A stretch of 64,000 bases of DNA from Actinomyces sp. oral taxon 171 str. F0337. Lineage in GTDB: Bacteria; Actinomycetota; Actinomycetes; Actinomycetales; Actinomycetaceae. Of the stretch, positions 1 through 64,000 are shown piece after piece (positions within the stretch are counted from its first letter, which is position 1; every line of letters begins with the position of its first letter). The notes beneath the pieces were generated by a model. The model was not told the DNA's origin. It saw only the letters and a list, made by a program, of their open reading frames with translations, and made no database searches. Location: NCBI RefSeq assembly GCF_005696555.1, contig NZ_CP040005.1, positions 1,984,001 through 2,048,000 of the forward strand, read 5' to 3'. The position numbers and the translations under genes were made by a program.

Positions 1-369
1 ATCGAGGAGCCCTCAGCCACCTACACCGTCAACGGCACTCCCACCATCGCGGTGGCGCTGACCTGCAACGGCGGCGGTTCAGCCGCCTTCCCGTCTCTGG
101 CGTTCTACGACGAAGAGCTGAACCTCATCGCCTCCTACGATCTGTCGAAGATCAGCGACGCAGAGTCCTACGAGCCCACCGTCACCTCACTGGAGCCCCA
201 GGGCGACACCCTGCACGTGGAGTGGAGCAACGAGAGGCTCCCCACGGACACCCGTGGGATACACAGCGGATCAGGCACGGGCAGCGCTGACCTGAGCTGG
301 AACGGGAGCTCATTCGACAAGTCGAACGTCACAGTCCACGACGCCCAGGGGAACCAAGTGAGCAGCTAG
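1..369 (+). CDS. 3' end of an unidentified, probably extracytoplasmic protein (5' partial)
   Basis: The reading frame is open from the first base and ends in TAG, so the true start lies outside the window. The visible 122 residues are polar, rich in Ser, Thr, Asn and Gly, and contain no membrane segment or catalytic motif that I recognise. The composition resembles the beta-rich C-terminal part of a secreted or lipoprotein domain, but this is an inference from composition. It converges on folC with only three bases between the stop codons. Confidence 0.6.
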   Translation: MEEPSATYTVNGTPTIAVALTCNGGGSAAFPSLAFYDEELNLIASYDLSKISDAESYEPTVTSLEPQGDTLHVEWSNERLPTDTRGIHSGSGTGSADLSWNGSSFDKSNVTVHDAQGNQVSS

Positions 370-372
370 GAG

Positions 373-2229
373 TCAAGGCCTGCCGAACAGGGCGCGGGCC
401 TCTGCGGCCAGGACCACGGAGCCGACAATGAGAATTCCCGAGGAGGTCAGCGGGGTGTCATACCCCTCGGACAGGGCGACGGCCTGAGCCACACCCTCGC
501 CGAGCTGCTGGCTCACGACGACACGGTCGGCACCGTAGACCTCCTGGGCGATCCCGCCCAGATCATCAACATCCATCGCCCGGGGCGAGTCGATGGGGAC
601 GCACACAACGGCGTCAGTCACAGGCTCCAGGCCCGCCAGGATGCCCTCGGCATCCTTGTCCGCCATGACGCCCAGGACCGCAACGAGGTGCTGGAAGCCG
701 AAGGCCTCCTCGATGGCTCCGGTGAGGGCCTCGATGCCGTGGGGGTTGTGTCCGGCGTCGACCAGTACCGTGGGCGAGGAGCGCAGCACCTCCAGGCGGC
801 CCGGGCTGGTGACGGAGGCGAAGCCGTCCTCGACGATGCGCGCGGGCAGCCGGCGCCCGCCGTGGATCGCCTCGGCGGCCGCCAGGGCCAGCAGGGCGTT
901 GTGGGCCTGGTACTCCCCGTGCAGCGGAACGAAGGCGTCCTCGTAGACGGCCGCTGCGGTAGCAAAGGTGACCATCTGGCCGCCGACGGCGAGCTGGCGG
1001 TCAAGAACCTGCAGGACGCCGGCCTCCGGTGAGGCGGGGTCCTCCTGCGGGTCTCGCTCCCGACGCACGATCGCCCGGTGAGAGACCACTGCCTGCTCGA
1101 TCTCGGCAGCGGCGTCGGGGACCTGATGGGCGACGATGACGGTGGAGCCGTCCTTGATGATGCCGGCCTTCTCGTGAGCGATCTCGGTGATCGACGAGCC
1201 CAGCCAGCGCTCGTGGTCGCGCCCGATCGGGGTGATGACGGCGACGTCGGAGCCGATGACGTTCGTGGCGTCCCACCGCCCGCCCAGGCCCACCTCGATG
1301 ACGGCGACGTCGACGGGATAGTCGGCGAAGGCGGCCAGAGCCATGACGGCCAGGACCTCGAAGAAGGACAGGCGAGGCCCACCTGCGGCCTGAGAGCGCT
1401 CGTCGACCATGGCAACGTATGGGGCCACGTCCTCCCATGCGGCGATGAAGTCCTCCTCGCTGATCGGTTCACCGTCGCGGCTGATGCGCTCGCGGATGGT
1501 GGCCAGGTGCGGAGAGGTGAAGCGGCCGGTGCGCAGGCCGCCGGCGGCCAGAAGGCGCTCGGTCATACGGGCGGTGGAGGTCTTGCCGTTGGTGCCGGTG
1601 ATGTGCACGGTGCGGTAGGTGCGCTCGGGGTTGCCCAGGAGATCGAGGACGGCCTCGACTCGTTCCAGGGAGGGCTGGACCTGGTGCTCGGGAGCGCGCG
1701 CGAGGATCTCGGCCTCGACCTCGCGCATGCGGGCGGAGACCTCGACGCCGCGGGCAGCGGCCTCCAGGTCGCGCAGGTGCTCACCCTCGGAGTCGTCGGG
1801 GAGCTGAGGCTCCCAAGAGTCCCAGTCGTCGGAGTCATCGGCGTCCACCTCGGCGAGGAGCTCCTCGAGACGGTCGGTGTCGCCGCCGGGGATCATGTTA
1901 GCGGCGACGAGCTCGCGCAGAGCCTCAAGGTCCTCACGGTCCTGGACCTCGGTGTCGACCTCCTGCTGAGCACCAGCAGCCTGAAGGTCGGCGGCGGAGA
2001 CAGTCAGCCCATCGCTCTCGGTCGGATGGGGGGCGCCTGCCGCCTCCAGGTAGGGCAGGAGCTCGGGGTCGACACCGGTCTCACCGAAGACGGCGTCGAC
2101 GACCTCCTCCCCTGTGGCGCCCTCGGGGATGCCGAAGGCGGCGCCGGGAGTGGTCTGCTTGGAGTCGTCGTCTGCGGGCACTGTGCCATCCTTTACTCGA
2201 CGTGGAGGGTTGGGTAGAGGCTCTCTCAT
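373..2229 (-). CDS. folC: Bifunctional folylpolyglutamate synthase/dihydrofolate synthase with long N-terminal extension
   Basis: FolC adds glutamate to dihydropteroate and to folates with ATP in the cytoplasm. The Mur-ligase-type P-loop GTNGKTS is at about residues 212-218, followed by RFTSPHL, an EVGLGGRWDATN block, and the C-terminal LVDAGHNPHG and VLGVMADKD blocks typical of FolC. The family usually has this P-loop near residue 50, so the first 160 or so residues are an extra, acidic, low-complexity region (for example DADDSDDWDSWE). The ATG used gives 618 residues; a later start would remove the extension, but no better start with a ribosome site is obvious. The enzyme assignment is firm, the exact N-terminus is not. 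Confidence 0.93.
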   Translation of the reverse strand: MREPLPNPPRRVKDGTVPADDDSKQTTPGAAFGIPEGATGEEVVDAVFGETGVDPELLPYLEAAGAPHPTESDGLTVSAADLQAAGAQQEVDTEVQDREDLEALRELVAANMIPGGDTDRLEELLAEVDADDSDDWDSWEPQLPDDSEGEHLRDLEAAARGVEVSARMREVEAEILARAPEHQVQPSLERVEAVLDLLGNPERTYRTVHITGTNGKTSTARMTERLLAAGGLRTGRFTSPHLATIRERISRDGEPISEEDFIAAWEDVAPYVAMVDERSQAAGGPRLSFFEVLAVMALAAFADYPVDVAVIEVGLGGRWDATNVIGSDVAVITPIGRDHERWLGSSITEIAHEKAGIIKDGSTVIVAHQVPDAAAEIEQAVVSHRAIVRRERDPQEDPASPEAGVLQVLDRQLAVGGQMVTFATAAAVYEDAFVPLHGEYQAHNALLALAAAEAIHGGRRLPARIVEDGFASVTSPGRLEVLRSSPTVLVDAGHNPHGIEALTGAIEEAFGFQHLVAVLGVMADKDAEGILAGLEPVTDAVVCVPIDSPRAMDVDDLGGIAQEVYGADRVVVSQQLGEGVAQAVALSEGYDTPLTSSGILIVGSVVLAAEARALFGRP

Positions 2230-2477
2230 GCACTCCGGTCCCGCCCTAATCTAGCCGAGGCTCCCGAGCAGCCCGTCCCGCTCCCCTGCCCCCTGATGGC
2301 CGAAGTCCGACGCGATGACTACACGCCCCACCGCGCGTTGCGACAGCGCAGGCCCCCGCGCCCCGGGCTCTCACGCCCTGGGCGATCACGGACCACCCAC
2401 CTCATCACATGCGAAGCCACAGATGCAGACGCGCACCTCCGTCTCAATGAATGACACGAAAATCACTTGAGCACAAC

Positions 2478-2497
2478 GAGGCTTATTCATGGGGTGT
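2478..2497. repeat. Left terminal inverted repeat of the insertion sequence
   Basis: GAGGCTTATTCATGGGGTGT matches the reverse complement of 3366-3385 at 18 of 20 positions. It overlaps the transposase stop codon region. Confidence 0.75.
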
Positions 2498-3319
2498 ATG
2501 TGAATATGAGTCTGAGGATGGCTGTGATGGTTTCTGGGAAGGTGTCTGGTGGTCTTCTGTAGCCGGTGTGCAGGACCCTTCATGTCTTGATGTTGGCGAT
2601 GGCTCTTTCGGTCTTGTAGCGGATCTGGTTGACGGCCCGGTTGCAGGTCCTGTCGTTGGGGTGGAGGGGCAGGTTCGCGGGTTCTCTCCTGGGGGTGATC
2701 ATGCCCAGTCCGGTGTAGCCCTTGTCGCCGACATGCAACGGTGGCTGCGCTCCGTCGGGTAGGTCCTGGGGTGGGACGTCGCTCAGGCCACAGCGGCGCA
2801 GCGCCTCGGTGTCGTGGCCCCTCTCGTCGTGGGGGGTCGGACACCCAGGCCAGGGCTCCTGACAGGGTGCAGGCGACCTGCACGCTGAGTCCCGTGGTCC
2901 TGTGCTTACCGGAGTAGAGCTTAGGGCGGTCCTTCCAGGACCAGCACTCAAGCAGGGTGCCGTCGACGATCAGCTGGGCGGTGGGGTCCAGGTCCTCCAC
3001 GACTGGTACCTGGTCGCTGAGGGCGCCGGCTATCAGGGGTGTGCAGGCACCAATCACCCGGGAGGCGGTGGCCTGGGAGACGCAGTAGACCTCGGCGAGC
3101 AGCCCCTGGGGAAGGTTGTGCCTCAGCCAGGATCAGGGTCAGGCGCACACACAGGAACACCCCCAGCACCCGGGCCCCGAAGGCCGGCAGGGGGCCGTCG
3201 GCGTGGATCGTCTCGCACAGATCCAGGACATCATCGCGAGTAATCCTCGCGCTACTATTCATGGCGGCGGCTTGTTCTTGGTTGAGCTGGCTTCGACACC
3301 AAAACTCTCTCAAGAGCAA
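2487..3319 (-). pseudogene. IS5-family-like transposase, inactivated by two frameshifts and one nonsense codon
   Basis: The coding sequence can be followed through all three minus-strand frames. The N-terminal part runs to LILAEA near 3118, where one missing base moves the frame to LLAEVYCVSQATASRVI. The next part runs through DGTLLECWSWKDRP to VSDP, where a run of six C (2831-2836) has one base too many for the frame. The third part reads through GHDTEALRRCG and GDKGYTGLGM to IANIKT and then hits TGA where the family has TGG; translation past it continues RVLHTGYRRPPDTFPETI and stops at 2487. Three independent lesions make a functional or programmed-frameshift enzyme unlikely. Confidence 0.85.
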
Positions 3320-3365
3320 ACCGCCATCTTACTTAGCGACACGCCCCCCCTTTAAAACACCCTCA

Positions 3366-3385
3366 ACACCCTACGAATAAGCCTC
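3366..3385. repeat. Right terminal inverted repeat of the insertion sequence
   Basis: Partner of the repeat at 2478-2497; the two differ at only two bases. It lies about 46 bp upstream of the first transposase codon, as expected for a compact IS. Confidence 0.75.
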
Positions 3386-3413
3386 CATGAGTGCCTAAGC
3401 CTCCATGAGTGCC
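3378..3413. repeat. Tandem duplication of an 18-bp unit at the IS right end
   Basis: The unit TAAGCCTCCATGAGTGCC occurs twice head to tail. The first copy overlaps the right terminal repeat of the insertion sequence, so part of the IS end is duplicated just outside the element. It could be a scar of a second transposition or of slippage. Confidence 0.7.
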
Positions 3414-3761
3414 AGAGCGAGAGATCCGAGACGTCGACGACTCAGTCGGAGAAGATCCTCGAGCGTCATCTGCGTATCACCTGCCATTATTCAGGACCGA
3501 TAGATCACAGCACCCATCAACATGAAACATCAGCCATGAAACCCCTGCGAAGGAGAGCCAGAATTAATGGCACAGAAAGTAGCACGCAAGAGCACAGAAA
3601 AGGCAAGTGACTAGCGGTTTTCATGAGAATCTCCTCATGCGCACCGAGAAGATTGAAGGGTATCGCTCACCGATTATGACGACTTTCGTGGAAGATCTAC
3701 AGCGCCATCCCCCGCATTTTAAACCATCACAGCGTGACCTCTGTGAACGAATTCCTCTCAG
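3414..3761. other. 348-bp AT-richer gap with no convincing gene
   Basis: This stretch between the insertion sequence and the ATP-grasp remnant is poorer in GC than its surroundings. It holds a 43-codon plus-strand ORF (3637-3768) without a good ribosome site or recognisable product. I see no RNA gene or clear terminator. Confidence 0.4.
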
Positions 3762-4140
3762 TCAGTAAAATTCGAGCTCCGATAACATGCCATCACGAGG
3801 GGGAAGTAAAATCAGACAGTCGTCCGCGTCCGTGAAGGTGATCTCGCCGCAGCAGACGCGCCCTCTCGCCTCATAGAAGTCGACGCGCACACAGGCCAAC
3901 CCCTTTCCAAGCCTGCTGGCCACCTGGAGCTTGGTCTCCAAGCGGCTCGGAAGGGAGGCGAAGCCGATCTCGTCGGGCGAGTCCCACACCCTCAGCAGGG
4001 GCACGAGGCACTCCTCCACCAGCCGCGCCGGCTCCCCACTTACGCACCAGGAACTTGTCCGCCAGACGCCCTTTGAGAGGCGGAGTCGTAGACCTTGAGC
4101 CAGCCTGAGCCGACAGGGGGAAGTGGCCTCAGCGTCTCCC
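3762..4140 (-). pseudogene. Remnant of a TupA-like ATP-grasp protein gene
   Basis: Fragments in the correct order of a TupA-like ATP-grasp protein (family used in teichuronopeptide and exopolysaccharide decoration) appear in different minus-strand frames: WLKVYDS near 4100, LADKFLVRKW near 4040, then LVEECLVPLLRVWDSPDEI and FASLPSRL, and finally CVRVDFYEARGRVCCGEITF. The part of the family that normally lies between SLP-R and the VRVDFYE block is absent, so there is an internal deletion of well over 100 codons as well as frameshifts. The remaining continuous frame (132 residues) is therefore a fossil, not a small protein. It sits beside a decayed insertion sequence, suggesting a degraded island between ileS and folC. 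Confidence 0.75.
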
Positions 4141-4213
4141 CTGATACTCATCCTCCGCACCTCTCAAAGCCAAGCCGGCCAGCGACCCCGTTCCAGGGAG
4201 GAAACAGCGCACG

Positions 4214-4252
4214 ACGCCTCTCGTGTCGTCACCATGACGACACGAGAGGCGT
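4214..4252. terminator. Perfect 18-bp stem-loop downstream of ileS
   Basis: ACGCCTCTCGTGTCGTCA is followed after a 3-base loop by its exact reverse complement. It lies about 130 bases past the ileS stop, in the right place to end ileS transcription or protect the 3' end. No clear U tract follows on either strand, so a factor-independent terminator is likely but not certain. Confidence 0.6.
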
Positions 4253-4385
4253 GCTGGCCGAGAGGTGGGAGAGGTGACCTGTGGGAGGAAGTGCCGTGAC
4301 TCAGCCAAGCCCTGGTGACCGAGCAGCGGTTTTACTCCACCCCATCCTTCAGGCAATCGGAAAGTTAATCAACCGTCGTGTCGGA

Positions 4386-7300
4386 TCAGCGATCCGTCGT
4401 CTCGGAGACCTTCTCGACGGTGGCGGTGGGATCCTTCGCAGCCGGGTCCGCCACGACGGAGGCATCCACGCAGCCGACCTCCCGCTTGATGAGGTCCAGG
4501 TGGGCACCGGTCCAGGCGCCCTTGTCCTCCGGGACCCTCAGCTCCATGCGGATCCGATCCCCCACGTGCAGGCCGGCGGCCTTGCGCTCGTCCTGGACCA
4601 GGCGCACCAGGTCGCGGGCCCAGCCCTCGGCCTCCAGGGCGTCGTCGAGGGCGGTTTCCAGGACGACGAAGGCACCCGAGGGCAGCATGGTGGCGGCCAG
4701 GGAGTCGTCATCGACCTCGATGCGGGTGGTCAGGGTGAAGGCGGAGTCCTCCGCCTCCAGGACCACGGGGGTGCCGTCGAGCAGGACGTCGTTGAAGCGC
4801 ACGTCCCCGTCCTCGGTGAGCTCCCACTGGCCCGCCTTGACGGCGGCGAAGAGCCTGGAGGTGAGCTTGCGGACCTCGGGGCTGAAGGCGCGCGGGTTGA
4901 GGGCCAGGTCCGTTCGGGCCTCGTAGCCGGCAGACTCGGCGTCCAGGACCCGCACCTCCTTGACGTTGACCTCCTCGGCCACGAGCTCGCGGAAGGGGGC
5001 CAGCCCGGCCGGGTCGGCCGTGGCAATGGTCAGGCTGCGCAGCGGCTGGCGCACGCGCAGCTTCTCGGCCTTGCGCAGGCTCAGGGCGGCCGAGACCGCC
5101 GCGCGGGCCTCATCCATGGCCGTGACGAGCTCGGCGTTGGCGACGTGGTTGGGCAGCACGGGCCAGTCGGTCAGGTGCACGGAGCGCCCACCGGTCAGGC
5201 CCCGCCAGATCTCCTCGCTCACCAGCGGCGCCAGCGGCGCCATGACCTCGGTGAGCACGCGCAGCACGGTGGCCAGGGTGTCGAAGGCGGCCGTCTCACC
5301 GTCGGTGAAGCGCTGGCGCGAGGTGCGCAGGTACCAGTTGGTGAGCACGTCGAGGAAGTCACGGATCGTGGCGCAGGCCCCGGTGATGTCGTAGCCGTCC
5401 ATCTGGGCGGCCACCGTCTCGGCCAGATCCTTGGTGCGGGCCAGGACGTAGCGGTCCATGACGTGCAGGCCACCGTGCTTGGCGAACAGGCTCGCGTCGC
5501 TCAGGTCGACGCCGTCGGTGACGTAGCCGGACTGGCCCGCCTGACCCGCGTAGAGGGCGAAGAAGTACCAGGTGTTCCACAGCGGCAGCACCACCTGGCG
5601 CACGGTGTCGCGGATGGCCTTGTCGGTGACCACGAGGTTGCCTCCGCGCATGACCGGCGCCGAGAGCAGGAACCAGCGCATGGCGTCGGCCCCGTCGCGG
5701 TCGAAGACCATGGAGACGTCCGGGTAGTTGCGCAGCGACTTGCTCATCTTCGCCCCGTCGTTGCCCAGGAGAATGCCGTGGGAGACGCAGGAGGTGAAGG
5801 CGGGCCGGTCGAACAGGGCCGTGGCCAGGACGTGGAGGGTGTAGAACCATCCGCGGGTCTGGCCGATGTACTCCACGATGAAGTCGCCCGGGTAGTGCGA
5901 CTCGAACCACTCGACGTTCTCGAAGGGGTAGTGCACCTGGGCGAAGGGCATCGAGCCGGACTCGAACCAGCAGTCCAGGACGTCGGGGATGCGGCGCATC
6001 ATGGACGTGCCCGTGGGGTCGTCGGGGTTGGGCCGCACGAGGGTGTCGATGAAGGGGCGGTGCAGGTCGGTGACCTTCACGCCGAAGTCGCGCTCGAGCT
6101 CGGCGTAGGAGCCGTAGACGTCGGTGCGCGGGTAGTCGGGGTTGTCGCTGACCCACACCGGGATGGGCGCGCCCCAGAAGCGGTTGCGGGAGATCGACCA
6201 GTCGCGCGCGTTCGCCAGCCACTTGCCGAAGATGCCGTCCTTGATGTGACCGGGGTACCAGTCGATGTCCTGGTTGAGCTCGACCATGCGGTCGCGGATC
6301 GCCGAGACGCGCACGAACCAGGAGGAGACGGCCTTGTAGATGAGCGGCTTGCGGCAGCGCCAGCAGTGCGGGTAGGAGTGCACGTAGGAGGCCTGGCGCA
6401 CCAGGACGGCGCGCTGGTTCTCGTTGCGGCGGGCCAGGGGACCGGTACCGTCGCGCAGGTCGGCGACGATGGGTTTGTTGGCCTCGAAGACCTGCAGCCC
6501 GGCGTAGTCGCTCACCTCCTCGGTCAGGCGGCCGCCGTCGTCGACGGGCACGACCGTCTCGATGCCGGCCTCGGTGCAGGCGATCATGTCGTCCTCACCG
6601 AAGGCCGAGGCCATGTGCACCAGGCCGGTTCCGTCGGAGGTGGTGACGAAGTCGGCGGCGATGATCTGCCAGGCCTTCGGCCCGGGGGCGGCCCCCTCGG
6701 CCCGGTGGGCGGCGTCGTCGAAGTAGTCGAAGATCGGGTGGTAGCGCCGCCCCACCAGGTCGGCCCCGGTGCAGGTGGACACGACCTGCGGCTCCTCGCC
6801 GAGCTCGCGGGCGTAGGCGCCCAGGAGGTCACGCGCCATGACGACGTCCTGGCCGGCCACCGGCGAGTCGAGGTCCTCGTCGACGTGGACGGTCACGTAC
6901 TCGACGTCGGGGCCCACGGCGATGGCCAGGTTGGAGGGCAGGGTCCAGGGCGTGGTGGTCCAGATGAGGACCAGCTCGGGGCGCTCGGCACCCTGGCGCA
7001 GGGGCTCCTCCAGGCGCAGGCCCACCGTGACCGTGTTGTCCTGTCGGTCCTGGTAGACGTCGTCGTCCATCTTGAGCTCGTGGTTGCTCAAGGGGGTGCG
7101 GTCGTGCCAGCAGTAAGGCAGGACGCGGTAGCCCTGGTAGGCCAGTCCCTTGTCCCACAGCTGCTTGAAGGCCCACAGCACCGACTCCATGTAGTCGGGG
7201 TCGAGGGTCTTGTAGTCGTTGTCGAAGTCGACCCAGCGGGCCTGGCGGGTGACGTAGTCCTCCCACTCCTTGGTGTAGCGCAGGACGGAGCTGCGGCACT

Positions 7301-7766
7301 CCTCATTGAACTTCTCGATGCCGATGCCGCCGGGGCGGGTGATCTCGGTGACGTCATCGATGCCGAGCAGGCGTTGGGCCTCGAGCTCGGCGGGCAAGCC
7401 GTGGGTGTCCCAGCCGAAGCGGCGCTCGACGCGCTTGCCGCGCTGAGTCTGGTAGCGCCCGACGGCGTCCTTGACGTATCCGGTCAGCAGGTGGCCGTAG
7501 TGGGGCAGGCCGTTGGCGAAGGGCGGGCCGTCGTAGAAGACGAACTCGTCGCAGGGCTCGCCGCGGTTGTCGATGGAGGCCTGGAAGGTGCCGTCGGCCT
7601 TCCAGTAGGCCAGGACGTCCTCCTCAATGGCGGGGAAGGAGGGCGAGGGGTCGATCTGCTCCCCCGGCCGGTGCAGGGGGTAGAAGGCGGCGCCGGTCGG
7701 CTCGCTGCCGCCGGCGGTGGTGCTGTCAGCCATCTTCTCAGCCATCGCGGTGTGCTCTCGTCTCAC
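4386..7766 (-). CDS. ileS: Isoleucyl-tRNA synthetase
   Basis: Class I aminoacyl-tRNA synthetase that charges tRNA-Ile in the cytoplasm. The HIGH-type motif appears as HYGH at residues 89-92 in [12 protein letters not shown], and KMSKS is near residue 672 in [14 protein letters not shown]. The editing domain and a long C-terminal anticodon-binding region follow, for 1,126 residues in all. The overall architecture and length fit the large, eukaryote-like IleRS type often found in actinobacteria. The start used here is GTG with AGGA four bases upstream; ATG codons seven and eleven residues further in are alternatives. The upstream T-box shows control by charging of tRNA-Ile. Confidence 0.97.
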
Positions 7767-7789
7767 TCGTTCCTACCGCCTCGGGCGGG

Positions 7790-8035
7790 TGCCCAGGGCC
7801 TGACGAGGACGACGTCGGCTCCCGGCCGGGACTGGTGCCCGGCTGGTGCCGCACCGCGGTACCACCTCGCTTGCCGTGCTGCATGCCCCGACGGGGACGG
7901 CGTGCACGACCGCTTCGTTTCCAGCTGTGACGGGCTGTCCCGTCCGGTTCTACTGCGGGCCGACGGCGCTGGTGCGCCGGGGTCCGGTTCTTCCGGAGGC
8001 TCGCCGGTGATGGCCGGGTCGGTGCCTTTGCTCCG
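7790..8035 (-). promoter_or_regulatory. T-box riboswitch leader of ileS with isoleucine (AUC) specifier
   Basis: On the minus strand the conserved T-box sequence GAGGTGGTACCGCGG occurs at about 7853-7868 and binds the free NCCA end of uncharged tRNA. About 140 bases upstream is CCCGGCCATCACCGGCGAGC, in which ATC (8009-8011) lies in a loop as specifier codon for Ile. The short Stem I and the layout match the translational (class II) ileS T-boxes of actinobacteria such as Mycobacterium and Nocardia. A weak -10-like TACACT at 8039-8044 would start the leader near 8031. Uncharged tRNA-Ile should free the ileS ribosome site just before 7766. Confidence 0.88.
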
Positions 8036-8165
8036 GGGAGTGTAGTGGGCGGCATGCATCCGGGGCCAGTTCGCACCCCGCCTCGGCGACGTCGTCCTTC
8101 CCACACCCGACGGCGGAATAGGTGGAATAGCGGCAAGCGCCCTCCTGTCCCGGCCCCGACCCCGA

Positions 8166-8240
8166 CCGAATCCGCACACACCAACAAGAACTTCAGGGAC
8201 GACACGAATACGCGTCGTCCCTGAAGAGAATGTTGATCTG
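8166..8240. repeat. 75-bp hairpin repeat, copy 1
   Basis: 67 of 75 bases are identical to the copy at 9294-9368. Its centre is the stem-loop at 8191-8226. It lies downstream of the aldo/keto reductase gene (minus strand). Confidence 0.85.
8191..8226 (-). terminator. Stem-loop after the aldo/keto reductase gene
   Basis: CTTCAGGGACGAC pairs perfectly with GTCGTCCCTGAAG across a 10-base loop. Read on the minus strand, the stem is followed by a U-rich tail (TTCTTGTTGG), so it can act as an intrinsic terminator for the reductase gene, whose stop codon is about 60 bases upstream. Confidence 0.7.
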
Positions 8241-8286
8241 GGGAGCCTAAGCCTGGATGCTGATCACCGACTCGGATCCGCTCGGT

Positions 8287-9234
8287 CTAGCCGGCTGCGT
8301 TGAGCTCCTCGACGGCCTCCTGAGGGAGGTTGAAGCGGGTGGCCTCGACGGCCTCAGTGAGCTGAGTGACGCTGCTGACGCCCACGATCGGGGTGATGGT
8401 CGGCTGCTGGGCGTTGAGGAGAGCCAGCACGACCTGGCTCGGCTTCATGGCCAGGCTGTCCGACCACCTGCGCAGCACCGTCAGACGGTTGTCAGTCCCC
8501 GGATGCCTGTAGGCCTCGGGCAACGGGCGCTCCGGGTGCTCGTAGGCGCCGGTGAGCAGCGGCGTGTAGGCCCACAGGTCCAGCCCGTAGCGCTCGACGA
8601 GGTCCTTGCTCTCGATGGTCATCATCCCGTGAGGGTGGTCCTCACCCTCGACCGGGATGTCCGGCCTCGGATGGAGATACGACTCCCTCAGCTGTAGAGC
8701 GCTGAAACCGGCCGAGCCTCGCTGCTGGGCGTGCACGTTGGCTGCGGCGGCGTACCAGGCCGGGTGGTTGGACAGCCCGATCCGTGAGGTTAGCCCTTGA
8801 CCAACCAGGTCGCCGAAGGTCTCGGCGACATCGGCGACCAACTGCTCCCGGTCCTCCATGTGAGCCCAGTACATGTCGATGCGCTCCGTCTGCAGGCGCT
8901 GCAGGCTGTCCCGGATGGCCCGATTGACAGTGTCCTTGCTGAGGCCTTCCACGGCGTCGGGGAAGCCGTGGGGGCGGGTCGGCTCCGCACCGGCCTTGGT
9001 GCTGATCCTCACCTGGTCGCGCACACCTCGATCAGCGAGCCACTGGCCGATGACGGTCTCGCTCTGGCCACCGAGGCCGGTCTCGGATCCCCAGAAGGCG
9101 TAGCAGTTCGCGGTGTCGATCCACTGGCCGCCCAGATCCAGGTAGGCGTCGAGGATCTCTCCGGACTGGGTGGCGGACAGGCGGGTTCCGAAGTGCATGG
9201 TGCCCAGCGCCATGCGGGGGTGTGCGTCAGTCAT
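8287..9234 (-). CDS. Aldo/keto reductase family oxidoreductase
   Basis: NAD(P)H-dependent oxidoreductase of the AKR barrel fold, 315 residues. The protein begins MALGTMHFGTRL after six residues, followed by the family catalytic Asp and Tyr in WIDTANCYAFWG, the KAGAEP lysine block, and MYWAHMEDRE (the usual L-HxxD segment, here WAHMED). The physiological substrate cannot be read from sequence. The start is the ATG preceded by GGAGGAG at a good distance; an upstream in-frame ATG lies inside the hairpin repeat and is rejected. It is a single-gene unit bracketed by two related hairpin repeats. Confidence 0.88.
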   Translation of the reverse strand: MTDAHPRMALGTMHFGTRLSATQSGEILDAYLDLGGQWIDTANCYAFWGSETGLGGQSETVIGQWLADRGVRDQVRISTKAGAEPTRPHGFPDAVEGLSKDTVNRAIRDSLQRLQTERIDMYWAHMEDREQLVADVAETFGDLVGQGLTSRIGLSNHPAWYAAAANVHAQQRGSAGFSALQLRESYLHPRPDIPVEGEDHPHGMMTIESKDLVERYGLDLWAYTPLLTGAYEHPERPLPEAYRHPGTDNRLTVLRRWSDSLAMKPSQVVLALLNAQQPTITPIVGVSSVTQLTEAVEATRFNLPQEAVEELNAAG

Positions 9235-9293
9235 GGGGGGCCTCTCCTCCGTGTCATCAGGGTGAGCGATGTGAGGTACGCCTGCGACCGTAA

Positions 9294-9368
9294 CCGAATC
9301 TGCACACACCAACAAGAACTTCAAAGACGACACGAATACGCGTCGCCTTTGAAGAAAATGTTGTTCTG
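9294..9368. repeat. 75-bp hairpin repeat, copy 2
   Basis: Second copy of the repeat at 8166-8240 with eight substitutions. It lies between the end of the glycine-rich protein gene and the start of the aldo/keto reductase gene. Both copies are in the same orientation. Confidence 0.85.
9319..9354 (-). terminator. Stem-loop after the glycine-rich protein gene
   Basis: CTTCAAAGACGAC pairs with GTCGCCTTTGAAG with one mismatch around the same 10-base loop as copy 1. Two stem pairs differ from copy 1 by changes on both arms that keep pairing, which supports selection for the structure. On the minus strand a U-rich tail follows. Confidence 0.65.
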
Positions 9369-9389
9369 TGGGCGGTGGCGCCGGCGCTC

Positions 9390-10298
9390 TCAGCCCTGGG
9401 CGCCTGGAGAGGCGTCCTGCTGCTGGAGGACACCCGAGGAGCCTGAGCCACCCTTCTGGTTGCTGCCATCACTCGAGCCGGAGCCCGACTGCTGGCCGCC
9501 GTTCGAGCCCGAGCCGGAACCACCGGAGGCGTCCCCGTTAGGGGTGGTCCGGCCGGCTCCGCCGGAGCCTCCTCCCGGACCGCCCTGACCGTTCTGTCCG
9601 CCGGGGCCTCCCTGGCCACCTTGACCGCCGGGGCCGCCACCGGGCATCTGTCCGCCAGGCCCGCCCTGACCACCAGGGCCTCCTTGCCCGCCAGGACCTC
9701 CCTGGCCCCCTCCGGGCACGCCCTGACCGTTGCCGGCTCCCTGCTGCTGGGCGTGACCGTTCTGGGCGCTGGAACTGAGGAGCTCGTTGCTCCCCCACCC
9801 GGCCCCGAAGGAGCCCGCCAGCAGCGCCACCCCGGCAGCACCCACGACGGCGCGACGACGGTACCAGGGCCCACGAGCCTTGGCCCGGGCCTTCTTGGCC
9901 GCTGGGGACGTGGAGGGCACGGCACCGATGGCCGCCGCGTTCTGAGCATCCGGGGACACCCACGCCCCTCCCAGCCTGGTGTCGGCAGTGCTGCTGCCGG
10001 CCGCAGCTCGAGCAGTCCCGGAGTCCTTTGCGGAGTCCTGCGTGACGTCCTTGGCAGAGGCCTCGGTCCTCACCGAGCCTGCGTCAGCGGATTCCACAGT
10101 GTCCTTGAGATCCTTGAGGTCCTTGAGGTTCTTGAGGTCCTTGGCGTCCTTGCTGCCGTCACTGCCGCGACCACTGGTGGCGCCCTGCGAGAGGCGCTGC
10201 GCAGCGTCGTCGGCGGCGTCCCTGGTGGGAAGACTCTCCGTGGCCGCGTCGCGCGGGGAGGAAGTGGCGTCGCCGCCGGAGGAGACGTGCTTGGTCAT
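9390..10298 (-). CDS. Single-pass membrane protein with a Gly/Pro/Gln-rich low-complexity tail
   Basis: About 302 residues with no recognised family. The N-terminal half is cytoplasmic-looking, polar and repetitive, including several KDLK-type units near residues 50-65. One hydrophobic segment (AVVGAAGVALLAGSFGAG) follows a basic GPWYRRR stretch, which predicts a single membrane span with the C-terminus outside. The rest is a tail of GGQGGPGG-type repeats and then Ser/Gly/Asn-rich sequence. The start is the ATG with AAAGGA six bases upstream. It may be a surface-exposed disordered protein; the function is unknown. It ends in the hairpin repeat copy 2. Confidence 0.7.
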   Translation of the reverse strand: MTKHVSSGGDATSSPRDAATESLPTRDAADDAAQRLSQGATSGRGSDGSKDAKDLKNLKDLKDLKDTVESADAGSVRTEASAKDVTQDSAKDSGTARAAAGSSTADTRLGGAWVSPDAQNAAAIGAVPSTSPAAKKARAKARGPWYRRRAVVGAAGVALLAGSFGAGWGSNELLSSSAQNGHAQQQGAGNGQGVPGGGQGGPGGQGGPGGQGGPGGQMPGGGPGGQGGQGGPGGQNGQGGPGGGSGGAGRTTPNGDASGGSGSGSNGGQQSGSGSSDGSNQKGGSGSSGVLQQQDASPGAQG

Positions 10299-10416
10299 GG
10301 GTGTCCTTTCAGTCCGTTTCCCGGCCCGGCCGGGGCTGGAACAGACGTTAGGGACCCGCACTGTGCCCGGGGCAGGTCAAGCCTGTGGACCACCTATGTC
10401 CGGCGATCCCGCTCCC

Positions 10417-11199
10417 CTACCGCTCCCGGGCCACCAGCGTGTTGGATGCCTGGGCCCGGGGCCGCACCACCATGGAGTCGATGTTGACGTGGGCGGGCAG
10501 CTCCAGCGTCCAGGCGATGCAGGCGGCGACATCGTCGGCGCTCAGGGGCTCTGCGACACCGGCGTAGACCTTCGCGGCGGCCTCGGCATCGCCGTGAAGG
10601 CGGTTGAGGGAGAACTCCTCGGTGGCCACCATGCCGGGTGCGATCTCAATGACGCGCACCGGCTCACCCACCAGCTCCAGGCGCAGCGTGTTCGCGATGA
10701 TCCGCTCGGCGTGCTTGGCCGCCACGTAACCGCCCCCACCGGGGTAGGTGTCGTGGGCCGCCGTGGAGGTGAGGAAGACCAGGTCCCCGCCCCGCTCCCG
10801 CAGTCCCGGAAGGAAGGCCTGGCTCACGCGCAGGGCCGCAAGCACGTTGCGCTCATACATGGTGGCCCACTCCTCGACGCTGCCCTCGGCGACCGGGTCG
10901 ACCCCCAGCGCACCACCGGCGTTGTTGACGACGGCGTCAACAGACCCCTCAGCGAGCACCTCACTGGCCAGGCGCGCGACGTCGTCGGGCTCCTGGAGAT
11001 CGGCGGCCACCCACGTGCACCCGGTCTCGGCGGCCAGCGCCTCAAGGCGTTCCACCCGCCGCGCGGTGGCGACAACCTCCCACCCGTGGGAGCGCAGGAG
11101 GCGAACGGTGGCGGCGCCGATGCCGGTGGAGGCCCCGGTCACCAGGGCGCGGCGGGCCGGTGCGGAGTCGACGGTGACGTTCTTGCGGTTCTCACTCAT
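10417..11199 (-). CDS. Short-chain dehydrogenase/reductase
   Basis: Classical SDR of 260 residues. The NAD(P)-binding glycine motif TGASTGIG is near residue 18, NNAG is near residue 90, and the active-site pair appears as YVAAK near residue 157 after a Ser in VFLTSTAA. The order and spacing match soluble NAD(P)-dependent oxidoreductases resembling serine/3-hydroxy acid dehydrogenases, but the substrate is not readable. It is transcribed divergently from the permease gene that starts at 11315, with a shared intergenic region of about 115 bp. Confidence 0.9.
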   Translation of the reverse strand: MSENRKNVTVDSAPARRALVTGASTGIGAATVRLLRSHGWEVVATARRVERLEALAAETGCTWVAADLQEPDDVARLASEVLAEGSVDAVVNNAGGALGVDPVAEGSVEEWATMYERNVLAALRVSQAFLPGLRERGGDLVFLTSTAAHDTYPGGGGYVAAKHAERIIANTLRLELVGEPVRVIEIAPGMVATEEFSLNRLHGDAEAAAKVYAGVAEPLSADDVAACIAWTLELPAHVNIDSMVVRPRAQASNTLVARER

Positions 11200-11314
11200 G
11201 AGCCCACGATACGTCTCCGTCATGCTCACCTGGCACAATCGACCACGATTCGCACGGGTCCACCCAGGCCCACTCGCGAAGCCCAGTACAGTCGGCCCCA
11301 CCGGAAGGCCCCCT

Positions 11315-12682
11315 ATGAACGCCGTCATCCTCGCCGTCCTGGTCATGCTCATCCTGGCGATGCTGCGCGTCCATGTGGTCCTGTCCCTGTTCGTCGGCGC
11401 GCTCGCCGGCGGGTTGAGCGCCGGCCTGGGCGTCAGCCACACCATGGTCGCCTTCCAGAACGGGCTGGCCGACGGGGCCAAGATCGCGCTGTCCTACGCG
11501 CTCCTGGGAGCCTTCGCCATGGCGGTGGCGCACTCGGGCCTGCCCCAGCTGCTGGCGAACTGGCTCATCGGCAGAATCGAGAACGAGGACGAGTCCGCCT
11601 CCCGTAAGGCCGTGCGCACCACCACCATTCTGGTGCTGGGAGGGATCACGGCCATGGCAGTCATGAGTCAGAACCTCATCCCGGTTCACATTGCCTTCAT
11701 TCCTCTCGTGGTCCCGCCGCTGCTCATCGTCATGAGCCGGCTGCAGCTGGACCGCCGCGCCGTGACCTGCGCCATCACCTTCGGGCTGGTCACCACTTAC
11801 ATGTTCCTGCCCCTGGGATTCGGACGGGTCTTCCTCCACGACATCCTCTACGCCAACATCCAGGAGGCGGGCCTGGACGTCTCCCAGATCTCAGCCACCC
11901 ACGCCATGGGGATCCCGGCGCTGGGCATGGTCGTGGGGCTGCTCATCGCCGTGTTCGTCACCTACCGCAAGCCCCGCGCCTACCGGATCGACACCGGCGG
12001 CGGCACCGGCTCAGGCGAGGAGATCTCCGGCCCGGTCGAGATCGACCGCCACAAGGTCGCGATCGCCCTGGTCGCCGTCGTCGCCTGCTTCATGGTCCAG
12101 ACCTTCCTGACCTGGACGGAGTCCAAGGCCGACCCGCTCCTGGTCGGGGCGCTGACAGGCCTGCTGCTGTTCATGGCCACCCGGGCCGTCACCATCGCCG
12201 AGGCCGATGACATCTTCACCGACGGCATGCGGATGATGGCTCTCATCGGGCTCATCATGATCACGGCGCAGGGCTTCGCCGCCGTCCTGAAGGAGACCAA
12301 GCAGATCGAGCCGCTGGTGAAGTCGGCGACCTCCCTGTTCGCGGACTCCAAGCCCGCCGCCGCCTTCGTCATGCTGCTCGTGGGCCTCATCGTGACGATG
12401 GGCATCGGCTCATCCTTCTCCACCCTGCCGATCATCTCGGCGATCTATGTGCCGCTGTGCGTCTCCCTGGGCTTCTCGCCGGTTGCCACGGTCTCCCTCA
12501 TCGGGACCGCAGGGGCCCTGGGGGACGCAGGCTCACCGGCGTCGGACTCCACGCTGGGTCCCACAGCCGGGCTCAACGCCGACGGGCAGCACGACCACAT
12601 GCGCGACTCGGTCATCCCGACCTTCCTGCACTTCAACATCCCCCTGCTCATCGCCGGCTGGATCGCCGCGATGGTGCTCTGA
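11315..12682 (+). CDS. NhaC/YuiF-type antiporter family integral membrane protein
   Basis: A 455-residue protein with about eleven hydrophobic segments. Segments such as LSLFVGALAGGLSAGLG, GGITAMAVMSQNLIPVH and TAGALGDAGSPASDSTLG are characteristic of the NhaC-like / YuiF-like family of sodium-proton antiporter annotations within the ion transporter superfamily. The real substrate (cation or organic anion/amino acid) is not settled by sequence. The start ATG has GGAAGG seven bases upstream. proC follows on the same strand after 87 bp and may be cotranscribed. Confidence 0.8.
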   Translation: MNAVILAVLVMLILAMLRVHVVLSLFVGALAGGLSAGLGVSHTMVAFQNGLADGAKIALSYALLGAFAMAVAHSGLPQLLANWLIGRIENEDESASRKAVRTTTILVLGGITAMAVMSQNLIPVHIAFIPLVVPPLLIVMSRLQLDRRAVTCAITFGLVTTYMFLPLGFGRVFLHDILYANIQEAGLDVSQISATHAMGIPALGMVVGLLIAVFVTYRKPRAYRIDTGGGTGSGEEISGPVEIDRHKVAIALVAVVACFMVQTFLTWTESKADPLLVGALTGLLLFMATRAVTIAEADDIFTDGMRMMALIGLIMITAQGFAAVLKETKQIEPLVKSATSLFADSKPAAAFVMLLVGLIVTMGIGSSFSTLPIISAIYVPLCVSLGFSPVATVSLIGTAGALGDAGSPASDSTLGPTAGLNADGQHDHMRDSVIPTFLHFNIPLLIAGWIAAMVL

Positions 12683-12769
12683 AGGCCACCGGCCCCCGGA
12701 AGTCTCACCGCCCGGCACACCGGCACGGTACGGTGATGACCTCACGTCGCAGACGAGCAGGAGGCCTTC

Positions 12770-13594
12770 ATGCGTATCGGGTTCATCGGCGCCGGCAACA
12801 TGGTCAGCGCCATTGTGCGAGGGGCCGTGGCCGCGGGGACACCGGCCGGGCACCTGCTCCTGACCAGCAAGCACGGCTCCGCCGAGCGCCTGGCCGGGCA
12901 GGTCGGAGCAGTCCACGTGCCCGACGCCGCCGAGCTGGTCTCACGCAGCGACGTCCTCATCCTGGGACTCAAGCCCTACGTCATCCCCGACGTCCTGCCC
13001 CGGCTGTCGGAGGCCATCGGCCGCAGCAGGCCCCTGGTGGTCTCCATCGCTGCCGGCCTGACCCTGGAGCGCCTGGAGTCGATGCTGCCCGACGGGGCCC
13101 GGGTGGTGCGCACCATGCCGAACATGGCCGCCGCCGTGGGCGAGTCGATGACGGCACTGGCCCCGGGGAGCAGTGCGAGCGCCTCGGACCTGGAGACGGT
13201 GCGCACCCTCATGGAGAGCATCGGTCGCACCGTCATCCTGGAGGAGAAGGACTTCTCCTCCTTCATTGGCCTGGCGGGCTCCTCCCCCGCCCTGGTGTGC
13301 GCCTTCATCGATGCCCTGGCGCGCGCCGGCGTCATGGGTGGCATCCCCAAGGCCCTGGCCGTCCAGATCGTGGCTCAGGCGGTGCTGGGGACCGCCCGCA
13401 CGGTGCAGACCGAGGCTCAGCGCACCGCGGAGGGAGGCAATGGCCGCACCCCGGCCGACCTCATCGACGCGGTCTGCTCCCCCGGCGGCACGTCGGTGGC
13501 GGGCATGGTGGCCCTGGAACGGGCCGGTTTCTCCGACGCCGTCGTGCGCGCCTTCGAGGCCATCGCCGAGCGCGACCGGCAGCTGGGCGCCTGA
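12770..13594 (+). CDS. proC: Pyrroline-5-carboxylate reductase
   Basis: Last step of proline synthesis: NAD(P)H reduction of 1-pyrroline-5-carboxylate. The 274-residue protein starts with the Rossmann motif GFIGAGNM, contains VVRTMPNMAAAVGE, and the ProC C-terminal signature region LIDAVCSPGGTSVAGM near residue 235. Length is normal for the family. The ATG is preceded by AGGAGG at good spacing. Confidence 0.96.
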   Translation: MRIGFIGAGNMVSAIVRGAVAAGTPAGHLLLTSKHGSAERLAGQVGAVHVPDAAELVSRSDVLILGLKPYVIPDVLPRLSEAIGRSRPLVVSIAAGLTLERLESMLPDGARVVRTMPNMAAAVGESMTALAPGSSASASDLETVRTLMESIGRTVILEEKDFSSFIGLAGSSPALVCAFIDALARAGVMGGIPKALAVQIVAQAVLGTARTVQTEAQRTAEGGNGRTPADLIDAVCSPGGTSVAGMVALERAGFSDAVVRAFEAIAERDRQLGA

Positions 13595-13730
13595 GCTCAG
13601 ACGCGGTCCCACCCCGCTGCCGCACGCCACCACAGGCACAGCGTGCGCAGCACGACCCTTTTCTGCGTCCCGACACGATAAAGCGGCTCTCAACAACCCT
13701 GTCGTGATTCAAAGCACAGATCATTCTTGC

Positions 13731-13759
13731 TTGTCGTCAGGTAAATGCATGGCTAATGT
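13731..13759 (+). promoter_or_regulatory. Promoter of the sulfate assimilation operon, giving a leaderless leader peptide
   Basis: A -35-like TTGTCG (13731-13736) and a -10-like TAATGT (13754-13759) are separated by 17 bases. The ATG of the cysteine-rich leader peptide follows the -10 after exactly 7 bases, the spacing at which actinobacterial leaderless transcripts start at their own initiation codon. No ribosome site precedes that ATG, in agreement with leaderless translation. Confidence 0.6.
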
Positions 13760-13766
13760 TTCGGCC

Positions 13767-13853
13767 ATGACCTTCTCTCACGCAGCTCGCTTCAGCGGTA
13801 CCCATCCCGCTGACGTTCTGCGTGCCCATGCTGTCATGTGTTGTCGGGCCTGA
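13767..13853 (+). CDS. Cysteine-ending leader peptide upstream of the sulfite reductase operon
   Basis: A 28-codon ORF whose last residues are VMCCRA, with two adjacent TGT cysteine codons just before the stop. It lies 188 bases upstream of the sulfite reductase start and seems to be leaderless. Mycobacteria use leaderless polycysteine leader ORFs as cysteine-responsive attenuators before sulfur genes, and this ORF has the same logic: a ribosome stalled for Cys-tRNA at CC would change folding of the RNA ahead. The peptide itself needs no function. Confidence 0.7.
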   Translation: MTFSHAARFSGTHPADVLRAHAVMCCRA

Positions 13854-13869
13854 CCAGCGCCTGACACCA

Positions 13870-14041
13870 CGGGGACTTCACCCCCGCAACGAGGTATCCG
13901 GCGCAATGAAGCGTCCGGAAGGCCCCGTTGAGACGGCTGACGCCAACCGAACGGCCCTGCAGGCTCTGCACGCAGCTGCACACCAGGCCGACCCCGGACG
14001 CTCCTCATACGCCAATGACACGCCACCGTCATGGAGGAGCA
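13870..14041 (+). promoter_or_regulatory. Leader RNA with a hairpin that sequesters the sulfite reductase ribosome site
   Basis: GCTCCTCAT (14000-14008) can pair with ATGGAGGAGC (14031-14040), hiding the Shine-Dalgarno sequence GGAGGAG that stands directly before the reductase ATG at 14042. Further upstream are CGGGG-loop-CCCCG (13870-13886) and a TCCGGCGC/GCGTCCGGA hairpin (13897-13919). These provide alternative foldings between the leader peptide and the first structural gene, as an attenuator requires. The pairings were found by eye; no energies were calculated. Confidence 0.55.
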
Positions 14042-15745
14042 ATGACCACCACCGTCACGCCACCCGCGCGCACTCTGCGCCCGCCGCGCAAGGCCCGTTC
14101 CAACGGCCAGTGGGCCCTCGACGGGCGCAAGCCGCTCAATGACAACGAGGCCTTCAAGCAGGACGGGGACCCGCTGGCGGTGCGCGACCGGATCATGCAC
14201 ATCTACGGCCCCGGCGGCTACGAGACCATCGCACCCGACGACCTCAACGGCCGTTTCCGCTGGTGGGGCCTGTACACCCAGCGCAAGCAGGGCATCGACG
14301 GCGGCCGCACCGCCCAGCTGGACGTCTCCGAGCTCTCCGACCACTACTTCCTGCAGCGGGTGCGTCTGGACGGTGGGAGTCTGAGCCGCGAGCAGCTGCG
14401 GGTACTGGGCTCGGTCTCCAACGACTTCGCCCGCGGCACCGCCGACATCACCGATCGCCAGAACATCCAGCTCCACTGGGTGGAGATCGGCAGCGTGCCT
14501 GAGCTGTGGCAGCGCCTGGAGTCGGTGGGTCTGACCACGATCGAGGGCTGCGGGGACACACCCCGGGGGTTCCTGGTCTCCCCGGTGGCCGGCATCGCCA
14601 AGGACGAGGTCATCGATCCGACCCCACTGGCCCGGGCCATCAAGGACACCTACCTGGGCGACCCCGAGCTGGCCAATCTGCCCCGCAAGTTCAAGACGGC
14701 CATCACCGGCTCCCCCAGCCTCGACATCCTCCACGAGATCAACGACATCTCCTTTGTCGGCGTCAACCACCCCGAGCTCGGTCCCGGCTACGACCTGTGG
14801 GTGGCCGGCGCCCTGTCCACCGCCCCACGTCTGGGCCAGCGGCTGGGGGCCTTCGTCACGCCGGAGGACGCCCTCGACGTCTGGTACGGCGTCATCCGCA
14901 TCTTCCGCGACTACGGCTACCGTCGCCTGCGCAACAAGGCCCGGCTGAAGTTCCTCATGGCCGAGTGGGGGCCGGAGAGATTCCGCCAGGTCCTCCAGGA
15001 CGACTACCTGGGGCGCGCCCTGCCCGACGGACCGGCCCCCGAGGAGCCGAGCGGGGACTCCGACCACATCGGCGTCCACGAGCAGAAGGACGGCCGCTTC
15101 TGGGTGGGGGCCAAGCCACCCGTCGGCCGGTTGAGCGGTGACGTCCTGCTGGGTCTGGCCGACCTGGCTGAGCGGGTCGGCTCGGACCGCGTGCGCACCA
15201 CCCCGCTGCAGAACCTGCTGCTCCTGGACGTGCCTGCCGACAGAGTCGACGAGGCCGTCGCCGGCCTGCGGGCGCTGGGGCTCGATCCTGACCCGGGTGC
15301 CTTCACCCGCTCGACCCTGGCCTGCACCGGGCTGGAGTTCTGCAAGTTCGCGATCGTGGAGACCAAGAAGCTGGCAGCGCGCGTATCGGCCGAGCTCGAC
15401 GCACGCCTGGCGGACACCGACCTCGAGCGACGCATCACCCTGACCGTCAACGGCTGCCCGAACTCCTGCGCCCGCATCCAGATCGCCGACATCGGCCTCA
15501 AGGGCCAGATCATCACGGTCGACGGCGAGCAGATGCCCGGCTTCCAGGTGCACCTGGGCGGCGGCCTGGCCACCGACGGACGCACCGAGGCCGGTCTGGG
15601 CCGCACGGTCAGGGGCCTCAAGGTCCCCGCCTCCGGCCTGACCGACTACGTCGAGCGCCTGGTGCGCCGCTACCTGGACCAGCGCCTCCCTGAGGAGACC
15701 TTCGCCCAGTGGGCGCACCGAGCCGATGAGGAGGCCCTGCAGTGA
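14042..15745 (+). CDS. cysI: Ferredoxin-dependent assimilatory sulfite reductase (nitrite/sulfite reductase family)
   Basis: Six-electron reduction of sulfite to sulfide with siroheme and a [4Fe-4S] cluster. In the 567-residue protein the cluster and siroheme ligands are CTGLEFC near residue 427 and NGCPNSC near residue 478, the C-x5-C ... C-x3-C pattern of the family. Nitrite reductases share these motifs; sulfite is chosen because cysH, cysD, cysN and siroheme genes follow. The ATG has GGAGGAG directly upstream. The gene starts an operon whose next seven junctions are overlaps or very short gaps, and it is preceded by a cysteine leader peptide. Confidence 0.93.
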   Translation: MTTTVTPPARTLRPPRKARSNGQWALDGRKPLNDNEAFKQDGDPLAVRDRIMHIYGPGGYETIAPDDLNGRFRWWGLYTQRKQGIDGGRTAQLDVSELSDHYFLQRVRLDGGSLSREQLRVLGSVSNDFARGTADITDRQNIQLHWVEIGSVPELWQRLESVGLTTIEGCGDTPRGFLVSPVAGIAKDEVIDPTPLARAIKDTYLGDPELANLPRKFKTAITGSPSLDILHEINDISFVGVNHPELGPGYDLWVAGALSTAPRLGQRLGAFVTPEDALDVWYGVIRIFRDYGYRRLRNKARLKFLMAEWGPERFRQVLQDDYLGRALPDGPAPEEPSGDSDHIGVHEQKDGRFWVGAKPPVGRLSGDVLLGLADLAERVGSDRVRTTPLQNLLLLDVPADRVDEAVAGLRALGLDPDPGAFTRSTLACTGLEFCKFAIVETKKLAARVSAELDARLADTDLERRITLTVNGCPNSCARIQIADIGLKGQIITVDGEQMPGFQVHLGGGLATDGRTEAGLGRTVRGLKVPASGLTDYVERLVRRYLDQRLPEETFAQWAHRADEEALQ

Positions 15746-16533
15746 GCGCCGCAACCGCTGAAAGTGCCCGGGTGCCCCTGGGCCTGCCGCACCGGGCTCC
15801 TGCCGCCTCAAGGTCACGGGGCGCCGGCCGGGCCTCGCTGCGGTCCGCCGAGGAGCTGCACGCCCTCGCCGAGGCCGGAGCGCGCGAGCTCGGAGACGAC
15901 GCCCCGGCCCTCGACGTCGCCCAGTGGGCGGCCCAGAACTTCCCCAGCACACTGGCCGTGGCCTGCTCCATGGCCGACGCCGTCCTGCCGCACGTGATCT
16001 CCCGGGTCCTGCCCGGCGTCGACGTCCTCTTCCTGGACACCGGGTACCACTTCGCGGAGACCGTGGGCACCCGCGACGCGGTGGCCGCCACCATGGACGT
16101 CACCGTCGTCGACGTGGCTCCCGAGCTGAGCGTGGCCGAGCAGGACGAGCGCCACGGGCCGGACCTGTGGTCACGGGACCCGGCCGCCTGCTGCCGTCTG
16201 CGCAAGGTCGAGCCGCTGGCCCGGGCCCTGAGCGGCTACGAGGCCTGGGCCACCGGGGTGCGCCGCGAGGACGCCCCCACCCGCACCCGCACGCCGCTGA
16301 TCGGATGGGACACCACCCACGAGATCGTCAAGATCAACCCCCTGGCCGCTTGGAGCATGGCGGACCTGACCGGCTACGCCGACCAGCACGGCGTTCTCAT
16401 CAACCCCCTCCTCTACGACGGCTACCCCTCGATCGGCTGCGCCCCGTGCACGGCGCGAGTCAACCCCGGAGACGACCCCCGTTCCGGCCGCTGGGCCGGA
16501 TTCACCAAGACAGAATGCGGAATCCACCTATGA
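15742..16533 (+). CDS. cysH: Adenylylsulfate (APS) reductase, iron-sulfur type
   Basis: Reduces APS (or PAPS) to sulfite with thioredoxin or a similar donor. The 263-residue protein has the fold motif FLDTGYHF, the CC pair in DPAACCRLRKV and the CAPC pair in IGCAPCTARV; these four cysteines bind the [4Fe-4S] cluster that marks APS-using enzymes. The C-terminal KTECGIHL carries the catalytic cysteine. The GTG start overlaps the TGA of the upstream gene by 4 bp, so translation is coupled. No CysC-type APS kinase is seen nearby, in agreement with APS as substrate. Confidence 0.94.
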   Translation: MSAATAESARVPLGLPHRAPAASRSRGAGRASLRSAEELHALAEAGARELGDDAPALDVAQWAAQNFPSTLAVACSMADAVLPHVISRVLPGVDVLFLDTGYHFAETVGTRDAVAATMDVTVVDVAPELSVAEQDERHGPDLWSRDPAACCRLRKVEPLARALSGYEAWATGVRREDAPTRTRTPLIGWDTTHEIVKINPLAAWSMADLTGYADQHGVLINPLLYDGYPSIGCAPCTARVNPGDDPRSGRWAGFTKTECGIHL

Positions 16534-17540
16534 GCATCACCCTGACCCTCACCCAATCGGCCCCGATCTCCTCCCCCGACCCTGCTCAGGCTCCGGGCCG
16601 CGAACCGGTCGGTCTCGCTGACCTTTCCTGGGCCGCCACGGCCGCCGAGACCCTGGACATCCTTGACGTCCTGGAGGCCGAGGCCATCCTCATCATCAGG
16701 GAGATCGCCGCCGAGTGCCGCCGTCCCGTGCTGCTGTTCTCCGGGGGCAAGGACTCCGTGGTCATGCTGCACCTGGCGCGCAAGGCCTTCTGGCCCGCTC
16801 CGATCCCCTTCCCGGTCCTGCACGTGGACACCGGTCACAACTTCCCCGAGGTGCTGGCCTACCGCGACCGGACGGTCGAGGACCTCGGTCTGCGGCTCGT
16901 GGTGGCCCGCGTCCAGGACTACATCGACGACGGCCGTCTGCGCGAGCGCACCGACGGCACCCGCAACCCGCTCCAGACGATCCCACTCCTCGACGCCATC
17001 GAGGAGGGCGGCTTCGACGGCGTCTTCGGCGGCGGACGCCGCGACGAGGAGAAGGCCCGGGCCAAGGAGCGCATCGTCTCCCTGCGCGACGAGTTCGGCC
17101 AGTGGGACCCGCGCAACCAGCGCCCCGAGCTGTGGAACCTGCTCAACCCCCGCCATCGACCCGGCGAGCACGTGCGGGTCTTCCCCTTGAGCAACTGGAC
17201 CGAGCTGGACGTGTGGCGCTACATCGAGCGCGAGGACATCGCGCTGCCCAGCCTCTACTACGCCCATGAGCGCGAGGTCTTCCTGCGCGACGGGATGTGG
17301 CTGGCGGGCGGCGGCGTCAACCGGCTGCGCGACGGTGAGGAGGTCGTCACCCGCACCGTGCGCTACCGCACCGTGGGCGACATGTCCTGCACGGGCGCCG
17401 TCGAGTCCGACGCCGCCACCAACCACGACATCGTCCTGGAGGTCGCCGCCTCCACCCTGACCGAGCGGGGAGCCACCCGCGCCGATGACCGCCTGAGCGA
17501 GGCGGCCATGGAGGACCGCAAGAAGGAGGGCTACTTCTGA
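16530..17540 (+). CDS. cysD: Sulfate adenylyltransferase subunit 2 (small subunit)
   Basis: PP-loop ATP pyrophosphatase subunit that makes APS from sulfate and ATP together with CysN. The loop SGGKDS is near residues 71-76, followed by HVDTGHNF and the conserved GGRRDEEKARAKER segment. It has 336 residues; the family usually has about 300, the excess being an N-terminal Ser/Pro-rich tail. The ATG overlaps the cysH stop (ATGA). A much longer in-frame reading through cysH is rejected because it would be antisensical to the cysH product. Confidence 0.96.
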   Translation: MSITLTLTQSAPISSPDPAQAPGREPVGLADLSWAATAAETLDILDVLEAEAILIIREIAAECRRPVLLFSGGKDSVVMLHLARKAFWPAPIPFPVLHVDTGHNFPEVLAYRDRTVEDLGLRLVVARVQDYIDDGRLRERTDGTRNPLQTIPLLDAIEEGGFDGVFGGGRRDEEKARAKERIVSLRDEFGQWDPRNQRPELWNLLNPRHRPGEHVRVFPLSNWTELDVWRYIEREDIALPSLYYAHEREVFLRDGMWLAGGGVNRLRDGEEVVTRTVRYRTVGDMSCTGAVESDAATNHDIVLEVAASTLTERGATRADDRLSEAAMEDRKKEGYF

Positions 17541-18898
17541 TGAGCGCCCCCACCCTCACCGACATCCCCGCCGAGGCCGACGCACGCGCCGCCGCCACCG
17601 GCTCACTACTGAGACTGGCCACGGCCGGCAGCGTCGACGACGGCAAGTCCACGCTCGTGGGCCGCCTGCTGTTCGACTCCAAGTCCGTCCTGCGCGACCA
17701 GCTGGCCGCCGTCGAGCAGGTCAGCCTGGACCGGGGTCTGACCAGCGCCGACCTCGCGCTGCTGACCGACGGGCTGCGGGCCGAGCGGGAACAGGGCATC
17801 ACGATCGACGTCGCCTACCGCTACTTCGCCACCCCGCAGCGCTCCTTCATCCTGGCCGACTGCCCCGGACACGTGCAGTACACCCGAAACACGGTCACCG
17901 GCTGCTCCACGGCCGACGTCGTCGTGCTGCTGGTGGACGCCCGCAACGGGGTCCTGGAGCAGACGCGCCGCCATCTGGCGGTCGCCGCCCTCCTGCGGGT
18001 CCCGCACGTCATCGTCGCGGTCAACAAGATCGACCTGGTGGACTTCTCCGCCGAGGTCTACGCGGCCATCGAGGCCGATATCCGCGCCGTGGCCGCCGAG
18101 CTGGGCGTGGCCGCGATCCATGTCCTGCCGACCTCCGCGCTCCTGGGCGACAACATCGTCGAGGCCTCGGCCAGCACTCCCTTCTATGCGGGGCCGACCT
18201 TGCTGGGGCTCCTGGAGTCCCTGCCCACCGCCCGCGACGAGGGCGCCTTCCGCCTGCCGGTCCAGCTGGTCATCCGCCCCCAGGGTGCGGCGCCGGCACC
18301 CGAGCTGCGCGACTACCGGGGTTACGCCGGGCAGATCGCCTCGGGCACGGTGCGCGTCGGCGACCCAGTGGTGGCGCTGCCCTCGGGCAGGCGCTCACGC
18401 GTAGCCGGCATCGACCTGGGTGAGCGCAGCCTGGAGGAGGCCGTCGAGGGGCAGTCGGTGACGGTGCGTCTGAGCGACGACGTCGACGTCGCCCGTGGTG
18501 ACACCCTGGCCGCGGCGGGCGATGCGCCGCAGGTGCTCACCGAGGTCACCGCCCGCGTGTCCTGGCTGAGCGAGGAGCCCCTGCGCCCCCGGGCGCGGGT
18601 ACTGCTCAAGCACGGCGCCCTGACGGTCCAGGCGATCGTGGGCACCATTGAGGGCCGCCTCGACCTGGACGACCTGACCACGGTGCCGGCCGATTCCCTA
18701 GAGCTCAACGACATCGGCCTGGTGCAGCTGCGCCTGGCCTCCCCGGTGCCGTTGGCCGACTACTCGGTCTCCCGGTCTGACGGCGCCTTCCTCCTCATCG
18801 ACGCCCACGAGGGCGGCACGCTGGGTGCGGGCATGGTGCAGCTGGCGGGTACAGGCGGCAGTGACCCCGCTACGGCCGCCCCCTCAGGCAGGGGTTGA
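17540..18898 (+). CDS. cysN: Sulfate adenylyltransferase subunit 1 (GTPase)
   Basis: EF-Tu-like GTPase that drives APS formation by CysD. Motifs are GSVDDGKST (G1, near residue 31), DCPGHVQYTRN (G3), and NKIDLVD (G4), then two beta-barrel domains. At 452 residues it is a stand-alone CysN without a fused APS kinase. Start and cysD stop overlap as TGATG. Confidence 0.96.
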   Translation: MSAPTLTDIPAEADARAAATGSLLRLATAGSVDDGKSTLVGRLLFDSKSVLRDQLAAVEQVSLDRGLTSADLALLTDGLRAEREQGITIDVAYRYFATPQRSFILADCPGHVQYTRNTVTGCSTADVVVLLVDARNGVLEQTRRHLAVAALLRVPHVIVAVNKIDLVDFSAEVYAAIEADIRAVAAELGVAAIHVLPTSALLGDNIVEASASTPFYAGPTLLGLLESLPTARDEGAFRLPVQLVIRPQGAAPAPELRDYRGYAGQIASGTVRVGDPVVALPSGRRSRVAGIDLGERSLEEAVEGQSVTVRLSDDVDVARGDTLAAAGDAPQVLTEVTARVSWLSEEPLRPRARVLLKHGALTVQAIVGTIEGRLDLDDLTTVPADSLELNDIGLVQLRLASPVPLADYSVSRSDGAFLLIDAHEGGTLGAGMVQLAGTGGSDPATAAPSGRG

Positions 18899-18901
18899 GG
18901 C

Positions 18902-19693
18902 ATGGCTCTCGAGATCTCTCCCCATGCACCCACCGGCCCCGCGGGCGGCTGGGTGGCCCTGGTAGGTGGCGGCCCGGGCAGCAGCGGCCTCATCACCGCC
19001 CGCGGCCTGGAGCTGTTGGGCCGGGCGGACGTGGTCGTCGTCGACGCGCTGGCACCCCGGGACATCCTGGAGGACCTCACCCCCGGAACCGAGGTCATCG
19101 ACGCCTCCAAACGGCGCGGCCGGCACATCATGAGCCAGGAGGAGATCGATGCGCTCCTGGTCGACCTCGCCCGCCGCGGCAAGGGGGTGGTCCGTCTCAA
19201 GGGCGGCGACCCCTACGTGCTCGGGCGCGGCGGGGAGGAGGCGACCGCCTGCCGCCAGGCCGACATCGCCGTCGAGGTCGTCCCGGGGATCACCAGCGCC
19301 ATCGCCGTGCCCGCGGCGGCGGGAATACCCGTGACCCACCGGGGGCTGTCGCGCGGCTTCTCGGTCATCACGGCTCATGCGGATCTTGGGGTCCTCCCCC
19401 AGCGCCGCGATCACACCCTCATCCTGCTCATGGGGGTCTCCCGCCTGCGGGACTCGGTGACCTCCCTGCTGGAAGCCGGCAGCGATCCGGCCACTCCGGC
19501 AGCGATCATCGAGCGCGGCTACCACCCCGATCAGCGCGTGACCACCACCGAGCTGCGATGTCTGGCCGACGTCGCCACCCGGTACGGCGTGACCGCCCCC
19601 GCGGTCATCGTCATCGGCGACGTCGTCACCCTGAGCCCGTACTGGGCCGACCGAGTCGTCGAGGAGACCAGGCCGGCAAGCCCCGCCGCCTGA
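18902..19693 (+). CDS. cobA: Uroporphyrinogen-III C-methyltransferase
   Basis: Makes precorrin-2, the precursor of siroheme, from uroporphyrinogen III and SAM. The 263-residue single-domain protein has the SAM-binding loop VGGGPGSSGLIT near the N-terminus, VRLKGGDPYVLGRGGEE, and VVPGITSAIAVPAAAGIPVTHR, all typical of SUMT. It lacks the precorrin-2 dehydrogenase/ferrochelatase domain of CysG. It starts three bases after the cysN stop; its place in a sulfite reductase operon points to siroheme rather than cobalamin. Confidence 0.94.
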   Translation: MALEISPHAPTGPAGGWVALVGGGPGSSGLITARGLELLGRADVVVVDALAPRDILEDLTPGTEVIDASKRRGRHIMSQEEIDALLVDLARRGKGVVRLKGGDPYVLGRGGEEATACRQADIAVEVVPGITSAIAVPAAAGIPVTHRGLSRGFSVITAHADLGVLPQRRDHTLILLMGVSRLRDSVTSLLEAGSDPATPAAIIERGYHPDQRVTTTELRCLADVATRYGVTAPAVIVIGDVVTLSPYWADRVVEETRPASPAA

Positions 19694-19735
19694 GCCCGCC
19701 TCGGCGCGTGCAGACCGAATGTCCCGGAGTCTCTC

Positions 19736-20779
19736 ATGCGCAAGCTTGTTCTTCTCGCCCTCGTCGGCCTGGCCGCTCAACTGGTCGACGGCTCCCTCGG
19801 GATGGGGTACGGCATGACCTCGTCCTCCCTGCTGCTCCTGGCCGGGCTGAGCCCGGCACTGGCCTCGGCCTCGGTGCACCTGGCTGAGATCGGCACGACC
19901 CTGGCCTCGGGGGCCTCCCACTGGCGACTGGGCAACACCGACCCCCGCCTGGTGGTCCGGCTGGGGCTGCCCGGTGCGGTGGGGGCCTTCAGCGGCGCCA
20001 CGGTCCTGTCGCACCTGTCGACCCGCGCAGCGACCCCGGTGACAGCGAGCCTGCTGATCCTGCTGGGGGCCTATGTCCTGGGGCGCTTCGCCCTGCGCCC
20101 GCCCAGGGGATCTGGTAGCCGGCGCTCCCCGCACGGCAGGCGGCTCCTGGTCCCCCTGGGAATGGTGGGTGGTTTCGTTGACGCCACCGGCGGTGGTGGC
20201 TGGGGACCGGTGGTGACGACGACACTGCTCACTGGCGGTCGCACGGCGCCGCGCACCGTGGTCGGTTCGGTAGGGGCCTCGGAGTTCCTGGTGACGGTGG
20301 CGGCCTCGGCCGGTTTCCTCACCGGCCTGGGAACGGCGGGCATCAGCCTCGGGATCGTCCTGACCCTGCTGGCCGGTGGACTGGTGGCCGCACCGGTCTC
20401 CGCCTGGCTGGTCTCCCGTCTGCCCGGGGCGGTGCTGGGCACCGCCGTCGGCGGGCTGATCCTGGCCACGAACCTGCGGGTGCTACTGTCCTGGGCCGGG
20501 GCCTCGGCCAGAACCGGGGTCCTGTTGTACGGCGTACTCGGGGTAGTCTGGGCGGTCTTCCTGGCCCTGGCGGTCCGCAAGGCGCGCGTCACCGCCACAG
20601 AGATTCGGGAGGAGACCGAACAGGTGCTTGAGGAGGTCCACGCCGATCCTCGGCACGGCCACGCACCTGAGACTGCTGCACCGGACGAGCCAATCGCTTC
20701 CGGTGGTCTCGTCGGGTCGAGGCCGGTCGAGCCGGCTCGTTCTCACGCGCGCGCGGATCTGGTGGTGGAGCCGGCATGA
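19736..20779 (+). CDS. cysZ: TSUP/TauE-SafE family permease, probable sulfate/sulfite transporter
   Basis: A 347-residue membrane protein with about eight spans. The N-terminal AAQLVDGSLGMGYGMT and the internal GGFVDATGGGGWGP repeat-half motifs are the hallmarks of the TSUP family. In Corynebacterium glutamicum a family member (CysZ) is encoded in the cys operon and proposed to import sulfate, and the gene order here is similar. The last 60 residues are polar and cytoplasmic. CysZ is used in the corynebacterial sense; E. coli CysZ is unrelated. Confidence 0.82.
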   Translation: MRKLVLLALVGLAAQLVDGSLGMGYGMTSSSLLLLAGLSPALASASVHLAEIGTTLASGASHWRLGNTDPRLVVRLGLPGAVGAFSGATVLSHLSTRAATPVTASLLILLGAYVLGRFALRPPRGSGSRRSPHGRRLLVPLGMVGGFVDATGGGGWGPVVTTTLLTGGRTAPRTVVGSVGASEFLVTVAASAGFLTGLGTAGISLGIVLTLLAGGLVAAPVSAWLVSRLPGAVLGTAVGGLILATNLRVLLSWAGASARTGVLLYGVLGVVWAVFLALAVRKARVTATEIREETEQVLEEVHADPRHGHAPETAAPDEPIASGGLVGSRPVEPARSHARADLVVEPA

Positions 20780-21462
20780 GTACTCGTCCTCTGGTGCTGC
20801 TGGCCCACGGCTCGCGCCGGCCCGGGCCGTCCTCAGTCCTGTCCCGCACCGCCGAGCGCGTCCGCACGATCCTGCCGGAGGTGGAGGTGCGCACCGGCTA
20901 TGTCGAGCTCCAGCCCCCGGACCCGGCCACGGCGCTGGAGGGGCTGGTGGATCCAGTGGTGCTGCCCTTCTTCCTGGCCCGCGGCTATCACGTCCTCAAG
21001 GACGTACCTGCCGCGGTGGAACAGCACGGATCAGGGACGGTCACCGGGCATCTGGGGGTCGAGGAGCACCTGGTGGAGGCCATCGCACAGCGTCTCCACG
21101 AGGCGTCCGCGCCTCTGGGCGGGATCGCAGGGCTCGACCGCATCGTCCTGGGCGCGGCCGGGTCACGTCAGGCGGCGGCGCTGGAGGAGGTCGAGGCCAT
21201 CACTCGCCTGCTCGAGGCGCGTCTGGGGCGCGAGGTGACGCCCGCCTACCTCTCGGCTGCGCGCCCCAGCGTCCGTGACGCGGTGAGCACGGCCCGGGCC
21301 CTGGGGGCCAGGCGGGTGGGTGTGGCCACCTACCTGCTGGCGGAGGGGCGTTTCCACCGGGCCCTGCACTCCACGGGCGCCGACGTCGTAGCCGTCCCGA
21401 TCGGCGACCACCCGGCGATCGCCGAGCTGGTGGCCCGCCGCTACCGGGAGCAGATCGCCTGA
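20776..21462 (+). CDS. sirB: Sirohydrochlorin ferrochelatase (CbiX/SirB/CysY type)
   Basis: Inserts Fe2+ into sirohydrochlorin to complete siroheme. The 228-residue protein begins with VLLAHGSRRPG, the metal-binding His-Gly-Ser motif of CbiX/SirB, and has a second half-repeat with FFLARGYHVLKDVP, in which the second conserved His follows a Gly-Tyr. The ATG overlaps the stop of the permease gene. Together with cobA this gives two of three siroheme steps; the NAD-dependent oxidation of precorrin-2 is not encoded here. Confidence 0.88.
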   Translation: MSTRPLVLLAHGSRRPGPSSVLSRTAERVRTILPEVEVRTGYVELQPPDPATALEGLVDPVVLPFFLARGYHVLKDVPAAVEQHGSGTVTGHLGVEEHLVEAIAQRLHEASAPLGGIAGLDRIVLGAAGSRQAAALEEVEAITRLLEARLGREVTPAYLSAARPSVRDAVSTARALGARRVGVATYLLAEGRFHRALHSTGADVVAVPIGDHPAIAELVARRYREQIA

Positions 21463-21561
21463 CCGCGAGCGCACCCCGCCCCGAGCCGGGCGTTCTTCGC
21501 GGAGGGCGACCGTTTTTCCACACCCCTACGCGAAACATGTCGCTCTCGGCGAGTGGCGGCG

Positions 21562-22365
21562 TCAGTCGTCTGCCGTATCAAGGAGCCGCTCGGACAGGCG
21601 CTGGATGATGGGCTCGATCTCCTGCGAGGTGGTGGCTGCAGCACTCACGCGGCCGAAGATGCCTACCGCCAGAAGTCCGAAGGCCGTCTCCTCATCCTGC
21701 TGGCTCGGCTCCTGGCGCCCACGGGAACGGGCCACCAGGTGGGAGGTCTCTCTCAGCCAGCGGCGCCAGGTGCCGGCCAGCCTGTCGCGGGAGTCCTCAT
21801 GACGAATCGCGTAGAGCCAGGTCTCCAGGTGCAGGACAACATCCTCCATGGGAAGCTCCTGGAGCTGCTCACTCCACTGCTCGGGAGTCGCCGGCTCCTG
21901 AGCGGCCTCATCCGAGCTCTCCTCACCACAGGTGACGACCTCCAGGAATAGGGCCTCCTTGGAGGGGAAAGAGGAGTAGAAGGCGCCCTTGGTGAATCCA
22001 GCGGCCGAGGCGATGTCGCTGACCGCTGCCCCCTCGTAGCCCTTGGCAGCGAAGACCTCCCTGGCAGCAGCAAGAATCCGCGCCCTGGTCTCCTCGCTCC
22101 GACGGCGCCCGCCGCTCCGCCCCGGGGTGGCTCCGCTGACTGCAGTGGAGGCGGAGGCCAGCTTCCGGGAGGCGAGGTCCAGGGAGGCCGCTACCGCACT
22201 CTCACTGCTCCGGCGCGCACCCTGACCGGCCGCCCCCACCGCACGGGAGAAGGCGGTGATCGCCTCATTGAGGGCGCGCGTCGCCTCCCTGATGTCATCA
22301 GAGGCGGAGGCCCCGGAGTCATCACTGTCACTGTTCGGCCCACGGGCAGAGCTCCTGGCGGTCAT
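21562..22365 (-). CDS. TetR family transcriptional regulator with a long N-terminal extension
   Basis: 267 residues. The TetR helix-turn-helix lies near residues 100-145: ETRARILAAAREVFAAKGYE, then VSDIASAAGFTKGAFYSSF. The preceding 95 residues are Ser/Ala-rich and not part of the usual family, and the C-terminal ligand domain is not classifiable. It is the last gene of an operon with an ABC ATPase and permease, so it probably regulates that exporter. Candidate operators with the sequence ATACCAACCGGTA lie upstream of the ATPase gene. Confidence 0.88.
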   Translation of the reverse strand: MTARSSARGPNSDSDDSGASASDDIREATRALNEAITAFSRAVGAAGQGARRSSESAVAASLDLASRKLASASTAVSGATPGRSGGRRRSEETRARILAAAREVFAAKGYEGAAVSDIASAAGFTKGAFYSSFPSKEALFLEVVTCGEESSDEAAQEPATPEQWSEQLQELPMEDVVLHLETWLYAIRHEDSRDRLAGTWRRWLRETSHLVARSRGRQEPSQQDEETAFGLLAVGIFGRVSAAATTSQEIEPIIQRLSERLLDTADD

Positions 22366-22471
22366 GCCCCCACTGTAGAGGAGGCCCCTCAGAAAGGGGT
22401 TCACGGCACTTCCCCCTCCACGTTCGTCACTTCCCCCACCGGGCTCCAACCATTCGGGCATCCCGGCCGAC

Positions 22472-23281
22472 TCAGGGCCGCCTTCCCAGGGCCCATGACG
22501 CTCCGGCGACGGCCACCAGGCACCATCCGCCCAGGAGGCCCCAGGAACGGGCGGGCATGGCGGCGTCGTGGGAGAACAGTCCCGCACGCACCACCTGAGC
22601 CATGGGCTCGAAGGGCAACCAGCGGTGGATCTCCTGGGCCCAGTCGGGGAGCCTGTCGGCGGGGAAGCTGACGGGCGAGAACAGCATGATGCCGAAAGCA
22701 AGTACCTGGGAGAGGATCTGAGCCAGGGCCGGAGCCAGGAGCGTGGCGATGGCGTATCCGATGCAGGCCGCTGTCAGAGCGACCAGTACGGCGCCGGGCA
22801 CCAGCCACCACTGCGGGGCGAGGTCGACGTCGAAGCGGGCGTTGGCCACGAGGACGCCCACAACCAGGCCGGGCAGTGCAAGAGCGGTCCAGATGGCGAG
22901 GTCTGCCAGGAGGAAGGCGACCCTGGGGACGGGCAGGGTGCGCATCCAGTCCAGGCTGCCCTCAGTGCGGGACTGGGAGACCCACTGAGGTGTCATGATG
23001 AGGCCCAGCGAGATGAGCGCGATCGCCGGGCCGCCGCCGGCCAGGTAGAGGCTCGCCTCGCGGCCTGGGTGGCCCGCGATGAGCCCGTATCCCAGGACCA
23101 TGGAGACGGACAGCAGCGTCTGGACGATGATGAAGAAGGGAAGCATGGGGAGGCTGCGACGGAACTGCCACTGGATGAGCAGGCCGAGCTGACGCCAGAG
23201 CGAGGTCTTCTGGGACGCGACCTCGAGAACAGTCTCACTGGCCGGGGCCGCTTCAGTAGTGGCACTGGTTGGAGCAGGCAT
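22472..23281 (-). CDS. ABC-2 type transporter permease
   Basis: 269 residues with six hydrophobic segments, for example LPMLPFFIIVQTLLSVSMVLG and AIWTALALPGLVVGVLVANA. The arrangement fits ABC-2 permeases of export systems. The start is an ATG preceded by TAAGGAG at seven bases; an in-frame ATG seven codons upstream has no such site. It follows the ATPase gene after 118 bp and precedes the TetR gene on the same strand. The cargo is unknown. Confidence 0.82.
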   Translation of the reverse strand: MPAPTSATTEAAPASETVLEVASQKTSLWRQLGLLIQWQFRRSLPMLPFFIIVQTLLSVSMVLGYGLIAGHPGREASLYLAGGGPAIALISLGLIMTPQWVSQSRTEGSLDWMRTLPVPRVAFLLADLAIWTALALPGLVVGVLVANARFDVDLAPQWWLVPGAVLVALTAACIGYAIATLLAPALAQILSQVLAFGIMLFSPVSFPADRLPDWAQEIHRWLPFEPMAQVVRAGLFSHDAAMPARSWGLLGGWCLVAVAGASWALGRRP

Positions 23282-23399
23282 CGGATTCTCCTTACGTTTC
23301 ATGTTTCTCTGGGGACTGGAGTCGCACCGCGCCTACGTGGCAGCGCGGGGATGACGCGAATCATCGGGACGGGCCGGGACTCCCACGGATTCACACGGT

Positions 23400-24353
23400 T
23401 CAGGCGGCATGACGGCGCACCTCCTCACCCGTGCTCCCGGTGAGGTGCACGTAGACGTCCTCCAGTGAGATCGGTGCCAGCTCGTAGCGCTCGATCACTC
23501 CGTCCTTGAGGGCTTGAGCGGCCCACTCCACGGCCTGGGTCGTACGCTGAGAGTCCACCGCCACGGATGCGCGCACGGCGTCGTGCTGTGTCAGGCTCAT
23601 TCCCGCGGGAGGCTCGATCCGCCGGCCGGGAGTCCGGCTGACCTCCAGGACGAAGGGAGATCCGTGGCCGGCCACGAGCGCTGCGGGAGTTCCCTCGGCA
23701 ATGACGTGACCGTGGTCCAGGATGGTGAGGCGGTCGACTGCCCGCTCGGCCTCCCGCACATTGTGGGTCACGAGGAGGACCGCGGATCCAGCATCGGCCA
23801 GGAGGCGGATCTGGTCCCACAGCAGGCGACGGCGTACCGGGTCGACGTCATTGGTGGGCTCGTCGAGGATGACCAGGCGCCCGGGGACGACGGCGCACAT
23901 GGCGAAGGCCGTCAGACGGGCAACGCCACCGGAGATCTTCTGTGCGGGAGTCGTGGCCCACTCCCCCAGGTCGAGGGCTTCGATGAGCTCCTCGGCGCGT
24001 CTGCGCGTCTGACGCGGACGCCCTCCTCGCAGGCGCCCCACGAGGTCGATGGCCGTCAGAGGAGTGAGCCCCGTGATGGGGACATTGGCCTGTGCCTGGA
24101 CGTTGGTGAGACGGCGGGCGAGAGCGGGGTCGGCGACGGCGTCGACCCCGTCGAGCCTGATGCTCCCGGAGGTTGGACGCAGCAGCCCCACCACCTGGTT
24201 GACCAGCGTGGTCTTGCCCGCGCCATTGTGCCCGAGGAGCCCGACCACCTCGCCGGCACCCACCCGCATAGTGACGCCGGCGTTGGCTCTCACCGCGTGC
24301 GGCCCACTTCCGAAGTGCTTGTGAAGGTCCTCAATGGCTAGTACGTCGGCCAT
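23400..24353 (-). CDS. ABC transporter ATP-binding protein (ABC-2 exporter type)
   Basis: 317 residues. Walker A is GHNGAGKTT at residues 41-49, Walker B is RLVILDEPTNDVD, and the H-loop is VLLVTHN. The signature is KISGGVARLTAF, where the usual Gln after SGG is replaced by Val, a modest deviation seen in some ABC-2 exporters. The C-terminal 100 residues form the extra domain typical of drug and lipid exporter ATPases. Pairs with the permease immediately downstream. Confidence 0.9.
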   Translation of the reverse strand: MADVLAIEDLHKHFGSGPHAVRANAGVTMRVGAGEVVGLLGHNGAGKTTLVNQVVGLLRPTSGSIRLDGVDAVADPALARRLTNVQAQANVPITGLTPLTAIDLVGRLRGGRPRQTRRRAEELIEALDLGEWATTPAQKISGGVARLTAFAMCAVVPGRLVILDEPTNDVDPVRRRLLWDQIRLLADAGSAVLLVTHNVREAERAVDRLTILDHGHVIAEGTPAALVAGHGSPFVLEVSRTPGRRIEPPAGMSLTQHDAVRASVAVDSQRTTQAVEWAAQALKDGVIERYELAPISLEDVYVHLTGSTGEEVRRHAA

Positions 24354-24416
24354 GAAGCCCCCTCCTTTCGTTCAACTACCTGGATCCGAGCACCTGATCG
24401 GCCACCAGACCGATCC

Positions 24417-24430
24417 GTACCGGTTGGTAT
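24417..24430 (-). promoter_or_regulatory. Candidate TetR operator 1 before the ABC/TetR operon
   Basis: Read on the minus strand this is ATACCAACCGGTAC, 64 bases upstream of the ATPase start codon and next to -10-like sequences (TATGTT, TAGATA). The same 13-base core recurs at 24505-24518. Further GGTAT/ATACC half-sites lie at 24426-24440. The position suits autorepression by the operon's TetR protein, but the assignment is by pattern only. Confidence 0.45.
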
Positions 24431-24494
24431 CTAACATACCACTCAGTATTACCAGAAGGTTTCAAGGGCCCTGAGGGTTCTCATAACAACAGAA

Positions 24495-24528
24495 ACGCTG
24501 TCCCATACCAACCGGTATGGGACAGCGT
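24495..24528 (-). terminator. 15-bp stem-loop terminator after the ECF/ABC importer operon, containing operator-like core
   Basis: ACGCTGTCCCATACC pairs perfectly with its complement around the loop AACC. On the minus strand it is followed by TTTCTGTTGTT, so it is a good intrinsic terminator for the upstream importer genes, whose last stop is at 24565. The top of the stem (24505-24518) is ATACCAACCGGTAT, identical in 13 bases with candidate operator 1. Confidence 0.8.
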
Positions 24529-24564
24529 CTACCCGCCATTCTGTCTTGCCCGAAGCGGCCTGCA

Positions 24565-26304
24565 TCACCCCTGACGGATGTGCCAGCGCGAGGAGGCCGT
24601 GGAGGCCTCGATGAACTCGCGGAAGGGGCCGGGGACAGCAGCCAGCTCCTGGGGCGTACCACGCTGGGCCACGCGGGCACCGGCCTGACTCGGCTCGAGG
24701 AAGACGACCTCATCGGCCTGGCGGACGGTGGACAGACGGTGGGCCACCACGATGACGGTGCGGCCCTCGGAGAGCTCGCGCACCACCTCGGTGATGGCGG
24801 ACTCGTTCTCCCCGTCCAGGGCCGAGGTGATCTCGTCGAGCAGCAGGATGGGTGCGTCCTTGACGAAGGCCCGAGCAATGGCGACGCGCTGGCGCTCCCC
24901 GCCGGACAGGCTCAGCCCGCCGGGACCGACCTGCGTGTCCCACCCGTGCGGCAGCGCCTCGATGACGCGGTCCAGGCGGGCGCGTCGGGCGGCCTCGGCC
25001 AGCTCGGCGTCGGTGGCCGCGGGTCGGGCGATGCGCAGGTTCTCGCGGATGGTGGTGTCGAACAGGTAGACGTCCTGGAAGACCATGGAGGTCATGCCCA
25101 TGATCGTCGAGGCGCGCATGGAGCGAACCGGTGCGCCGCCGATGGTGACGGTCCCGTCGTCGACGTCCCAGAACCGGGCGGCCAGGCGCAGGATCGTGGA
25201 CTTGCCCGCCCCTGACGGGCCCACCAGGGCGGTCACTCTTCCCTGTGGTGCGCTCAGGGAGACGCCCGCCAGGACGGGGCGGCCCTCGTCATAGGAGAAG
25301 GAGACATCACTCAATGCGACCGTGGTTCCCTGAGGGGCGATCTCCTGCCCGGGCTCAGGATCGGGCAGGGGGCGCGCGTCGAGGATGTCCCCCACGGCCC
25401 GCAGAGCGACCTTCGTGTTGTCCGCCTCGGAGGCGTACATGGCGGCCTTGGTCAGCGGCAGGAGCGTGCGCGCGGTGACGGCCATGATCGCGAGGTAGGC
25501 GACGACGTCGAGCCGGTGACCGCTCACGCGCGACAGACCGACCGCCATGACCAGTGCGAAGGCGACGTTGACGATGAGGTTGAAGTACTGGCCGGGCCGG
25601 CCTTTGACGCGCAGACCGTCAAGCGTGGACTCTGCGTCGTCCTCAAGGGCGGAGCGCACCGGAGCCCAGCCAGTCCTGGTGACGCCGGTGGCGCGCAGCA
25701 CCGGCTGGAGGCGGGCGAACTCCACGAGCCGGCCGGCGGCAGCGCTCGAGGTGCGGTCCTCCATCTCGTTGGCACGGGTGGTGGCGGCCCCCATGAGGCG
25801 CAGCACGAGGACCAGAGGGATGATGGTGGCGGCCATGATAAGAGCCAGGGGCCACTCGACGACAGCGGTGGCCCCGAGCATGACCAGTGGGACGATGAAG
25901 GCGTTGCACAGGTTGGGGATCACCATGGAGGCCAGGTGGGAGAGGGTGTTGACCTCCTTGGAGGTGGCGTTGACGACCGCGGCCTCCCGCTCGGCGCTGA
26001 ACCAGCCCAGGGGCAGGGTCAGGACGTGCTCGGCGATGCGGTCGATCATCGTGTCGCAGACCTCGAAGACACTGATCCGGTAGGAGCGGTGCATGGCGAT
26101 GGTGTCGACGACGGCGGTCGCCGCCCCCAGGACCACGACTGCGATCAGCCAACCGGTCAGCGACCCCGAGCGGGAGTAGAGGGCGCGCAGGAAGGGGATC
26201 ATGAGGGCCAGGGTGAGTCCCTGGAGGACGGCGGCGGCCACGAACCAGGCGATGATGGTCCGCATCTCGGCGGCATTGACGACTCGCGTCAGCAGCTTCC
26301 ACAT
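24565..26304 (-). CDS. ABC half-transporter with fused membrane and ATPase domains (IrtB/YbtQ-like)
   Basis: 579 residues. The N-terminal half has about six membrane spans of the ABC exporter fold; the ATPase has Walker A GPSGAGKST near residue 361, signature SLSGGERQRVAIARA and Walker B ILLLDEITSALD. Half-transporters of this type with an adjacent partner and an ECF module resemble IrtAB and YbtPQ, exporter-fold proteins that import ferric siderophores. The ATG stands two bases after the stop of its partner and has GGAGGAG inside the partner's last codons. The start was set at ATG 26304; upstream frame is out of the gene. Confidence 0.85.
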   Translation of the reverse strand: MWKLLTRVVNAAEMRTIIAWFVAAAVLQGLTLALMIPFLRALYSRSGSLTGWLIAVVVLGAATAVVDTIAMHRSYRISVFEVCDTMIDRIAEHVLTLPLGWFSAEREAAVVNATSKEVNTLSHLASMVIPNLCNAFIVPLVMLGATAVVEWPLALIMAATIIPLVLVLRLMGAATTRANEMEDRTSSAAAGRLVEFARLQPVLRATGVTRTGWAPVRSALEDDAESTLDGLRVKGRPGQYFNLIVNVAFALVMAVGLSRVSGHRLDVVAYLAIMAVTARTLLPLTKAAMYASEADNTKVALRAVGDILDARPLPDPEPGQEIAPQGTTVALSDVSFSYDEGRPVLAGVSLSAPQGRVTALVGPSGAGKSTILRLAARFWDVDDGTVTIGGAPVRSMRASTIMGMTSMVFQDVYLFDTTIRENLRIARPAATDAELAEAARRARLDRVIEALPHGWDTQVGPGGLSLSGGERQRVAIARAFVKDAPILLLDEITSALDGENESAITEVVRELSEGRTVIVVAHRLSTVRQADEVVFLEPSQAGARVAQRGTPQELAAVPGPFREFIEASTASSRWHIRQG

Positions 26305-26306
26305 GA

Positions 26307-28178
26307 CTACTCCTCCTCCTGCCCTGCGACCTCGGCTCCGAGCGGTTCGACCTGGGCGGTCAGCGCCGCAGCATCGGTCTCCTCGCTCAGGTCCTGGCTG
26401 CGCCACATGGCTGCGTAGCGGCCGCCGGCGGCCAAGAGCTCCTCGTGCGTGCCGCGCTCGGTGATGTGTCCGGCGTCGACGACGAGGATCTGGTCGGCGT
26501 CACGGATCGTGGACAGGCGGTGGGCGATGATGATGACGGTCCGCCCGGCCGCCAGCCGGGACAGGGCCTGGTGGATGTCACGCTCGGAGGCCGGGTCGGC
26601 CTGGGCGGTGGCCTCGTCCAAGACGAGGACGGGGGCGTCCTGGAGGTAGGCGCGCGCCAGCGTGACGCGCTGACGCTCCCCTCCGGAGAGGAACCCTCCC
26701 TCGTCGCCCAGGATCGTGTCGTAGCCATGGGGCAGACGCGTGATGCGCTCGTGGATGCAGGCCGCGCGGGCGGCAGCCTCGGCCTGCTCCCGGGTGGCGT
26801 CGGGGCGTCCCAGGGCGATGTTGTCGTGGACGGACTCGTGGGCCAGGGCCACATCCTGCAGCACGACCGCCACGCGCGAGAGCAGCCAGGGGAAAGTCGC
26901 ATCCCGTACGTCGACGCCGCTGATGCGCACGGCACCGTCGTCGACGTCGTAGAAGCGGGCGATGAGGCGGGCCAGGGTCGACTTGCCACCACCGGAGGGA
27001 CCGACGAGCGCTGTCACGGTTCCCGGCTCGGCGGTGAAGGACAGGCCGTGCAGGACCGGGGAGCCGTCCTCGTAGGAGAAGGTGACGTCCTCGACGTCGA
27101 CGCGCCCGGGGGCGGGCCCCTCACCGTCGCCATGGGTCCCCTCGGGCATCGGCGGCTGGGAGAGCAGGTCGGCGGTGGCCTGGGCAGCCATCCTGGATTC
27201 GTACATGTGCTGCATGAGACCGATGAGGGTCATGAGCCCCTCCGGCAGCCCGAGGGCCACCAGGAAGAACGGTAGGGTCGCAGACAACGGCGTCCACCCC
27301 TGGGAGGTGAACAGGACAGCCAGGACCGCGACCGTCGCGAAGACCGTGGAGGGCCGCAGGACCGCGGTCATGGCACTGATGGCCTTCCCGGACCTGCTCA
27401 CCCACTCGTACGACAGGCTGGAGAACTCGGCCCGTGCCTGGCTGAACCGGGTGCGGGATGCATCGGTGGCCTGGAAGCCCTTGATCTCCTTGATGCCCTC
27501 GAGCATCTCGACGGTCGCGGCGGCCAGCGCGGTCTGAGCGGCACCGAAGCGCTCGGTGATGTCCGACAGGCCGGACATGGTCAGGAACATCGCTCCCAGT
27601 GCGAGCACCCACAGCCCCACCAGTGCGCAGGCCAGGCGCCAGTCGGTCCACAGCAGATAAGCCGTCCCCGCCGCCGCCATGACGACGGCGTTGGTGGCGT
27701 CCCCGGGGACGTGGGCAACGAGGGTATGGATGGAGGTGGTGTCGTCGCAGACCATCTTGCGGATGGTGCCGTGCGGGATCTGCGCCACCCGCCCCAGGGG
27801 CAGGCTGCTGATGGCGTTGACGACCCGCTCACGCAGGTGGTGTCGCAGGCGGGCCTCGGCCAGGTGCGTGATCCCGAGGCCGGCCAGGTAGAGGGCCTGG
27901 GAGGCGAAGAGCGCCCCGACGGCGATGGCCGCCCAGATCCACAGGCTGCCGCGCCAGCCCTCCGGTGAGGTCTCGCCCAGCCAGATGGCCGCCATGTTGC
28001 GCATGGCCTCGAAGGGGACGATGGACATCAGAGCTCCGACGGCGGTCAGTAGCGCGGTGACGATCATGGCCGGGCGCGCCGGTCGGATGAGCGCGCCGAC
28101 GGTGACGCCGGCGTTACCGATCTGGCCGGGATGGTCGGCCGGCTCCTCGGTGAGGCGTTTCGTCGACTGGTTGGTCAT
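26307..28178 (-). CDS. ABC half-transporter with fused membrane and ATPase domains (IrtA/YbtP-like)
   Basis: 623 residues, likely heterodimer partner of the next gene. Six spans in the first 320 residues, then Walker A GPSGGGKST near residue 392, signature FLSGGERQRVTLARA and Walker B VLVLDEATAQADP. It has no fused siderophore-interacting flavin domain as in mycobacterial IrtA, so iron reduction, if any, must come from elsewhere. It starts ten bases after the ECF fusion stop, with GAGGAG upstream. Confidence 0.85.
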   Translation of the reverse strand: MTNQSTKRLTEEPADHPGQIGNAGVTVGALIRPARPAMIVTALLTAVGALMSIVPFEAMRNMAAIWLGETSPEGWRGSLWIWAAIAVGALFASQALYLAGLGITHLAEARLRHHLRERVVNAISSLPLGRVAQIPHGTIRKMVCDDTTSIHTLVAHVPGDATNAVVMAAAGTAYLLWTDWRLACALVGLWVLALGAMFLTMSGLSDITERFGAAQTALAAATVEMLEGIKEIKGFQATDASRTRFSQARAEFSSLSYEWVSRSGKAISAMTAVLRPSTVFATVAVLAVLFTSQGWTPLSATLPFFLVALGLPEGLMTLIGLMQHMYESRMAAQATADLLSQPPMPEGTHGDGEGPAPGRVDVEDVTFSYEDGSPVLHGLSFTAEPGTVTALVGPSGGGKSTLARLIARFYDVDDGAVRISGVDVRDATFPWLLSRVAVVLQDVALAHESVHDNIALGRPDATREQAEAAARAACIHERITRLPHGYDTILGDEGGFLSGGERQRVTLARAYLQDAPVLVLDEATAQADPASERDIHQALSRLAAGRTVIIIAHRLSTIRDADQILVVDAGHITERGTHEELLAAGGRYAAMWRSQDLSEETDAAALTAQVEPLGAEVAGQEEE

Positions 28179-28187
28179 GTGCTCTCC

Positions 28188-30677
28188 TCAGTGGAGGGTG
28201 TTCCAGATGATGATGACCAGCGCCCAGGTAAGTGCCACGACTCCCCAGTCGCGCCCCCGCCAGGGCTCGTCGGTCATCTCGGTGCGCCGCCGGTGGGCGC
28301 CGAAGGCTCGCGAGTCCATGGACAGGGCGACGCGCTCGGCGTGCTGGATGGCGAGGATCATCAGCGGCAGGATGGATCCGATCCAGCGGGCCACGGGCGC
28401 GAGCAGCCCCCAGCGCTGTCCGATTCCGCGCAGCGCCCTGGCGGTGCGCAGGAGGATGAAGTCGTCATGGAAGCGCGTGATGAAGGCGATGGCCGCCGTG
28501 CCCGCCGCCCCGAGGCGGTAGGGCATGTGGAAGGTGGTGGTCAGGGTGCGGATGAGGGCCTCGGGGTCGGTGGAGACACCGGAGACGAGGACCAGTGCGA
28601 TGAGTGCACCGATACCGGTGCCTCCGGTCACCGCATCACCCAGGTCGTAGAGGCGCGCAGCAGTCTCCTGGTGGTGGCTTCCGCTACTGAAGATCCAGAT
28701 CATGAGCGCAGTGACCATCCAAGGGGCGATCACAGAGGCGATGGTGCGTCGCAGGGAGGCGCGCGCGGCGATGACGAGAAGTGAGGAGGTCAGCAGGACG
28801 CCCAGGTTGAGGTGATGGTTGCGCAGGGCGAAGATCATCACCATGACGGGCAGGACCGCCAGGAAGAGGGTGAAGGGGTTGAGGGAGGTGAACAGGCCTC
28901 GCCGCGGCTGGGGCCTGGGCGGGACCGGGGGAAGGCAGGGTGATCCGGAAGGCGAGGCATCCGCCTCGACGTCGACTGTCCTGGCCGTCTCACCGGCGTC
29001 CTCGGCCGCGGCGACCCTTTGCGTTGGGTCCGGGCCCGTTCTGGTTCGCACCGTCGGCCGCGGCAGGGCGATGATGTGGGTGCAGTGCTCCAGGGCGAGC
29101 TCGAGGTCGTGGGTGGCCATGATGACCGTACGCCCCTGGTCGCGCAGCTGGTCGATGAAGTCCATGAGCTCGCAGGTGTTGTCCCAGTCCTGCCCGTAAG
29201 TGGGCTCGTCCAGGACGACGACGTCGCGTTCCTCGCTGACCATGGTGGCCACCGACAGCCTGCGGGCCTGGCCGCCCGAGAGGGTCAGCGGGTGGTGGTC
29301 CTGGTGACTGACCAGGTGAAATTGCCTCAGGAGCCGGTCGACCCGCTCCGGTGGGGTGCCTCCGACGGCGAGCTCGGATCTCACGGTGGTGGCCACGAAC
29401 TGGTGCTCAGGATTCTGGAAGACGTAGCCGACCAGGTGCCTGCCCTTGCCGACGTCCCGGCCGCCGACCACTGCCTTGTCGGCGCTTGAGCGGACGAGTC
29501 CGGCCAGGGCGGACAGGATCGAGGACTTGCCGGCACCATTGGGGCCGACCAGCGCCACGAGCTCACCGCCTCCCAGCCGCAGGGACACCCGGGGTGAGCG
29601 CCCTGGGACCTCGAGGTCTATCAGCTCGACGCTGGTTCGGGGCTCGGGCCGGGGGCTGCCGGCGAGCACGCGGCGGGTGTCGATGACCTCGACCTGCTGC
29701 CAGCTCTCAGTGGAGTCCCACGTCCGTCTCTCCAGGTAGCGCACCTCCTCATCGGCACACAGGTCGGCGAGCCGCGGCACCCGGATTCCGGCCTCGGCGC
29801 AGGTCAGCGCCGCCTCCGGCTCGGCAGCCCCCGAGGGGAGGTCGTCGTCGGCGTCACGCAGGGCGCGGGGCATCCACACCCCGGCGTCGGTCAGCTCGCG
29901 GCGGTGTCTCATGAAGACCTCGCGCGGCGAGCCGGCACCGATGGTCCGCCCGTCGGCGTTGAGAGCCAGGACCTGGTCAACGACGGGCAGTACCGGATCG
30001 AGGTCGTGGTCAATGACGACGACTGCCGTCCCGGAGGCCGTCAGGGAGGAGATGAGGGCGTAGAACTCCTCGCGCCCAGTGGTATCGATGGTGCTGGTCG
30101 GTTCGTCGAGGACGAGGAGCTGTGGGCGCATGGCCAGGGCGACGGCGAGCGCGAGCCGTTGACGTTGCCCGCCCGAGAGTGTCCAGGGGTCGTCCCAGAT
30201 GCGCTCGAGGAGTCCCACCCCGTGCAGGGCCTCCTCGACCCTCGAGGTGATCTCGTTGCGGGGCAGGCAGAGATTCTGCAGGGGGAAGGCGACCTCATCA
30301 TGGACGGTGCGGGTGACGACGGCGGCGTCAGGGCTCTGACCGACATAGGCGACGGTCTGCGCCAGGGTCTGGACGGTGGCGTCGGCGACCTCGGTGCCGG
30401 CCAGCCTCAGGCTGCCGGCGTACTCCGAGGGCAGGCAGTGCGGGACAAGACCGCACAGGGCACGCACCAGCGTGGTCTTGCCGCAGCCCGACGGGCCGAT
30501 GACGGCGGTGACCTGGCCGCACAGATGGGTCAGGTTGGCGGAGTCCAGGACCCAGTTCTCGCGCCCGAGGTAGTGGACGCTGAGGCCCTCGATGCTCACT
30601 AGCGCCGCTTCTGCTGCCCCTGACGGAGACTGTTTGGTCTCGTGCTCAGCGAGCACGGCAGGCGCTGACTCAGGCAC
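28188..30677 (-). CDS. ECF transporter energising module: two ATPase domains fused to the T component
   Basis: One 829-residue protein. ATPase 1 has Walker A GPSGCGKTT at residues 61-69, signature TLSGGQRQR at 167-174 and Walker B LLVLDEPTST. ATPase 2 has Walker A GPNGAGKSS near 378, signature TLSGGQARR and Walker B VVVLDEPTYG. From about residue 600 a membrane domain follows with an EcfT-like pattern, including the ARALRGIGQR coupling helix and the later DSRAFGA element. A-A fusions (as in YkoD) are common; A-A-T in one chain is less so. The GTG start overlaps the S-component stop by 8 bp. Confidence 0.87.
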   Translation of the reverse strand: MPESAPAVLAEHETKQSPSGAAEAALVSIEGLSVHYLGRENWVLDSANLTHLCGQVTAVIGPSGCGKTTLVRALCGLVPHCLPSEYAGSLRLAGTEVADATVQTLAQTVAYVGQSPDAAVVTRTVHDEVAFPLQNLCLPRNEITSRVEEALHGVGLLERIWDDPWTLSGGQRQRLALAVALAMRPQLLVLDEPTSTIDTTGREEFYALISSLTASGTAVVVIDHDLDPVLPVVDQVLALNADGRTIGAGSPREVFMRHRRELTDAGVWMPRALRDADDDLPSGAAEPEAALTCAEAGIRVPRLADLCADEEVRYLERRTWDSTESWQQVEVIDTRRVLAGSPRPEPRTSVELIDLEVPGRSPRVSLRLGGGELVALVGPNGAGKSSILSALAGLVRSSADKAVVGGRDVGKGRHLVGYVFQNPEHQFVATTVRSELAVGGTPPERVDRLLRQFHLVSHQDHHPLTLSGGQARRLSVATMVSEERDVVVLDEPTYGQDWDNTCELMDFIDQLRDQGRTVIMATHDLELALEHCTHIIALPRPTVRTRTGPDPTQRVAAAEDAGETARTVDVEADASPSGSPCLPPVPPRPQPRRGLFTSLNPFTLFLAVLPVMVMIFALRNHHLNLGVLLTSSLLVIAARASLRRTIASVIAPWMVTALMIWIFSSGSHHQETAARLYDLGDAVTGGTGIGALIALVLVSGVSTDPEALIRTLTTTFHMPYRLGAAGTAAIAFITRFHDDFILLRTARALRGIGQRWGLLAPVARWIGSILPLMILAIQHAERVALSMDSRAFGAHRRRTEMTDEPWRGRDWGVVALTWALVIIIWNTLH

Positions 30678-31305
30678 GGCCGGTCATGCGGTGATCGATG
30701 CCGACGCCGGCGCGGTTGAGCAATCGGGTCAGGACGATGGTGAGGCCGCCACCGACCAGGGCCGAGACCACGGCAATGACGACGCCGGCGCTCGCGAAGG
30801 CGACACCCGCCGAGGCGCTCATGACGGAGACGTACATGAGGCCGTTGAGCAGGCCGAAGGTCGCCGCTGAGATGAGGAAGGACCACCAGGTCCACTTCCG
30901 GTAGAGCATGAGGGCGAGGGGCACCTCGACGAATGCTCCACCAATGAGGTTACCGACAATGGCCGCGGGGCCGACAGGTGTGGTGAAGACACTCATGATC
31001 CCCATAAGAAGGGACGCGATCATCACGGCACCCGGGCGGCGCACGACGGTGGCGGGCAGCAGGAAGGGAACGAGCCACAGTCCCATGAGCGCGCAGCCCA
31101 GGAGCACTGCGTCTCGGGAGGCTCCCGCCGCGGGGGCCAGATAGTTCAGGGGTACCAGGAGGATCATGGAGACGACAGCCAGCGCGGCGATCATCATGAG
31201 GTTCCGAGTTCCCAGGGCGGAGTTGGCCAGGCCTGAGCGGGACGAGGTGTGAACCGAGGGATGTTCCTGCTCAGTGGCCGCCGGCGTGCGGTTGGTGGTG
31301 CTCAT
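30670..31305 (-). CDS. ECF transporter S component (substrate-binding membrane protein)
   Basis: 211 residues with six predicted spans after a 35-residue polar N-terminus; segments include MMIAALAVVSMILLVPLNYL and GNLIGGAFVEVPLALMLYRKW, reminiscent of the YkoE group of S components. It is the first gene of a four-gene operon with the energising fusion and two ABC half-transporters. YkoE itself handles thiamine precursors, but the iron-type boxes upstream and the IrtAB-like partners favour an iron compound or siderophore here. ATG with AAGGAG at seven bases. Confidence 0.78.
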   Translation of the reverse strand: MSTTNRTPAATEQEHPSVHTSSRSGLANSALGTRNLMMIAALAVVSMILLVPLNYLAPAAGASRDAVLLGCALMGLWLVPFLLPATVVRRPGAVMIASLLMGIMSVFTTPVGPAAIVGNLIGGAFVEVPLALMLYRKWTWWSFLISAATFGLLNGLMYVSVMSASAGVAFASAGVVIAVVSALVGGGLTIVLTRLLNRAGVGIDHRMTGRA

Positions 31306-31434
31306 ACTTTCTCCTTGCGTGTTCTCCCAGGTCACGGTGACCGCTCCGACGTCGTGCCGGAGCCCGGAGGGCGCGCCGTGACAGGCGCGCCTCCGTGGTG
31401 ACCGCACATCTACTCCGCCACCAACCCTTTTGCA

Positions 31435-31447
31435 AATCATTATCATT
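31435..31447 (-). promoter_or_regulatory. AT-rich Fur-like box upstream of the ECF operon
   Basis: AATCATTATCATT forms an imperfect palindrome (10 of 13 symmetric) and contains the ATAATGAT repeats typical of Fur-family sites, in an otherwise GC-rich region. It is 130 bases upstream of the S-component start and could overlap its promoter. Whether Fur, Zur or another regulator binds cannot be decided. Confidence 0.4.
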
Positions 31448-31553
31448 ATTGACTTGTCTAGAGAATTGCCCGACTCCGGCTGCGCAGCCGGCAGGCTGAA
31501 TGGGTCACCCCTCAGGGATGCCCCCAAGAGTCGACTCATCCCGCCTCGCCAGC

Positions 31554-31572
31554 TTTGGTGAGGCACACCTAA
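31554..31572. promoter_or_regulatory. DtxR/IdeR-like iron box
   Basis: TTTGGTGAGGCACACCTAA agrees with the DtxR/IdeR consensus (TTAGGTTAGGCTAACCTAA) at 15 of 19 positions, including the CACCTAA half. It lies in the 421-bp gap (31306-31726) between pafA and the S-component gene, 250 bases upstream of the latter. Apart from this box and the AT-rich element, the gap holds no gene that I can support. Confidence 0.55.
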
Positions 31573-31726
31573 GTGTCTACTCCTTCTCGGGGGATCCCGC
31601 AAGGGCCGGACAGGCACGGAGCAGTCACGGAGCAGTCACGGACTCCCCGGACCAACCGTTGAAAGGAGAGGAGAACCGGGTAGTCAACCGGCACTGAAGA
31701 GAGTCGCGGCGAGGCCCGCAGTAGCC

Positions 31727-33273
31727 TCAGCCCGGCGCGCCCAGGCCGCCGCGGCCCACGAGGTCGATGCGGTGCATCTCCTCGGGACGCAGGCATCGCA
31801 CCCGCTGGGTCAGGGACTCGGCGGCATCGTGGACCGTCTCCAGGGGATCGGGCAGGTCCACGGGCGCGGTGGGCGGCGAGTCCAGGCGCAGGCTCTCCCA
31901 GGAGACGGAGAAGTCGGCGCCCACCTGCAGGCAGGCCGCCACGAAGGCTCCGCGCAGGGCGGCGCGCGTGGCCGGGGGGATCTGACGGGCGCGCTCGATC
32001 TCCTCCGGTTCGCACAGGTGCGCCATGGCCCCCTGGGCAGTCAGGCGCGGTACCAGCCCGGTCTCGGCGTTGAGGTCGTGGTAGGCCAGATCCACCCGCG
32101 AGCGCAGGGCCTCCAGGGCCTGGCCGGACAGCTGGGGGTGGCGCTCGCGCTGGGCGCGCATGAGGCGACGCTTGATGGCCCAGTCGATCTCGGTGTCGAT
32201 AGCGCCGTCGTCGTGGCGACGCAGCGCGGAGATGACGCGTGGCGCCAGGTCGGTGAGCAGGTGATCGGCGCCGCGGAGGAAGTCCGGTACTCCGGCGTCG
32301 CCCAGGTAGGAGGTCATCCGCTCCAGGAAGGCCTCCTGGATGTCGACGGCGCTCAGGCGGCGGCCGTCGACGGTGATGGCGGGAACGTCTCCCCAGGGGC
32401 TCTCCCCCAGTGCGGACAGCGTGGCCAGCGGGTCGGCCAGGATGAGGTCGGTGAAGTCCCAGCCGGCCTCGAGGGCGTCCAGGAGCAGGAGGGTCACGGC
32501 GCTGCGCAGCCCCGTTGTCGGCTCGGCCATGGTGGTGTCGGCGCAGGTGACGTGCAGGCGGCGCAGGCGGGTGGCGTCGGCATGGGGCTCGTCGCGGGTG
32601 TTGACCAGGGCGCGCTGCCCGGTGGTGTCGGCCGAGGTCAGGGCCTGCAGGTGGGGGCGCGCGGCGACAGGCCCCAGGCAGCCTCCTCGTCCCCCGCACC
32701 GCGACTGTCCTCGCTCGGCCCCGCTGGGCCGCCTGCCAGCGAGCGCCCGGAGCCGACCAGGACTGGGCGCGTGGCCAGGAAGGAGGTGAGGACCGCCATG
32801 GTGGTATCAGTGCCGGCGCCGGCTGGGTGGTCGGTGGCGTCGAGCAGGCTGCGGGGTACGGAGTAGCTCTCGTGGCAGCCGTAGGTGTGGCCGGCGGAGT
32901 CGGTGTTGTTGGCCAGGAGGTGGAAGCGGACAGGGGCCCTCTCTTGGGCGAGGCCTGTGGCGGCCCGCTCCGCCATGGCGGCCAGGATCGCCCGCCCGGC
33001 CTGGTCCTGGGCGACGAGGTCGCGCACGCTCACGCACTCGGCGGTGGCGTACTCGGGGTGGGCCCCGATGTCGAGGTAGAGGCGCCCGCCGTTGGGCAGG
33101 AAGAGGTTGGTGCTGCGGTAGCCGACCGGCCGGTGACGGAAGATGAGCGCCGCCGCCCGCTCGACGTCCGGCAGGTCCGCCTTCACCGCTTCCGGCGTCC
33201 CGACGGGGGCGCACAGGACGCCGAACTCGGTCTCCAGGCCGGTGACGCGCGGCCCCGGGGCGATGGTGCTCAC
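31727..33273 (-). pseudogene. pafA: Pup--protein ligase, split by a one-base frameshift
   Basis: PafA ligates Pup to lysines with ATP. The first part (211 codons in frame) has GLETEFGVL, LFLPNGGRLYLD, HPEYATAEC and GHTYGCHESY, all PafA/Dop-fold motifs. The frame then ends in TGA at 32638, but the next frame continues without a gap through LQALTSADTTGQRALVNTRD, EPHADATRL and MAEPTTGLRS to the normal C-terminus at 31727. One extra C in the run of five at 32653-32657 would join them. All else looks intact, so this may be a recent mutation, a phase-variable tract or a sequencing error. The insert SLAGGPAGPSEDSRGAG before the shift is unusual. GTG start overlaps the pup stop. Confidence 0.85.
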
Positions 33274-33458
33274 TGGCCGCCCTTCTGGACGAAGCCGCGC
33301 ACGAACTCCTGGGCGTCAACGGCCAGGACGTCATCGATCATGTCCAGCACCGAGTCCAGGCCCTGGCCCCGGGCGGGACCGCCGGGGGCGGGTGTCGGGT
33401 CGTCGTCGGGGGCGGGGTCATCCTGACGGCTGCGGGACGGTTGGGCGAACTCACTCAT
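33270..33458 (-). CDS. pup: Prokaryotic ubiquitin-like protein Pup
   Basis: 62 residues, intrinsically disordered composition, ending in GGQ. The C-terminal helix region LDSVLDMIDDVLAVDAQEF and the terminal FVQKGGQ match Pup; the Gln end requires deamidation by Dop before ligation. Flanked by 4-bp overlaps with dop (ATGA) and pafA (GTGA), so all three are translated in a coupled manner. Confidence 0.96.
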   Translation of the reverse strand: MSEFAQPSRSRQDDPAPDDDPTPAPGGPARGQGLDSVLDMIDDVLAVDAQEFVRGFVQKGGQ

Positions 33459-35239
33459 GTCTGCTCTCCTGACAGGGTGGCGGATGTGGTCACTGCTTCG
33501 GTGGCCCGCACCGGGTCGCCGGGACGCTCGCCCGTGAGGCGCGCGAGGATCTCGACGACGTCGGCGGCGTCCTTGAGGGCCGGTGCCGTGGCGGCGCGGG
33601 TGAAGGACAGGGTGTCGGTCAGGGGCAGGCGACGCTGGGCCCTCTCACCGGTCTCCAGGACCATGGAGTGCCAACCGGCGGCGACCACCTGCCCGGGGAA
33701 GGCGCTCACGAGCCTACCTCGCAGCCAGGCCCGGGTCGTGGTGGGCGGCTCGGCGAGGGCCGCCTCCAACGCGTCATCACTGAGCCCACCGCGCGCGGCG
33801 ACACCGGCGGGTACTCGCTCGGCCAGGCCCCTCCCGGCTGGGGAGAGCTCGGACCAGGCCAGGTCAACGGCGTGGAGGACGTCGTGTCCGCGGGTGCCGG
33901 GATGGCGACGGGCGGTGGCGTCCAGGAGCTGCTTCTTGGCGACCCACTCCAGGTGCCCGGCGGCTCCTTGCGACTCCACCGGCTCGTCGTGATCGGCGCA
34001 CTGGGCCTGCAGCTCGCGCAGTGAGGCCAGCGAGGCCTCCCAGAAGGCGAGGATCGCACCGGTCTCGGCGCCGTCGGTGTCGGCGCCGTCGGCCAGCGCA
34101 GCCAGGTCCGGGCGCAGGGGGTCGCCTGTCGGCGCCGGAGCGGGGCGGCCGTGGTCCATCAGGTGGCTGCGCACCGTCTGAAGGTAGTGCTCCAGGATCT
34201 CCAGGGCGCTCAGGCGGCGGCCGTCGGCGAGCTCGAGCACTCCTTGAAGGCGGGTGTCGCGGGAGACGTCCCGGGCCTGGGCCACGGGGTCGGCCAGGCG
34301 CAGGCGGCGCCAGGAGGCGGGGACGCCGTCGGCCAGCACTTGGAGGACGAGGGCGGTCATACCGAGCTTGAGCCAGGCGATGGTGTCGAAGCAGTTGGCG
34401 TCGCCGGCCACGAGGTGGAGACGGCGCCAGCGCTGGGGGTCGGAGTGGGGCTCGTCGCGGGTGTTGACCAGGGGGCGGTCCACCGTGGTACCCAGCCCGA
34501 CGATCCTCTCCAGGTAGTCGGCCCGCTGGCTGATCTGGAAGTCGGCACCCTGGCCGATGGCGCCGGTGCCGACCCGGCCGGAGCCCACCAGGAGCGGGCG
34601 GGCCACGAGCAGGGGGACCAGGGCCTGAACGAGGTCGTCGAAGTCGAGGGCGCGGGGCACGAGGTAGTTCTCGTGGGTGCCGTAGGTGGCGCCCTTGCCG
34701 TCGACGTTGTTCTTGAACAGTCGGGCCTTCACCCCGCGCCGGCGCAGCTGCTCGGCCCCGCTGGCCACCAGGAGGTCCCCCGCCCGGTCGGCCAGGACGG
34801 CCTGCGCGGCACCGGTGCACTCGGGGGTGGCGTACTCGGGGTGCCCGTGGTCCACGTAGAGACGCCCGCCGGTGCCCACGCAGGTGGCGGTACCGCGCTG
34901 CCAGGCCTCCTCCTGGGCGGTCAGGCGCACGACGGCGGTGGTGCGCACCCGCCCGGGGACGGGGGCCTCGACGGAGGCGGCTCCGGGAATGTCGGTGAGC
35001 ATGGAGGGGTCGGCCGCTGAGTGGTCCACCTCGAAGCCGCGGGCGTCACGCAGGGGGTACTCGCCGGAGTAGTCCCAGCGCACGCCCCGGCTGCGCCCCG
35101 CCTGGCCCTCGGCCTCCAGGCAGGCGGCCACGACGTCCTCGGGCTCGGCCCCGAGGATGCCGTACTCGGTCTCCAGACCCATGACCGTGACCTCACGGCC
35201 GGGGACCCGCTGAGTGCTCACCGGCGCCACTGCTTTCAC
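33455..35239 (-). CDS. dop: Pup deamidase/depupylase Dop
   Basis: Deamidates the C-terminal Gln of Pup and removes Pup from substrates. The 594-residue protein has MGLETEYGILG, LYVDHGHPEYATPEC, FKNNVDGKGATYGTHENY and LVNTRDEPHSDPQRWRRLH, which match the Dop branch of the Dop/PafA fold, and it is longer than PafA as expected. The GTG start overlaps the ARC stop. It is the second gene of the ARC-dop-pup-pafA operon. Confidence 0.94.
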   Translation of the reverse strand: MKAVAPVSTQRVPGREVTVMGLETEYGILGAEPEDVVAACLEAEGQAGRSRGVRWDYSGEYPLRDARGFEVDHSAADPSMLTDIPGAASVEAPVPGRVRTTAVVRLTAQEEAWQRGTATCVGTGGRLYVDHGHPEYATPECTGAAQAVLADRAGDLLVASGAEQLRRRGVKARLFKNNVDGKGATYGTHENYLVPRALDFDDLVQALVPLLVARPLLVGSGRVGTGAIGQGADFQISQRADYLERIVGLGTTVDRPLVNTRDEPHSDPQRWRRLHLVAGDANCFDTIAWLKLGMTALVLQVLADGVPASWRRLRLADPVAQARDVSRDTRLQGVLELADGRRLSALEILEHYLQTVRSHLMDHGRPAPAPTGDPLRPDLAALADGADTDGAETGAILAFWEASLASLRELQAQCADHDEPVESQGAAGHLEWVAKKQLLDATARRHPGTRGHDVLHAVDLAWSELSPAGRGLAERVPAGVAARGGLSDDALEAALAEPPTTTRAWLRGRLVSAFPGQVVAAGWHSMVLETGERAQRRLPLTDTLSFTRAATAPALKDAADVVEILARLTGERPGDPVRATEAVTTSATLSGEQT

Positions 35240-36882
35240 TCCTCCCGCTCGCGTTGAAGCACGCTCATGGAGACCACGGGTGTGCCGCGCCGCCCGCTGA
35301 CGCGGGCCCAGTCATCGGGGTGGACGGTGGCGGGCAGGCCCTCGTTCTCCATGATCTCCTCAATGACGGCGCGGCGCAGGTGCTCCTGCGTCAGGCCGCG
35401 CCTGCCGTTGGTGACCAGGTCCTTGACGGCCGCCTTCTTGGCGCGGTCGACGATGTTGGCGAGCATGGCGCCACTGACGAGGTCAGCGACGTGGAGGATC
35501 TCGACCTGCCCGTCGGAGCGGGTGAGCTCGACCATCTCGGTGGCGCGGCGGCGGGTGTAGAGGGCCTCGATCACCTGCTCGATGAGAGCATCCACTGCCC
35601 CTTGCGCGCCGTCGTGAGCGGCCAGGAGCTCCTCGCTGATGGGGAGGTCCGGTGTCAGATAGGTCGCCAGGATCTCGGCGGCTCCGCGCCGGTCCGGCCG
35701 TCCGATGCGGATCTTGACGTCGAGGCGGCCCGGCCGCAGGATCGCCGGGTCGATCATGTCCTCGCGGTTGGTGGCGCCGATGACCACGACGTTGTCGAGC
35801 TCGTCGACGCCGTCGATCTCGGCGAGCATCTGCGGGACCACGGTGGTCTCCACGTCCGAGGACCTCCCGGACCCGCGGGTGCGGAACAGGGAGTCCATCT
35901 CGTCGAAGAAGACGACGACGGGCACCCCGGTGGCCGCCTTCTCCCGGGCGCGGGCGAAGATGACGCGGATGCGCCGCTCGGTCTCCCCCACGTACTTGTC
36001 CAGCAGCTGGGGGCCCTTGATGTTGAGGAAGTAGGCCTCGCCCCGCCCTCCCGTCCCCAGGGAGGCGGCGACGGCCTTGGCGATGAGGGTCTTGCCGCAT
36101 CCGGGCGGCCCGTAGAGCAGCACCCCGCGCGGCGGGGTGAGCCGGTGCTCGCGGTAGAGGTCGGGGTGGAGGAAGGGCAGCTCGACGGCGTCGCGGATGA
36201 GCTCGATCTGCTCGCCCAGTCCTCCGATGTCACCGTATCCGACGTCGGGCACCTCCTCCAGGACGAGCTCCTCGACCTCGGAGCGCACCACGGGGCGCAG
36301 CGCCATGCGCACGGCCAGGTCGGCCACGAGGGCGTCGCCGACCCGGGGGCGGTGGTCGCTCAGGGTCGCCGAGAGGCTGAGGACCTGCTCCTCGTCGTGG
36401 CGGGCCAGGACCAGGACGGTGCCGTCGTCGTAGGTCTCCTTGACGGTGACGACCTCCCCGAATCGCGGCGAGGGGGTGGTGGCGGTGATGACGAGGTGCT
36501 CGTTGAGGACGACGTCGTCACCCGCGTGGAGGGAGGAGGACACGACGGCGGGCCCCACGCCCACCCGGTGGCGCCTCCCGGCGATGGAGACATCTGCGGT
36601 GCGCTCGGTGGCGTCCACGGCCAGGACGGTGGCGTGCGCCAGGGGCGGGAGCTGAAGGGCCTTGACGTCCTCGTGGAGGGCCGCCAGCTCCTGGCGCGCT
36701 GCCCTGAGGGCGTTGGCCAGGTGGGTGTTCTTGCGGCTGAGCACACCGGCGTGCTCGCTGAGCTCCCGCAGACGGTCGGTAGTGCCCGCACCGGCCTCCC
36801 CGCCGGCCTCTGACGGGTCCCGCGAGACGCCCGACATCGTTTGCGCCGCTGGGTCCTTGTGCTCCACCGGTCCCTCATCCAT
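35236..36882 (-). CDS. arc: Proteasome-associated AAA ATPase ARC/Mpa
   Basis: Hexameric unfoldase that recognises Pup. The 548-residue protein has a coiled coil (LSRKNTHLANALRAARQELA), an OB-fold interdomain, Walker A GPPGCGKT near residue 258, Walker B VFFDEMDS and the AAA second region. The C-terminus is SMSVLQREREE and lacks the GQYL-like tail that docks mycobacterial Mpa onto the 20S proteasome. No prcA or prcB gene is near. The ATG with GAGGAGG upstream was chosen over an in-frame start 24 codons earlier. Confidence 0.94.
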   Translation of the reverse strand: MDEGPVEHKDPAAQTMSGVSRDPSEAGGEAGAGTTDRLRELSEHAGVLSRKNTHLANALRAARQELAALHEDVKALQLPPLAHATVLAVDATERTADVSIAGRRHRVGVGPAVVSSSLHAGDDVVLNEHLVITATTPSPRFGEVVTVKETYDDGTVLVLARHDEEQVLSLSATLSDHRPRVGDALVADLAVRMALRPVVRSEVEELVLEEVPDVGYGDIGGLGEQIELIRDAVELPFLHPDLYREHRLTPPRGVLLYGPPGCGKTLIAKAVAASLGTGGRGEAYFLNIKGPQLLDKYVGETERRIRVIFARAREKAATGVPVVVFFDEMDSLFRTRGSGRSSDVETTVVPQMLAEIDGVDELDNVVVIGATNREDMIDPAILRPGRLDVKIRIGRPDRRGAAEILATYLTPDLPISEELLAAHDGAQGAVDALIEQVIEALYTRRRATEMVELTRSDGQVEILHVADLVSGAMLANIVDRAKKAAVKDLVTNGRRGLTQEHLRRAVIEEIMENEGLPATVHPDDWARVSGRRGTPVVSMSVLQREREE

Positions 36883-36935
36883 GGGCGTCCTCCTCGACTG
36901 CGGCCCGGGGCCTCTGCGGGTCCCCCTCGATCCGT

Positions 36936-36955
36936 ATTGGTACAAGCGTACCAAT
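36936..36955. promoter_or_regulatory. 20-bp inverted repeat between arc and valS
   Basis: ATTGGTAC and GTACCAAT are perfect inverted repeats separated by AAGC. It lies 54 bases upstream of the arc start and 121 bases upstream of valS, in the divergent promoter region, so it may be an operator of either gene. No regulator is identified. Confidence 0.4.
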
Positions 36956-37075
36956 CCGCGCCCGTTTCGTAACCCGGATCCTTGTCTATGAGGAGCGTGA
37001 AGCGGTGCCGACGCCCATCGACCTCACATCGGACCGTGTCGAGGGCCCAGGCCGGGCCGTGACAGAATCGACCCC

Positions 37076-39892
37076 ATGTCTGAGACCCCCACGAGCCACG
37101 CCGCTCCCCCGTCATCGTCCAGCCGCCTGCTGCCCTCCGAGCCCCACAGCCCGCGAGTGCCGGCCAAGGTGTCGACCGACGGCCTGGAGACCACCTGGGG
37201 CGAGCGCTGGGAGTCCGAGGGGACCTACGCCTTCGACCGCAGCGCCGAGCGCGCCGAGGTCTTCTCCATCGACACCCCGCCGCCGACGGTCTCCGGCTCC
37301 CTGCACGTGGGGCACGTCTTCTCCTACACCCACACCGACACCGTGGCCCGCTTCCAGCGCATGCGCGGCAAGGCGGTGTTCTACCCCATGGGCTGGGACG
37401 ACAACGGCCTGCCCACCGAGCGCCGCGTCCAGAACTACTTCGGGGTGCGCTGCGACCCCTCCCTGCCCTATGACCCGGACTTCACGCCCCCGCACACCGG
37501 CGGGGAGGGCAAGTCGATCAAGGCCCGCGACCAGGTGCCGGTCTCGCGTCGCAACTTCGTCGAGCTGTGCGAGCGCCTCACGGTGGAGGACGAGAAGCAG
37601 TTCGAGGCCCTGTGGCGCAGGCTCGGTCTGAGCGTGGACTGGTCGCACACCTACCAGACCATCGGCGAGCGGGCCCGCAAGGTCGCCCAGACCGCCTTCC
37701 TGCACAACCTCGAGCGCGGGGAGGCCTACCAGGCGGCGGCGCCGGGCCTGTGGGACGTCACCTTCCAGACGGCGGTGGCCCAGGCAGAGCTGGAGTCTCG
37801 CGAGTACCCCGGCTTCTACCACCGTCTGGCCTTCCACATCGTCGATGAGGAGGCCGCCGCCAAGGCCGAGGCCGCCGGTGCCCCGGTGGAGGGCGGCGTC
37901 GACGTGTGCATCGAGACCACCCGCCCCGAGCTGCTGCCCGCCTGCGTGGCCCTGGTGGCCCACCCCGACGACGAGCGCTACCAGCCCCTGTTCGGCACCA
38001 CCGTGTCCTCCCCCGTCTTCGGCGTCGAGGTGCCGGTCCTGCCGCACCCGGCTGCGGAGAAGGACAAGGGCGCCGGGATCGCCATGTGCTGCACCTTCGG
38101 TGACACCACGGACATCGACTGGTGGCGCGACCTGCAGCTGCCGCTGCGCGCGATCCTGCGCAAGGACGGGCGCGTCGAGACCGAGACTCCCGAGTGGATC
38201 ACCTCCGAGGCCGGCCGTGAGATGTACGAGGACATGGCCGGTAAGACCGCCTTCTCCGCCCGCGAGGCCCTCGTGGCCCGTCTGGCTCAGACAGGCGAGA
38301 TGCGCGGCGAGCCCGTCAAGACGGTGCGTCAAACGAACTTCTTCGAGAAGGGCGACAAGCCCCTGGAGATCGTCACCTCCCGCCAGTGGTACATCCGCAA
38401 CGGCGGTAAGGAGTGGACGAACCCGGCCTCCGGCACCGATCTGCGCGAGGAGCTGCTCGAGCGCGGCCGCCAGCTGGAGTTCCACCCCGACTTCATGCGC
38501 GTGCGCTACGAGAACTGGGTGCGCGGCCTCAACAACGACTGGCTGGTCTCGCGTCAGCGCTTCTTCGGCGTCCCCTTCCCGCTGTGGTACGAGGTCGACG
38601 CCGACGGCGAGGTCGACTACGACGCGATCCTGACGCCGGCCGAGTCCGAGCTTCCTGTGGACCCGTCCTCAGACGTCCCGGCCGGCTACACCGAGGACCA
38701 GCGCGGCGAGCCCGGCGGCTTCGTCGGCGAGCTCGACATCATGGACACCTGGGCCACCTCGTCCCTGTCGCCCCAGCTGGCCTCGGGCTGGCTGAGCGAT
38801 GAGGACCTCTTCGGCCGGGTCTACCCGATGGACCTGCGCCCACAGGGTCAGGACATCATCCGCACCTGGCTGTTCACCTCGGTGGTGCGCGCGGACCTGG
38901 AGTTCGCGGCCCTGCCGTGGACGAACGCCGGCCTGTCGGGCTGGATCCTGGACTCCGACCACAAGAAGATGTCCAAGTCGAAGGGCAATGTCGTCACCCC
39001 CATGGGCCTGCTGGAGCAGTACGGCTCCGACGCCGTGCGCTACTGGGCAAGCTCGGCCCGCCTGGGCCTGGACGCGGCCTTCGAGGAGACCCAGATCAAG
39101 ATCGGCCGTCGCCTGGCCATCAAGGTCCTCAACGCCTCCAAGTTCGCCCTGTCTATGGGGATCCCCTGGGACGCCGACGAGGCCACCGTGGCCGCGGCCC
39201 CCGCCCCCTGTCTGGATGCCTCGGTGGTCAGCGAGCCGATCGATCGCGCGGTCCTGGCGGCCCTGGCCGACGTCGTCGACGCCGCCACGGCGGCCTTCGA
39301 GGAGTTCGGCCACGCCCGGGCCCTGGAGGTCACCGAGTCCTTCTTCTGGACCTTCTGCGACGACTACATCGAGCTGGTCAAGGACCGGGCCAACGACTTC
39401 GACGGCTCTCACGACGCCGACGCCGTCCGCTCGGCGCGGGCGACGCTGGCGATCGCCGTAGACACCTTCGTGCGCCTGCTGGCCCCCTTCCTGCCCTTCG
39501 CCACCGAGGAGGTGTGGAGCTGGTACCGCAGCGGCTCGGTGCACCGGGCGGCCTGGCCGCAGTCCGGCGGTCTGCGGGAGGCCTCCGCCGGGGCCGACGC
39601 AGAGCTCGTCGCTCGCGCGGGAGTCGCCCTGGCGGCGCTGCGCAAGGTGAAGTCGGAGGCCAAGACGAGCCAGAAGACTCCGATCCTCTCGGTGGCGCTG
39701 GCCGTTGCTGTCGACCGGCCCGAGTACGCAGAGGCCGTCGAGGCGGTGCGTGCAGACCTGACGGAGGCCGCCAAGGTGACCGGCCCCTTCACCGTGGAGC
39801 AGGTCGCCCCGACAGCCGACTCGGCTGAAGGCGCTTCCCCGGTGGCCGTGACCGCCGCCGAGCTCGGCGAGGCCCCGGCCAAGAAGAAGTGA
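37076..39892 (+). CDS. valS: Valyl-tRNA synthetase
   Basis: Charges tRNA-Val. The 938-residue protein has the class I motif HVGH at residues 77-80 in TVSGSLHVGHVFSYTHTD, the KMSKSKGNVVTPM loop near residue 630, and a C-terminal anticodon-binding part. The wide-spread actinobacterial ValRS form with an internal DNGLPTERRVQ segment is seen. The gene is transcribed divergently from arc and ends in a strong stem-loop. The C-terminal ~90 residues are Lys/Ala-rich and shorter than the coiled coil of E. coli ValRS. Confidence 0.96.
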   Translation: MSETPTSHAAPPSSSSRLLPSEPHSPRVPAKVSTDGLETTWGERWESEGTYAFDRSAERAEVFSIDTPPPTVSGSLHVGHVFSYTHTDTVARFQRMRGKAVFYPMGWDDNGLPTERRVQNYFGVRCDPSLPYDPDFTPPHTGGEGKSIKARDQVPVSRRNFVELCERLTVEDEKQFEALWRRLGLSVDWSHTYQTIGERARKVAQTAFLHNLERGEAYQAAAPGLWDVTFQTAVAQAELESREYPGFYHRLAFHIVDEEAAAKAEAAGAPVEGGVDVCIETTRPELLPACVALVAHPDDERYQPLFGTTVSSPVFGVEVPVLPHPAAEKDKGAGIAMCCTFGDTTDIDWWRDLQLPLRAILRKDGRVETETPEWITSEAGREMYEDMAGKTAFSAREALVARLAQTGEMRGEPVKTVRQTNFFEKGDKPLEIVTSRQWYIRNGGKEWTNPASGTDLREELLERGRQLEFHPDFMRVRYENWVRGLNNDWLVSRQRFFGVPFPLWYEVDADGEVDYDAILTPAESELPVDPSSDVPAGYTEDQRGEPGGFVGELDIMDTWATSSLSPQLASGWLSDEDLFGRVYPMDLRPQGQDIIRTWLFTSVVRADLEFAALPWTNAGLSGWILDSDHKKMSKSKGNVVTPMGLLEQYGSDAVRYWASSARLGLDAAFEETQIKIGRRLAIKVLNASKFALSMGIPWDADEATVAAAPAPCLDASVVSEPIDRAVLAALADVVDAATAAFEEFGHARALEVTESFFWTFCDDYIELVKDRANDFDGSHDADAVRSARATLAIAVDTFVRLLAPFLPFATEEVWSWYRSGSVHRAAWPQSGGLREASAGADAELVARAGVALAALRKVKSEAKTSQKTPILSVALAVAVDRPEYAEAVEAVRADLTEAAKVTGPFTVEQVAPTADSAEGASPVAVTAAELGEAPAKKK

Positions 39893-39918
39893 GCCGCGAG
39901 TACCCGGTCCTGTGACGA

Positions 39919-39956
39919 ACGGTGGTGCCGCCACCTCTTCGGGGCGGCGCCACCGT
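39919..39956. terminator. Stem-loop between convergent valS and lacI-type gene
   Basis: ACGGTGGTGCCGCC pairs with GGCGGCGCCACCGT (one mismatch) over an 11-base loop. It sits between the valS stop (39892) and the LacI-type stop (39964), so it can terminate valS. A short T-containing tail (CGTCGTTCT) follows on the plus strand. Confidence 0.7.
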
Positions 39957-39963
39957 CGTCGTT

Positions 39964-41043
39964 CTAGACCCTGCCGGGCATGTTCACGCCTTCGGTTCTC
40001 TGCCGAAGAGGCTGCCCCGTATCCATGCCATCAGCTCGGCGGCGCGCCGTTGAGCCGCGGTCGGTGAGCACGGCGGGCATGAGCCTAAGGTGCTGGGCCG
40101 GGTCCGGTTCTCCCCGAAGGCGGGCCAGCAGGAGCGAGCCAGCCTCAGCCCCCATGGCCTCACGGTCCACACTGAGCTCGCTGAAGGCCTCCCCCTGGCG
40201 GCCGCTGTCCTGGGTGATCCCGAGGGTGAGCACGGACAGGTCCGCAGGGACGGACAGCCCGTGGGCCTGCGCCGCGCAGGACAGTCCCACCACAGCGGCG
40301 GGATTGTTGGACAGGACGGCACTGCACCCCTCGATGAGGCCGTCGGCTCCCACGATGCCGGCGCCGGCCAGCGCCGCCTCCGGCACCTGGCGCACCAGGA
40401 CATCCACTCCCAGATCATCCGCTGCGCGCAGGAGCTCATGGGCCTGGTCCTGGCGGGCGTGAGCGTCGTCGTCGGTGGTCTCCCGCATGAGCGCGACGAT
40501 GCGACGGTGCCCGAGACCGGCCAGGTGCTCCACGCCGGCGTGCGCCATCTGAGCGAAGTCCGTGTCAATGCCCGGCGCTCCGCCGGCTCGATCGGAGGAA
40601 CCGATAAGGACGGTGGTGATCTTCTCCTCCAGAAGCATCGCCTCGCGCTCATCGCCGTCGGCCAGGTCCATGAGAACCACCCCACCCAGGGCGCCGGAGC
40701 GCACGAGCGAGCGCAGCTCGATCAACGGCGTGGAGGAGGTCATGACCGGGATGACGACCTGGATTCCGCTGGGAGCCAGAGCCCGGCGCACACCATCGAC
40801 GTAGTCGAGGTCATTGGCGTCGATGGTGGAGCGCTGGCGCCGGAACAGGACCCCCACGGTGCGCAGCACCGGCGAAGCCAGTGAGCGGGCGGCGGTGTTG
40901 GGGTGGTAATCGAGCTCGCGCACGGCCCGCATGACCCGCTGCCGGGTACTCGAACGCGTCGAGCGCTGACCGGTCAGGACGTAGGTGACGGTCGAGGGCG
41001 ATACACCCGCCGCCCGAGCTACGTCAGCGCGGGTCGCCGCCAT
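39964..41043 (-). CDS. LacI family transcriptional regulator of the alpha-glucoside operon
   Basis: 359 residues. The DNA-binding helix-turn-helix occupies residues 1-50 (TRADVARAAGVSPSTVTYVL, then the hinge YHPNTAARSLAS), followed by a periplasmic-binding-like sensor domain. It is the last gene of the maltose-type operon and overlaps the GH13 gene by 20 bp, so it probably represses this operon; a palindrome at the operon promoter is the candidate operator. The ATG has GGAGAAACC upstream. Confidence 0.9.
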   Translation of the reverse strand: MAATRADVARAAGVSPSTVTYVLTGQRSTRSSTRQRVMRAVRELDYHPNTAARSLASPVLRTVGVLFRRQRSTIDANDLDYVDGVRRALAPSGIQVVIPVMTSSTPLIELRSLVRSGALGGVVLMDLADGDEREAMLLEEKITTVLIGSSDRAGGAPGIDTDFAQMAHAGVEHLAGLGHRRIVALMRETTDDDAHARQDQAHELLRAADDLGVDVLVRQVPEAALAGAGIVGADGLIEGCSAVLSNNPAAVVGLSCAAQAHGLSVPADLSVLTLGITQDSGRQGEAFSELSVDREAMGAEAGSLLLARLRGEPDPAQHLRLMPAVLTDRGSTARRRADGMDTGQPLRQRTEGVNMPGRV

Positions 41044-42802
41044 CGGTTTCTCCAGCGGACGTATCCAGCCAGCAGGCACCGTTGGGCGGTACGACGAAGG
41101 CATCCGCTGCGTCCGTCGCATCCACTGAATCCGCCCCGTCCGGGTCAGTCCGGCGCCAGGAGGCGATGAGGGGCTTGCCACATCCCTCGATCACCACCGG
41201 GTGCTCAGTAGTGTTGAGGACGATCCCGGTGGTGCCGTTGCGCAGAAGCAGGACCCCGGGCTCACTGTCCAGCCACTCCACTGACCCGCGCCCGAGTCGG
41301 AGCTCGCGGCGCAGGGCGATGGCCCGCCGGTACAGAGCGAGGGTGGAGTCCTCGCGCTCCTCCTGGACCTGGGGCGAGTACTCGCCCCAGCCCTCGGGTT
41401 GGGGCAGCCAGGTACGGCCGGTGGCGTTGTAGCCGTAGGAGGCCCCGTCTCGAGTCCAGGGCAGGGGGACCCGACAGCCGTCGCGCCCCGGTACGAGGTG
41501 GTTGGTGCGCTCCCACAGAGGGTCCTGTCGGGCCTCGTCCTCCATGGTGGTGTGCTCGGGCAGCCCCAGCTCCTCGCCCTGGTAGAGGTAGGCGCTGCCG
41601 GGCAGCCCCAGCATGAACAGGGTGGCGGCGCGCGCCCGGGCCAGGCCGAGCGCGGTGTCGGGCTGGGGATCCTTGGGGCCGATCCCGGGATCGGTGTCCA
41701 TGTCGGCGGGGTAGGCCAGGCGGGAGGCGTGGCGCACGACGTCGTGGTTGGACAGCACCCAGGTGGAAGGGGCTCCGACGGCGCCGTACTCGCTCAGGGA
41801 GACGTCGATGACGCGGCGCAGCCCGTCGGCGTCCCATCCTGTGGTCAGGAAGGGGAAGTTGAAGGCCTGGCTCATCTCGTCGGCGCGCACGTAGAGGGCG
41901 GCGTCGGCCTCCGTGGGCACCCAGGCCTCGGCGACCAGGAGGATGTCCGTGCCGACCTCGTCCAGGACACGGCGCCACTCGCGGTAGATGTCGTGGACCC
42001 CGGGCTGGTTGAAGGCCGGCCCGACGTCGGGCAGCTTCTCTCGGGCCGTGTCCCCGTCCCGGGAGTCGGCGACGTTCCACCGGTCCGGGCCAAGGTCGTC
42101 GTCGGGCAGTCCCTCGGCCTTGACCAGGCCGTGCGCGACGTCCACACGGAACCCGTCGATACCGCGCTCCACCCAGAAGCGCAGGAAGGCGCGGAAGTGC
42201 TCGTGGACGTCCTCGTTGGACCAGTTGAAGTCGGGTTGCTCGGCTGCGAACAGGTGGAGGTAGCACCAGCCCCGGTCCTCGCTGCGGCCGGTGAGCGGCT
42301 CCACCGGCTGCCAGGCCGGCCCGCCGAAGAGGGAGCCCCAGTTGTTCGGGGGGCCGTCATCGCTGTGGCGGAAGATGTAGCGGTCACGTTCGGGGGACCC
42401 CGGGCCCGCATCCAGGGCGGCGCGGAACCAGGCGTGCTGGTCGGAGGAGTGGTTGGGGACCAGGTCGATGATGACGCGGATGCCGGCCTCGTGGAGGTCG
42501 GCGACGAGCGCGTCGAGGTCCTTCAGGGACCCGTACTCGGGGGCCAGGTCGAAGTAGTCGGAGACGTCGTAGCCGGCATCCACCTGGGGCGAGGGGTAGA
42601 AGGGCGAGAGCCACACGGCGTCCACCCCGAGTGCGGCCAGGTGGTCGACGTGCTCCCTGATTCCCTGGATATCGCCGATGCCGTCGCCGTTGGCGTCGGC
42701 GAAGGAGCGGGGGTAGATCTGGTAGATGACGGCATCGCGCCACCAGGCGTCGGTGTCGGTGCGCGGCAGGAGGCCCTGCGGACGAGCGCTGGTCGAGGTC
42801 AT
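41024..42802 (-). CDS. GH13 alpha-glucosidase (oligo-1,6-glucosidase/trehalose-type family)
   Basis: 592 residues, intracellular, hydrolysing imported alpha-glucosides. Catalytic-barrel motifs are DLVPNHSSD, GFRVDVAHGL (nucleophile Asp near 220), LLVAEAW (acid/base Glu near 289) and LSNHDVVRH (Asp near 350), the four conserved regions of GH13. A start at the ATG before TSTSARPQG is chosen; the open frame runs on upstream into the preceding intergenic hairpin but gives no known domain. Which linkage is cut cannot be decided from sequence. The gene is flanked by the permease and the LacI regulator. Confidence 0.93.
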   Translation of the reverse strand: MTSTSARPQGLLPRTDTDAWWRDAVIYQIYPRSFADANGDGIGDIQGIREHVDHLAALGVDAVWLSPFYPSPQVDAGYDVSDYFDLAPEYGSLKDLDALVADLHEAGIRVIIDLVPNHSSDQHAWFRAALDAGPGSPERDRYIFRHSDDGPPNNWGSLFGGPAWQPVEPLTGRSEDRGWCYLHLFAAEQPDFNWSNEDVHEHFRAFLRFWVERGIDGFRVDVAHGLVKAEGLPDDDLGPDRWNVADSRDGDTAREKLPDVGPAFNQPGVHDIYREWRRVLDEVGTDILLVAEAWVPTEADAALYVRADEMSQAFNFPFLTTGWDADGLRRVIDVSLSEYGAVGAPSTWVLSNHDVVRHASRLAYPADMDTDPGIGPKDPQPDTALGLARARAATLFMLGLPGSAYLYQGEELGLPEHTTMEDEARQDPLWERTNHLVPGRDGCRVPLPWTRDGASYGYNATGRTWLPQPEGWGEYSPQVQEEREDSTLALYRRAIALRRELRLGRGSVEWLDSEPGVLLLRNGTTGIVLNTTEHPVVIEGCGKPLIASWRRTDPDGADSVDATDAADAFVVPPNGACWLDTSAGETDGGDPR

Positions 42803-42900
42803 GAACAGGTCCTGGTCGGGCCGCGGCACTGCGGCCAGTTGAATGAAGACGAGGGATGGTGAAGAGGGAGGTCGGGGGCGACCAGTGTAGTCCTGAACGT

Positions 42901-42940
42901 TCTCTGTGGGGGCGGCGTGGTGCTGCCGCCCCCACAGAGA
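42901..42940. promoter_or_regulatory. 16-bp intercistronic stem-loop between malG-type gene and GH13 gene
   Basis: TCTCTGTGGGGGCGGC and its exact complement enclose an 8-base loop in the 191-bp gap. Without a U tract on the minus strand, it is more likely an mRNA-stabilising or attenuating element that sets the ratio of permease to hydrolase than a full terminator. Confidence 0.55.
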
Positions 42941-42993
42941 CGCGTTGGTCATGGGCCAGCTCTCCAGTGAGCCGGGCTCGGGCTGCGCCGGCT

Positions 42994-43857
42994 CTACTGC
43001 TTGAGGCCTCCTGCGGCCAGTCCGGCCACGATCCGACGCTGGAAGAGCAGCACCATGATGACCAACGGCAGCGTCATGATGACTCCGGCCGCCATCTGTG
43101 AGCCGAAGGGCGTGTTGAACTGAGAGTCCCCGGTGAACTTCGACAGCAGCACCGTGGCCGGCTGCATGGAGGGGTTGATGATCATTGTGACGGCCACGAG
43201 GAACTCGTTCCAGGCGCCGATGAAGATGATGATGGCGGTGGTGAAGATTCCCGGCGCGGCCAGCGGGAGGATCACCTTGCGGAAGGCCTGGCCGGGGGTG
43301 CATCCATCGACCATGGCGGACTGCTCGAGCTCCTGGGGCATCTGCCGGAAGAAGCTCGTCAGGTTCCACACAGCCAGCGGCAGCGAGAAGGACAGGTCCG
43401 GGACGATCATCGCCTGGTAGGTGTCCGTCCACCCCCAGGCGGCGAAGTTCTTCAGCAGCGGCACGATGATGGCCACGAGCGGGAACATCGAGGTGGCGAT
43501 GATGAGGAGCATCAGCAGACCCTTGCCCCGGAAGTCGAGGCGCGCCAAGGCGTAGGCGGTGAAAGTCGCCACGGCCAGCGCCACGATCGTCACGATGATC
43601 GAGACGACCAGGGAGTTGATGAGGCCGTTGGCGAAGTCGTTCTTCTCGGAGAAGACCGCCTTGTAGTTCTCGAAGGAGGGGTGGCGGGGCCACCAGCTGT
43701 TCTCGAAGATCTCACTGTCGGGGCGCAGCGAGGAGACCAGCATCCAGTAGAAGGGCGCCAGGCAGTAGATGACGATGAGGACGATTCCGACGGTGGAGAA
43801 GAGGCTTCCCCAGTCCCTCTTGGTCTTGCGGACGGGTGCGGCGGTGGAGGTGCTCAT
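42994..43857 (-). CDS. malG: Sugar ABC transporter permease (MalG family)
   Basis: 287 residues with six spans. Has the inner-membrane EAA-type coupling loop MVDGCTPGQAFRKVILPLA and the usual C-terminal RRIVAGLAAGGLK found in MalG-like carbohydrate permeases. Overlaps the malF-type stop by 4 bp (ATGA). No ATPase gene is nearby, as is common because a shared MsiK-type ATPase serves such systems in actinobacteria. Confidence 0.9.
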   Translation of the reverse strand: MSTSTAAPVRKTKRDWGSLFSTVGIVLIVIYCLAPFYWMLVSSLRPDSEIFENSWWPRHPSFENYKAVFSEKNDFANGLINSLVVSIIVTIVALAVATFTAYALARLDFRGKGLLMLLIIATSMFPLVAIIVPLLKNFAAWGWTDTYQAMIVPDLSFSLPLAVWNLTSFFRQMPQELEQSAMVDGCTPGQAFRKVILPLAAPGIFTTAIIIFIGAWNEFLVAVTMIINPSMQPATVLLSKFTGDSQFNTPFGSQMAAGVIMTLPLVIMVLLFQRRIVAGLAAGGLKQ

Positions 43858-44891
43858 GCCTGCTGGCTCCTTTCAGTAGCCGTCTGGGAGGCCGGGGTGG
43901 AGGAGCCGGAGCGCTTGAAGAAGGCACTGACCGGCAGCTTGCGCTCATTGCGCTTGCGTCGGGCCTCATCGTTACCACTGAGGTCGGTGTTGGTGATCTT
44001 CAAGAACGCGACGGCGAAGACGAAGACGTAGAGGAACAGGATGAGGGCGTAGGCCGCTGCGCTGCCGTAGCGGGAGTTGGAGCTCTCGTCCTGGACCAGC
44101 ATGGAGAGGGTTTCCACACTGCCCTTCCTGGGACCGATGAGGATGTAGGGCAGGTCGAACATCCGCAGGGCGTCCAGTGCTCGGAAGACCACGGCCACGA
44201 CGAGCGCGGGCTTGACCAGCGGCAGGGTGATGGAGGTGAAGCGCTTCCAGGCGCTGGCACCGTCGATCTTGGCGGCCTCGTAGACCTCATCGGGAATGAG
44301 CTGAAGCCCAGCCAGAGTGAGGAGCCCGATGTAGGGCGCCGTCTTCCACACGTCGGCGATGATGATGGCCATCTTGGCGCTCAGGTCCCCCGAGGCCCAC
44401 ATGACGTGCTGGCCCAGGATCGCGTTGGCCACACCGTTCTGGTTGAAGATCCAGCCCCACAGGATGGCGGAGACAGCGGTCGGGATCGCCCAGGGCACGA
44501 GGATGGAGGCGCGCACGATACCGCGCCCCTTCATCGCCTTGTGCATGATGAGAGCCATGGCCACACCCAGGATGGTCTCCAGGACCACGGTAACCACGCC
44601 GAAGAGGGTCGTGTTGTAGAAGGCCACCCAGAACCGTTCACCGGCGCTGGAGAAGATGTCGGTGTAGTTCTTCAGCCCCACGAAGGGCTCAGTGGTGGAG
44701 AAGAAGCCGTCGTCCTCCAAACGGGGCCGCCCGAAGAGCGACTGGTAGAGGGACTGCGCGATGGGGATGAGAATGACGATCGTCAGCACCAGTACCGTGG
44801 GCGAGATGAGCAGCCAGGCCAGACGGGCCTGGGCCTTGGAGCTCTTGGACTGGTGATTGACGACTTGCTCGGAGTGCGTCGTTGTACTCAT
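43854..44891 (-). CDS. malF: Sugar ABC transporter permease (MalF family)
   Basis: 345 residues, about six spans, preceded by a 20-residue cytoplasmic tail. The coupling loop is AAKIDGASAWKRFTSITLPL near residue 240. Pairs with the malG-type gene and the upstream binding protein. The start ATG is 81 bases after the binding protein stop. Confidence 0.9.
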   Translation of the reverse strand: MSTTTHSEQVVNHQSKSSKAQARLAWLLISPTVLVLTIVILIPIAQSLYQSLFGRPRLEDDGFFSTTEPFVGLKNYTDIFSSAGERFWVAFYNTTLFGVVTVVLETILGVAMALIMHKAMKGRGIVRASILVPWAIPTAVSAILWGWIFNQNGVANAILGQHVMWASGDLSAKMAIIIADVWKTAPYIGLLTLAGLQLIPDEVYEAAKIDGASAWKRFTSITLPLVKPALVVAVVFRALDALRMFDLPYILIGPRKGSVETLSMLVQDESSNSRYGSAAAYALILFLYVFVFAVAFLKITNTDLSGNDEARRKRNERKLPVSAFFKRSGSSTPASQTATERSQQA

Positions 44892-44972
44892 GACTGTCCT
44901 TTGACCGTCCTTGTTGACATGACCGGTTTGTCTCAGGGGGCGCCGCCCGCGGCGGCGGCCGTTGCTGTGGCC

Positions 44973-46265
44973 TTACCCCTCCAGCTTCTTCAGGTCGTTG
45001 CTCAGGGCAGCGATGACGTCCTTGGCGGACCGGCTCCCCGGCTGCTGGATCGCGGGATAGATGTTGTCCTGGATCTTCGCGGTGACGTCGCCGTAGTAGA
45101 CGGCCTGAGGACGGCTCTTGGCGTTCTCGAGGCTCTTCTTGAGGATCGGCAGGTAGGGGAACTCCTTGAGAAGCTCCGGATCCTCATAGAGGGATCCGAG
45201 GATCGGGGCGAGCGTCTGGGTCTTGAGCTGGTAGCGCTGGGACTCCTCGTTGATCCACCACTTGACGAACTTCAAGGCAGTTGCCTTGTTCTTGGAACCC
45301 TTGGTGATGGCGCAGTTGTGTCCACCCAGGGTCGGCACGAATGGCTTGCCGTCGATGCTCGGCAGGGCGGCGACGTCGAACTTGTCCGGCCCCAGGGACT
45401 CCTTGTTGTTGGCGTACTGGTAGGGCCACTGACGGTAGAACAGGAGGTCGCCCGCCTCGAAGGCGTTACGTCCGTCCTCCTCCTTCCACTCCAGGGACTC
45501 CTTGGGGATGTAGCCCTTGGCGAAGCCGTCGATGAGCCACTGCAGACCGGTGACCGACTCGGTGGAGTCAAGGATGACCTGGGCGTCGTCGTTATAGAAG
45601 CGACCGCCGGCGGTGTGGATGAACTCCGAGGCGCAGCAGGTCAGGCCCTCATACTTGGCGAACTGACCGCCGAACCCACCGATGTCCTTGTGCTCGGGCA
45701 GGGCCCGAACCTTGTCGATGGCGGCCTTGACCTCATCCCAGGTCTTGGGGACCGCCACACCGGCCTTCGCCAGGAAGTCCTTGCGGTAGAACATCACCGG
45801 CGCATCAGTGACGAAGGGAACCGCGAAGAGCTTGTCCTTGTACACGCCCGTCTTCCACACGGGTTCGAGGATGTCGTCGTTCTTGAGCTCGTCCTGAGGC
45901 AGCTCGACCACCCACCGGTTGGCGGCGAACTCGGAGACCCAGACGTTGTCCAGGGAGACGACGTCGTAGGCGTTGGAGTTGATTCTGGCGGCGTTGACGA
46001 GGGCGGTGCGCTGCTGGTCGGCCTCGGCGGAGAGCTCAATGAGCTTGACCTCCTCACCGGGGTTGGCCTTGTTCCACTCATCGATCCTGGCCTGCACCTT
46101 GCCGGCCGAGTTGTCCTTGCCCTGGACCCAGGTGATTGGTCCGGTGCCTTCAAAGGTGACGGGACCGTCGTCGTCTCCGCGAGAGGTGGAGCAGGCCCCG
46201 ACGGAGGCCAGCGCCGCAGCCAGGGCCGAGCCCTGGATGAACTGACGACGGGGTAGGGGTGTCAT
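44973..46265 (-). CDS. malE: Extracellular sugar-binding lipoprotein (MalE-like)
   Basis: 430 residues of cluster 1 binding proteins for oligosaccharides. The signal sequence is RRQFIQGSALAAALASVGAC: a twin-arginine-like start and a lipobox ending in Cys, so it is exported and membrane-anchored. Later motifs such as DVVSLDNVWVSEFAANRW, FYRKDFLAKAGVAVPKTWDE and GGHNCAITKGSKNK are typical. The ATG has AAGGAGGAAAC upstream. First gene of the operon, controlled by the promoter/palindrome upstream. Substrate is presumably maltose or related alpha-glucosides because GH13 follows. Confidence 0.9.
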   Translation of the reverse strand: MTPLPRRQFIQGSALAAALASVGACSTSRGDDDGPVTFEGTGPITWVQGKDNSAGKVQARIDEWNKANPGEEVKLIELSAEADQQRTALVNAARINSNAYDVVSLDNVWVSEFAANRWVVELPQDELKNDDILEPVWKTGVYKDKLFAVPFVTDAPVMFYRKDFLAKAGVAVPKTWDEVKAAIDKVRALPEHKDIGGFGGQFAKYEGLTCCASEFIHTAGGRFYNDDAQVILDSTESVTGLQWLIDGFAKGYIPKESLEWKEEDGRNAFEAGDLLFYRQWPYQYANNKESLGPDKFDVAALPSIDGKPFVPTLGGHNCAITKGSKNKATALKFVKWWINEESQRYQLKTQTLAPILGSLYEDPELLKEFPYLPILKKSLENAKSRPQAVYYGDVTAKIQDNIYPAIQQPGSRSAKDVIAALSNDLKKLEG

Positions 46266-46327
46266 GTGTGTTTCCTCCTTGAAACTGTTGCGGAGCCCAC
46301 CGGCTCCGTTCCGGAAGGACCCACATT

Positions 46328-46387
46328 GTCGACGCGCGTCGACTTGGGCATGAGAGGCACGTTACACATCTGCAACCAGTCGGTCAA
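46328..46387 (-). promoter_or_regulatory. Promoter and palindromic LacI-type operator of the alpha-glucoside operon
   Basis: On the minus strand TTGACC (-35, at 46382-46387) is followed after 17 bases by TAACGT (-10, at 46359-46364). Just downstream, at 46328-46343, is the perfect palindrome GTCGACGCGCGTCGAC, placed where a bound repressor blocks transcription. Perfect GC-centred palindromes are the usual operators of LacI-family proteins, and the operon's own regulator is LacI-type. The rest of the 311-bp gap (to 46576) is otherwise unremarkable. Confidence 0.65.
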
Positions 46388-46576
46388 TCCATTTCACATT
46401 CACCCCCTCGGATGTCTTGAGAGGAACCTCCGAACCGCAGGATCCCCGGCCGTCCCCCGCGCCCCGCGATCTCCACGAGACCGGCGTGCACCTCCTGTGA
46501 AAACCTCCACAGCGTCACCCTCCTTCTCTCACCTCAACGGTGCGCTGCCCGGACCACCGCCTGACACAATGAGGCC

Positions 46577-48469
46577 GTGAGCTCTCACCACTCCTCGCCC
46601 CAGGCCACCAGCACCAGGCCGCCGCGCTATCCCGGCCACATGGCCGGCGGGGTCTCCAGCACCGAGATCCCCTTCCAGCCTGAGGCGCACTGGTCGGTTC
46701 CGTGGCTGCTCGCCGACCGCATCGCCCGCAGCGGTGACCGGCCGCTCGTGGCCCGCAAGTCGTCCCTGTCCGGGGACTGGCAAGAGGTCTCGGCCCGAGC
46801 CTTCGGCGAGGAGGTGGCCCACGTGGCCGCAGGCCTCATCGGCATGGGGCTCGAGGCGGGCACCGCCGTCGGCATCATGGCGCACACCTCCTACGACTGG
46901 TTCCTCCTGGACATGGCCATCGCCCGCGCGGGTCTTATCTCGGTGCCCATCTACGAGACGAGCTCGGCTGAGCAGGTCGAGTGGATCGTCACCGACTCCG
47001 ATGTGCGTCTGGTCATCACCGAGAGCGGCACGCTGGCCGAGCTCGTACGCGGCGCCGTCGCCGGTATCGAGCAGACGGTGAAGGTTCTGGCACTTGACTC
47101 CGACGCGATCACCACGATCGTCCAGGCGGGCTCGGGCGTCAGCCCCTCCCAGGTCGATCAGCGCTCCAACGCCCTCACGGTCGACGACGTCTACTCCATC
47201 ATCTACACCTCCGGCACCACGGGCCGCCCCAAGGGCGTCGAGCTCACCCACCGCAACGCCGTCGGCATCCCCTACCACGGGGTGCGCTACCTTCCCGGCG
47301 TCCTGTGGGGCGGCAACGTACGCCTCCTGCTGTTCCTGCCGCTGGCCCACGTCTACGCCCGCTGCCTCCAGCTGCTGTCCCTGGCCGGCGAGGGCGTGCT
47401 GGGACACACCCCCGACGCCAAGACCCTCCTGCCCGACCTGCAGTCCTTCGCCCCCTCCTACATCCTGGCCGTCCCACGCGTGCTGGAGAAGATCTACAAC
47501 GCCGCCGACGCCAAGGCCGGCAGCGGCGCCAAGCTCAAGCTGTTCCGTTGGGCGGCCAAGGTCGCCATCGCCCACTCCCGCGCACTGGACACCCCTCAGG
47601 GCCCCTCCCGCAGCCTCCGTCGGGCGCGCGCCGTGGCCGACCGTCTCGTCTTCCGCAAGATCCGGGGACTCATGGGGCCCAACGCCCGCTTCATCATCTC
47701 CGGCGGAGGGCCGCTGGGGCAGCGTCTGGGACACTTCTACCGTGGCCTGGGCCTGGTCGTCCTGGAGGGCTACGGCCTGACCGAGACCATCGGCCCGGTC
47801 AGCGTCAACACCGACTGGCTCAACAAGATCGGCACCGTCGGCCCGCCCGCCTGCGGCAACGAGATCCGCATCGGTGAGGATGACGAGATCCAGGTCCGCG
47901 GCCTGGGTGTCTTCTCCGCGTATCACAACAACTCCGAGGCCACTGCCGAGGCCTTCACCGCCGACGGCTGGTTCCGTACCGGCGATATCGGCGCCCTCGA
48001 TGACGACGGCTACCTGCGCATCACTGGACGCAAGAAGGAGCTCATCGTCACCGCCGGTGGCAAGAACGTCGCCCCCACCCAGCTCGAGGACCGTCTGCGC
48101 GGCCACCCGCTCATCAGCCAGGTGCTCGTCATCGGGGACGGGGAGCCCTTCATCTCCGCACTCATCACGCTGGACAAGGAGATGCTCCCCCAGTGGCTGC
48201 GCAACCACGGGCTGGCGGCCATGGACGTCGTCGAGGCCTCCTCCCACCCGCAGGTGCTCGCAGCCCTGGACCGGGCCGTGGCGCGTACGAACCGCGCGGT
48301 CTCCCGGGCCGAGTCGATCCGTACCTTCCGGGTGCTGGCCACCGACTTCACCGAGGCCAACGGACTGCTCACCCCGTCATTGAAGGTCAAGCGCGGCCCG
48401 GTCATGGAGGCCCACGCCGACGTCATCGCGGACATCTACAGCTCCACGCGCAAAGGACCGCGGGAGTAA
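46577..48469 (+). CDS. Long-chain fatty-acid-CoA ligase (paralogue 1)
   Basis: 630 residues, AMP-forming acyl-CoA synthetase. The AMP-binding P-loop YTSGTTGRPKGVEL is near residue 210, the adenine motif EGYGLTETIGPVS near 395, the hinge TGDIGALDDDGYLRITGRKKE near 465, and GGKNVAPTQLED after it. Resembles the FadD15-type ligases of actinobacteria that activate long-chain fatty acids. The GTG start has only weak upstream signals, so a start near residue 22 is possible. Followed by a highly similar paralogue 47 bp downstream. Confidence 0.9.
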   Translation: MSSHHSSPQATSTRPPRYPGHMAGGVSSTEIPFQPEAHWSVPWLLADRIARSGDRPLVARKSSLSGDWQEVSARAFGEEVAHVAAGLIGMGLEAGTAVGIMAHTSYDWFLLDMAIARAGLISVPIYETSSAEQVEWIVTDSDVRLVITESGTLAELVRGAVAGIEQTVKVLALDSDAITTIVQAGSGVSPSQVDQRSNALTVDDVYSIIYTSGTTGRPKGVELTHRNAVGIPYHGVRYLPGVLWGGNVRLLLFLPLAHVYARCLQLLSLAGEGVLGHTPDAKTLLPDLQSFAPSYILAVPRVLEKIYNAADAKAGSGAKLKLFRWAAKVAIAHSRALDTPQGPSRSLRRARAVADRLVFRKIRGLMGPNARFIISGGGPLGQRLGHFYRGLGLVVLEGYGLTETIGPVSVNTDWLNKIGTVGPPACGNEIRIGEDDEIQVRGLGVFSAYHNNSEATAEAFTADGWFRTGDIGALDDDGYLRITGRKKELIVTAGGKNVAPTQLEDRLRGHPLISQVLVIGDGEPFISALITLDKEMLPQWLRNHGLAAMDVVEASSHPQVLAALDRAVARTNRAVSRAESIRTFRVLATDFTEANGLLTPSLKVKRGPVMEAHADVIADIYSSTRKGPRE

Positions 48470-48516
48470 ACGGGAGCAAGCCTCACTACTGGCCTCAGGC
48501 GGGCATACTTGCCACC

Positions 48517-50427
48517 ATGACCGACGCCTCCGCCCCTCCGGCCGACTCCGGCCCCTCCGCCTCGCCCCGAGAGCACACCACCGAGCTCCTGGTCCCGGTT
48601 CACAAGGGCATGACGACGCCCTGGGCGCTGGCCGAGCGCGTGCGCCGCAGCCCCGACGGCGGGCTCATCGCCCGCAAGTCCCCCTTGGGCCGGCGCTGGC
48701 GGGAGATGAGCGCCAGCGCCTTCCGCGCCCAGGTGCGTGAAGTGGCTGCGGGCCTGGTGGCCCGAGGTCTTCAGCCCGGAGACGCCGTCGGCATCATGTC
48801 GCACACGTCGTACGAGTGGACGCTTCTGGACTTCGCCGCCTGGGAGGCGGGCCTGGTCGTGGTCCCCGTCTATGAGACCTCCTCTGCCGAGCAGGCCCGG
48901 TGGATCCTCACCGACGCCGGTGTGAAGCTCATCGTCGTGGAGAACGAGGCCATGGCCTCCATGGTCGGTGCGCTGACCTCCACCGTGCCCGAGCTGGCGA
49001 GCCTGCAGGTGCTGTGCGTCGAGCGCGAGGACGTCCTGGGGCTCATCAAGGCGGGTCGGGGCGTGGACGCCGGCGAGCTCGACCGGCGCACCGCCGCCCT
49101 GACCTCGCAGTCCCTGGCAACGATCGTCTACACCTCCGGCACGACGGGCCGTCCCAAGGGCGTCGAGCTCAGCCACGGCAACCTCGTGCACCTGTGCGTC
49201 AACGTCTGCCCGCACGTGCCCGAGGTCCTGGGTGGGGCCGAGGTCCGTTTCCTGCTGTTCCTGCCGCTGGCCCACGTACTCGGCCGCTTCGTGGAGATCG
49301 CGGTCGTCTGCTCGCGCTCGGGCGTGCTGGGGCACGTCCCCGACGTGCGTAATCTCGTCAACGACCTGGGCTCCTTCCGCCCCACGGCGGTCCTGGCCGT
49401 GCCCCGGGTCTTCGAGAAGATCTACAACGCCGCAGACGCCAAGGCGACCGGCGCCAAGCAGAAGGTCTTCCGTCTGGCGGCCAAGACCGCGATCGCGTAC
49501 TCGCGGGCCCTGGATACCCCACAGGGCCCGTCGCGCCGGCTCAAGGCTCAGCGCGCCGCCTTCGACAAGCTCGTCTTCTCCACCCTGCGCTCGGTCCTGG
49601 GCGGGCAGGTCACGCACGTGATCTCCGGGGGCGGGCCTCTGGGCGAGCGTCTGGGACACTTCTACCGCGGCGCTGGGGTCACCGTCCTGGAGGGCTACGG
49701 CCTGACCGAGACCATGGGGCCGTGCAGCGTCAATCTGCCGGACGCCACCCGGATCGGGACCGTCGGCACCCCGCTTCCCGGCTGCGCGATTCGTCTGGAC
49801 GACGACGGGGAGATCCTGGTTCGGGGCATTGGCACCTTCACGGGCTACCACAACAACCCCGAGGCCACGGCGGAGGCCTTCACCGCCGACGGCTGGCTGC
49901 GCACCGGGGACATCGGCTCCTTCGAAGGCGCTGAGGGCTTCCTTCGGATCACCGGGCGCAAGAAGGAGCTCATCGTCACCGCCGGTGGCAAGAACGTCGC
50001 CCCAGCCCCTCTGGAGGACCGTCTGCGCGGCCACCCGCTGGTCAGTCAGGTTCTCGTTGTCGGTGAGAACCGCCCCTGCATCGGCGCGCTTCTCACTCTG
50101 GATGCGGAGATGCTGCCGCTGTGGCTGTCCTCCCATGGCCTGGAGGAGATGACCGTCGTCGACGCCGCCCGGGATCCGCGGGTGCGCGCCGCCCTGGAGC
50201 GGGCGGTGGCCAGGACCAATGAGGCGGTCTCGCGGGCGGAGTCGATCCGCACCTTCGAGGTGCTGCCCACGGACTTCACGGTGGCCAACGGCCTGCTGAC
50301 CCCCTCGCTCAAGGTGCGCCGCGCTGAGGCGGAGGAACGCTTCTCAGCTGAGATCGAGGCTCTCTACACGCGCACGCCACTCGTACCCAGCGCCACCGCC
50401 TCGCCGTCGCAGGACGGAGAAGGGTGA
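48517..50427 (+). CDS. Long-chain fatty-acid-CoA ligase (paralogue 2)
   Basis: 636 residues and clearly homologous to the preceding gene along its whole length: blocks such as YTSGTTGRPKGVEL, EGYGLTETMGPCSVN and TGRKKELIVTAGGKNVAP are nearly the same. The two proteins differ most at the N-terminus. The ATG lies after GCATACTTGCCACC with no strong ribosome site, perhaps by coupling to the upstream gene. A tandem duplication with possible change in chain-length preference. Confidence 0.9.
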   Translation: MTDASAPPADSGPSASPREHTTELLVPVHKGMTTPWALAERVRRSPDGGLIARKSPLGRRWREMSASAFRAQVREVAAGLVARGLQPGDAVGIMSHTSYEWTLLDFAAWEAGLVVVPVYETSSAEQARWILTDAGVKLIVVENEAMASMVGALTSTVPELASLQVLCVEREDVLGLIKAGRGVDAGELDRRTAALTSQSLATIVYTSGTTGRPKGVELSHGNLVHLCVNVCPHVPEVLGGAEVRFLLFLPLAHVLGRFVEIAVVCSRSGVLGHVPDVRNLVNDLGSFRPTAVLAVPRVFEKIYNAADAKATGAKQKVFRLAAKTAIAYSRALDTPQGPSRRLKAQRAAFDKLVFSTLRSVLGGQVTHVISGGGPLGERLGHFYRGAGVTVLEGYGLTETMGPCSVNLPDATRIGTVGTPLPGCAIRLDDDGEILVRGIGTFTGYHNNPEATAEAFTADGWLRTGDIGSFEGAEGFLRITGRKKELIVTAGGKNVAPAPLEDRLRGHPLVSQVLVVGENRPCIGALLTLDAEMLPLWLSSHGLEEMTVVDAARDPRVRAALERAVARTNEAVSRAESIRTFEVLPTDFTVANGLLTPSLKVRRAEAEERFSAEIEALYTRTPLVPSATASPSQDGEG

Positions 50428-50431
50428 ACAG

Positions 50432-50473
50432 CAGGGGCGGAGCACCGCTGGTACTGCGCGGAGCCGCCTCCTG
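50432..50473. terminator. Weak stem-loop between convergent ligase and chorismate mutase genes
   Basis: CAGGGGCGG can pair with CCGCCTCCTG (one bulge) in the short gap between the convergent stops. No U tract. Marked because it is the only candidate for transcript ends here. Confidence 0.3.
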
Positions 50474-50483
50474 ACTCCTGCGA

Positions 50484-50810
50484 CTACGACTGCTTGACGC
50501 GCTCGGCCTCGTGGTCGTCGCGGATCTCCTCGTGGTGCTGGATGACCTCGGCGACGATGAAGGTGAAGAACTTCTCGGCGAAGATCGGGTCCAGACCGGA
50601 CTCCTCAGCCAGGGCCCGCAGACGTGCCACCTGCTGCCGCTCGCGCCCGGGGTCGGCCGGCGGCAGGTCCAGTCGGGCTTTGAGCAGGCCCACCTGCTGG
50701 GTGCAGCGGAAGCGTTCGGCCAGGAGATGGACGAGGGCGGCGTCGAGGTTGTCGATGGTGTCTCGGTAGACGGCCAGCTGCGGGGGAATCCCGGCCTGCC
50801 CCTCGCTCAT
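50484..50810 (-). CDS. Chorismate mutase, AroQ class
   Basis: 108 residues, all-helical. The pattern [20 protein letters not shown], then VGLLKA, and [19 protein letters not shown] matches monofunctional AroQ-type chorismate mutases, which convert chorismate to prephenate for Phe/Tyr synthesis. It overlaps the clpX stop by 4 bp; this linkage of clpX and a chorismate mutase is known in related actinobacteria by my recollection. No catalytic variation was noted. Confidence 0.85.
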
Positions 50811-52129
50811 GCGGTCCGGCTCCGCTCCCCCACCTTGTGAGTCGAGCGCAGCGTGCCCGATCCGGACTGGTAGCTGGGCCTTCCGGTGCCCCTGACGGAG
50901 TCGGCGTCGACGACGACGCGCCCGACCTCAGGCAGGGAGGGGACCTCGAACATGGCCTGCCCCAAGACCTCCTCGACGATGGAGGTCAGCCCCCGGGCAC
51001 CCGTCTTGCGCTCCAGGGCGAGGGAGGCCACCGCCTCAATGGCCGCATCGGTCAGCTCAAGCTCGACGCCGTCGAGGCTGAAGAGGTACTGGTACTGCGA
51101 GACCAGAGCGTTCTTGGGCTCGGTCATGACGCGCACGAGCTCACGCACCCCCAGGTCCTGGACTGTGGCGATGACGGGCAGACGGCCGATGAACTCGGGA
51201 ATCAGGCCGAACTTGTGAAGGTCCTCGGGGCGCACCGGTGCGGTGAAGACGTCCTGCGAGCCCGTGCCGCTGGTCAGCTGCGCCCCGAAGCCCACCATCT
51301 GGGCGCCGGACTCCTTGCGCTGACGCTGGCGCACGATCTCCTCGATGCCGGCGAAGGCACCGGCGGCGATGAAGAGAATATTGGTGGTGTCGATCTCCAG
51401 GAACTCCTGGTGCGGGTGCTTGCGCCCGCCGCCGGGAGGCACGGATGCCGTTGTTCCCTCGATGATCTTGAGCAGTGCCTGCTGCACGCCCTCACCCGAG
51501 ACGTCACGGGTGATCGAGGGGTTCTCCGCCTTGCGACCGATCTTGTCGATCTCGTCGATGTAGATGATGCCCTTCTCTGCGCGCTTGACATCACCGTCAG
51601 CGGCCTGGATGAGCTTGAGGAGGATGTTCTCCACGTCCTCGCCGACGTACCCCGCCTCGGTCAGAGCCGTGGCGTCGACGATGGCGAAGGGAACGTCGAG
51701 GAGCCGCGCCAGGGTTCGGGCCAGGTGAGTCTTACCGGTTCCGGTGGGCCCCAGCAGGAGGATGTTGGACTTGCCCAGCTCCAGGCCGTCGCCCTCGGCC
51801 ACGGAACGCTCCTTGACCTGGACGCGCTTGTAGTGGTTGTAGACCGCCACGCTCATGGCGCGCTTAGCGGCCTCCTGGCCGATGACGTACTGGTTGAGGA
51901 AGTCGAAGATCTCCTGGGGCTTGGGCAGCTCGAGAGGCACGCCGGCGCCGGAGTCGCCCAGCTCCTCATCGACGATCTCGTTGCACAGCTCGATGCACTC
52001 ATCACAGATGTAGACACCGGGCCCGGCGATGAGCTTCTTGACCTGCTTCTGGCTCTTGCCGCAGAAGGAGCACTTCAGCAGATCCACACTCTCAGCGTTA
52101 CGTGCCACGGTTTCCTCCAGGTTCGTCAT
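50807..52129 (-). CDS. clpX: ATP-dependent Clp protease ATP-binding subunit ClpX
   Basis: 440 residues. The N-terminal C4 zinc domain is [18 protein letters not shown] and [10 protein letters not shown]; Walker A is [11 protein letters not shown] near residue 127; Walker B is [11 protein letters not shown]; sensor and C-terminal alpha region follow. Unfoldase for the ClpP1P2 protease encoded just upstream (246 bp away). Normal family length. Confidence 0.97.
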
Positions 52130-52275
52130 CGGCCCCCGCGCCCGGGCGGCCCTGCGTCAGCCTACGGGCTGAGGCGGCGGGTGCGCCGAGGACATGGCGG
52201 CGTGTCCAGTCCGCAATATGCCACGTTGGGCACGATGCTGCCAGCGTTTGCGAGTTTTATTTCCACCGGTTGCAC

Positions 52276-52313
52276 GTGCGGTGCTCCCTCCAGTCACAGA
52301 AGGAGCACCGCAC
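52276..52313 (-). terminator. Stem-loop between clpP2 and clpX
   Basis: GTGCGGTGCTCC and GGAGCACCGCAC are perfect complements across a 14-base loop, 60 bases past the clpP2 stop. No strong U tract on the minus strand, so clpX may still be partly read from clpP; otherwise it has its own promoter in 52130-52275. Confidence 0.55.
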
Positions 52314-52346
52314 ACAGCGTCAACACAGCATCAATTGTTCGGTCAG

Positions 52347-52375
52347 TACAACGCCAGTCCCTACAACGCCAGTCC
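52347..52375. repeat. Two copies of a 14-bp direct repeat after clpP2
   Basis: TACAACGCCAGTCC occurs twice with one base between, immediately before the clpP2 stop codon (plus-strand order). Short and probably a slippage product. Confidence 0.6.
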
Positions 52376-53050
52376 TCAGGAGGAGTGCGGAGAGGCCGGG
52401 GTCTTGCGGGAGGTGAGCACCTGGTCCACGATGCCGTACTCCTTGGCGGCTGCGGCCGTGAGGATCTTGTCGCGCTCGAGATCGGCGTGGATCTTCTCGC
52501 GGTCCTGACCGGTGTGCGCGGCCAGGGTGTCCTCCAGCCAGGAGCGCATGCGGTCCATCTCGTTGGCGACGATCTCGATATCGCTGGCCTGCCCCTGCAT
52601 CCCCTCCATTGCGGGCTGGTGGATGAGGACGCGCGCATTGGGCAGGGCCAGGCGCTTGCCCTCGCTGCCGGCGGCCAGGAGCACCGCGGCGGCGGAGGCC
52701 GCCTGCCCCAGGCAGACGGTCTGCACCTGCGGCTTGATGTACTGCATGGTGTCGTAGATGGCCGTCAGCGCCGTGAAGGACCCGCCGGGGCTGTTGATGT
52801 ACATGGTGATGAGGCCGTCGGGGTCCTGGGACTCCAGGACCAGGAGCTGGGCCATGATGTCGTCGGCCGAGGCGTCGTCGACCTGGACCCCCATGAAGAC
52901 GATGCGGTCCTCGAAGAGCTTGGCGTAGGGATCCTGACGCTTGAAGCCGTAGGCGGTGCGCTCCTCGAACTGGGGCAGCACGTAGCGGGCCTGCGGCAAG
53001 GTACCGGCCTGGCGGGCGATGGCCTCGAAGTAGGGACGGGTCGAGGACAT
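52376..53050 (-). CDS. clpP2: ATP-dependent Clp protease proteolytic subunit 2
   Basis: 224 residues, serine peptidase. The active Ser is in [12 protein letters not shown] and His in [13 protein letters not shown]; the N-terminal extension ([14 protein letters not shown]) is typical of the ClpP2 partner in actinobacteria. It starts one base before the end of the clpP1 stop region, so both are cotranslated. Forms a mixed ClpP1P2 tetradecamer. Confidence 0.96.
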
Positions 53051-53051
53051 G

Positions 53052-53690
53052 TCAGTTGTCTCCGTTCTGCTTGCCGATCTCCCGGCTGGAGCGCACGATG
53101 TGGTCGACGAAGCCGTACTCCAGGGCCTCCTGGGCCGAGAACCAGTGGTCGCGGTCGGAATCGGCGATGATCTCCTCCACCGTGTGCCCGGTGTTGGCCG
53201 CCGTGATCTCCGCCAGCTCTTGCTTCATCTTGATGATGAGGTCGGCATTGATGCGGATGTCGGTGGCGGAGCCCCCCGCACCGCCGGAGGGCTGGTGCAT
53301 GAGCACGCGAGCGTGCGGGGTGAGGTACCGCTTGCCCTTGGCACCGGCCGACAGCAGGTGCTGCCCCATGGAGGCGGCCAGCCCCGTGGCCACCGTGGCG
53401 ACGTCGGGCTGGACGTACTCCATGGTGTCCAAGATGGCCATACCGGCGGTCACCGAGCCGCCGGGGCTGTTGATGTAGAGGTAGATGTCCCGCTCGGGAT
53501 CCTCGGCGGCCAGCAGCAGCATCTGGGCGCAGATGGCGTTGGCGTTGTCATCACGCACCTCGGAGCCGAGCCAGATGATGCGCTCCTTGAGGAGGCGGTT
53601 GTAGATGGAGTCGGTCAACCCCAGACCCGCGCCAGCGGCGTCGGCTGCCTGGGGAGGTGCGACCGCAGCGGGTGTATAGAGCTCGCTCAC
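53052..53690 (-). CDS. clpP1: ATP-dependent Clp protease proteolytic subunit 1
   Basis: 212 residues. Active Ser is in [14 protein letters not shown] and His in [18 protein letters not shown] near residue 75 is the substrate-binding loop. First gene of the clpP1-clpP2-clpX set. In many actinobacteria tig lies directly upstream; here tig is 6.2 kb away. Confidence 0.96.
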
Positions 53691-53995
53691 GTCAGTCCTC
53701 TCATGGTCGGTGTCGCAACGCTAACGCGATGCCCCCGGCCACCATGCCCGCCATCGCACCCTTTTCGCCCACGGCGCAGGTGCGCTCACTGAAGGAGGAA
53801 AGCCAGGGGCACGCAGCCTCCGCCGGCGCGGAGCGCAACCCTCGACACCCCCGCACAACCATCTACGAGTCACAACAATCAGTTTTGTCACAATAAACAA
53901 ATACGATAGGGTTTCATCACATATTTCAGAGGTTTGAGCTCACCGCCTCAGCACCTCATGCCAGCGAAGGAACGGCAGGAGCAGAAGGGAACCTT
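53691..53995. other. 305-bp divergent promoter region between clpP1 and the methyltransferase operon
   Basis: The clpP1 half is GC-rich; from about 53860 it becomes AT-rich and contains TTTGT-N8-ACAAA (53884-53901) and TACGAT/TAGGGT-like -10 sequences for the rightward operon. I see no gene or RNA in it. Confidence 0.4.
53884..53901. promoter_or_regulatory. Inverted repeat TTTGT-N8-ACAAA before the methyltransferase operon
   Basis: The arms are complementary and sit about 95 bases upstream of the first start codon, near -10-like sequences. The geometry recalls sites of Crp/Fnr-like or Rex-like regulators without matching either consensus. Confidence 0.35.
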
Positions 53996-54964
53996 TTGAG
54001 TACACACCCCTCCCCCGCATCAAGCAATGCCGCCCCCGGAAAACGCGGGACCCGTCAGGGCCCCGAGGCCTCCCGTATGCAGGGCCACTGGCTGCTGGCC
54101 AGGCTCGGTAAGAGAGTCCTACGCCCGGGCGGCATCGGCCTGACCCGGCGCCTGCTGGAGGCCGCCGGACCGACGTCGACCGACCGCGTCATCGAGCTGG
54201 GCCCCGGAGTCGGACGGACCGCTGAGATCCTCCTGGCCGCCCGGCCCGCCTCCTACAAGGGCGTGGACCCCAGTCCCGAGGGACGCGAGCAGGTCGCGGA
54301 CATCCTTGCCGCCCACTCCCGGCAGACCGACACCGAGTACGTCGTGGCCGACGCGGCCAGCACCGGCCTGCCCGACGTCAGTGCGGATCTCGTCGTGGGC
54401 GAGGCGATGCTGACGATCCAGTCCGATGACCACAAACGGGAGATCATCGCGGAGGCGGCCCGGATCCTGGCTCCCGGCGGCCGCTACGCGATCCACGAGC
54501 TGGCCCTGCGCGCAGACCGCTCCCCCGAAGAGCTCGAGGAGATCCGCAGAAGCATCTCCCGCACGATCAAGGTCGGCGCGCGTCCGCTGACGGCGCCGGC
54601 ATGGGAGGCGCTACTGCGGGAAGCCGGGCTCGAGGTGACCTGGACCGGCACCGCGTCCATGAGCCTGCTCGAGCCCTCCCGCATCATCGAGGACGAGGGC
54701 ATCCTGGGCGCCCTGCGCTTCTGGCGCAACATGCGCCGTACCCCAGGAGCCCGGGACCGGGTCAACGCCATGCGGCAGAGCTTCCGCCTTCAGGGCGAGG
54801 CCCTCAGCGCGATCGGCATGGTGGCGCGCAAACCCGAGTCCCCCGCTCCGAAGGGGGCGACGGAGCAGGCGGCCAACGCCACAGAAGGGGCCGGGAACAC
54901 CATAGTCACCGAGGACGCAAGAGACGTCTCTGACCACTCTGACCACGTGGCCCCGGCATCATGA
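53996..54964 (+). CDS. Class I SAM-dependent methyltransferase
   Basis: 322 residues. Motif I is VIELGPGVGRTAEIL near residue 65, the post-I acidic residue is in YKGVDPSPEG, and EAARILAPGGRYAIHELAL is motif IV-like. The last 45 residues are a polar tail. The TTG start is preceded by AAGGGA at five bases. It overlaps the ABC ATPase gene by 4 bp and is the first gene of an operon with a complete importer and a cupin protein, so its methylation reaction probably acts on the imported compound; the substrate is unknown. Confidence 0.82.
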   Translation: MSTHPSPASSNAAPGKRGTRQGPEASRMQGHWLLARLGKRVLRPGGIGLTRRLLEAAGPTSTDRVIELGPGVGRTAEILLAARPASYKGVDPSPEGREQVADILAAHSRQTDTEYVVADAASTGLPDVSADLVVGEAMLTIQSDDHKREIIAEAARILAPGGRYAIHELALRADRSPEELEEIRRSISRTIKVGARPLTAPAWEALLREAGLEVTWTGTASMSLLEPSRIIEDEGILGALRFWRNMRRTPGARDRVNAMRQSFRLQGEALSAIGMVARKPESPAPKGATEQAANATEGAGNTIVTEDARDVSDHSDHVAPAS

Positions 54965-55635
54965 CGGACGTCGCGAGAAGCACCTCGGCCCGTGCGGGTG
55001 GGGCTGCGCACGCGCAACAGGACCGCGGCGAGCTCCGGCTGGAGCACGTGACGATGATCCGCCGGGGCCTGACCCTGGTGGAGGACCTGTCCGTGACAGT
55101 CGCTCCCGGACAGACCCTCGCGGTCACCGGAGCCTCCGGCGCCGGAAAGACGACGCTGCTGCGGGCGATCTCGGGGCTGTCGGACACCGACGCCGGCACC
55201 ATCCTGCGCCCCGAGGGGGGCCTGTCCCAGGTGTTTCAGGAACCGCGGCTCATGCCCTGGTACTCGGCCCACCGCAACATCTCCCTGGTGGTGGGCGGTC
55301 CGACGCCGGACCTGACGGCCGTCCAGTGGCTGGAGCGCATGGGGCTCTCCTCGGCCGGTCACCTCCCGCCGGCCCGTCTCTCGGGCGGCATGCGGCAACG
55401 GGTCTCCATCGCCCGGGCACTGTCAACCGACCCGAGCCTGCTTCTGGTGGACGAGCCCTTCTCCGCCCTGGATCGCCCCCTGGCCAAGGCACTGAGGGCC
55501 GATCTCATCGCACTGCTCGCAGACCAGGACGTCATCACCGTCTGGGTCACGCACGACCCCGACGAGGCCGAGGAGGTCTCACACCTTCACCTCCACCTTG
55601 ACGGCCCGCCGGGCACCTGGCGGCTACTCGCCTGA
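54961..55635 (+). CDS. ABC transporter ATP-binding protein, NitT/TauT family
   Basis: 224 residues. Walker A is GASGAGKTT, signature RLSGGMRQRVSIARA, Walker B LLLVDEPFSALD and H-loop VWVTHDPDEAEE. It matches ATPases of nitrate/sulfonate/hydroxymethylpyrimidine type importers and is a little shorter than average. ATGA overlap with the methyltransferase. Confidence 0.88.
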   Translation: MTDVARSTSARAGGAAHAQQDRGELRLEHVTMIRRGLTLVEDLSVTVAPGQTLAVTGASGAGKTTLLRAISGLSDTDAGTILRPEGGLSQVFQEPRLMPWYSAHRNISLVVGGPTPDLTAVQWLERMGLSSAGHLPPARLSGGMRQRVSIARALSTDPSLLLVDEPFSALDRPLAKALRADLIALLADQDVITVWVTHDPDEAEEVSHLHLHLDGPPGTWRLLA

Positions 55636-55745
55636 AGTCCACACCACTGACGGCTACCCCACCTCCTGAGCCTCCTACGCCCCACACACCCCACCTACTA
55701 CCCCTACTCCGCACACTCCAGCGACGAAGGACAACGAGCACCACA

Positions 55746-56828
55746 ATGAGCATCCACACGCACTCGCCCGCAGACACCCTACGCACGCAGGCGGCCCCGA
55801 TCAGGCGCCGATCCCTCATGACTCTGGCAGGCCTTGGCCTGCTGTCACCGACGATCCTGTCGGCCTGCTCGTCGCGTTCGGGCAAGGCCTCGTCCAGCGG
55901 GACGGGCGGGCACATCGACACCCTGCGCGTCCACGTCCCCACGACTCTGGCCTACATGGCGCCGATGACCCTGTTCGGTCAACAGGGCAAGCTGGCCCCG
56001 ACGATCGGCAAGGCCACAGTGGAGAACTGGTCGAGCATCGATGCCATGCGGACGCTGCTCCTGCAGAAGCAGACGGACCTGGCCGCCACACCCTCATACG
56101 CGGCCGCGAACCTGTTCAACAAGGGTGTCCCGTTGCGCCTGGTGGCGATGCAGGTGTGGGGCATGCTCTACGTCGTCGGCCCTAAGGGCTCATCGGCGCA
56201 GGGCCTCCAGGCCATGCGCGGCAAAACGGTCGCCGTCCCCATGCCGAACAACATGCCCGACCTCGTCTTCCGCTACCTGCTCGGCCAGAAGGGCTGGGAC
56301 ACGAGTAAGGACCTGGCGATCCAGAACTACGCCGACGGCCAGGAGGCCCTGTCCAACCTGCTGGCGGGCAACGCCGAGTTCGCGGTCCTGCCCGAGCACG
56401 CGGCCAGCGCCGGACTGGCCAAGGCCAAGCAGCAGAGCAAGACCCTGGAGCGGACGGCCGACCTCCAGCAGGTGTGGGCAGAGGTGACCGGCGGCGAGGC
56501 GAAGTTCCCCATGGCCGGACTGGTCATGCCCCAGGAGATCACGGACTCCAACCCCCAAGCGGTCGGAGCGGTGCTCAATGAGGTGGAGGCCTGCATCGCG
56601 GCCACCAACGCGATGTCTGAAGAGACCGTCAACACCATCTCCCAGAAGACCGAGGTCCCCGCACCGGTCGTCACCGAGGTGATCCCCCGCCTCCAACTGA
56701 ACCTGGTTCCGGCGGCCCAGGCCAAGGACCAACTCGTCGACTTCTACACCCGTCTGTCCACTCTCAACCCAGACATCGTCGGCGGCAAAATGCCGGCCGA
56801 CGACTTCTACCTGAAAGACCCGCGGTGA
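55746..56828 (+). CDS. ABC transporter substrate-binding lipoprotein, NitT/TauT (SsuA/ThiY) like
   Basis: 360 residues. The signal region has a twin-arginine-like IRRRSLMTLAGLGLLSP and a lipobox ILSACSS, so it is exported and anchored. The mature part (TLRVHVPTTLAYMAPMTLFG, MRGKTVAVP, DGQEALSNLLAGNAEFAVLPE) fits the bi-lobed binding proteins of sulfonate, nitrate or pyrimidine importers. The specific ligand is not readable. It starts 110 bp after the ATPase, in a pyrimidine-rich gap, with GAAGGA upstream at a rather long distance. Confidence 0.85.
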   Translation: MSIHTHSPADTLRTQAAPIRRRSLMTLAGLGLLSPTILSACSSRSGKASSSGTGGHIDTLRVHVPTTLAYMAPMTLFGQQGKLAPTIGKATVENWSSIDAMRTLLLQKQTDLAATPSYAAANLFNKGVPLRLVAMQVWGMLYVVGPKGSSAQGLQAMRGKTVAVPMPNNMPDLVFRYLLGQKGWDTSKDLAIQNYADGQEALSNLLAGNAEFAVLPEHAASAGLAKAKQQSKTLERTADLQQVWAEVTGGEAKFPMAGLVMPQEITDSNPQAVGAVLNEVEACIAATNAMSEETVNTISQKTEVPAPVVTEVIPRLQLNLVPAAQAKDQLVDFYTRLSTLNPDIVGGKMPADDFYLKDPR

Positions 56829-57607
56829 GTCCGCACCGGTCGTCAGCCTTCAGACGGTGGCGCGCCCGCCTCCTGTGGTGGGCCGGAATCGGCCTGGCGA
56901 TCCTCATCTGGTACTGGGCCGCCCTGGACCAGCCCGAGTACGCACTGCCCGGCCCGGGGACGACCTGGCACGCCTTCCTGGGGCTGATCGACGACGGCGG
57001 CCTGGGCTGGACGCTGTGGCTCACCCTCTCCAGAGCGGTCATCGGACTGGGGCTGTCCTGCCTCATTGGCATCCCGACAGGCTGGGTCCTGGGAACCTGG
57101 ACCTGGCTGCGCGAGCTGCTGGACTCCTGGGTACAGGTCCTCATGGCGGTACCGCCGATCGTGCTGGTCGTGGTCGGGATGATCTGGCTCGGACCGACGG
57201 CGGGAGTCGTCATCCTGGTGGTCACCCTGGTCACGCTGCCCCTGCTGGTGGCCTCCATGCGCGACGCGGTCCTCAATGTCGATGGCGACCTGCTGGAGAT
57301 GGCGACCGTCTTCTCCAAGTCCCGCCCGTGGACGATCCGTCGGCTCATCCTGCCCGCGGTCGCACCACCGGTACTGTCTGCCCTGACGGTTGCCGTCGGG
57401 CAGTCCGTGAGGGTCACGGTCATGGCAGAGCTTCTGAGCACCCCGACGGGACTTGGCGCAGAGGTCCAGCAGGCGCGCACCAATCTGGAGACGGCCGATG
57501 TCTTCGCCCTGTCCGCCATGATGGCGGCGCTGACGCTGATGCTCGAGCTGTGCCTTCTGCGGCCGCTGCGCCGGCGCCTCATGGCATGGTCATCTCAGCC
57601 CTCGTAG
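56825..57607 (+). CDS. ABC transporter permease, NitT/TauT family
   Basis: 260 residues with six spans; the coupling loop is EMATVFSKSRPWTIRRLILPA near residue 160. Overlaps the binding protein stop by 4 bp. Completes a three-component importer with the ATPase and the lipoprotein. Confidence 0.9.
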   Translation: MSPHRSSAFRRWRARLLWWAGIGLAILIWYWAALDQPEYALPGPGTTWHAFLGLIDDGGLGWTLWLTLSRAVIGLGLSCLIGIPTGWVLGTWTWLRELLDSWVQVLMAVPPIVLVVVGMIWLGPTAGVVILVVTLVTLPLLVASMRDAVLNVDGDLLEMATVFSKSRPWTIRRLILPAVAPPVLSALTVAVGQSVRVTVMAELLSTPTGLGAEVQQARTNLETADVFALSAMMAALTLMLELCLLRPLRRRLMAWSSQPS

Positions 57608-57667
57608 CATCAGCACCCTCTACAGCTCTTACTACCGAACATCATCACCAACACCGAAGGAGCACAC

Positions 57668-58036
57668 ATGCCCACCTCATCCAGCACTCCATCGAGCGAG
57701 TCTCTGTTCCGGCTCGGCCTCAACGAGGCGCTCCCCATCTCCGAGGAGGCCACAACCTCACGGGTCGTCGTCAACAACGACATCCTGCGCACCGTCGTCT
57801 TCACCTTCGACGCCGGTCAGGTCCTCACCGAGCACTCCTCCCCCCGGGCGGTGGTCGTCACCCTCCTGGAGGGCGAGATGGACTTCTCCATCGGTGAGCG
57901 CACCGAGAGGATGGGCGCCGGCGACGTCATCTACCTGGCGCCGGGTGACCGTCACGCTCTGACGGCCGTGACGCCGTGCCGTATGCAGCTGGTCATGGTC
58001 GACGTCGACAAGGTCGGCGCAACGGCCGACAAGTAG
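57668..58036 (+). CDS. Small cupin-fold protein
   Basis: 122 residues, single cupin barrel. Motif 1 is VLTEHSSPRAVVVTLLEGEMDF, in which only the first His of the usual HxH-x4-E set is clear, and motif 2 is GDVIYLAPGDRHAL. The metal site is thus incomplete or altered. It closes the methyltransferase-importer operon, with GAAGGAG before the ATG and a terminator after it. It may bind or process the imported molecule. Confidence 0.83.
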   Translation: MPTSSSTPSSESLFRLGLNEALPISEEATTSRVVVNNDILRTVVFTFDAGQVLTEHSSPRAVVVTLLEGEMDFSIGERTERMGAGDVIYLAPGDRHALTAVTPCRMQLVMVDVDKVGATADK

Positions 58037-58092
58037 CGCGGGGAGCTGGCAGCCGCTACCGATCAGCAGCCGGCCCGCAAACGGCCACCACC

Positions 58093-58140
58093 ATGTGGGG
58101 TGGGGTGCGAAGCACTGAGGTCTTCGCCCCCACCCCACAT
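58093..58140 (+). terminator. Terminator of the methyltransferase-importer-cupin operon
   Basis: ATGTGGGGTGGGGTGCGAAG pairs with CTTCGCCCCCACCCCACAT (one bulged T) around an 8-base loop, 57 bases past the cupin stop, followed by CCTTGTG. Confidence 0.75.
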
Positions 58141-58603
58141 CCTTGTGAGATCCACTAAATCGGACACCTCATCCAGTCGCGTTGCAGCACCCCAGCAACC
58201 GGATTTCACCTGGAGCATGGGGCGCAGTGTTGCGGCTCACTCGAATCCTTGATCCCGAAGCAGCGGTAATCCAACTCACGCATCCTTGTAGGAAAACTAA
58301 ACCTTCCATAGGTTAGATTGTAGGCGCCCGAGATCTTGACGTGACCCGCTTCCCACATCGTGGCATCAGCGAGGCGGGCGTGGCACCATCGATTTTATCC
58401 ACCCGAGAACGCCGGAGCACTCGCCTGCTTGATGACAACAGAGGCCCGCTTCTCGCCGCCGCCAGCCTACCACACTCTTTTAGCATTCAATAACCCCATC
58501 CCTGCTCGAACAGCACGTCTTTTCCGCCTGCCGCACCACCCAGTAAGGGGTTAACCGTGTTCAGCACGCTCGCACAACTCCATGCACCAGAGAGGACCAC
58601 CGC
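58141..58603. other. 463-bp gap before the glycosyltransferase gene
   Basis: Lower in GC than neighbours. It contains an imperfect inverted repeat CTAAACCT-N5-AGGTTAG (58297-58316) next to TAGATT-type -10 sequences, possibly the promoter region of the glycosyltransferase. I found no supported gene. Confidence 0.4.
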
Positions 58604-59737
58604 ATGATCGTCATTACCCTGCTGGTGGGAATCCTATTCTGGATCGGAATTGATATCTGGGCCGGCATCACCTCGAAGTGGTATAAAGCCGTGGAACTGA
58701 ACCCGAGCATCACCTCAGACGACTTCAGTGTCCTTGTGCCGATCTACGGAAATGTCAAGTACCTGCAGAACGCGGACTACTTGCGACCCTATGGCGATCG
58801 AGTCGTCCTGTGCACCACCTCCGGCGAGTCGGAGGAGTTCTACCGCGATCTTGAGGACATCGCCATCCGCTATGGATTCAGAATCTTCCGCAGCGACTAC
58901 GTCCCACGCAAGGTGGGACGCAAGCGGAGCACCTCGGGGATCACTCGGGACACAGTCGTACGTGACGCACTGCTGGCCGCCCCACTCAACTCCTACATCG
59001 TCTGCCTTGATGCTGACACCACAGCGCAAGAGCCGCTGACCCACATCATCGGCGCCCTGGTGGCCAATAAGGCCGACTTTGCCTCGGTGACCATCGTTCC
59101 TCAGAAGAAGGGGCCCTTCATCGTCCAGATGCAGCGCCATGAGTACGTCGTCTCAATGCGCGCCCGCAGAATCATGCCGTGGCTGCTCAGCGGCGCCCTC
59201 CATATCGGCAAGACCGACGTCATGCGCCAGATCATGGCCCGCCACTCGCTGTTCTTCCAGGGCAATGACATCGAGTCCGGGATTATTGGAGACGCGCTGG
59301 GATACAAGGCCGTCCACATTCTTGCCCACGTCAACACCAACGCACCCGACACACTGTACTCCTGGTGGCGCCAGCGGATCGCGTGGAGCGGCGGTTCCTT
59401 CAGACTTTTCATCGTCAACTTCAGATTCGTCTTCCAGCACCCCTTCCTGTGGCTGTACAGCGGTATCGTGGTGATCAGTATGTTCGTCCTCAGGTGGATA
59501 GCCGTCGTGAATCCCGGGTGGACGCTTCTGCTCGCACTGTTCATCTACTACGCCGCTATCGTGTGGCTTCACTGGGACCACGGCAACAAGTGGCTGATCT
59601 TCCAGCCCTTCTACTGCCTCTTCGTCAGTCTCATCGTGGTTCCCATCGGGGTTGCCTACTATTTCAAGATGGCGATTCCTGAGCGCAATTTCGGAGTCAT
59701 TCGACCCAAGCGCAAGGAACTCGTCACAGCAAGCTGA
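58604..59737 (+). CDS. Membrane-bound processive-type family 2 glycosyltransferase
   Basis: 377 residues. One N-terminal span (ITLLVGILFWIGIDIWAG), a cytoplasmic GT-A domain starting FSVLVPIYGN, the metal-binding VCLDADTT, an acceptor region FFQGNDIESGI, and the WWRQRIAWSGG element equivalent to the QxxRW motif of processive enzymes; then three spans at the C-terminus. This resembles hyaluronan, chitin or cellulose-type synthases and polymerises a sugar while exporting it, by family analogy. GAGAGGA precedes the ATG. Base composition is less GC-rich than the flanks, a possible sign of acquisition. Confidence 0.85.
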   Translation: MIVITLLVGILFWIGIDIWAGITSKWYKAVELNPSITSDDFSVLVPIYGNVKYLQNADYLRPYGDRVVLCTTSGESEEFYRDLEDIAIRYGFRIFRSDYVPRKVGRKRSTSGITRDTVVRDALLAAPLNSYIVCLDADTTAQEPLTHIIGALVANKADFASVTIVPQKKGPFIVQMQRHEYVVSMRARRIMPWLLSGALHIGKTDVMRQIMARHSLFFQGNDIESGIIGDALGYKAVHILAHVNTNAPDTLYSWWRQRIAWSGGSFRLFIVNFRFVFQHPFLWLYSGIVVISMFVLRWIAVVNPGWTLLLALFIYYAAIVWLHWDHGNKWLIFQPFYCLFVSLIVVPIGVAYYFKMAIPERNFGVIRPKRKELVTAS

Positions 59738-59802
59738 TCCTCAGCCTGGACGCGCCAGCCAACGCAGGCGCCCTCGTACCAGCAACGCTCTTCGGCATGA
59801 CA

Positions 59803-59834
59803 ACGGGCCCACCTCCTTGGGAAGGTGGGCCCGT
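59803..59834. terminator. Bidirectional terminator between glycosyltransferase and tig
   Basis: ACGGGCCCACCT and AGGTGGGCCCGT are perfect complements over an 8-base loop, followed on the plus strand by CTCTTTG. It ends both convergent genes. Confidence 0.8.
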
Positions 59835-59903
59835 CTCTTTGACACGGAGCATCCCGCTTGAGCGGGGAACGTGCGTCAAGCTGTGCGTCTCAACGCCGTG
59901 GAC

Positions 59904-61265
59904 TCACTCGTCGTCACCCTCAGCGGCGTCACCGTCCTGGGCCGCGGCAACAGCGGCGGCCTCTGCTGCTGCAGCGGCGTCATCCTCATCCGAACCAATG
60001 AAGGCGGACAGGTCCACAGTCTCACCCTTGGAATCAACCACTGCCGCCTGGCGCAGCGCCATGGCCAGCGACTTGTTGCGGGCGACCTCGGAGACGAAGG
60101 CGGGGATCTGACCGGCCTGCTGAGCGCCCTGGAGGAACTGGGCGGGCTCCATGCCGTACTGCTGGGCGGTCTGGAAGAGGAACTCCAGGAGCTCGTCCTG
60201 AGCCACACCGACCTTGAGTTCCTCAGCCAGGACATCAAGGATGATCTGGTCGCGCACGCCGGTGACGATGTCCTCGCGAATCTCCTTGGCGTGCTCCTCG
60301 TCGCCATCCTTGCCCTCGGCCCGAAGGTGCTGGGCGACCTCCGCCTCAACGACGGCCTCGGGGACATCGAAGGTGACCTCGCTGCGCAGGTGCTCGAGGA
60401 GAGCATCACGGGCAGCGACCGCCTGCTCGCCGGTCTTGCGCTCGGTGACCTGCTTGACGAGGTCCTCACGCAGCTCCTCAACGGTGTCGAACTCGGAGGC
60501 GAGCTGGGCGAACTCGTCGTCGACCTTGGGCAGCTCACGCTGCTTGACAGCGGTGGCGGTCACGGTGACCTCGGCCTGCTCGCCGGCGTGCTCCCCGCCG
60601 GCCAGCTCAGTGGTGAAGGTGGCGGACTCGTCGGTCTTCAAGCCACGCAGGGCGGTGTCCAGGCCCTTGAGCATGTTGCCCTTGCCGATCTCGTAGGAGA
60701 CACCGGAGATGGAGTCGACCTCCTCGCCGTCGATGACCGCCTTGAGGTCAATGGTGACGAAGTCACCGGTCTTGGCCTTGCGGCCCACGGACTTCAGGGA
60801 GCCGAAGCGGGCACGCAGGTTGTCCAGCTCGGTGTCGATGTCCTCGTCAGCGACCTCGACGGCGTCCACGGTCAGCTTGGCCGTGCTCAGGTCCGGCAGC
60901 TCGATGACGGGACGAACAGTGACCTCAGCGGTGAAGGCGAGCTGACCGCCGTTCTCACCAGTGGCGTTGGGCAGCTCGACAACATCGACCTCGGGCTGGA
61001 GCATGGGGACCCGCTCGGCCTCGGTGATGGCGTCCCGGTAGAAGTCGGAGAGCTTGTTGTTGACGGCCTCCTGGATGACGGCCCCGCGGCCGACTCTCTG
61101 GTCGATGACCCGGTTGGGGACGTGGCCGCGACGGAAACCGGGGACCTGGATCTGGGAGCCGATCTCCTTGTAAGCGGCATCCAGGCTGGGCTTGAGCTCC
61201 TCATAGGGGACCTCGACAGTCAGCTTGATGCGACTGGGGTCAAGATTCTCGACAGTGGTCTTCAC
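59904..61265 (-). CDS. tig: Trigger factor
   Basis: Ribosome-bound chaperone with peptidyl-prolyl isomerase activity, 453 residues. The ribosome-binding part has VPGFRRGHVPNRVID near residue 45 (GFRxGxxP signature), the FKBP-like domain begins about residue 150 (AKTGDFVTIDL), and the C-terminal helical arms end in an acidic tail DGDAAEGDDE. The GTG start KTTVENLDP is chosen with GGGAG upstream; a TTG five codons earlier is possible. Confidence 0.96.
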   Translation of the reverse strand: MKTTVENLDPSRIKLTVEVPYEELKPSLDAAYKEIGSQIQVPGFRRGHVPNRVIDQRVGRGAVIQEAVNNKLSDFYRDAITEAERVPMLQPEVDVVELPNATGENGGQLAFTAEVTVRPVIELPDLSTAKLTVDAVEVADEDIDTELDNLRARFGSLKSVGRKAKTGDFVTIDLKAVIDGEEVDSISGVSYEIGKGNMLKGLDTALRGLKTDESATFTTELAGGEHAGEQAEVTVTATAVKQRELPKVDDEFAQLASEFDTVEELREDLVKQVTERKTGEQAVAARDALLEHLRSEVTFDVPEAVVEAEVAQHLRAEGKDGDEEHAKEIREDIVTGVRDQIILDVLAEELKVGVAQDELLEFLFQTAQQYGMEPAQFLQGAQQAGQIPAFVSEVARNKSLAMALRQAAVVDSKGETVDLSAFIGSDEDDAAAAAEAAAVAAAQDGDAAEGDDE

Positions 61266-61433
61266 GGGGGTTGCTCCCAAGGTCTGAGTTCTGCGGTAAC
61301 ACCGAAGCGTTCGGAGGTGTTCGGCGGACGCGCGTCTGTGGCGTCAATCCGTGCCATCTTAGGGCAAACGGCCAGTGGGATCGATGATGCGTCCGTACCT
61401 GGTGCATGACTCTGGACACAGGATCATCGTCCG

Positions 61434-61733
61434 TCACGGCCTCTCCCCTATCGGCACACTCCGTCCTCCGACAACGATGGCCAGCCAGGCCCGCTCGATC
61501 TGCGCGACCGAACCGATCGTCTCGACGACGCGTGCGTGCACGCCTCGGGCCTCGGCGTCGTCAGACCCCGTGAAACGGGCCGTCACCCGAGGCTCACCGC
61601 GCACGACGTCGACCTGAAAGGCCTCCAGAACGGTCGTCCGGCGCACGGCGCCCCGTGCGGCGGACTCGACGTCTCCGGGATCGTGCCCAGCCTTGAGCAC
61701 GGACACCGTGAGAATCGATCGATACGAGGGCAT
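61434..61733 (-). CDS. Conserved-looking small protein of unknown function
   Basis: 99 residues from an ATG after a GAGGG stretch. Mixed alpha/beta pattern with no cysteine and no motif that I recognise; IERAWLAIVVGGRSVP near the C-terminus. It sits between tig and the tRNA genes on the same strand. Not enough to give a function. Confidence 0.5.
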   Translation of the reverse strand: MPSYRSILTVSVLKAGHDPGDVESAARGAVRRTTVLEAFQVDVVRGEPRVTARFTGSDDAEARGVHARVVETIGSVAQIERAWLAIVVGGRSVPIGERP

Positions 61734-61829
61734 GCCCTCAGCGTATAGCCCCGTGCCGCGGTTGCGCCCGCGCGCTCGCCCGGCGCCAGCACTCCGCCCA
61801 CACGGCACGATCACCCTCGGGATGAAAAG

Positions 61830-61903
61830 TCGGGCTGGCGGGATTTGAACCCGCGGCCCCCTGCTCCCAAAGCAGGTGCGCTACCAAACTGCGCCACAGC
61901 CCG
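61830..61903 (-). tRNA. tRNA-Pro (anticodon TGG)
   Basis: The reverse complement folds as a cloverleaf: acceptor CGGGCTG with CAGCCCG, anticodon stem CCTGC/GCAGG with loop TTTGGGA (anticodon TGG), T arm GCGGGTTCAAATCCCGC. No CCA is encoded. Confidence 0.95.
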
Positions 61904-61911
61904 TGACGTGA

Positions 61912-61943
61912 CGAAAGGGACCGCCGAGGAGCGGCCCCTTTCG
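61912..61943. terminator. Stem-loop between the two tRNA genes
   Basis: CGAAAGGGACCGC and GCGGCCCCTTTCG pair (one mismatch) over a 6-base loop. On the minus strand it follows tRNA-Gly with a short U-containing tail. It may separate or process the two tRNA transcripts. Confidence 0.45.
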
Positions 61944-61951
61944 GCTCACAG

Positions 61952-62022
61952 AGCGGGTGACGGGAATCGAACCCGCGCAATCTGCTTGGAAGGCAGAGGC
62001 TCTACCATTGAGCTACACCCGC
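61952..62022 (-). tRNA. tRNA-Gly (anticodon TCC)
   Basis: Reverse complement: acceptor GCGGGTG with CACCCGC, anticodon stem TCTGC/GCAGA with loop CTTCCAA (anticodon TCC), T arm GCGGGTTCGATTCCCGT. No encoded CCA; discriminator base T. Confidence 0.95.
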
Positions 62023-62056
62023 ATGGATGAAGGGGTTCACCCCTCCACCGGCGGCC

Positions 62057-62221
62057 TCACTGCTCGATGAGGCCCTCCTTGTAGGCCCGCGCCAGACGGC
62101 GAGGCACAGAGATCTCGCGGCCCTGGACGCGGATGGTGTTGAGCTCGGTGAGCTTGGCCTTCCACTGTGAGCGGCGGTTGCGGGTGTTGCTGCGGGACAT
62201 CTTCCGCTTCGGCACTGCCAT
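62057..62221 (-). CDS. rpmF: 50S ribosomal protein bL32, cysteine-free form
   Basis: 54 residues starting [19 protein letters not shown] and ending [13 protein letters not shown], an unmistakable bL32 N-terminus. No cysteine is present, so it lacks the zinc ribbon (C-minus form). Too short for many ORF searches. The stop is 35 bases upstream of the tRNA-Gly gene on the same strand. Confidence 0.95.
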
Positions 62222-62376
62222 GGGCCCGCTCCTCTCTCATGAACCTGGGGATCGGACGACCCCTCGAAACTGGACCGAGGGACACCATAACGACATCGCC
62301 GGGACCACTTCCAGTCCAGGACCGCCTCAACGCGTGTGACATCAGTCCCGCAACCGTCCCGTGCGAGGATCATCTC

Positions 62377-63189
62377 ATGGCTCCGCACGCCCTTCGCACA
62401 CCATCGCACCAGCCGTCTCAGGAGCAGGGATCCTCCGGGCTCATCACTCTGGCTCACGGGGAGCAGCCCGAGATCGACGTGGAGATCAAGAAGTCCCACT
62501 TCCTGGCGCGCGCCTGCCGCACGGACTCCATGGACGAGGCCCGCGGCTTCATCACGAGCGTGCGCTCCACCTACCCCGACGCGCGCCACCACTGCTCGGC
62601 ACTGACACTCACCGACCTCTCGGACGGGCACTCCCTGGCCTCCCCTCCCCCACCCACCGAGCGCTCCAACGACGACGGCGAGCCCTCCGGTACGGCCGGC
62701 CAGCCCATGCTCGACGTGCTGCGGGGAACGGGGCTGGCGAACACGACCGTCGTCGTCACCCGCTACTTCGGCGGAACACTCCTGGGAACCGGCGGACTGG
62801 TGCGCGCCTACTCCGAGGCAACCGCTCAGGCGCTGCGAGCGGCCGCGCGCGTCACCCTGACCCGGCTTCATTTGTGGGACCTGCGGGTGCCGGTGGCTCA
62901 GGCCGGCCGGATCGAGGCGGACCTGCGCTCCCGCGATCGCACCGCGGCACTGGGGCCGATGGTGGAGGACAGCACCCCCGCCCCAACCATTCACGTCGAG
63001 GAGACGATCTGGGGACCGACCCACGCCGTCCTCGTGCTGGCCACGTCCTGCGCCGATCCCGCACTCCTGCAGGCCCCACTGGCCGCCCTGACTCGCGGCG
63101 AGGGGACGGCCGAACCGGCCGGCAGCCGACTGGTCGAGATCCCTGCGCCCCGGCCTGATACCCAGGGACAAGATCCGCTGATCCCCTGA
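62377..63189 (+). CDS. YigZ/IMPACT family protein
   Basis: 270 residues. The N-terminal IMPACT domain carries EIKKSHFLARA, HCSALTLTD, SNDDGEPSGTAGQPML and VVVTRYFGGTLLGTGGLVRAYSEA, which are diagnostic, followed by the ferredoxin-like C-terminal domain. Family members are about 200-215 residues; the excess is an N-terminal Ser/Gln-rich 35 residues and an insert in the middle. Biochemical role unknown. The ATG has GAGGAT upstream. Confidence 0.9.
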   Translation: MAPHALRTPSHQPSQEQGSSGLITLAHGEQPEIDVEIKKSHFLARACRTDSMDEARGFITSVRSTYPDARHHCSALTLTDLSDGHSLASPPPPTERSNDDGEPSGTAGQPMLDVLRGTGLANTTVVVTRYFGGTLLGTGGLVRAYSEATAQALRAAARVTLTRLHLWDLRVPVAQAGRIEADLRSRDRTAALGPMVEDSTPAPTIHVEETIWGPTHAVLVLATSCADPALLQAPLAALTRGEGTAEPAGSRLVEIPAPRPDTQGQDPLIP

Positions 63190-63386
63190 AACGCCCTCAC
63201 GGCGTGCACCGGTTCTTGACGGGCGCGCGACCACGATGCGAGCAGATGACGGACGGATGTGGCGATCACTGTCGGACACGGGGTAAGGTTTCGCCAGCAG
63301 CCGGGGCACCACGCCTCGGAAGAGCTGAAGAGCAGTTCACGCCCAGGCAGGCGCAGCCAGTCGCCGTGAGGAACAGAGGAGGACCC
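63190..63386. other. Upstream part of the cysK leader region
   Basis: 197 bp between the YigZ-family stop and the leader peptide. A -10-like TAAGGT at 63284-63289 could start the leader transcript; no good -35 is seen. Plus-strand codons are open through most of this stretch but show no recognisable protein. Confidence 0.35.
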
Positions 63387-63467
63387 ATGATGGTTAAGGC
63401 CGTCATGTGCACCATGTCCTCGCCCTCCGTGCCTGTTGCGCCCGCGTGCTGCTGCCGGTGTCAGTAG
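63387..63467 (+). CDS. Cysteine-rich leader peptide upstream of cysK
   Basis: A 26-codon ORF ending APACCCRCQ: three consecutive TGC codons, then Arg and another Cys just before the stop. The ATG has GGAGG at six bases. It precedes cysK by 243 bases. A ribosome waiting for Cys-tRNA would stop at CCCRC, so this is a candidate cysteine-responsive attenuator. It differs from the leader upstream of the sulfite reductase operon in sequence but has the same terminal polycysteine design. Confidence 0.7.
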   Translation: MMVKAVMCTMSSPSVPVAPACCCRCQ

Positions 63468-63710
63468 GGCGCCAGGCCACGACATCTGTGCGCGTACCGC
63501 TGCGCGCATGCCCGGCGCTCCCGGAGCAGGCGGTCACACCTGCTGTTTGAGCCACTCCGTACGACGTGGCCACCTCTGACGGATGCGGACCGTCCCCATT
63601 ATTTCTCTTCCTGTTACGAGCTCTTGCGGGCCCGGCGTCGCCTCATCACGTGGCTCCGCCGGTCGCCGTCACCACGGGGCTCACCCAACCCACACCCGAA
63701 GGACATCACT
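63468..63710 (+). promoter_or_regulatory. cysK leader RNA between leader peptide and start codon
   Basis: 243 bases with several short pairings, including AGCAGG-loop-CCTGCT (63513-63532 region) and GACGG-loop-CCGTC, and the ribosome site GAAGGA before cysK. I could not define a terminator or an anti-SD stem as clear as in the other leader. Confidence 0.35.
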
Positions 63711-64000
63711 ATGACGTACGCACCCGACGCAACCGCCCTGGTCGGCAACACTCCCCTGGTCCGTATCAACCGCGTCACCGACGGCGCCCCCGCCACTGTC
63801 CTGGCCAAGGTCGAGGCCTTCGAGCCTGCCGCCTCGGTCAAGGACCGCATCGCCCTGTCCATCGTGCGCGCCGCAGAGGAGTCCGGCGACCTCAAGCCCG
63901 GCGGCACCATCGTGGAGGCGACCTCCGGGAACACCGGAGTCGGCCTGGCCATGGTGGGAGCGGCCCTGGGCTACAAGGTCATCATCACCATGCCCGAGAC
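63711..64000 (+). CDS. cysK: Cysteine synthase A (O-acetylserine sulfhydrylase), 3' partial
   Basis: The first 96 codons are present; the gene runs off the window. [25 protein letters not shown] (with the PLP-binding Lys), and [13 protein letters not shown] are diagnostic of CysK. It makes cysteine from O-acetylserine and sulfide, the product of the sulfate reduction operon. ATG with GAAGGA upstream. Confidence 0.95.

Follow-up and report, generated by a model that had tools for sequence, protein, structure and literature searches.

Sequence features upstream of the sulfate reduction operon

The window, the whole 64,000-nucleotide stretch of Actinomyces sp. oral taxon 171 str. F0337 DNA that was analysed, carries on its plus strand seven closely packed genes of sulfate reduction and siroheme synthesis, preceded by a leader. 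The first gene (14042-15745) encodes a sulfite reductase (NIR_SIR; cysI/sirA type) and was assigned from Pfam and its neighbours, with all NCBIfam models below their cut-offs. It is followed by cysH, encoding phosphoadenylyl-sulfate/adenylyl-sulfate reductase (15742-16533), cysD and cysN for the small (16530-17540) and large (17540-18898) subunits of sulfate adenylyltransferase, a uroporphyrinogen-III C-methyltransferase gene of siroheme synthesis (18902-19693) and a TauE/SafE-type transporter gene (19736-20779). The last gene (20776-21462) encodes a CbiX-type chelatase (sirohydrochlorin), for which the profile models fell below cut-off. These are the seven genes that the initial annotation of this DNA had claimed to lie downstream of the leader, one of them being the TauE-type transporter.

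The interval between proC (12770-13594) and the sulfite reductase gene holds an upstream ORF (uORF) of 28 amino acids, MTFSHAARFSGTHPADVLRAHAVMCCRA*, at 13767-13853 of the plus strand. Its peptide ends AVMCCRA, and its two Cys codons, TGT TGT, occupy 13839-13844. A -10 box, TAATGT (13754-13759), lies 7 nt before the uORF ATG and 17 nt after the hexamer TTGTCG (13731-13736), which together form a candidate promoter at 13731-13759. The sulfite reductase initiation region (14031-14044) comprises ATGGAGGAGC (14031-14040), with the Shine-Dalgarno (SD) sequence GGAGGAG, and the ATG at 14042. On direct reading, the positions that the initial annotation had given for TTGTCG, TAATGT, the ORF, ATGGAGGAGC and a further element, GCTCCTCAT (14000-14008), proved correct. 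Judging from the -10 spacing, the mRNA probably has its 5' end at or close to the uORF ATG, which would make it leaderless. A generic sigma-70 scan of 13590-14060 returned no promoter above its threshold, and a TTGTCG-like -35 element is not evident in many more distant Actinomyces species; the promoter is therefore called from the conserved -10 box alone. At E 10 the uORF peptide matched no NCBIfam or Pfam family, and three related uORF peptides (one queried minus its first residue) matched no NCBIfam family. TGT is rare in the window: 24 crude long ORFs contain 90 Cys codons, 6 of them TGT.

Conservation of the leader ORF in Actinomyces

A sulfite reductase is encoded in 28 of 49 Actinomyces genomes, the window's genome included (E 1e-40), and the same 28, all of one genus, have it among 213 genomes of the family (E 1e-60). 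Because 21/49 Actinomyces genomes gave no sulfite reductase match, sulfate assimilation appears to be patchy within the genus; no match was obtained in other genera of the family sample (213 genomes). By sulfite reductase identity the closest named relatives are A. naeslundii, A. oris and A. johnsonii. The leaders of the other 27 genomes were located via their sulfite reductase genes, and as the 28 genomes are akin to one another the counts given for them are not independent.

The initial annotation had made its reading depend on conservation of the Cys codons in related genomes and had suggested a search for ORFs ending in Cys-Cys upstream of cysI homologues in other Actinomyces. Such an ORF precedes the sulfite reductase gene in all 28 cysI-bearing genomes, with both Cys codons kept and an MCC[QR]A end that carries one extra residue (R or C) in 5/28. 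Unlike this end, the N-terminal part differs widely among clades. Cys codon 2 is TGT throughout and Cys codon 1 in 23/28, and the uORF stop lies 164-207 nt before the sulfite reductase start. A TANNNT box is found 7 nt before the uORF ATG in 26 genomes and 6 nt before a GTG in the other two, a geometry that fits a leaderless mRNA in 28/28. On the sequences compared, we judge that the combination of a uORF, a -10 box at near-fixed distance and an MCC[QR]A end is more than chance.

Predicted alternate pairings among five conserved RNA segments

Conservation and pairing together define five segments in the leader RNA. Segment A (GTCGGGC, 13843-13849) lies within the uORF and can pair with B (GCGCCTGAC, 13857-13865), B can alternatively pair with C (TCCGGCGC, 13897-13904), C with D (GCGTCCGGA, 13911-13919), and D with E (CCCCGGACGC), which with its tail GCTCCTCAT spans 13992-14008 and has the SD as its other partner. 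Two exclusive sets of pairings result, one consisting of A:B, C:D and E with the initiation region, and the other of B:C and D:E. At the level of the genus, A reads GTC[AG]GGC, the blocks of B, C and D are those given above, and E reads CCGGACGCTC shortly before the gene, this last block being altered in L018, L020, L021, L022 and L028. In the 28 genomes B, C and D are near-invariant amid otherwise diverged leader RNA. The first base of Cys codon 1 is 18 nt from the start of B in 28/28, while the distance from the uORF stop to B is 0 nt (5/28) or 3 nt (23/28); the position of B is thus tied to the Cys codons rather than to the stop.

Scored over 24 distinct rows, A:B plus C:D are formed in 99.2% of 360 cells and B:C in 100% of 168, against 23-48% and 27-40%, respectively, in slid controls. 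No core pair of A:B, B:C or C:D has changed on both sides inside the genus, so that the pairing is a matter of conservation and not of covariation; as proof of the helices, covariation within the genus was uninformative, the core being invariant. The core may be frozen because each inner block has two partners, so that a single substitution would disrupt both helices. In 24/28 genomes at most 3 of 100 shuffles equalled the pairing of D with its best partner upstream of the gene; D:E did not exceed chance in L018, L020 and L028 and did so only marginally in L022. In this comparison, and in the imposed-helix and spacer-shuffle tests described below, the sequence pairing best with D was used as E, and the D:E shuffles were handled likewise; this site, or the one located by motif for the unconstrained folding, may differ from the aligned E in L020, L022 and L028. 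An Rfam query with 13590-14060 yielded only minus-strand matches below the gathering score (three at E values up to 10, the best at 0.62), and there was none at the gathering score in L003, L019, L029, L119 and L159.

Predicted masking and release of the sulfite reductase start

In the 12 genomes whose sulfite reductase gene starts ATGACC, the E tail (GCTCCTC or similar) pairs with the SD (GAGGAGC). The gene starts ATGAGC in 16 genomes; in 10 of these the E tail is GCTCA, the complement of the start codon together with codon 2, and in the other six E or its flank pairs with the SD, or does so less clearly. The best E-tail duplex of L030 is a different one. Cognate pairing of E tail and start amounts to -15.0 kcal/mol (12 genomes) and -12.9 kcal/mol (16 genomes), compared with -11.4 and -11.7 kcal/mol when swapped. 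The best sign of co-evolution is this joint change of codon 2 and E tail between clades, which may reflect one or two events only. The initial annotation had described a hairpin that hides the SD. That pairing exists and is part of the predicted default fold, but the description was incomplete, the hairpin being only the last link of a five-segment relay.

In unconstrained folding with A hidden and B free, mean B:C pairing was 0.21-0.42 and mean D:E pairing 0.17-0.33 (free RNA from +6 to +18), and the mean cost of opening the SD fell from ~5.8 to 5.0-5.4 kcal/mol. It returned to 5.7-5.8 kcal/mol once B was hidden too. At +48, where the tested range ended, it dropped again, to 5.2, although the model requires no drop there, and several genomes showed no shift. 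As the sole test, unconstrained folding was set aside, its mean effect being in the right direction and small; imposed helices and a shuffled control were used instead.

With B:C imposed, which stands for a ribosome halted on the Cys codons, P(D:E) averaged 0.65, as against 0.03 with A:B imposed (28 genomes), and opening of the initiation region cost 7.7 as against 10.2 kcal/mol, a mean drop of 2.5. The cost with B:C imposed was lower in 24/28 genomes, equal within 0.05 in two (L009, L019) and higher in two (L013, L014); in L004 and L012 it dropped by only 0.2. When the spacer from D to the start was shuffled 30 times each, the mean difference in opening cost was 0.04, and the observed difference was reached by none of the 30 shuffles in 13/28 genomes, by 1-3 in seven and by at least 4 in eight. 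P(D:E) stayed below 0.25 in 10/28 genomes even with B:C imposed, and in these the start may be released via other pairings. Relative to the free ensemble, imposing B:C costs up to 6.7 kcal/mol. Given this cost and the 10 genomes with low P(D:E), the switch must rely on folding order. B:C reaches P of at least 0.99 before D is made in 28/28, and the order of transcription therefore favours B:C.

A diverged copy and a second leader before a transporter gene

A covariance model of segments A to D (R1), built from the 28 cysI leaders and refinding those by construction, gave one further clear match in the 213 family genomes (E 5.8e-6). It lies in G019, an Actinomyces genome without sulfite reductase (L119 / L130, G019:C14:27942-28873). 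Sixteen weak matches had E values of 9.6e-4 to 0.1; the nine that were examined (L120-L128) were judged by eye to be chance. The uORF of the G019 copy ends MCCRP, and the next gene encodes an amino-acid ABC transporter ATPase. A and B are changed and give an A:B of -11.6 kcal/mol, and partners are retained for B:C, C:D, D:E and E with the start. Folded without constraints, this copy retains C:D when A is hidden, and its listed starts have no flagged -10 box ahead of them. The G019 ATPase shares its MSTT beginning with several cysI genes; leader and transporter may thus have been fused by a deletion.

A transporter ATPase of the G019 type occurs in 42/49 Actinomyces genomes, and 30 loci were taken for leaders. 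A leader with a Met-Cys run precedes the ATPase gene in 25 of the 30, the G019 type in one, and none was shown in four. The ORF of the Met-Cys-run leader is 9 to 11 codons long and follows a purine-rich, SD-like stretch. The window's genome has one outside the window (L159, minus strand), where an SD-like stretch and an 11-codon ORF, MRMWMCCCCCR*, are followed by an amino-acid ABC transporter ATPase gene (G000:C1:1808554-1809312) whose product is 79% identical to the G019 protein. The best NCBIfam models for the G019 ATPase, EhuA, GlnQ and TcyN, are all below their cut-offs, and cystine is for this reason proposed as substrate from the leader.

The pattern TGYTGYTGYTGY, which is blind to two-Cys leaders, was used to look for other poly-Cys leaders in the window's genome and occurred at 19 places, compared with 70 for a control pattern. 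Visual inspection left the transporter leader, which accounts for two of these places, as the only short Cys-ending ORF just before a fitting gene. L178 (G000:C1:3087503-3087514, minus strand) is the end, EACCCC*, of a stop-to-stop frame of 235 codons; TTTCACGTGAAAC repeats close by resemble parS sites.

Candidate cysteine leaders outside Actinomyces

Our wider survey started from 513 related loci of named genomes and used the best 80 of them (13 Actinomyces and 67 others; 4/80 with less than 550 nt upstream). Among these best 80, an ORF with Cys-Cys in its last eight residues lies within 550 nt upstream in 31, namely 13/13 Actinomyces and 18/67 others; doublets of nine other residues (W, H, M, F, Y, K, N, Q, I) reached 5/80 at the highest. 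The 18 belong to Isoptericola, Antribacter, Oerskovia, Cellulosimicrobium, Luteimicrobium, Propionibacterium, Brooklawnia, one record named Sphaerisporangium and one Brevibacterium. A T[AG]NNNT box stands at leaderless distance in 17 of them, all but Brevibacterium (a raw count, the box being without a chance control). In a survey of the order, for which 60 upstream regions (one of only 211 bases) were chosen from the 203/396 genomes with the gene, 12/60 had a Cys-Cys-ending ORF, six of these with a box at leaderless distance. From 18/67 named loci and 12/60 order regions, Cys-Cys leaders are a minority outside Actinomyces.

R1 matched none of 17 leaders of Isoptericola, Oerskovia and others at E <0.01. 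Many leaders of Isoptericola, Oerskovia and Cellulosimicrobium (e.g. L192, L194, L207, L210 and L221, in the range L192-L258) show alternating CTCAG/CTGAG words downstream of the Cys ORF; the segment B sequence GCGCCTGAC occurs in 4/16 non-Actinomyces leader sequences examined. A relay of the same topology written in other letters is possible in these three genera.

A proposed cysteine-responsive relay and its alternatives

The element ahead of the operon is very probably a cysteine-sensing leader. We propose that it works as an alternating-RNA relay acting on translation, that is, as a cysteine-responsive translational attenuator, which is the best explanation of the data with a probability of roughly 0.7. 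We infer the transcription start, the stalling, the direction of control and the cysteine signal from the sequence elements, their conservation and spacing, and the predicted pairings. Ribosomes would load without an SD on an mRNA that starts at or near the uORF start codon. With ample Cys-tRNA a ribosome would pass both Cys codons and leave, A:B would form, C:D would follow, and E would settle on the initiation region (OFF); a ribosome at the uORF stop codon would also cover B and again lead to C:D. The front edge of a ribosome lies ~13-16 nt past the start of the first codon on which it halts, here Cys codon 1. With scarce Cys-tRNA the ribosome would halt at the Cys codons, covering A and ending just short of B at +18, B would take C before D is made, D would take E, and the initiation region would be freed (ON). 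The effect would extend to the other six genes via translational coupling or protection from Rho.

The same uORF could instead act through Rho, in that unprotected leader RNA would be terminated, a halted ribosome would block Rho, and the pairings would serve only to expose or hide Rho sites. In the window's genome 188 nt of untranslated leader separate the uORF stop from the sulfite reductase start, and no intrinsic terminator-like site was found between 13767 and 14060, both of which speak for Rho; the sole such site in 13590-14060 (13642-13654) is upstream of the promoter. Rho has also been suggested for mycobacterial cys leaders, a prediction that the accessible text of the source calls weak (Seliverstov 2005, PMC1262725). 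However, E can reach the initiation region by either of two pairings depending on the clade, something that Rho control would not require. We therefore hold this explanation to be unlikely, although the alternation of segments could still feed into Rho.

A nascent-peptide mechanism seems more improbable still. Here MCC[QR]A would be an arrest sequence that senses a cue other than Cys-tRNA, such as thiol redox or a small molecule, and the RNA relay would read the arrest. The Met before Cys-Cys is invariant in 28/28 Actinomyces uORFs, though it lies outside segment A, and Met also precedes the Cys run in 25/25 transporter leaders, as such an arrest might lead one to expect. Against this, the last residues vary (Q or R, with R or C added in 5/28), the leaders of other genera end CCCR, CCCC or CCR and have no Met immediately preceding the Cys run, and the nucleotides of the MCC[QR]A stretch are also needed for A:B. 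A riboswitch that binds a metabolite or tRNA, with the uORF in a secondary role, would fit the strong conservation of the RNA core but is very improbable: there is no Rfam match, alternate pairing accounts for the conserved positions, and the uORF is exactly placed relative to B.

Beyond the proposed translational relay, a genus-wide sulfur-amino-acid circuit built of ribosomes and RNA only can be put forward as a tentative and rather doubtful extension. The MCC[QR]A leader would act on sulfate reduction and the Met/Cys leader on a probable cystine importer, with the invariant Met making for a joint Met-Cys sensor, and the relay would be a movable module that has moved to the importer in a genome without cysI.

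Relation to known systems

In trp-type attenuators the position of the ribosome picks one of two mutually exclusive helix sets. The Actinomyces leader would share this choice, but it would act on translation initiation at the first gene and not through an intrinsic terminator, of which none was found in the leader of the window's genome. The closest known systems are in mycobacteria, where Canestrari et al. are said to have described, in 2020, leaderless polycysteine uORF attenuators in which a stalled ribosome relieves the masking of a downstream ribosome-binding site. Common to both are a short ORF, probably leaderless in Actinomyces, and contiguous Cys codons ahead of sulfur genes. The Actinomyces leader differs in having only two Cys codons, fewer than the Cys runs known elsewhere, followed by Gln/Arg-Ala. 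Compared with the mycobacterial type as described, it also features a five-segment chain conserved across the genus, an 18-nt ruler from Cys codon to B, and a predicted masking target (SD or start codon) that depends on the clade.

Short ORFs with Cys runs near the stop have been noted before cys operons of Mycobacterium and Propionibacterium acnes and before cbs of Bifidobacterium longum (Seliverstov et al. 2005, PMC1262725), and these candidates resemble the present leader in being short ORFs with Cys codons near the stop ahead of cys genes. In its accessible text, that paper includes A. naeslundii in its genome list and names no Actinomyces leader, gives no conserved RNA structure for the cysteine leaders of Actinobacteria, and leaves their mode of regulation open. 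The accessible part of a 2026 report describes M. smegmatis cysteine genes as regulated by translation attenuation (PMC13236596), in line with the reading of the Actinomyces leader as a cysteine attenuator. Titles and abstracts of the open-access literature, a scope outside which most subscription papers fall, yielded no cysteine leader in Actinomyces. To go by these partial sources, cysteine leader peptides of Actinobacteria and leaderless polycysteine attenuators are an already known kind of element. New here, as far as our searches of the literature show, are the genus-wide conserved relay with its ruler, its relocated copy in G019 and the Met-Cys leader that precedes the transporter gene.

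The relay is compact and highly conserved and has a built-in 18-nt ruler, and its read-out is therefore open to test by a few point changes in a reporter. If the proposal is true, the sulfur supply of a common oral genus would be under the control of ribosomes without a dedicated repressor.
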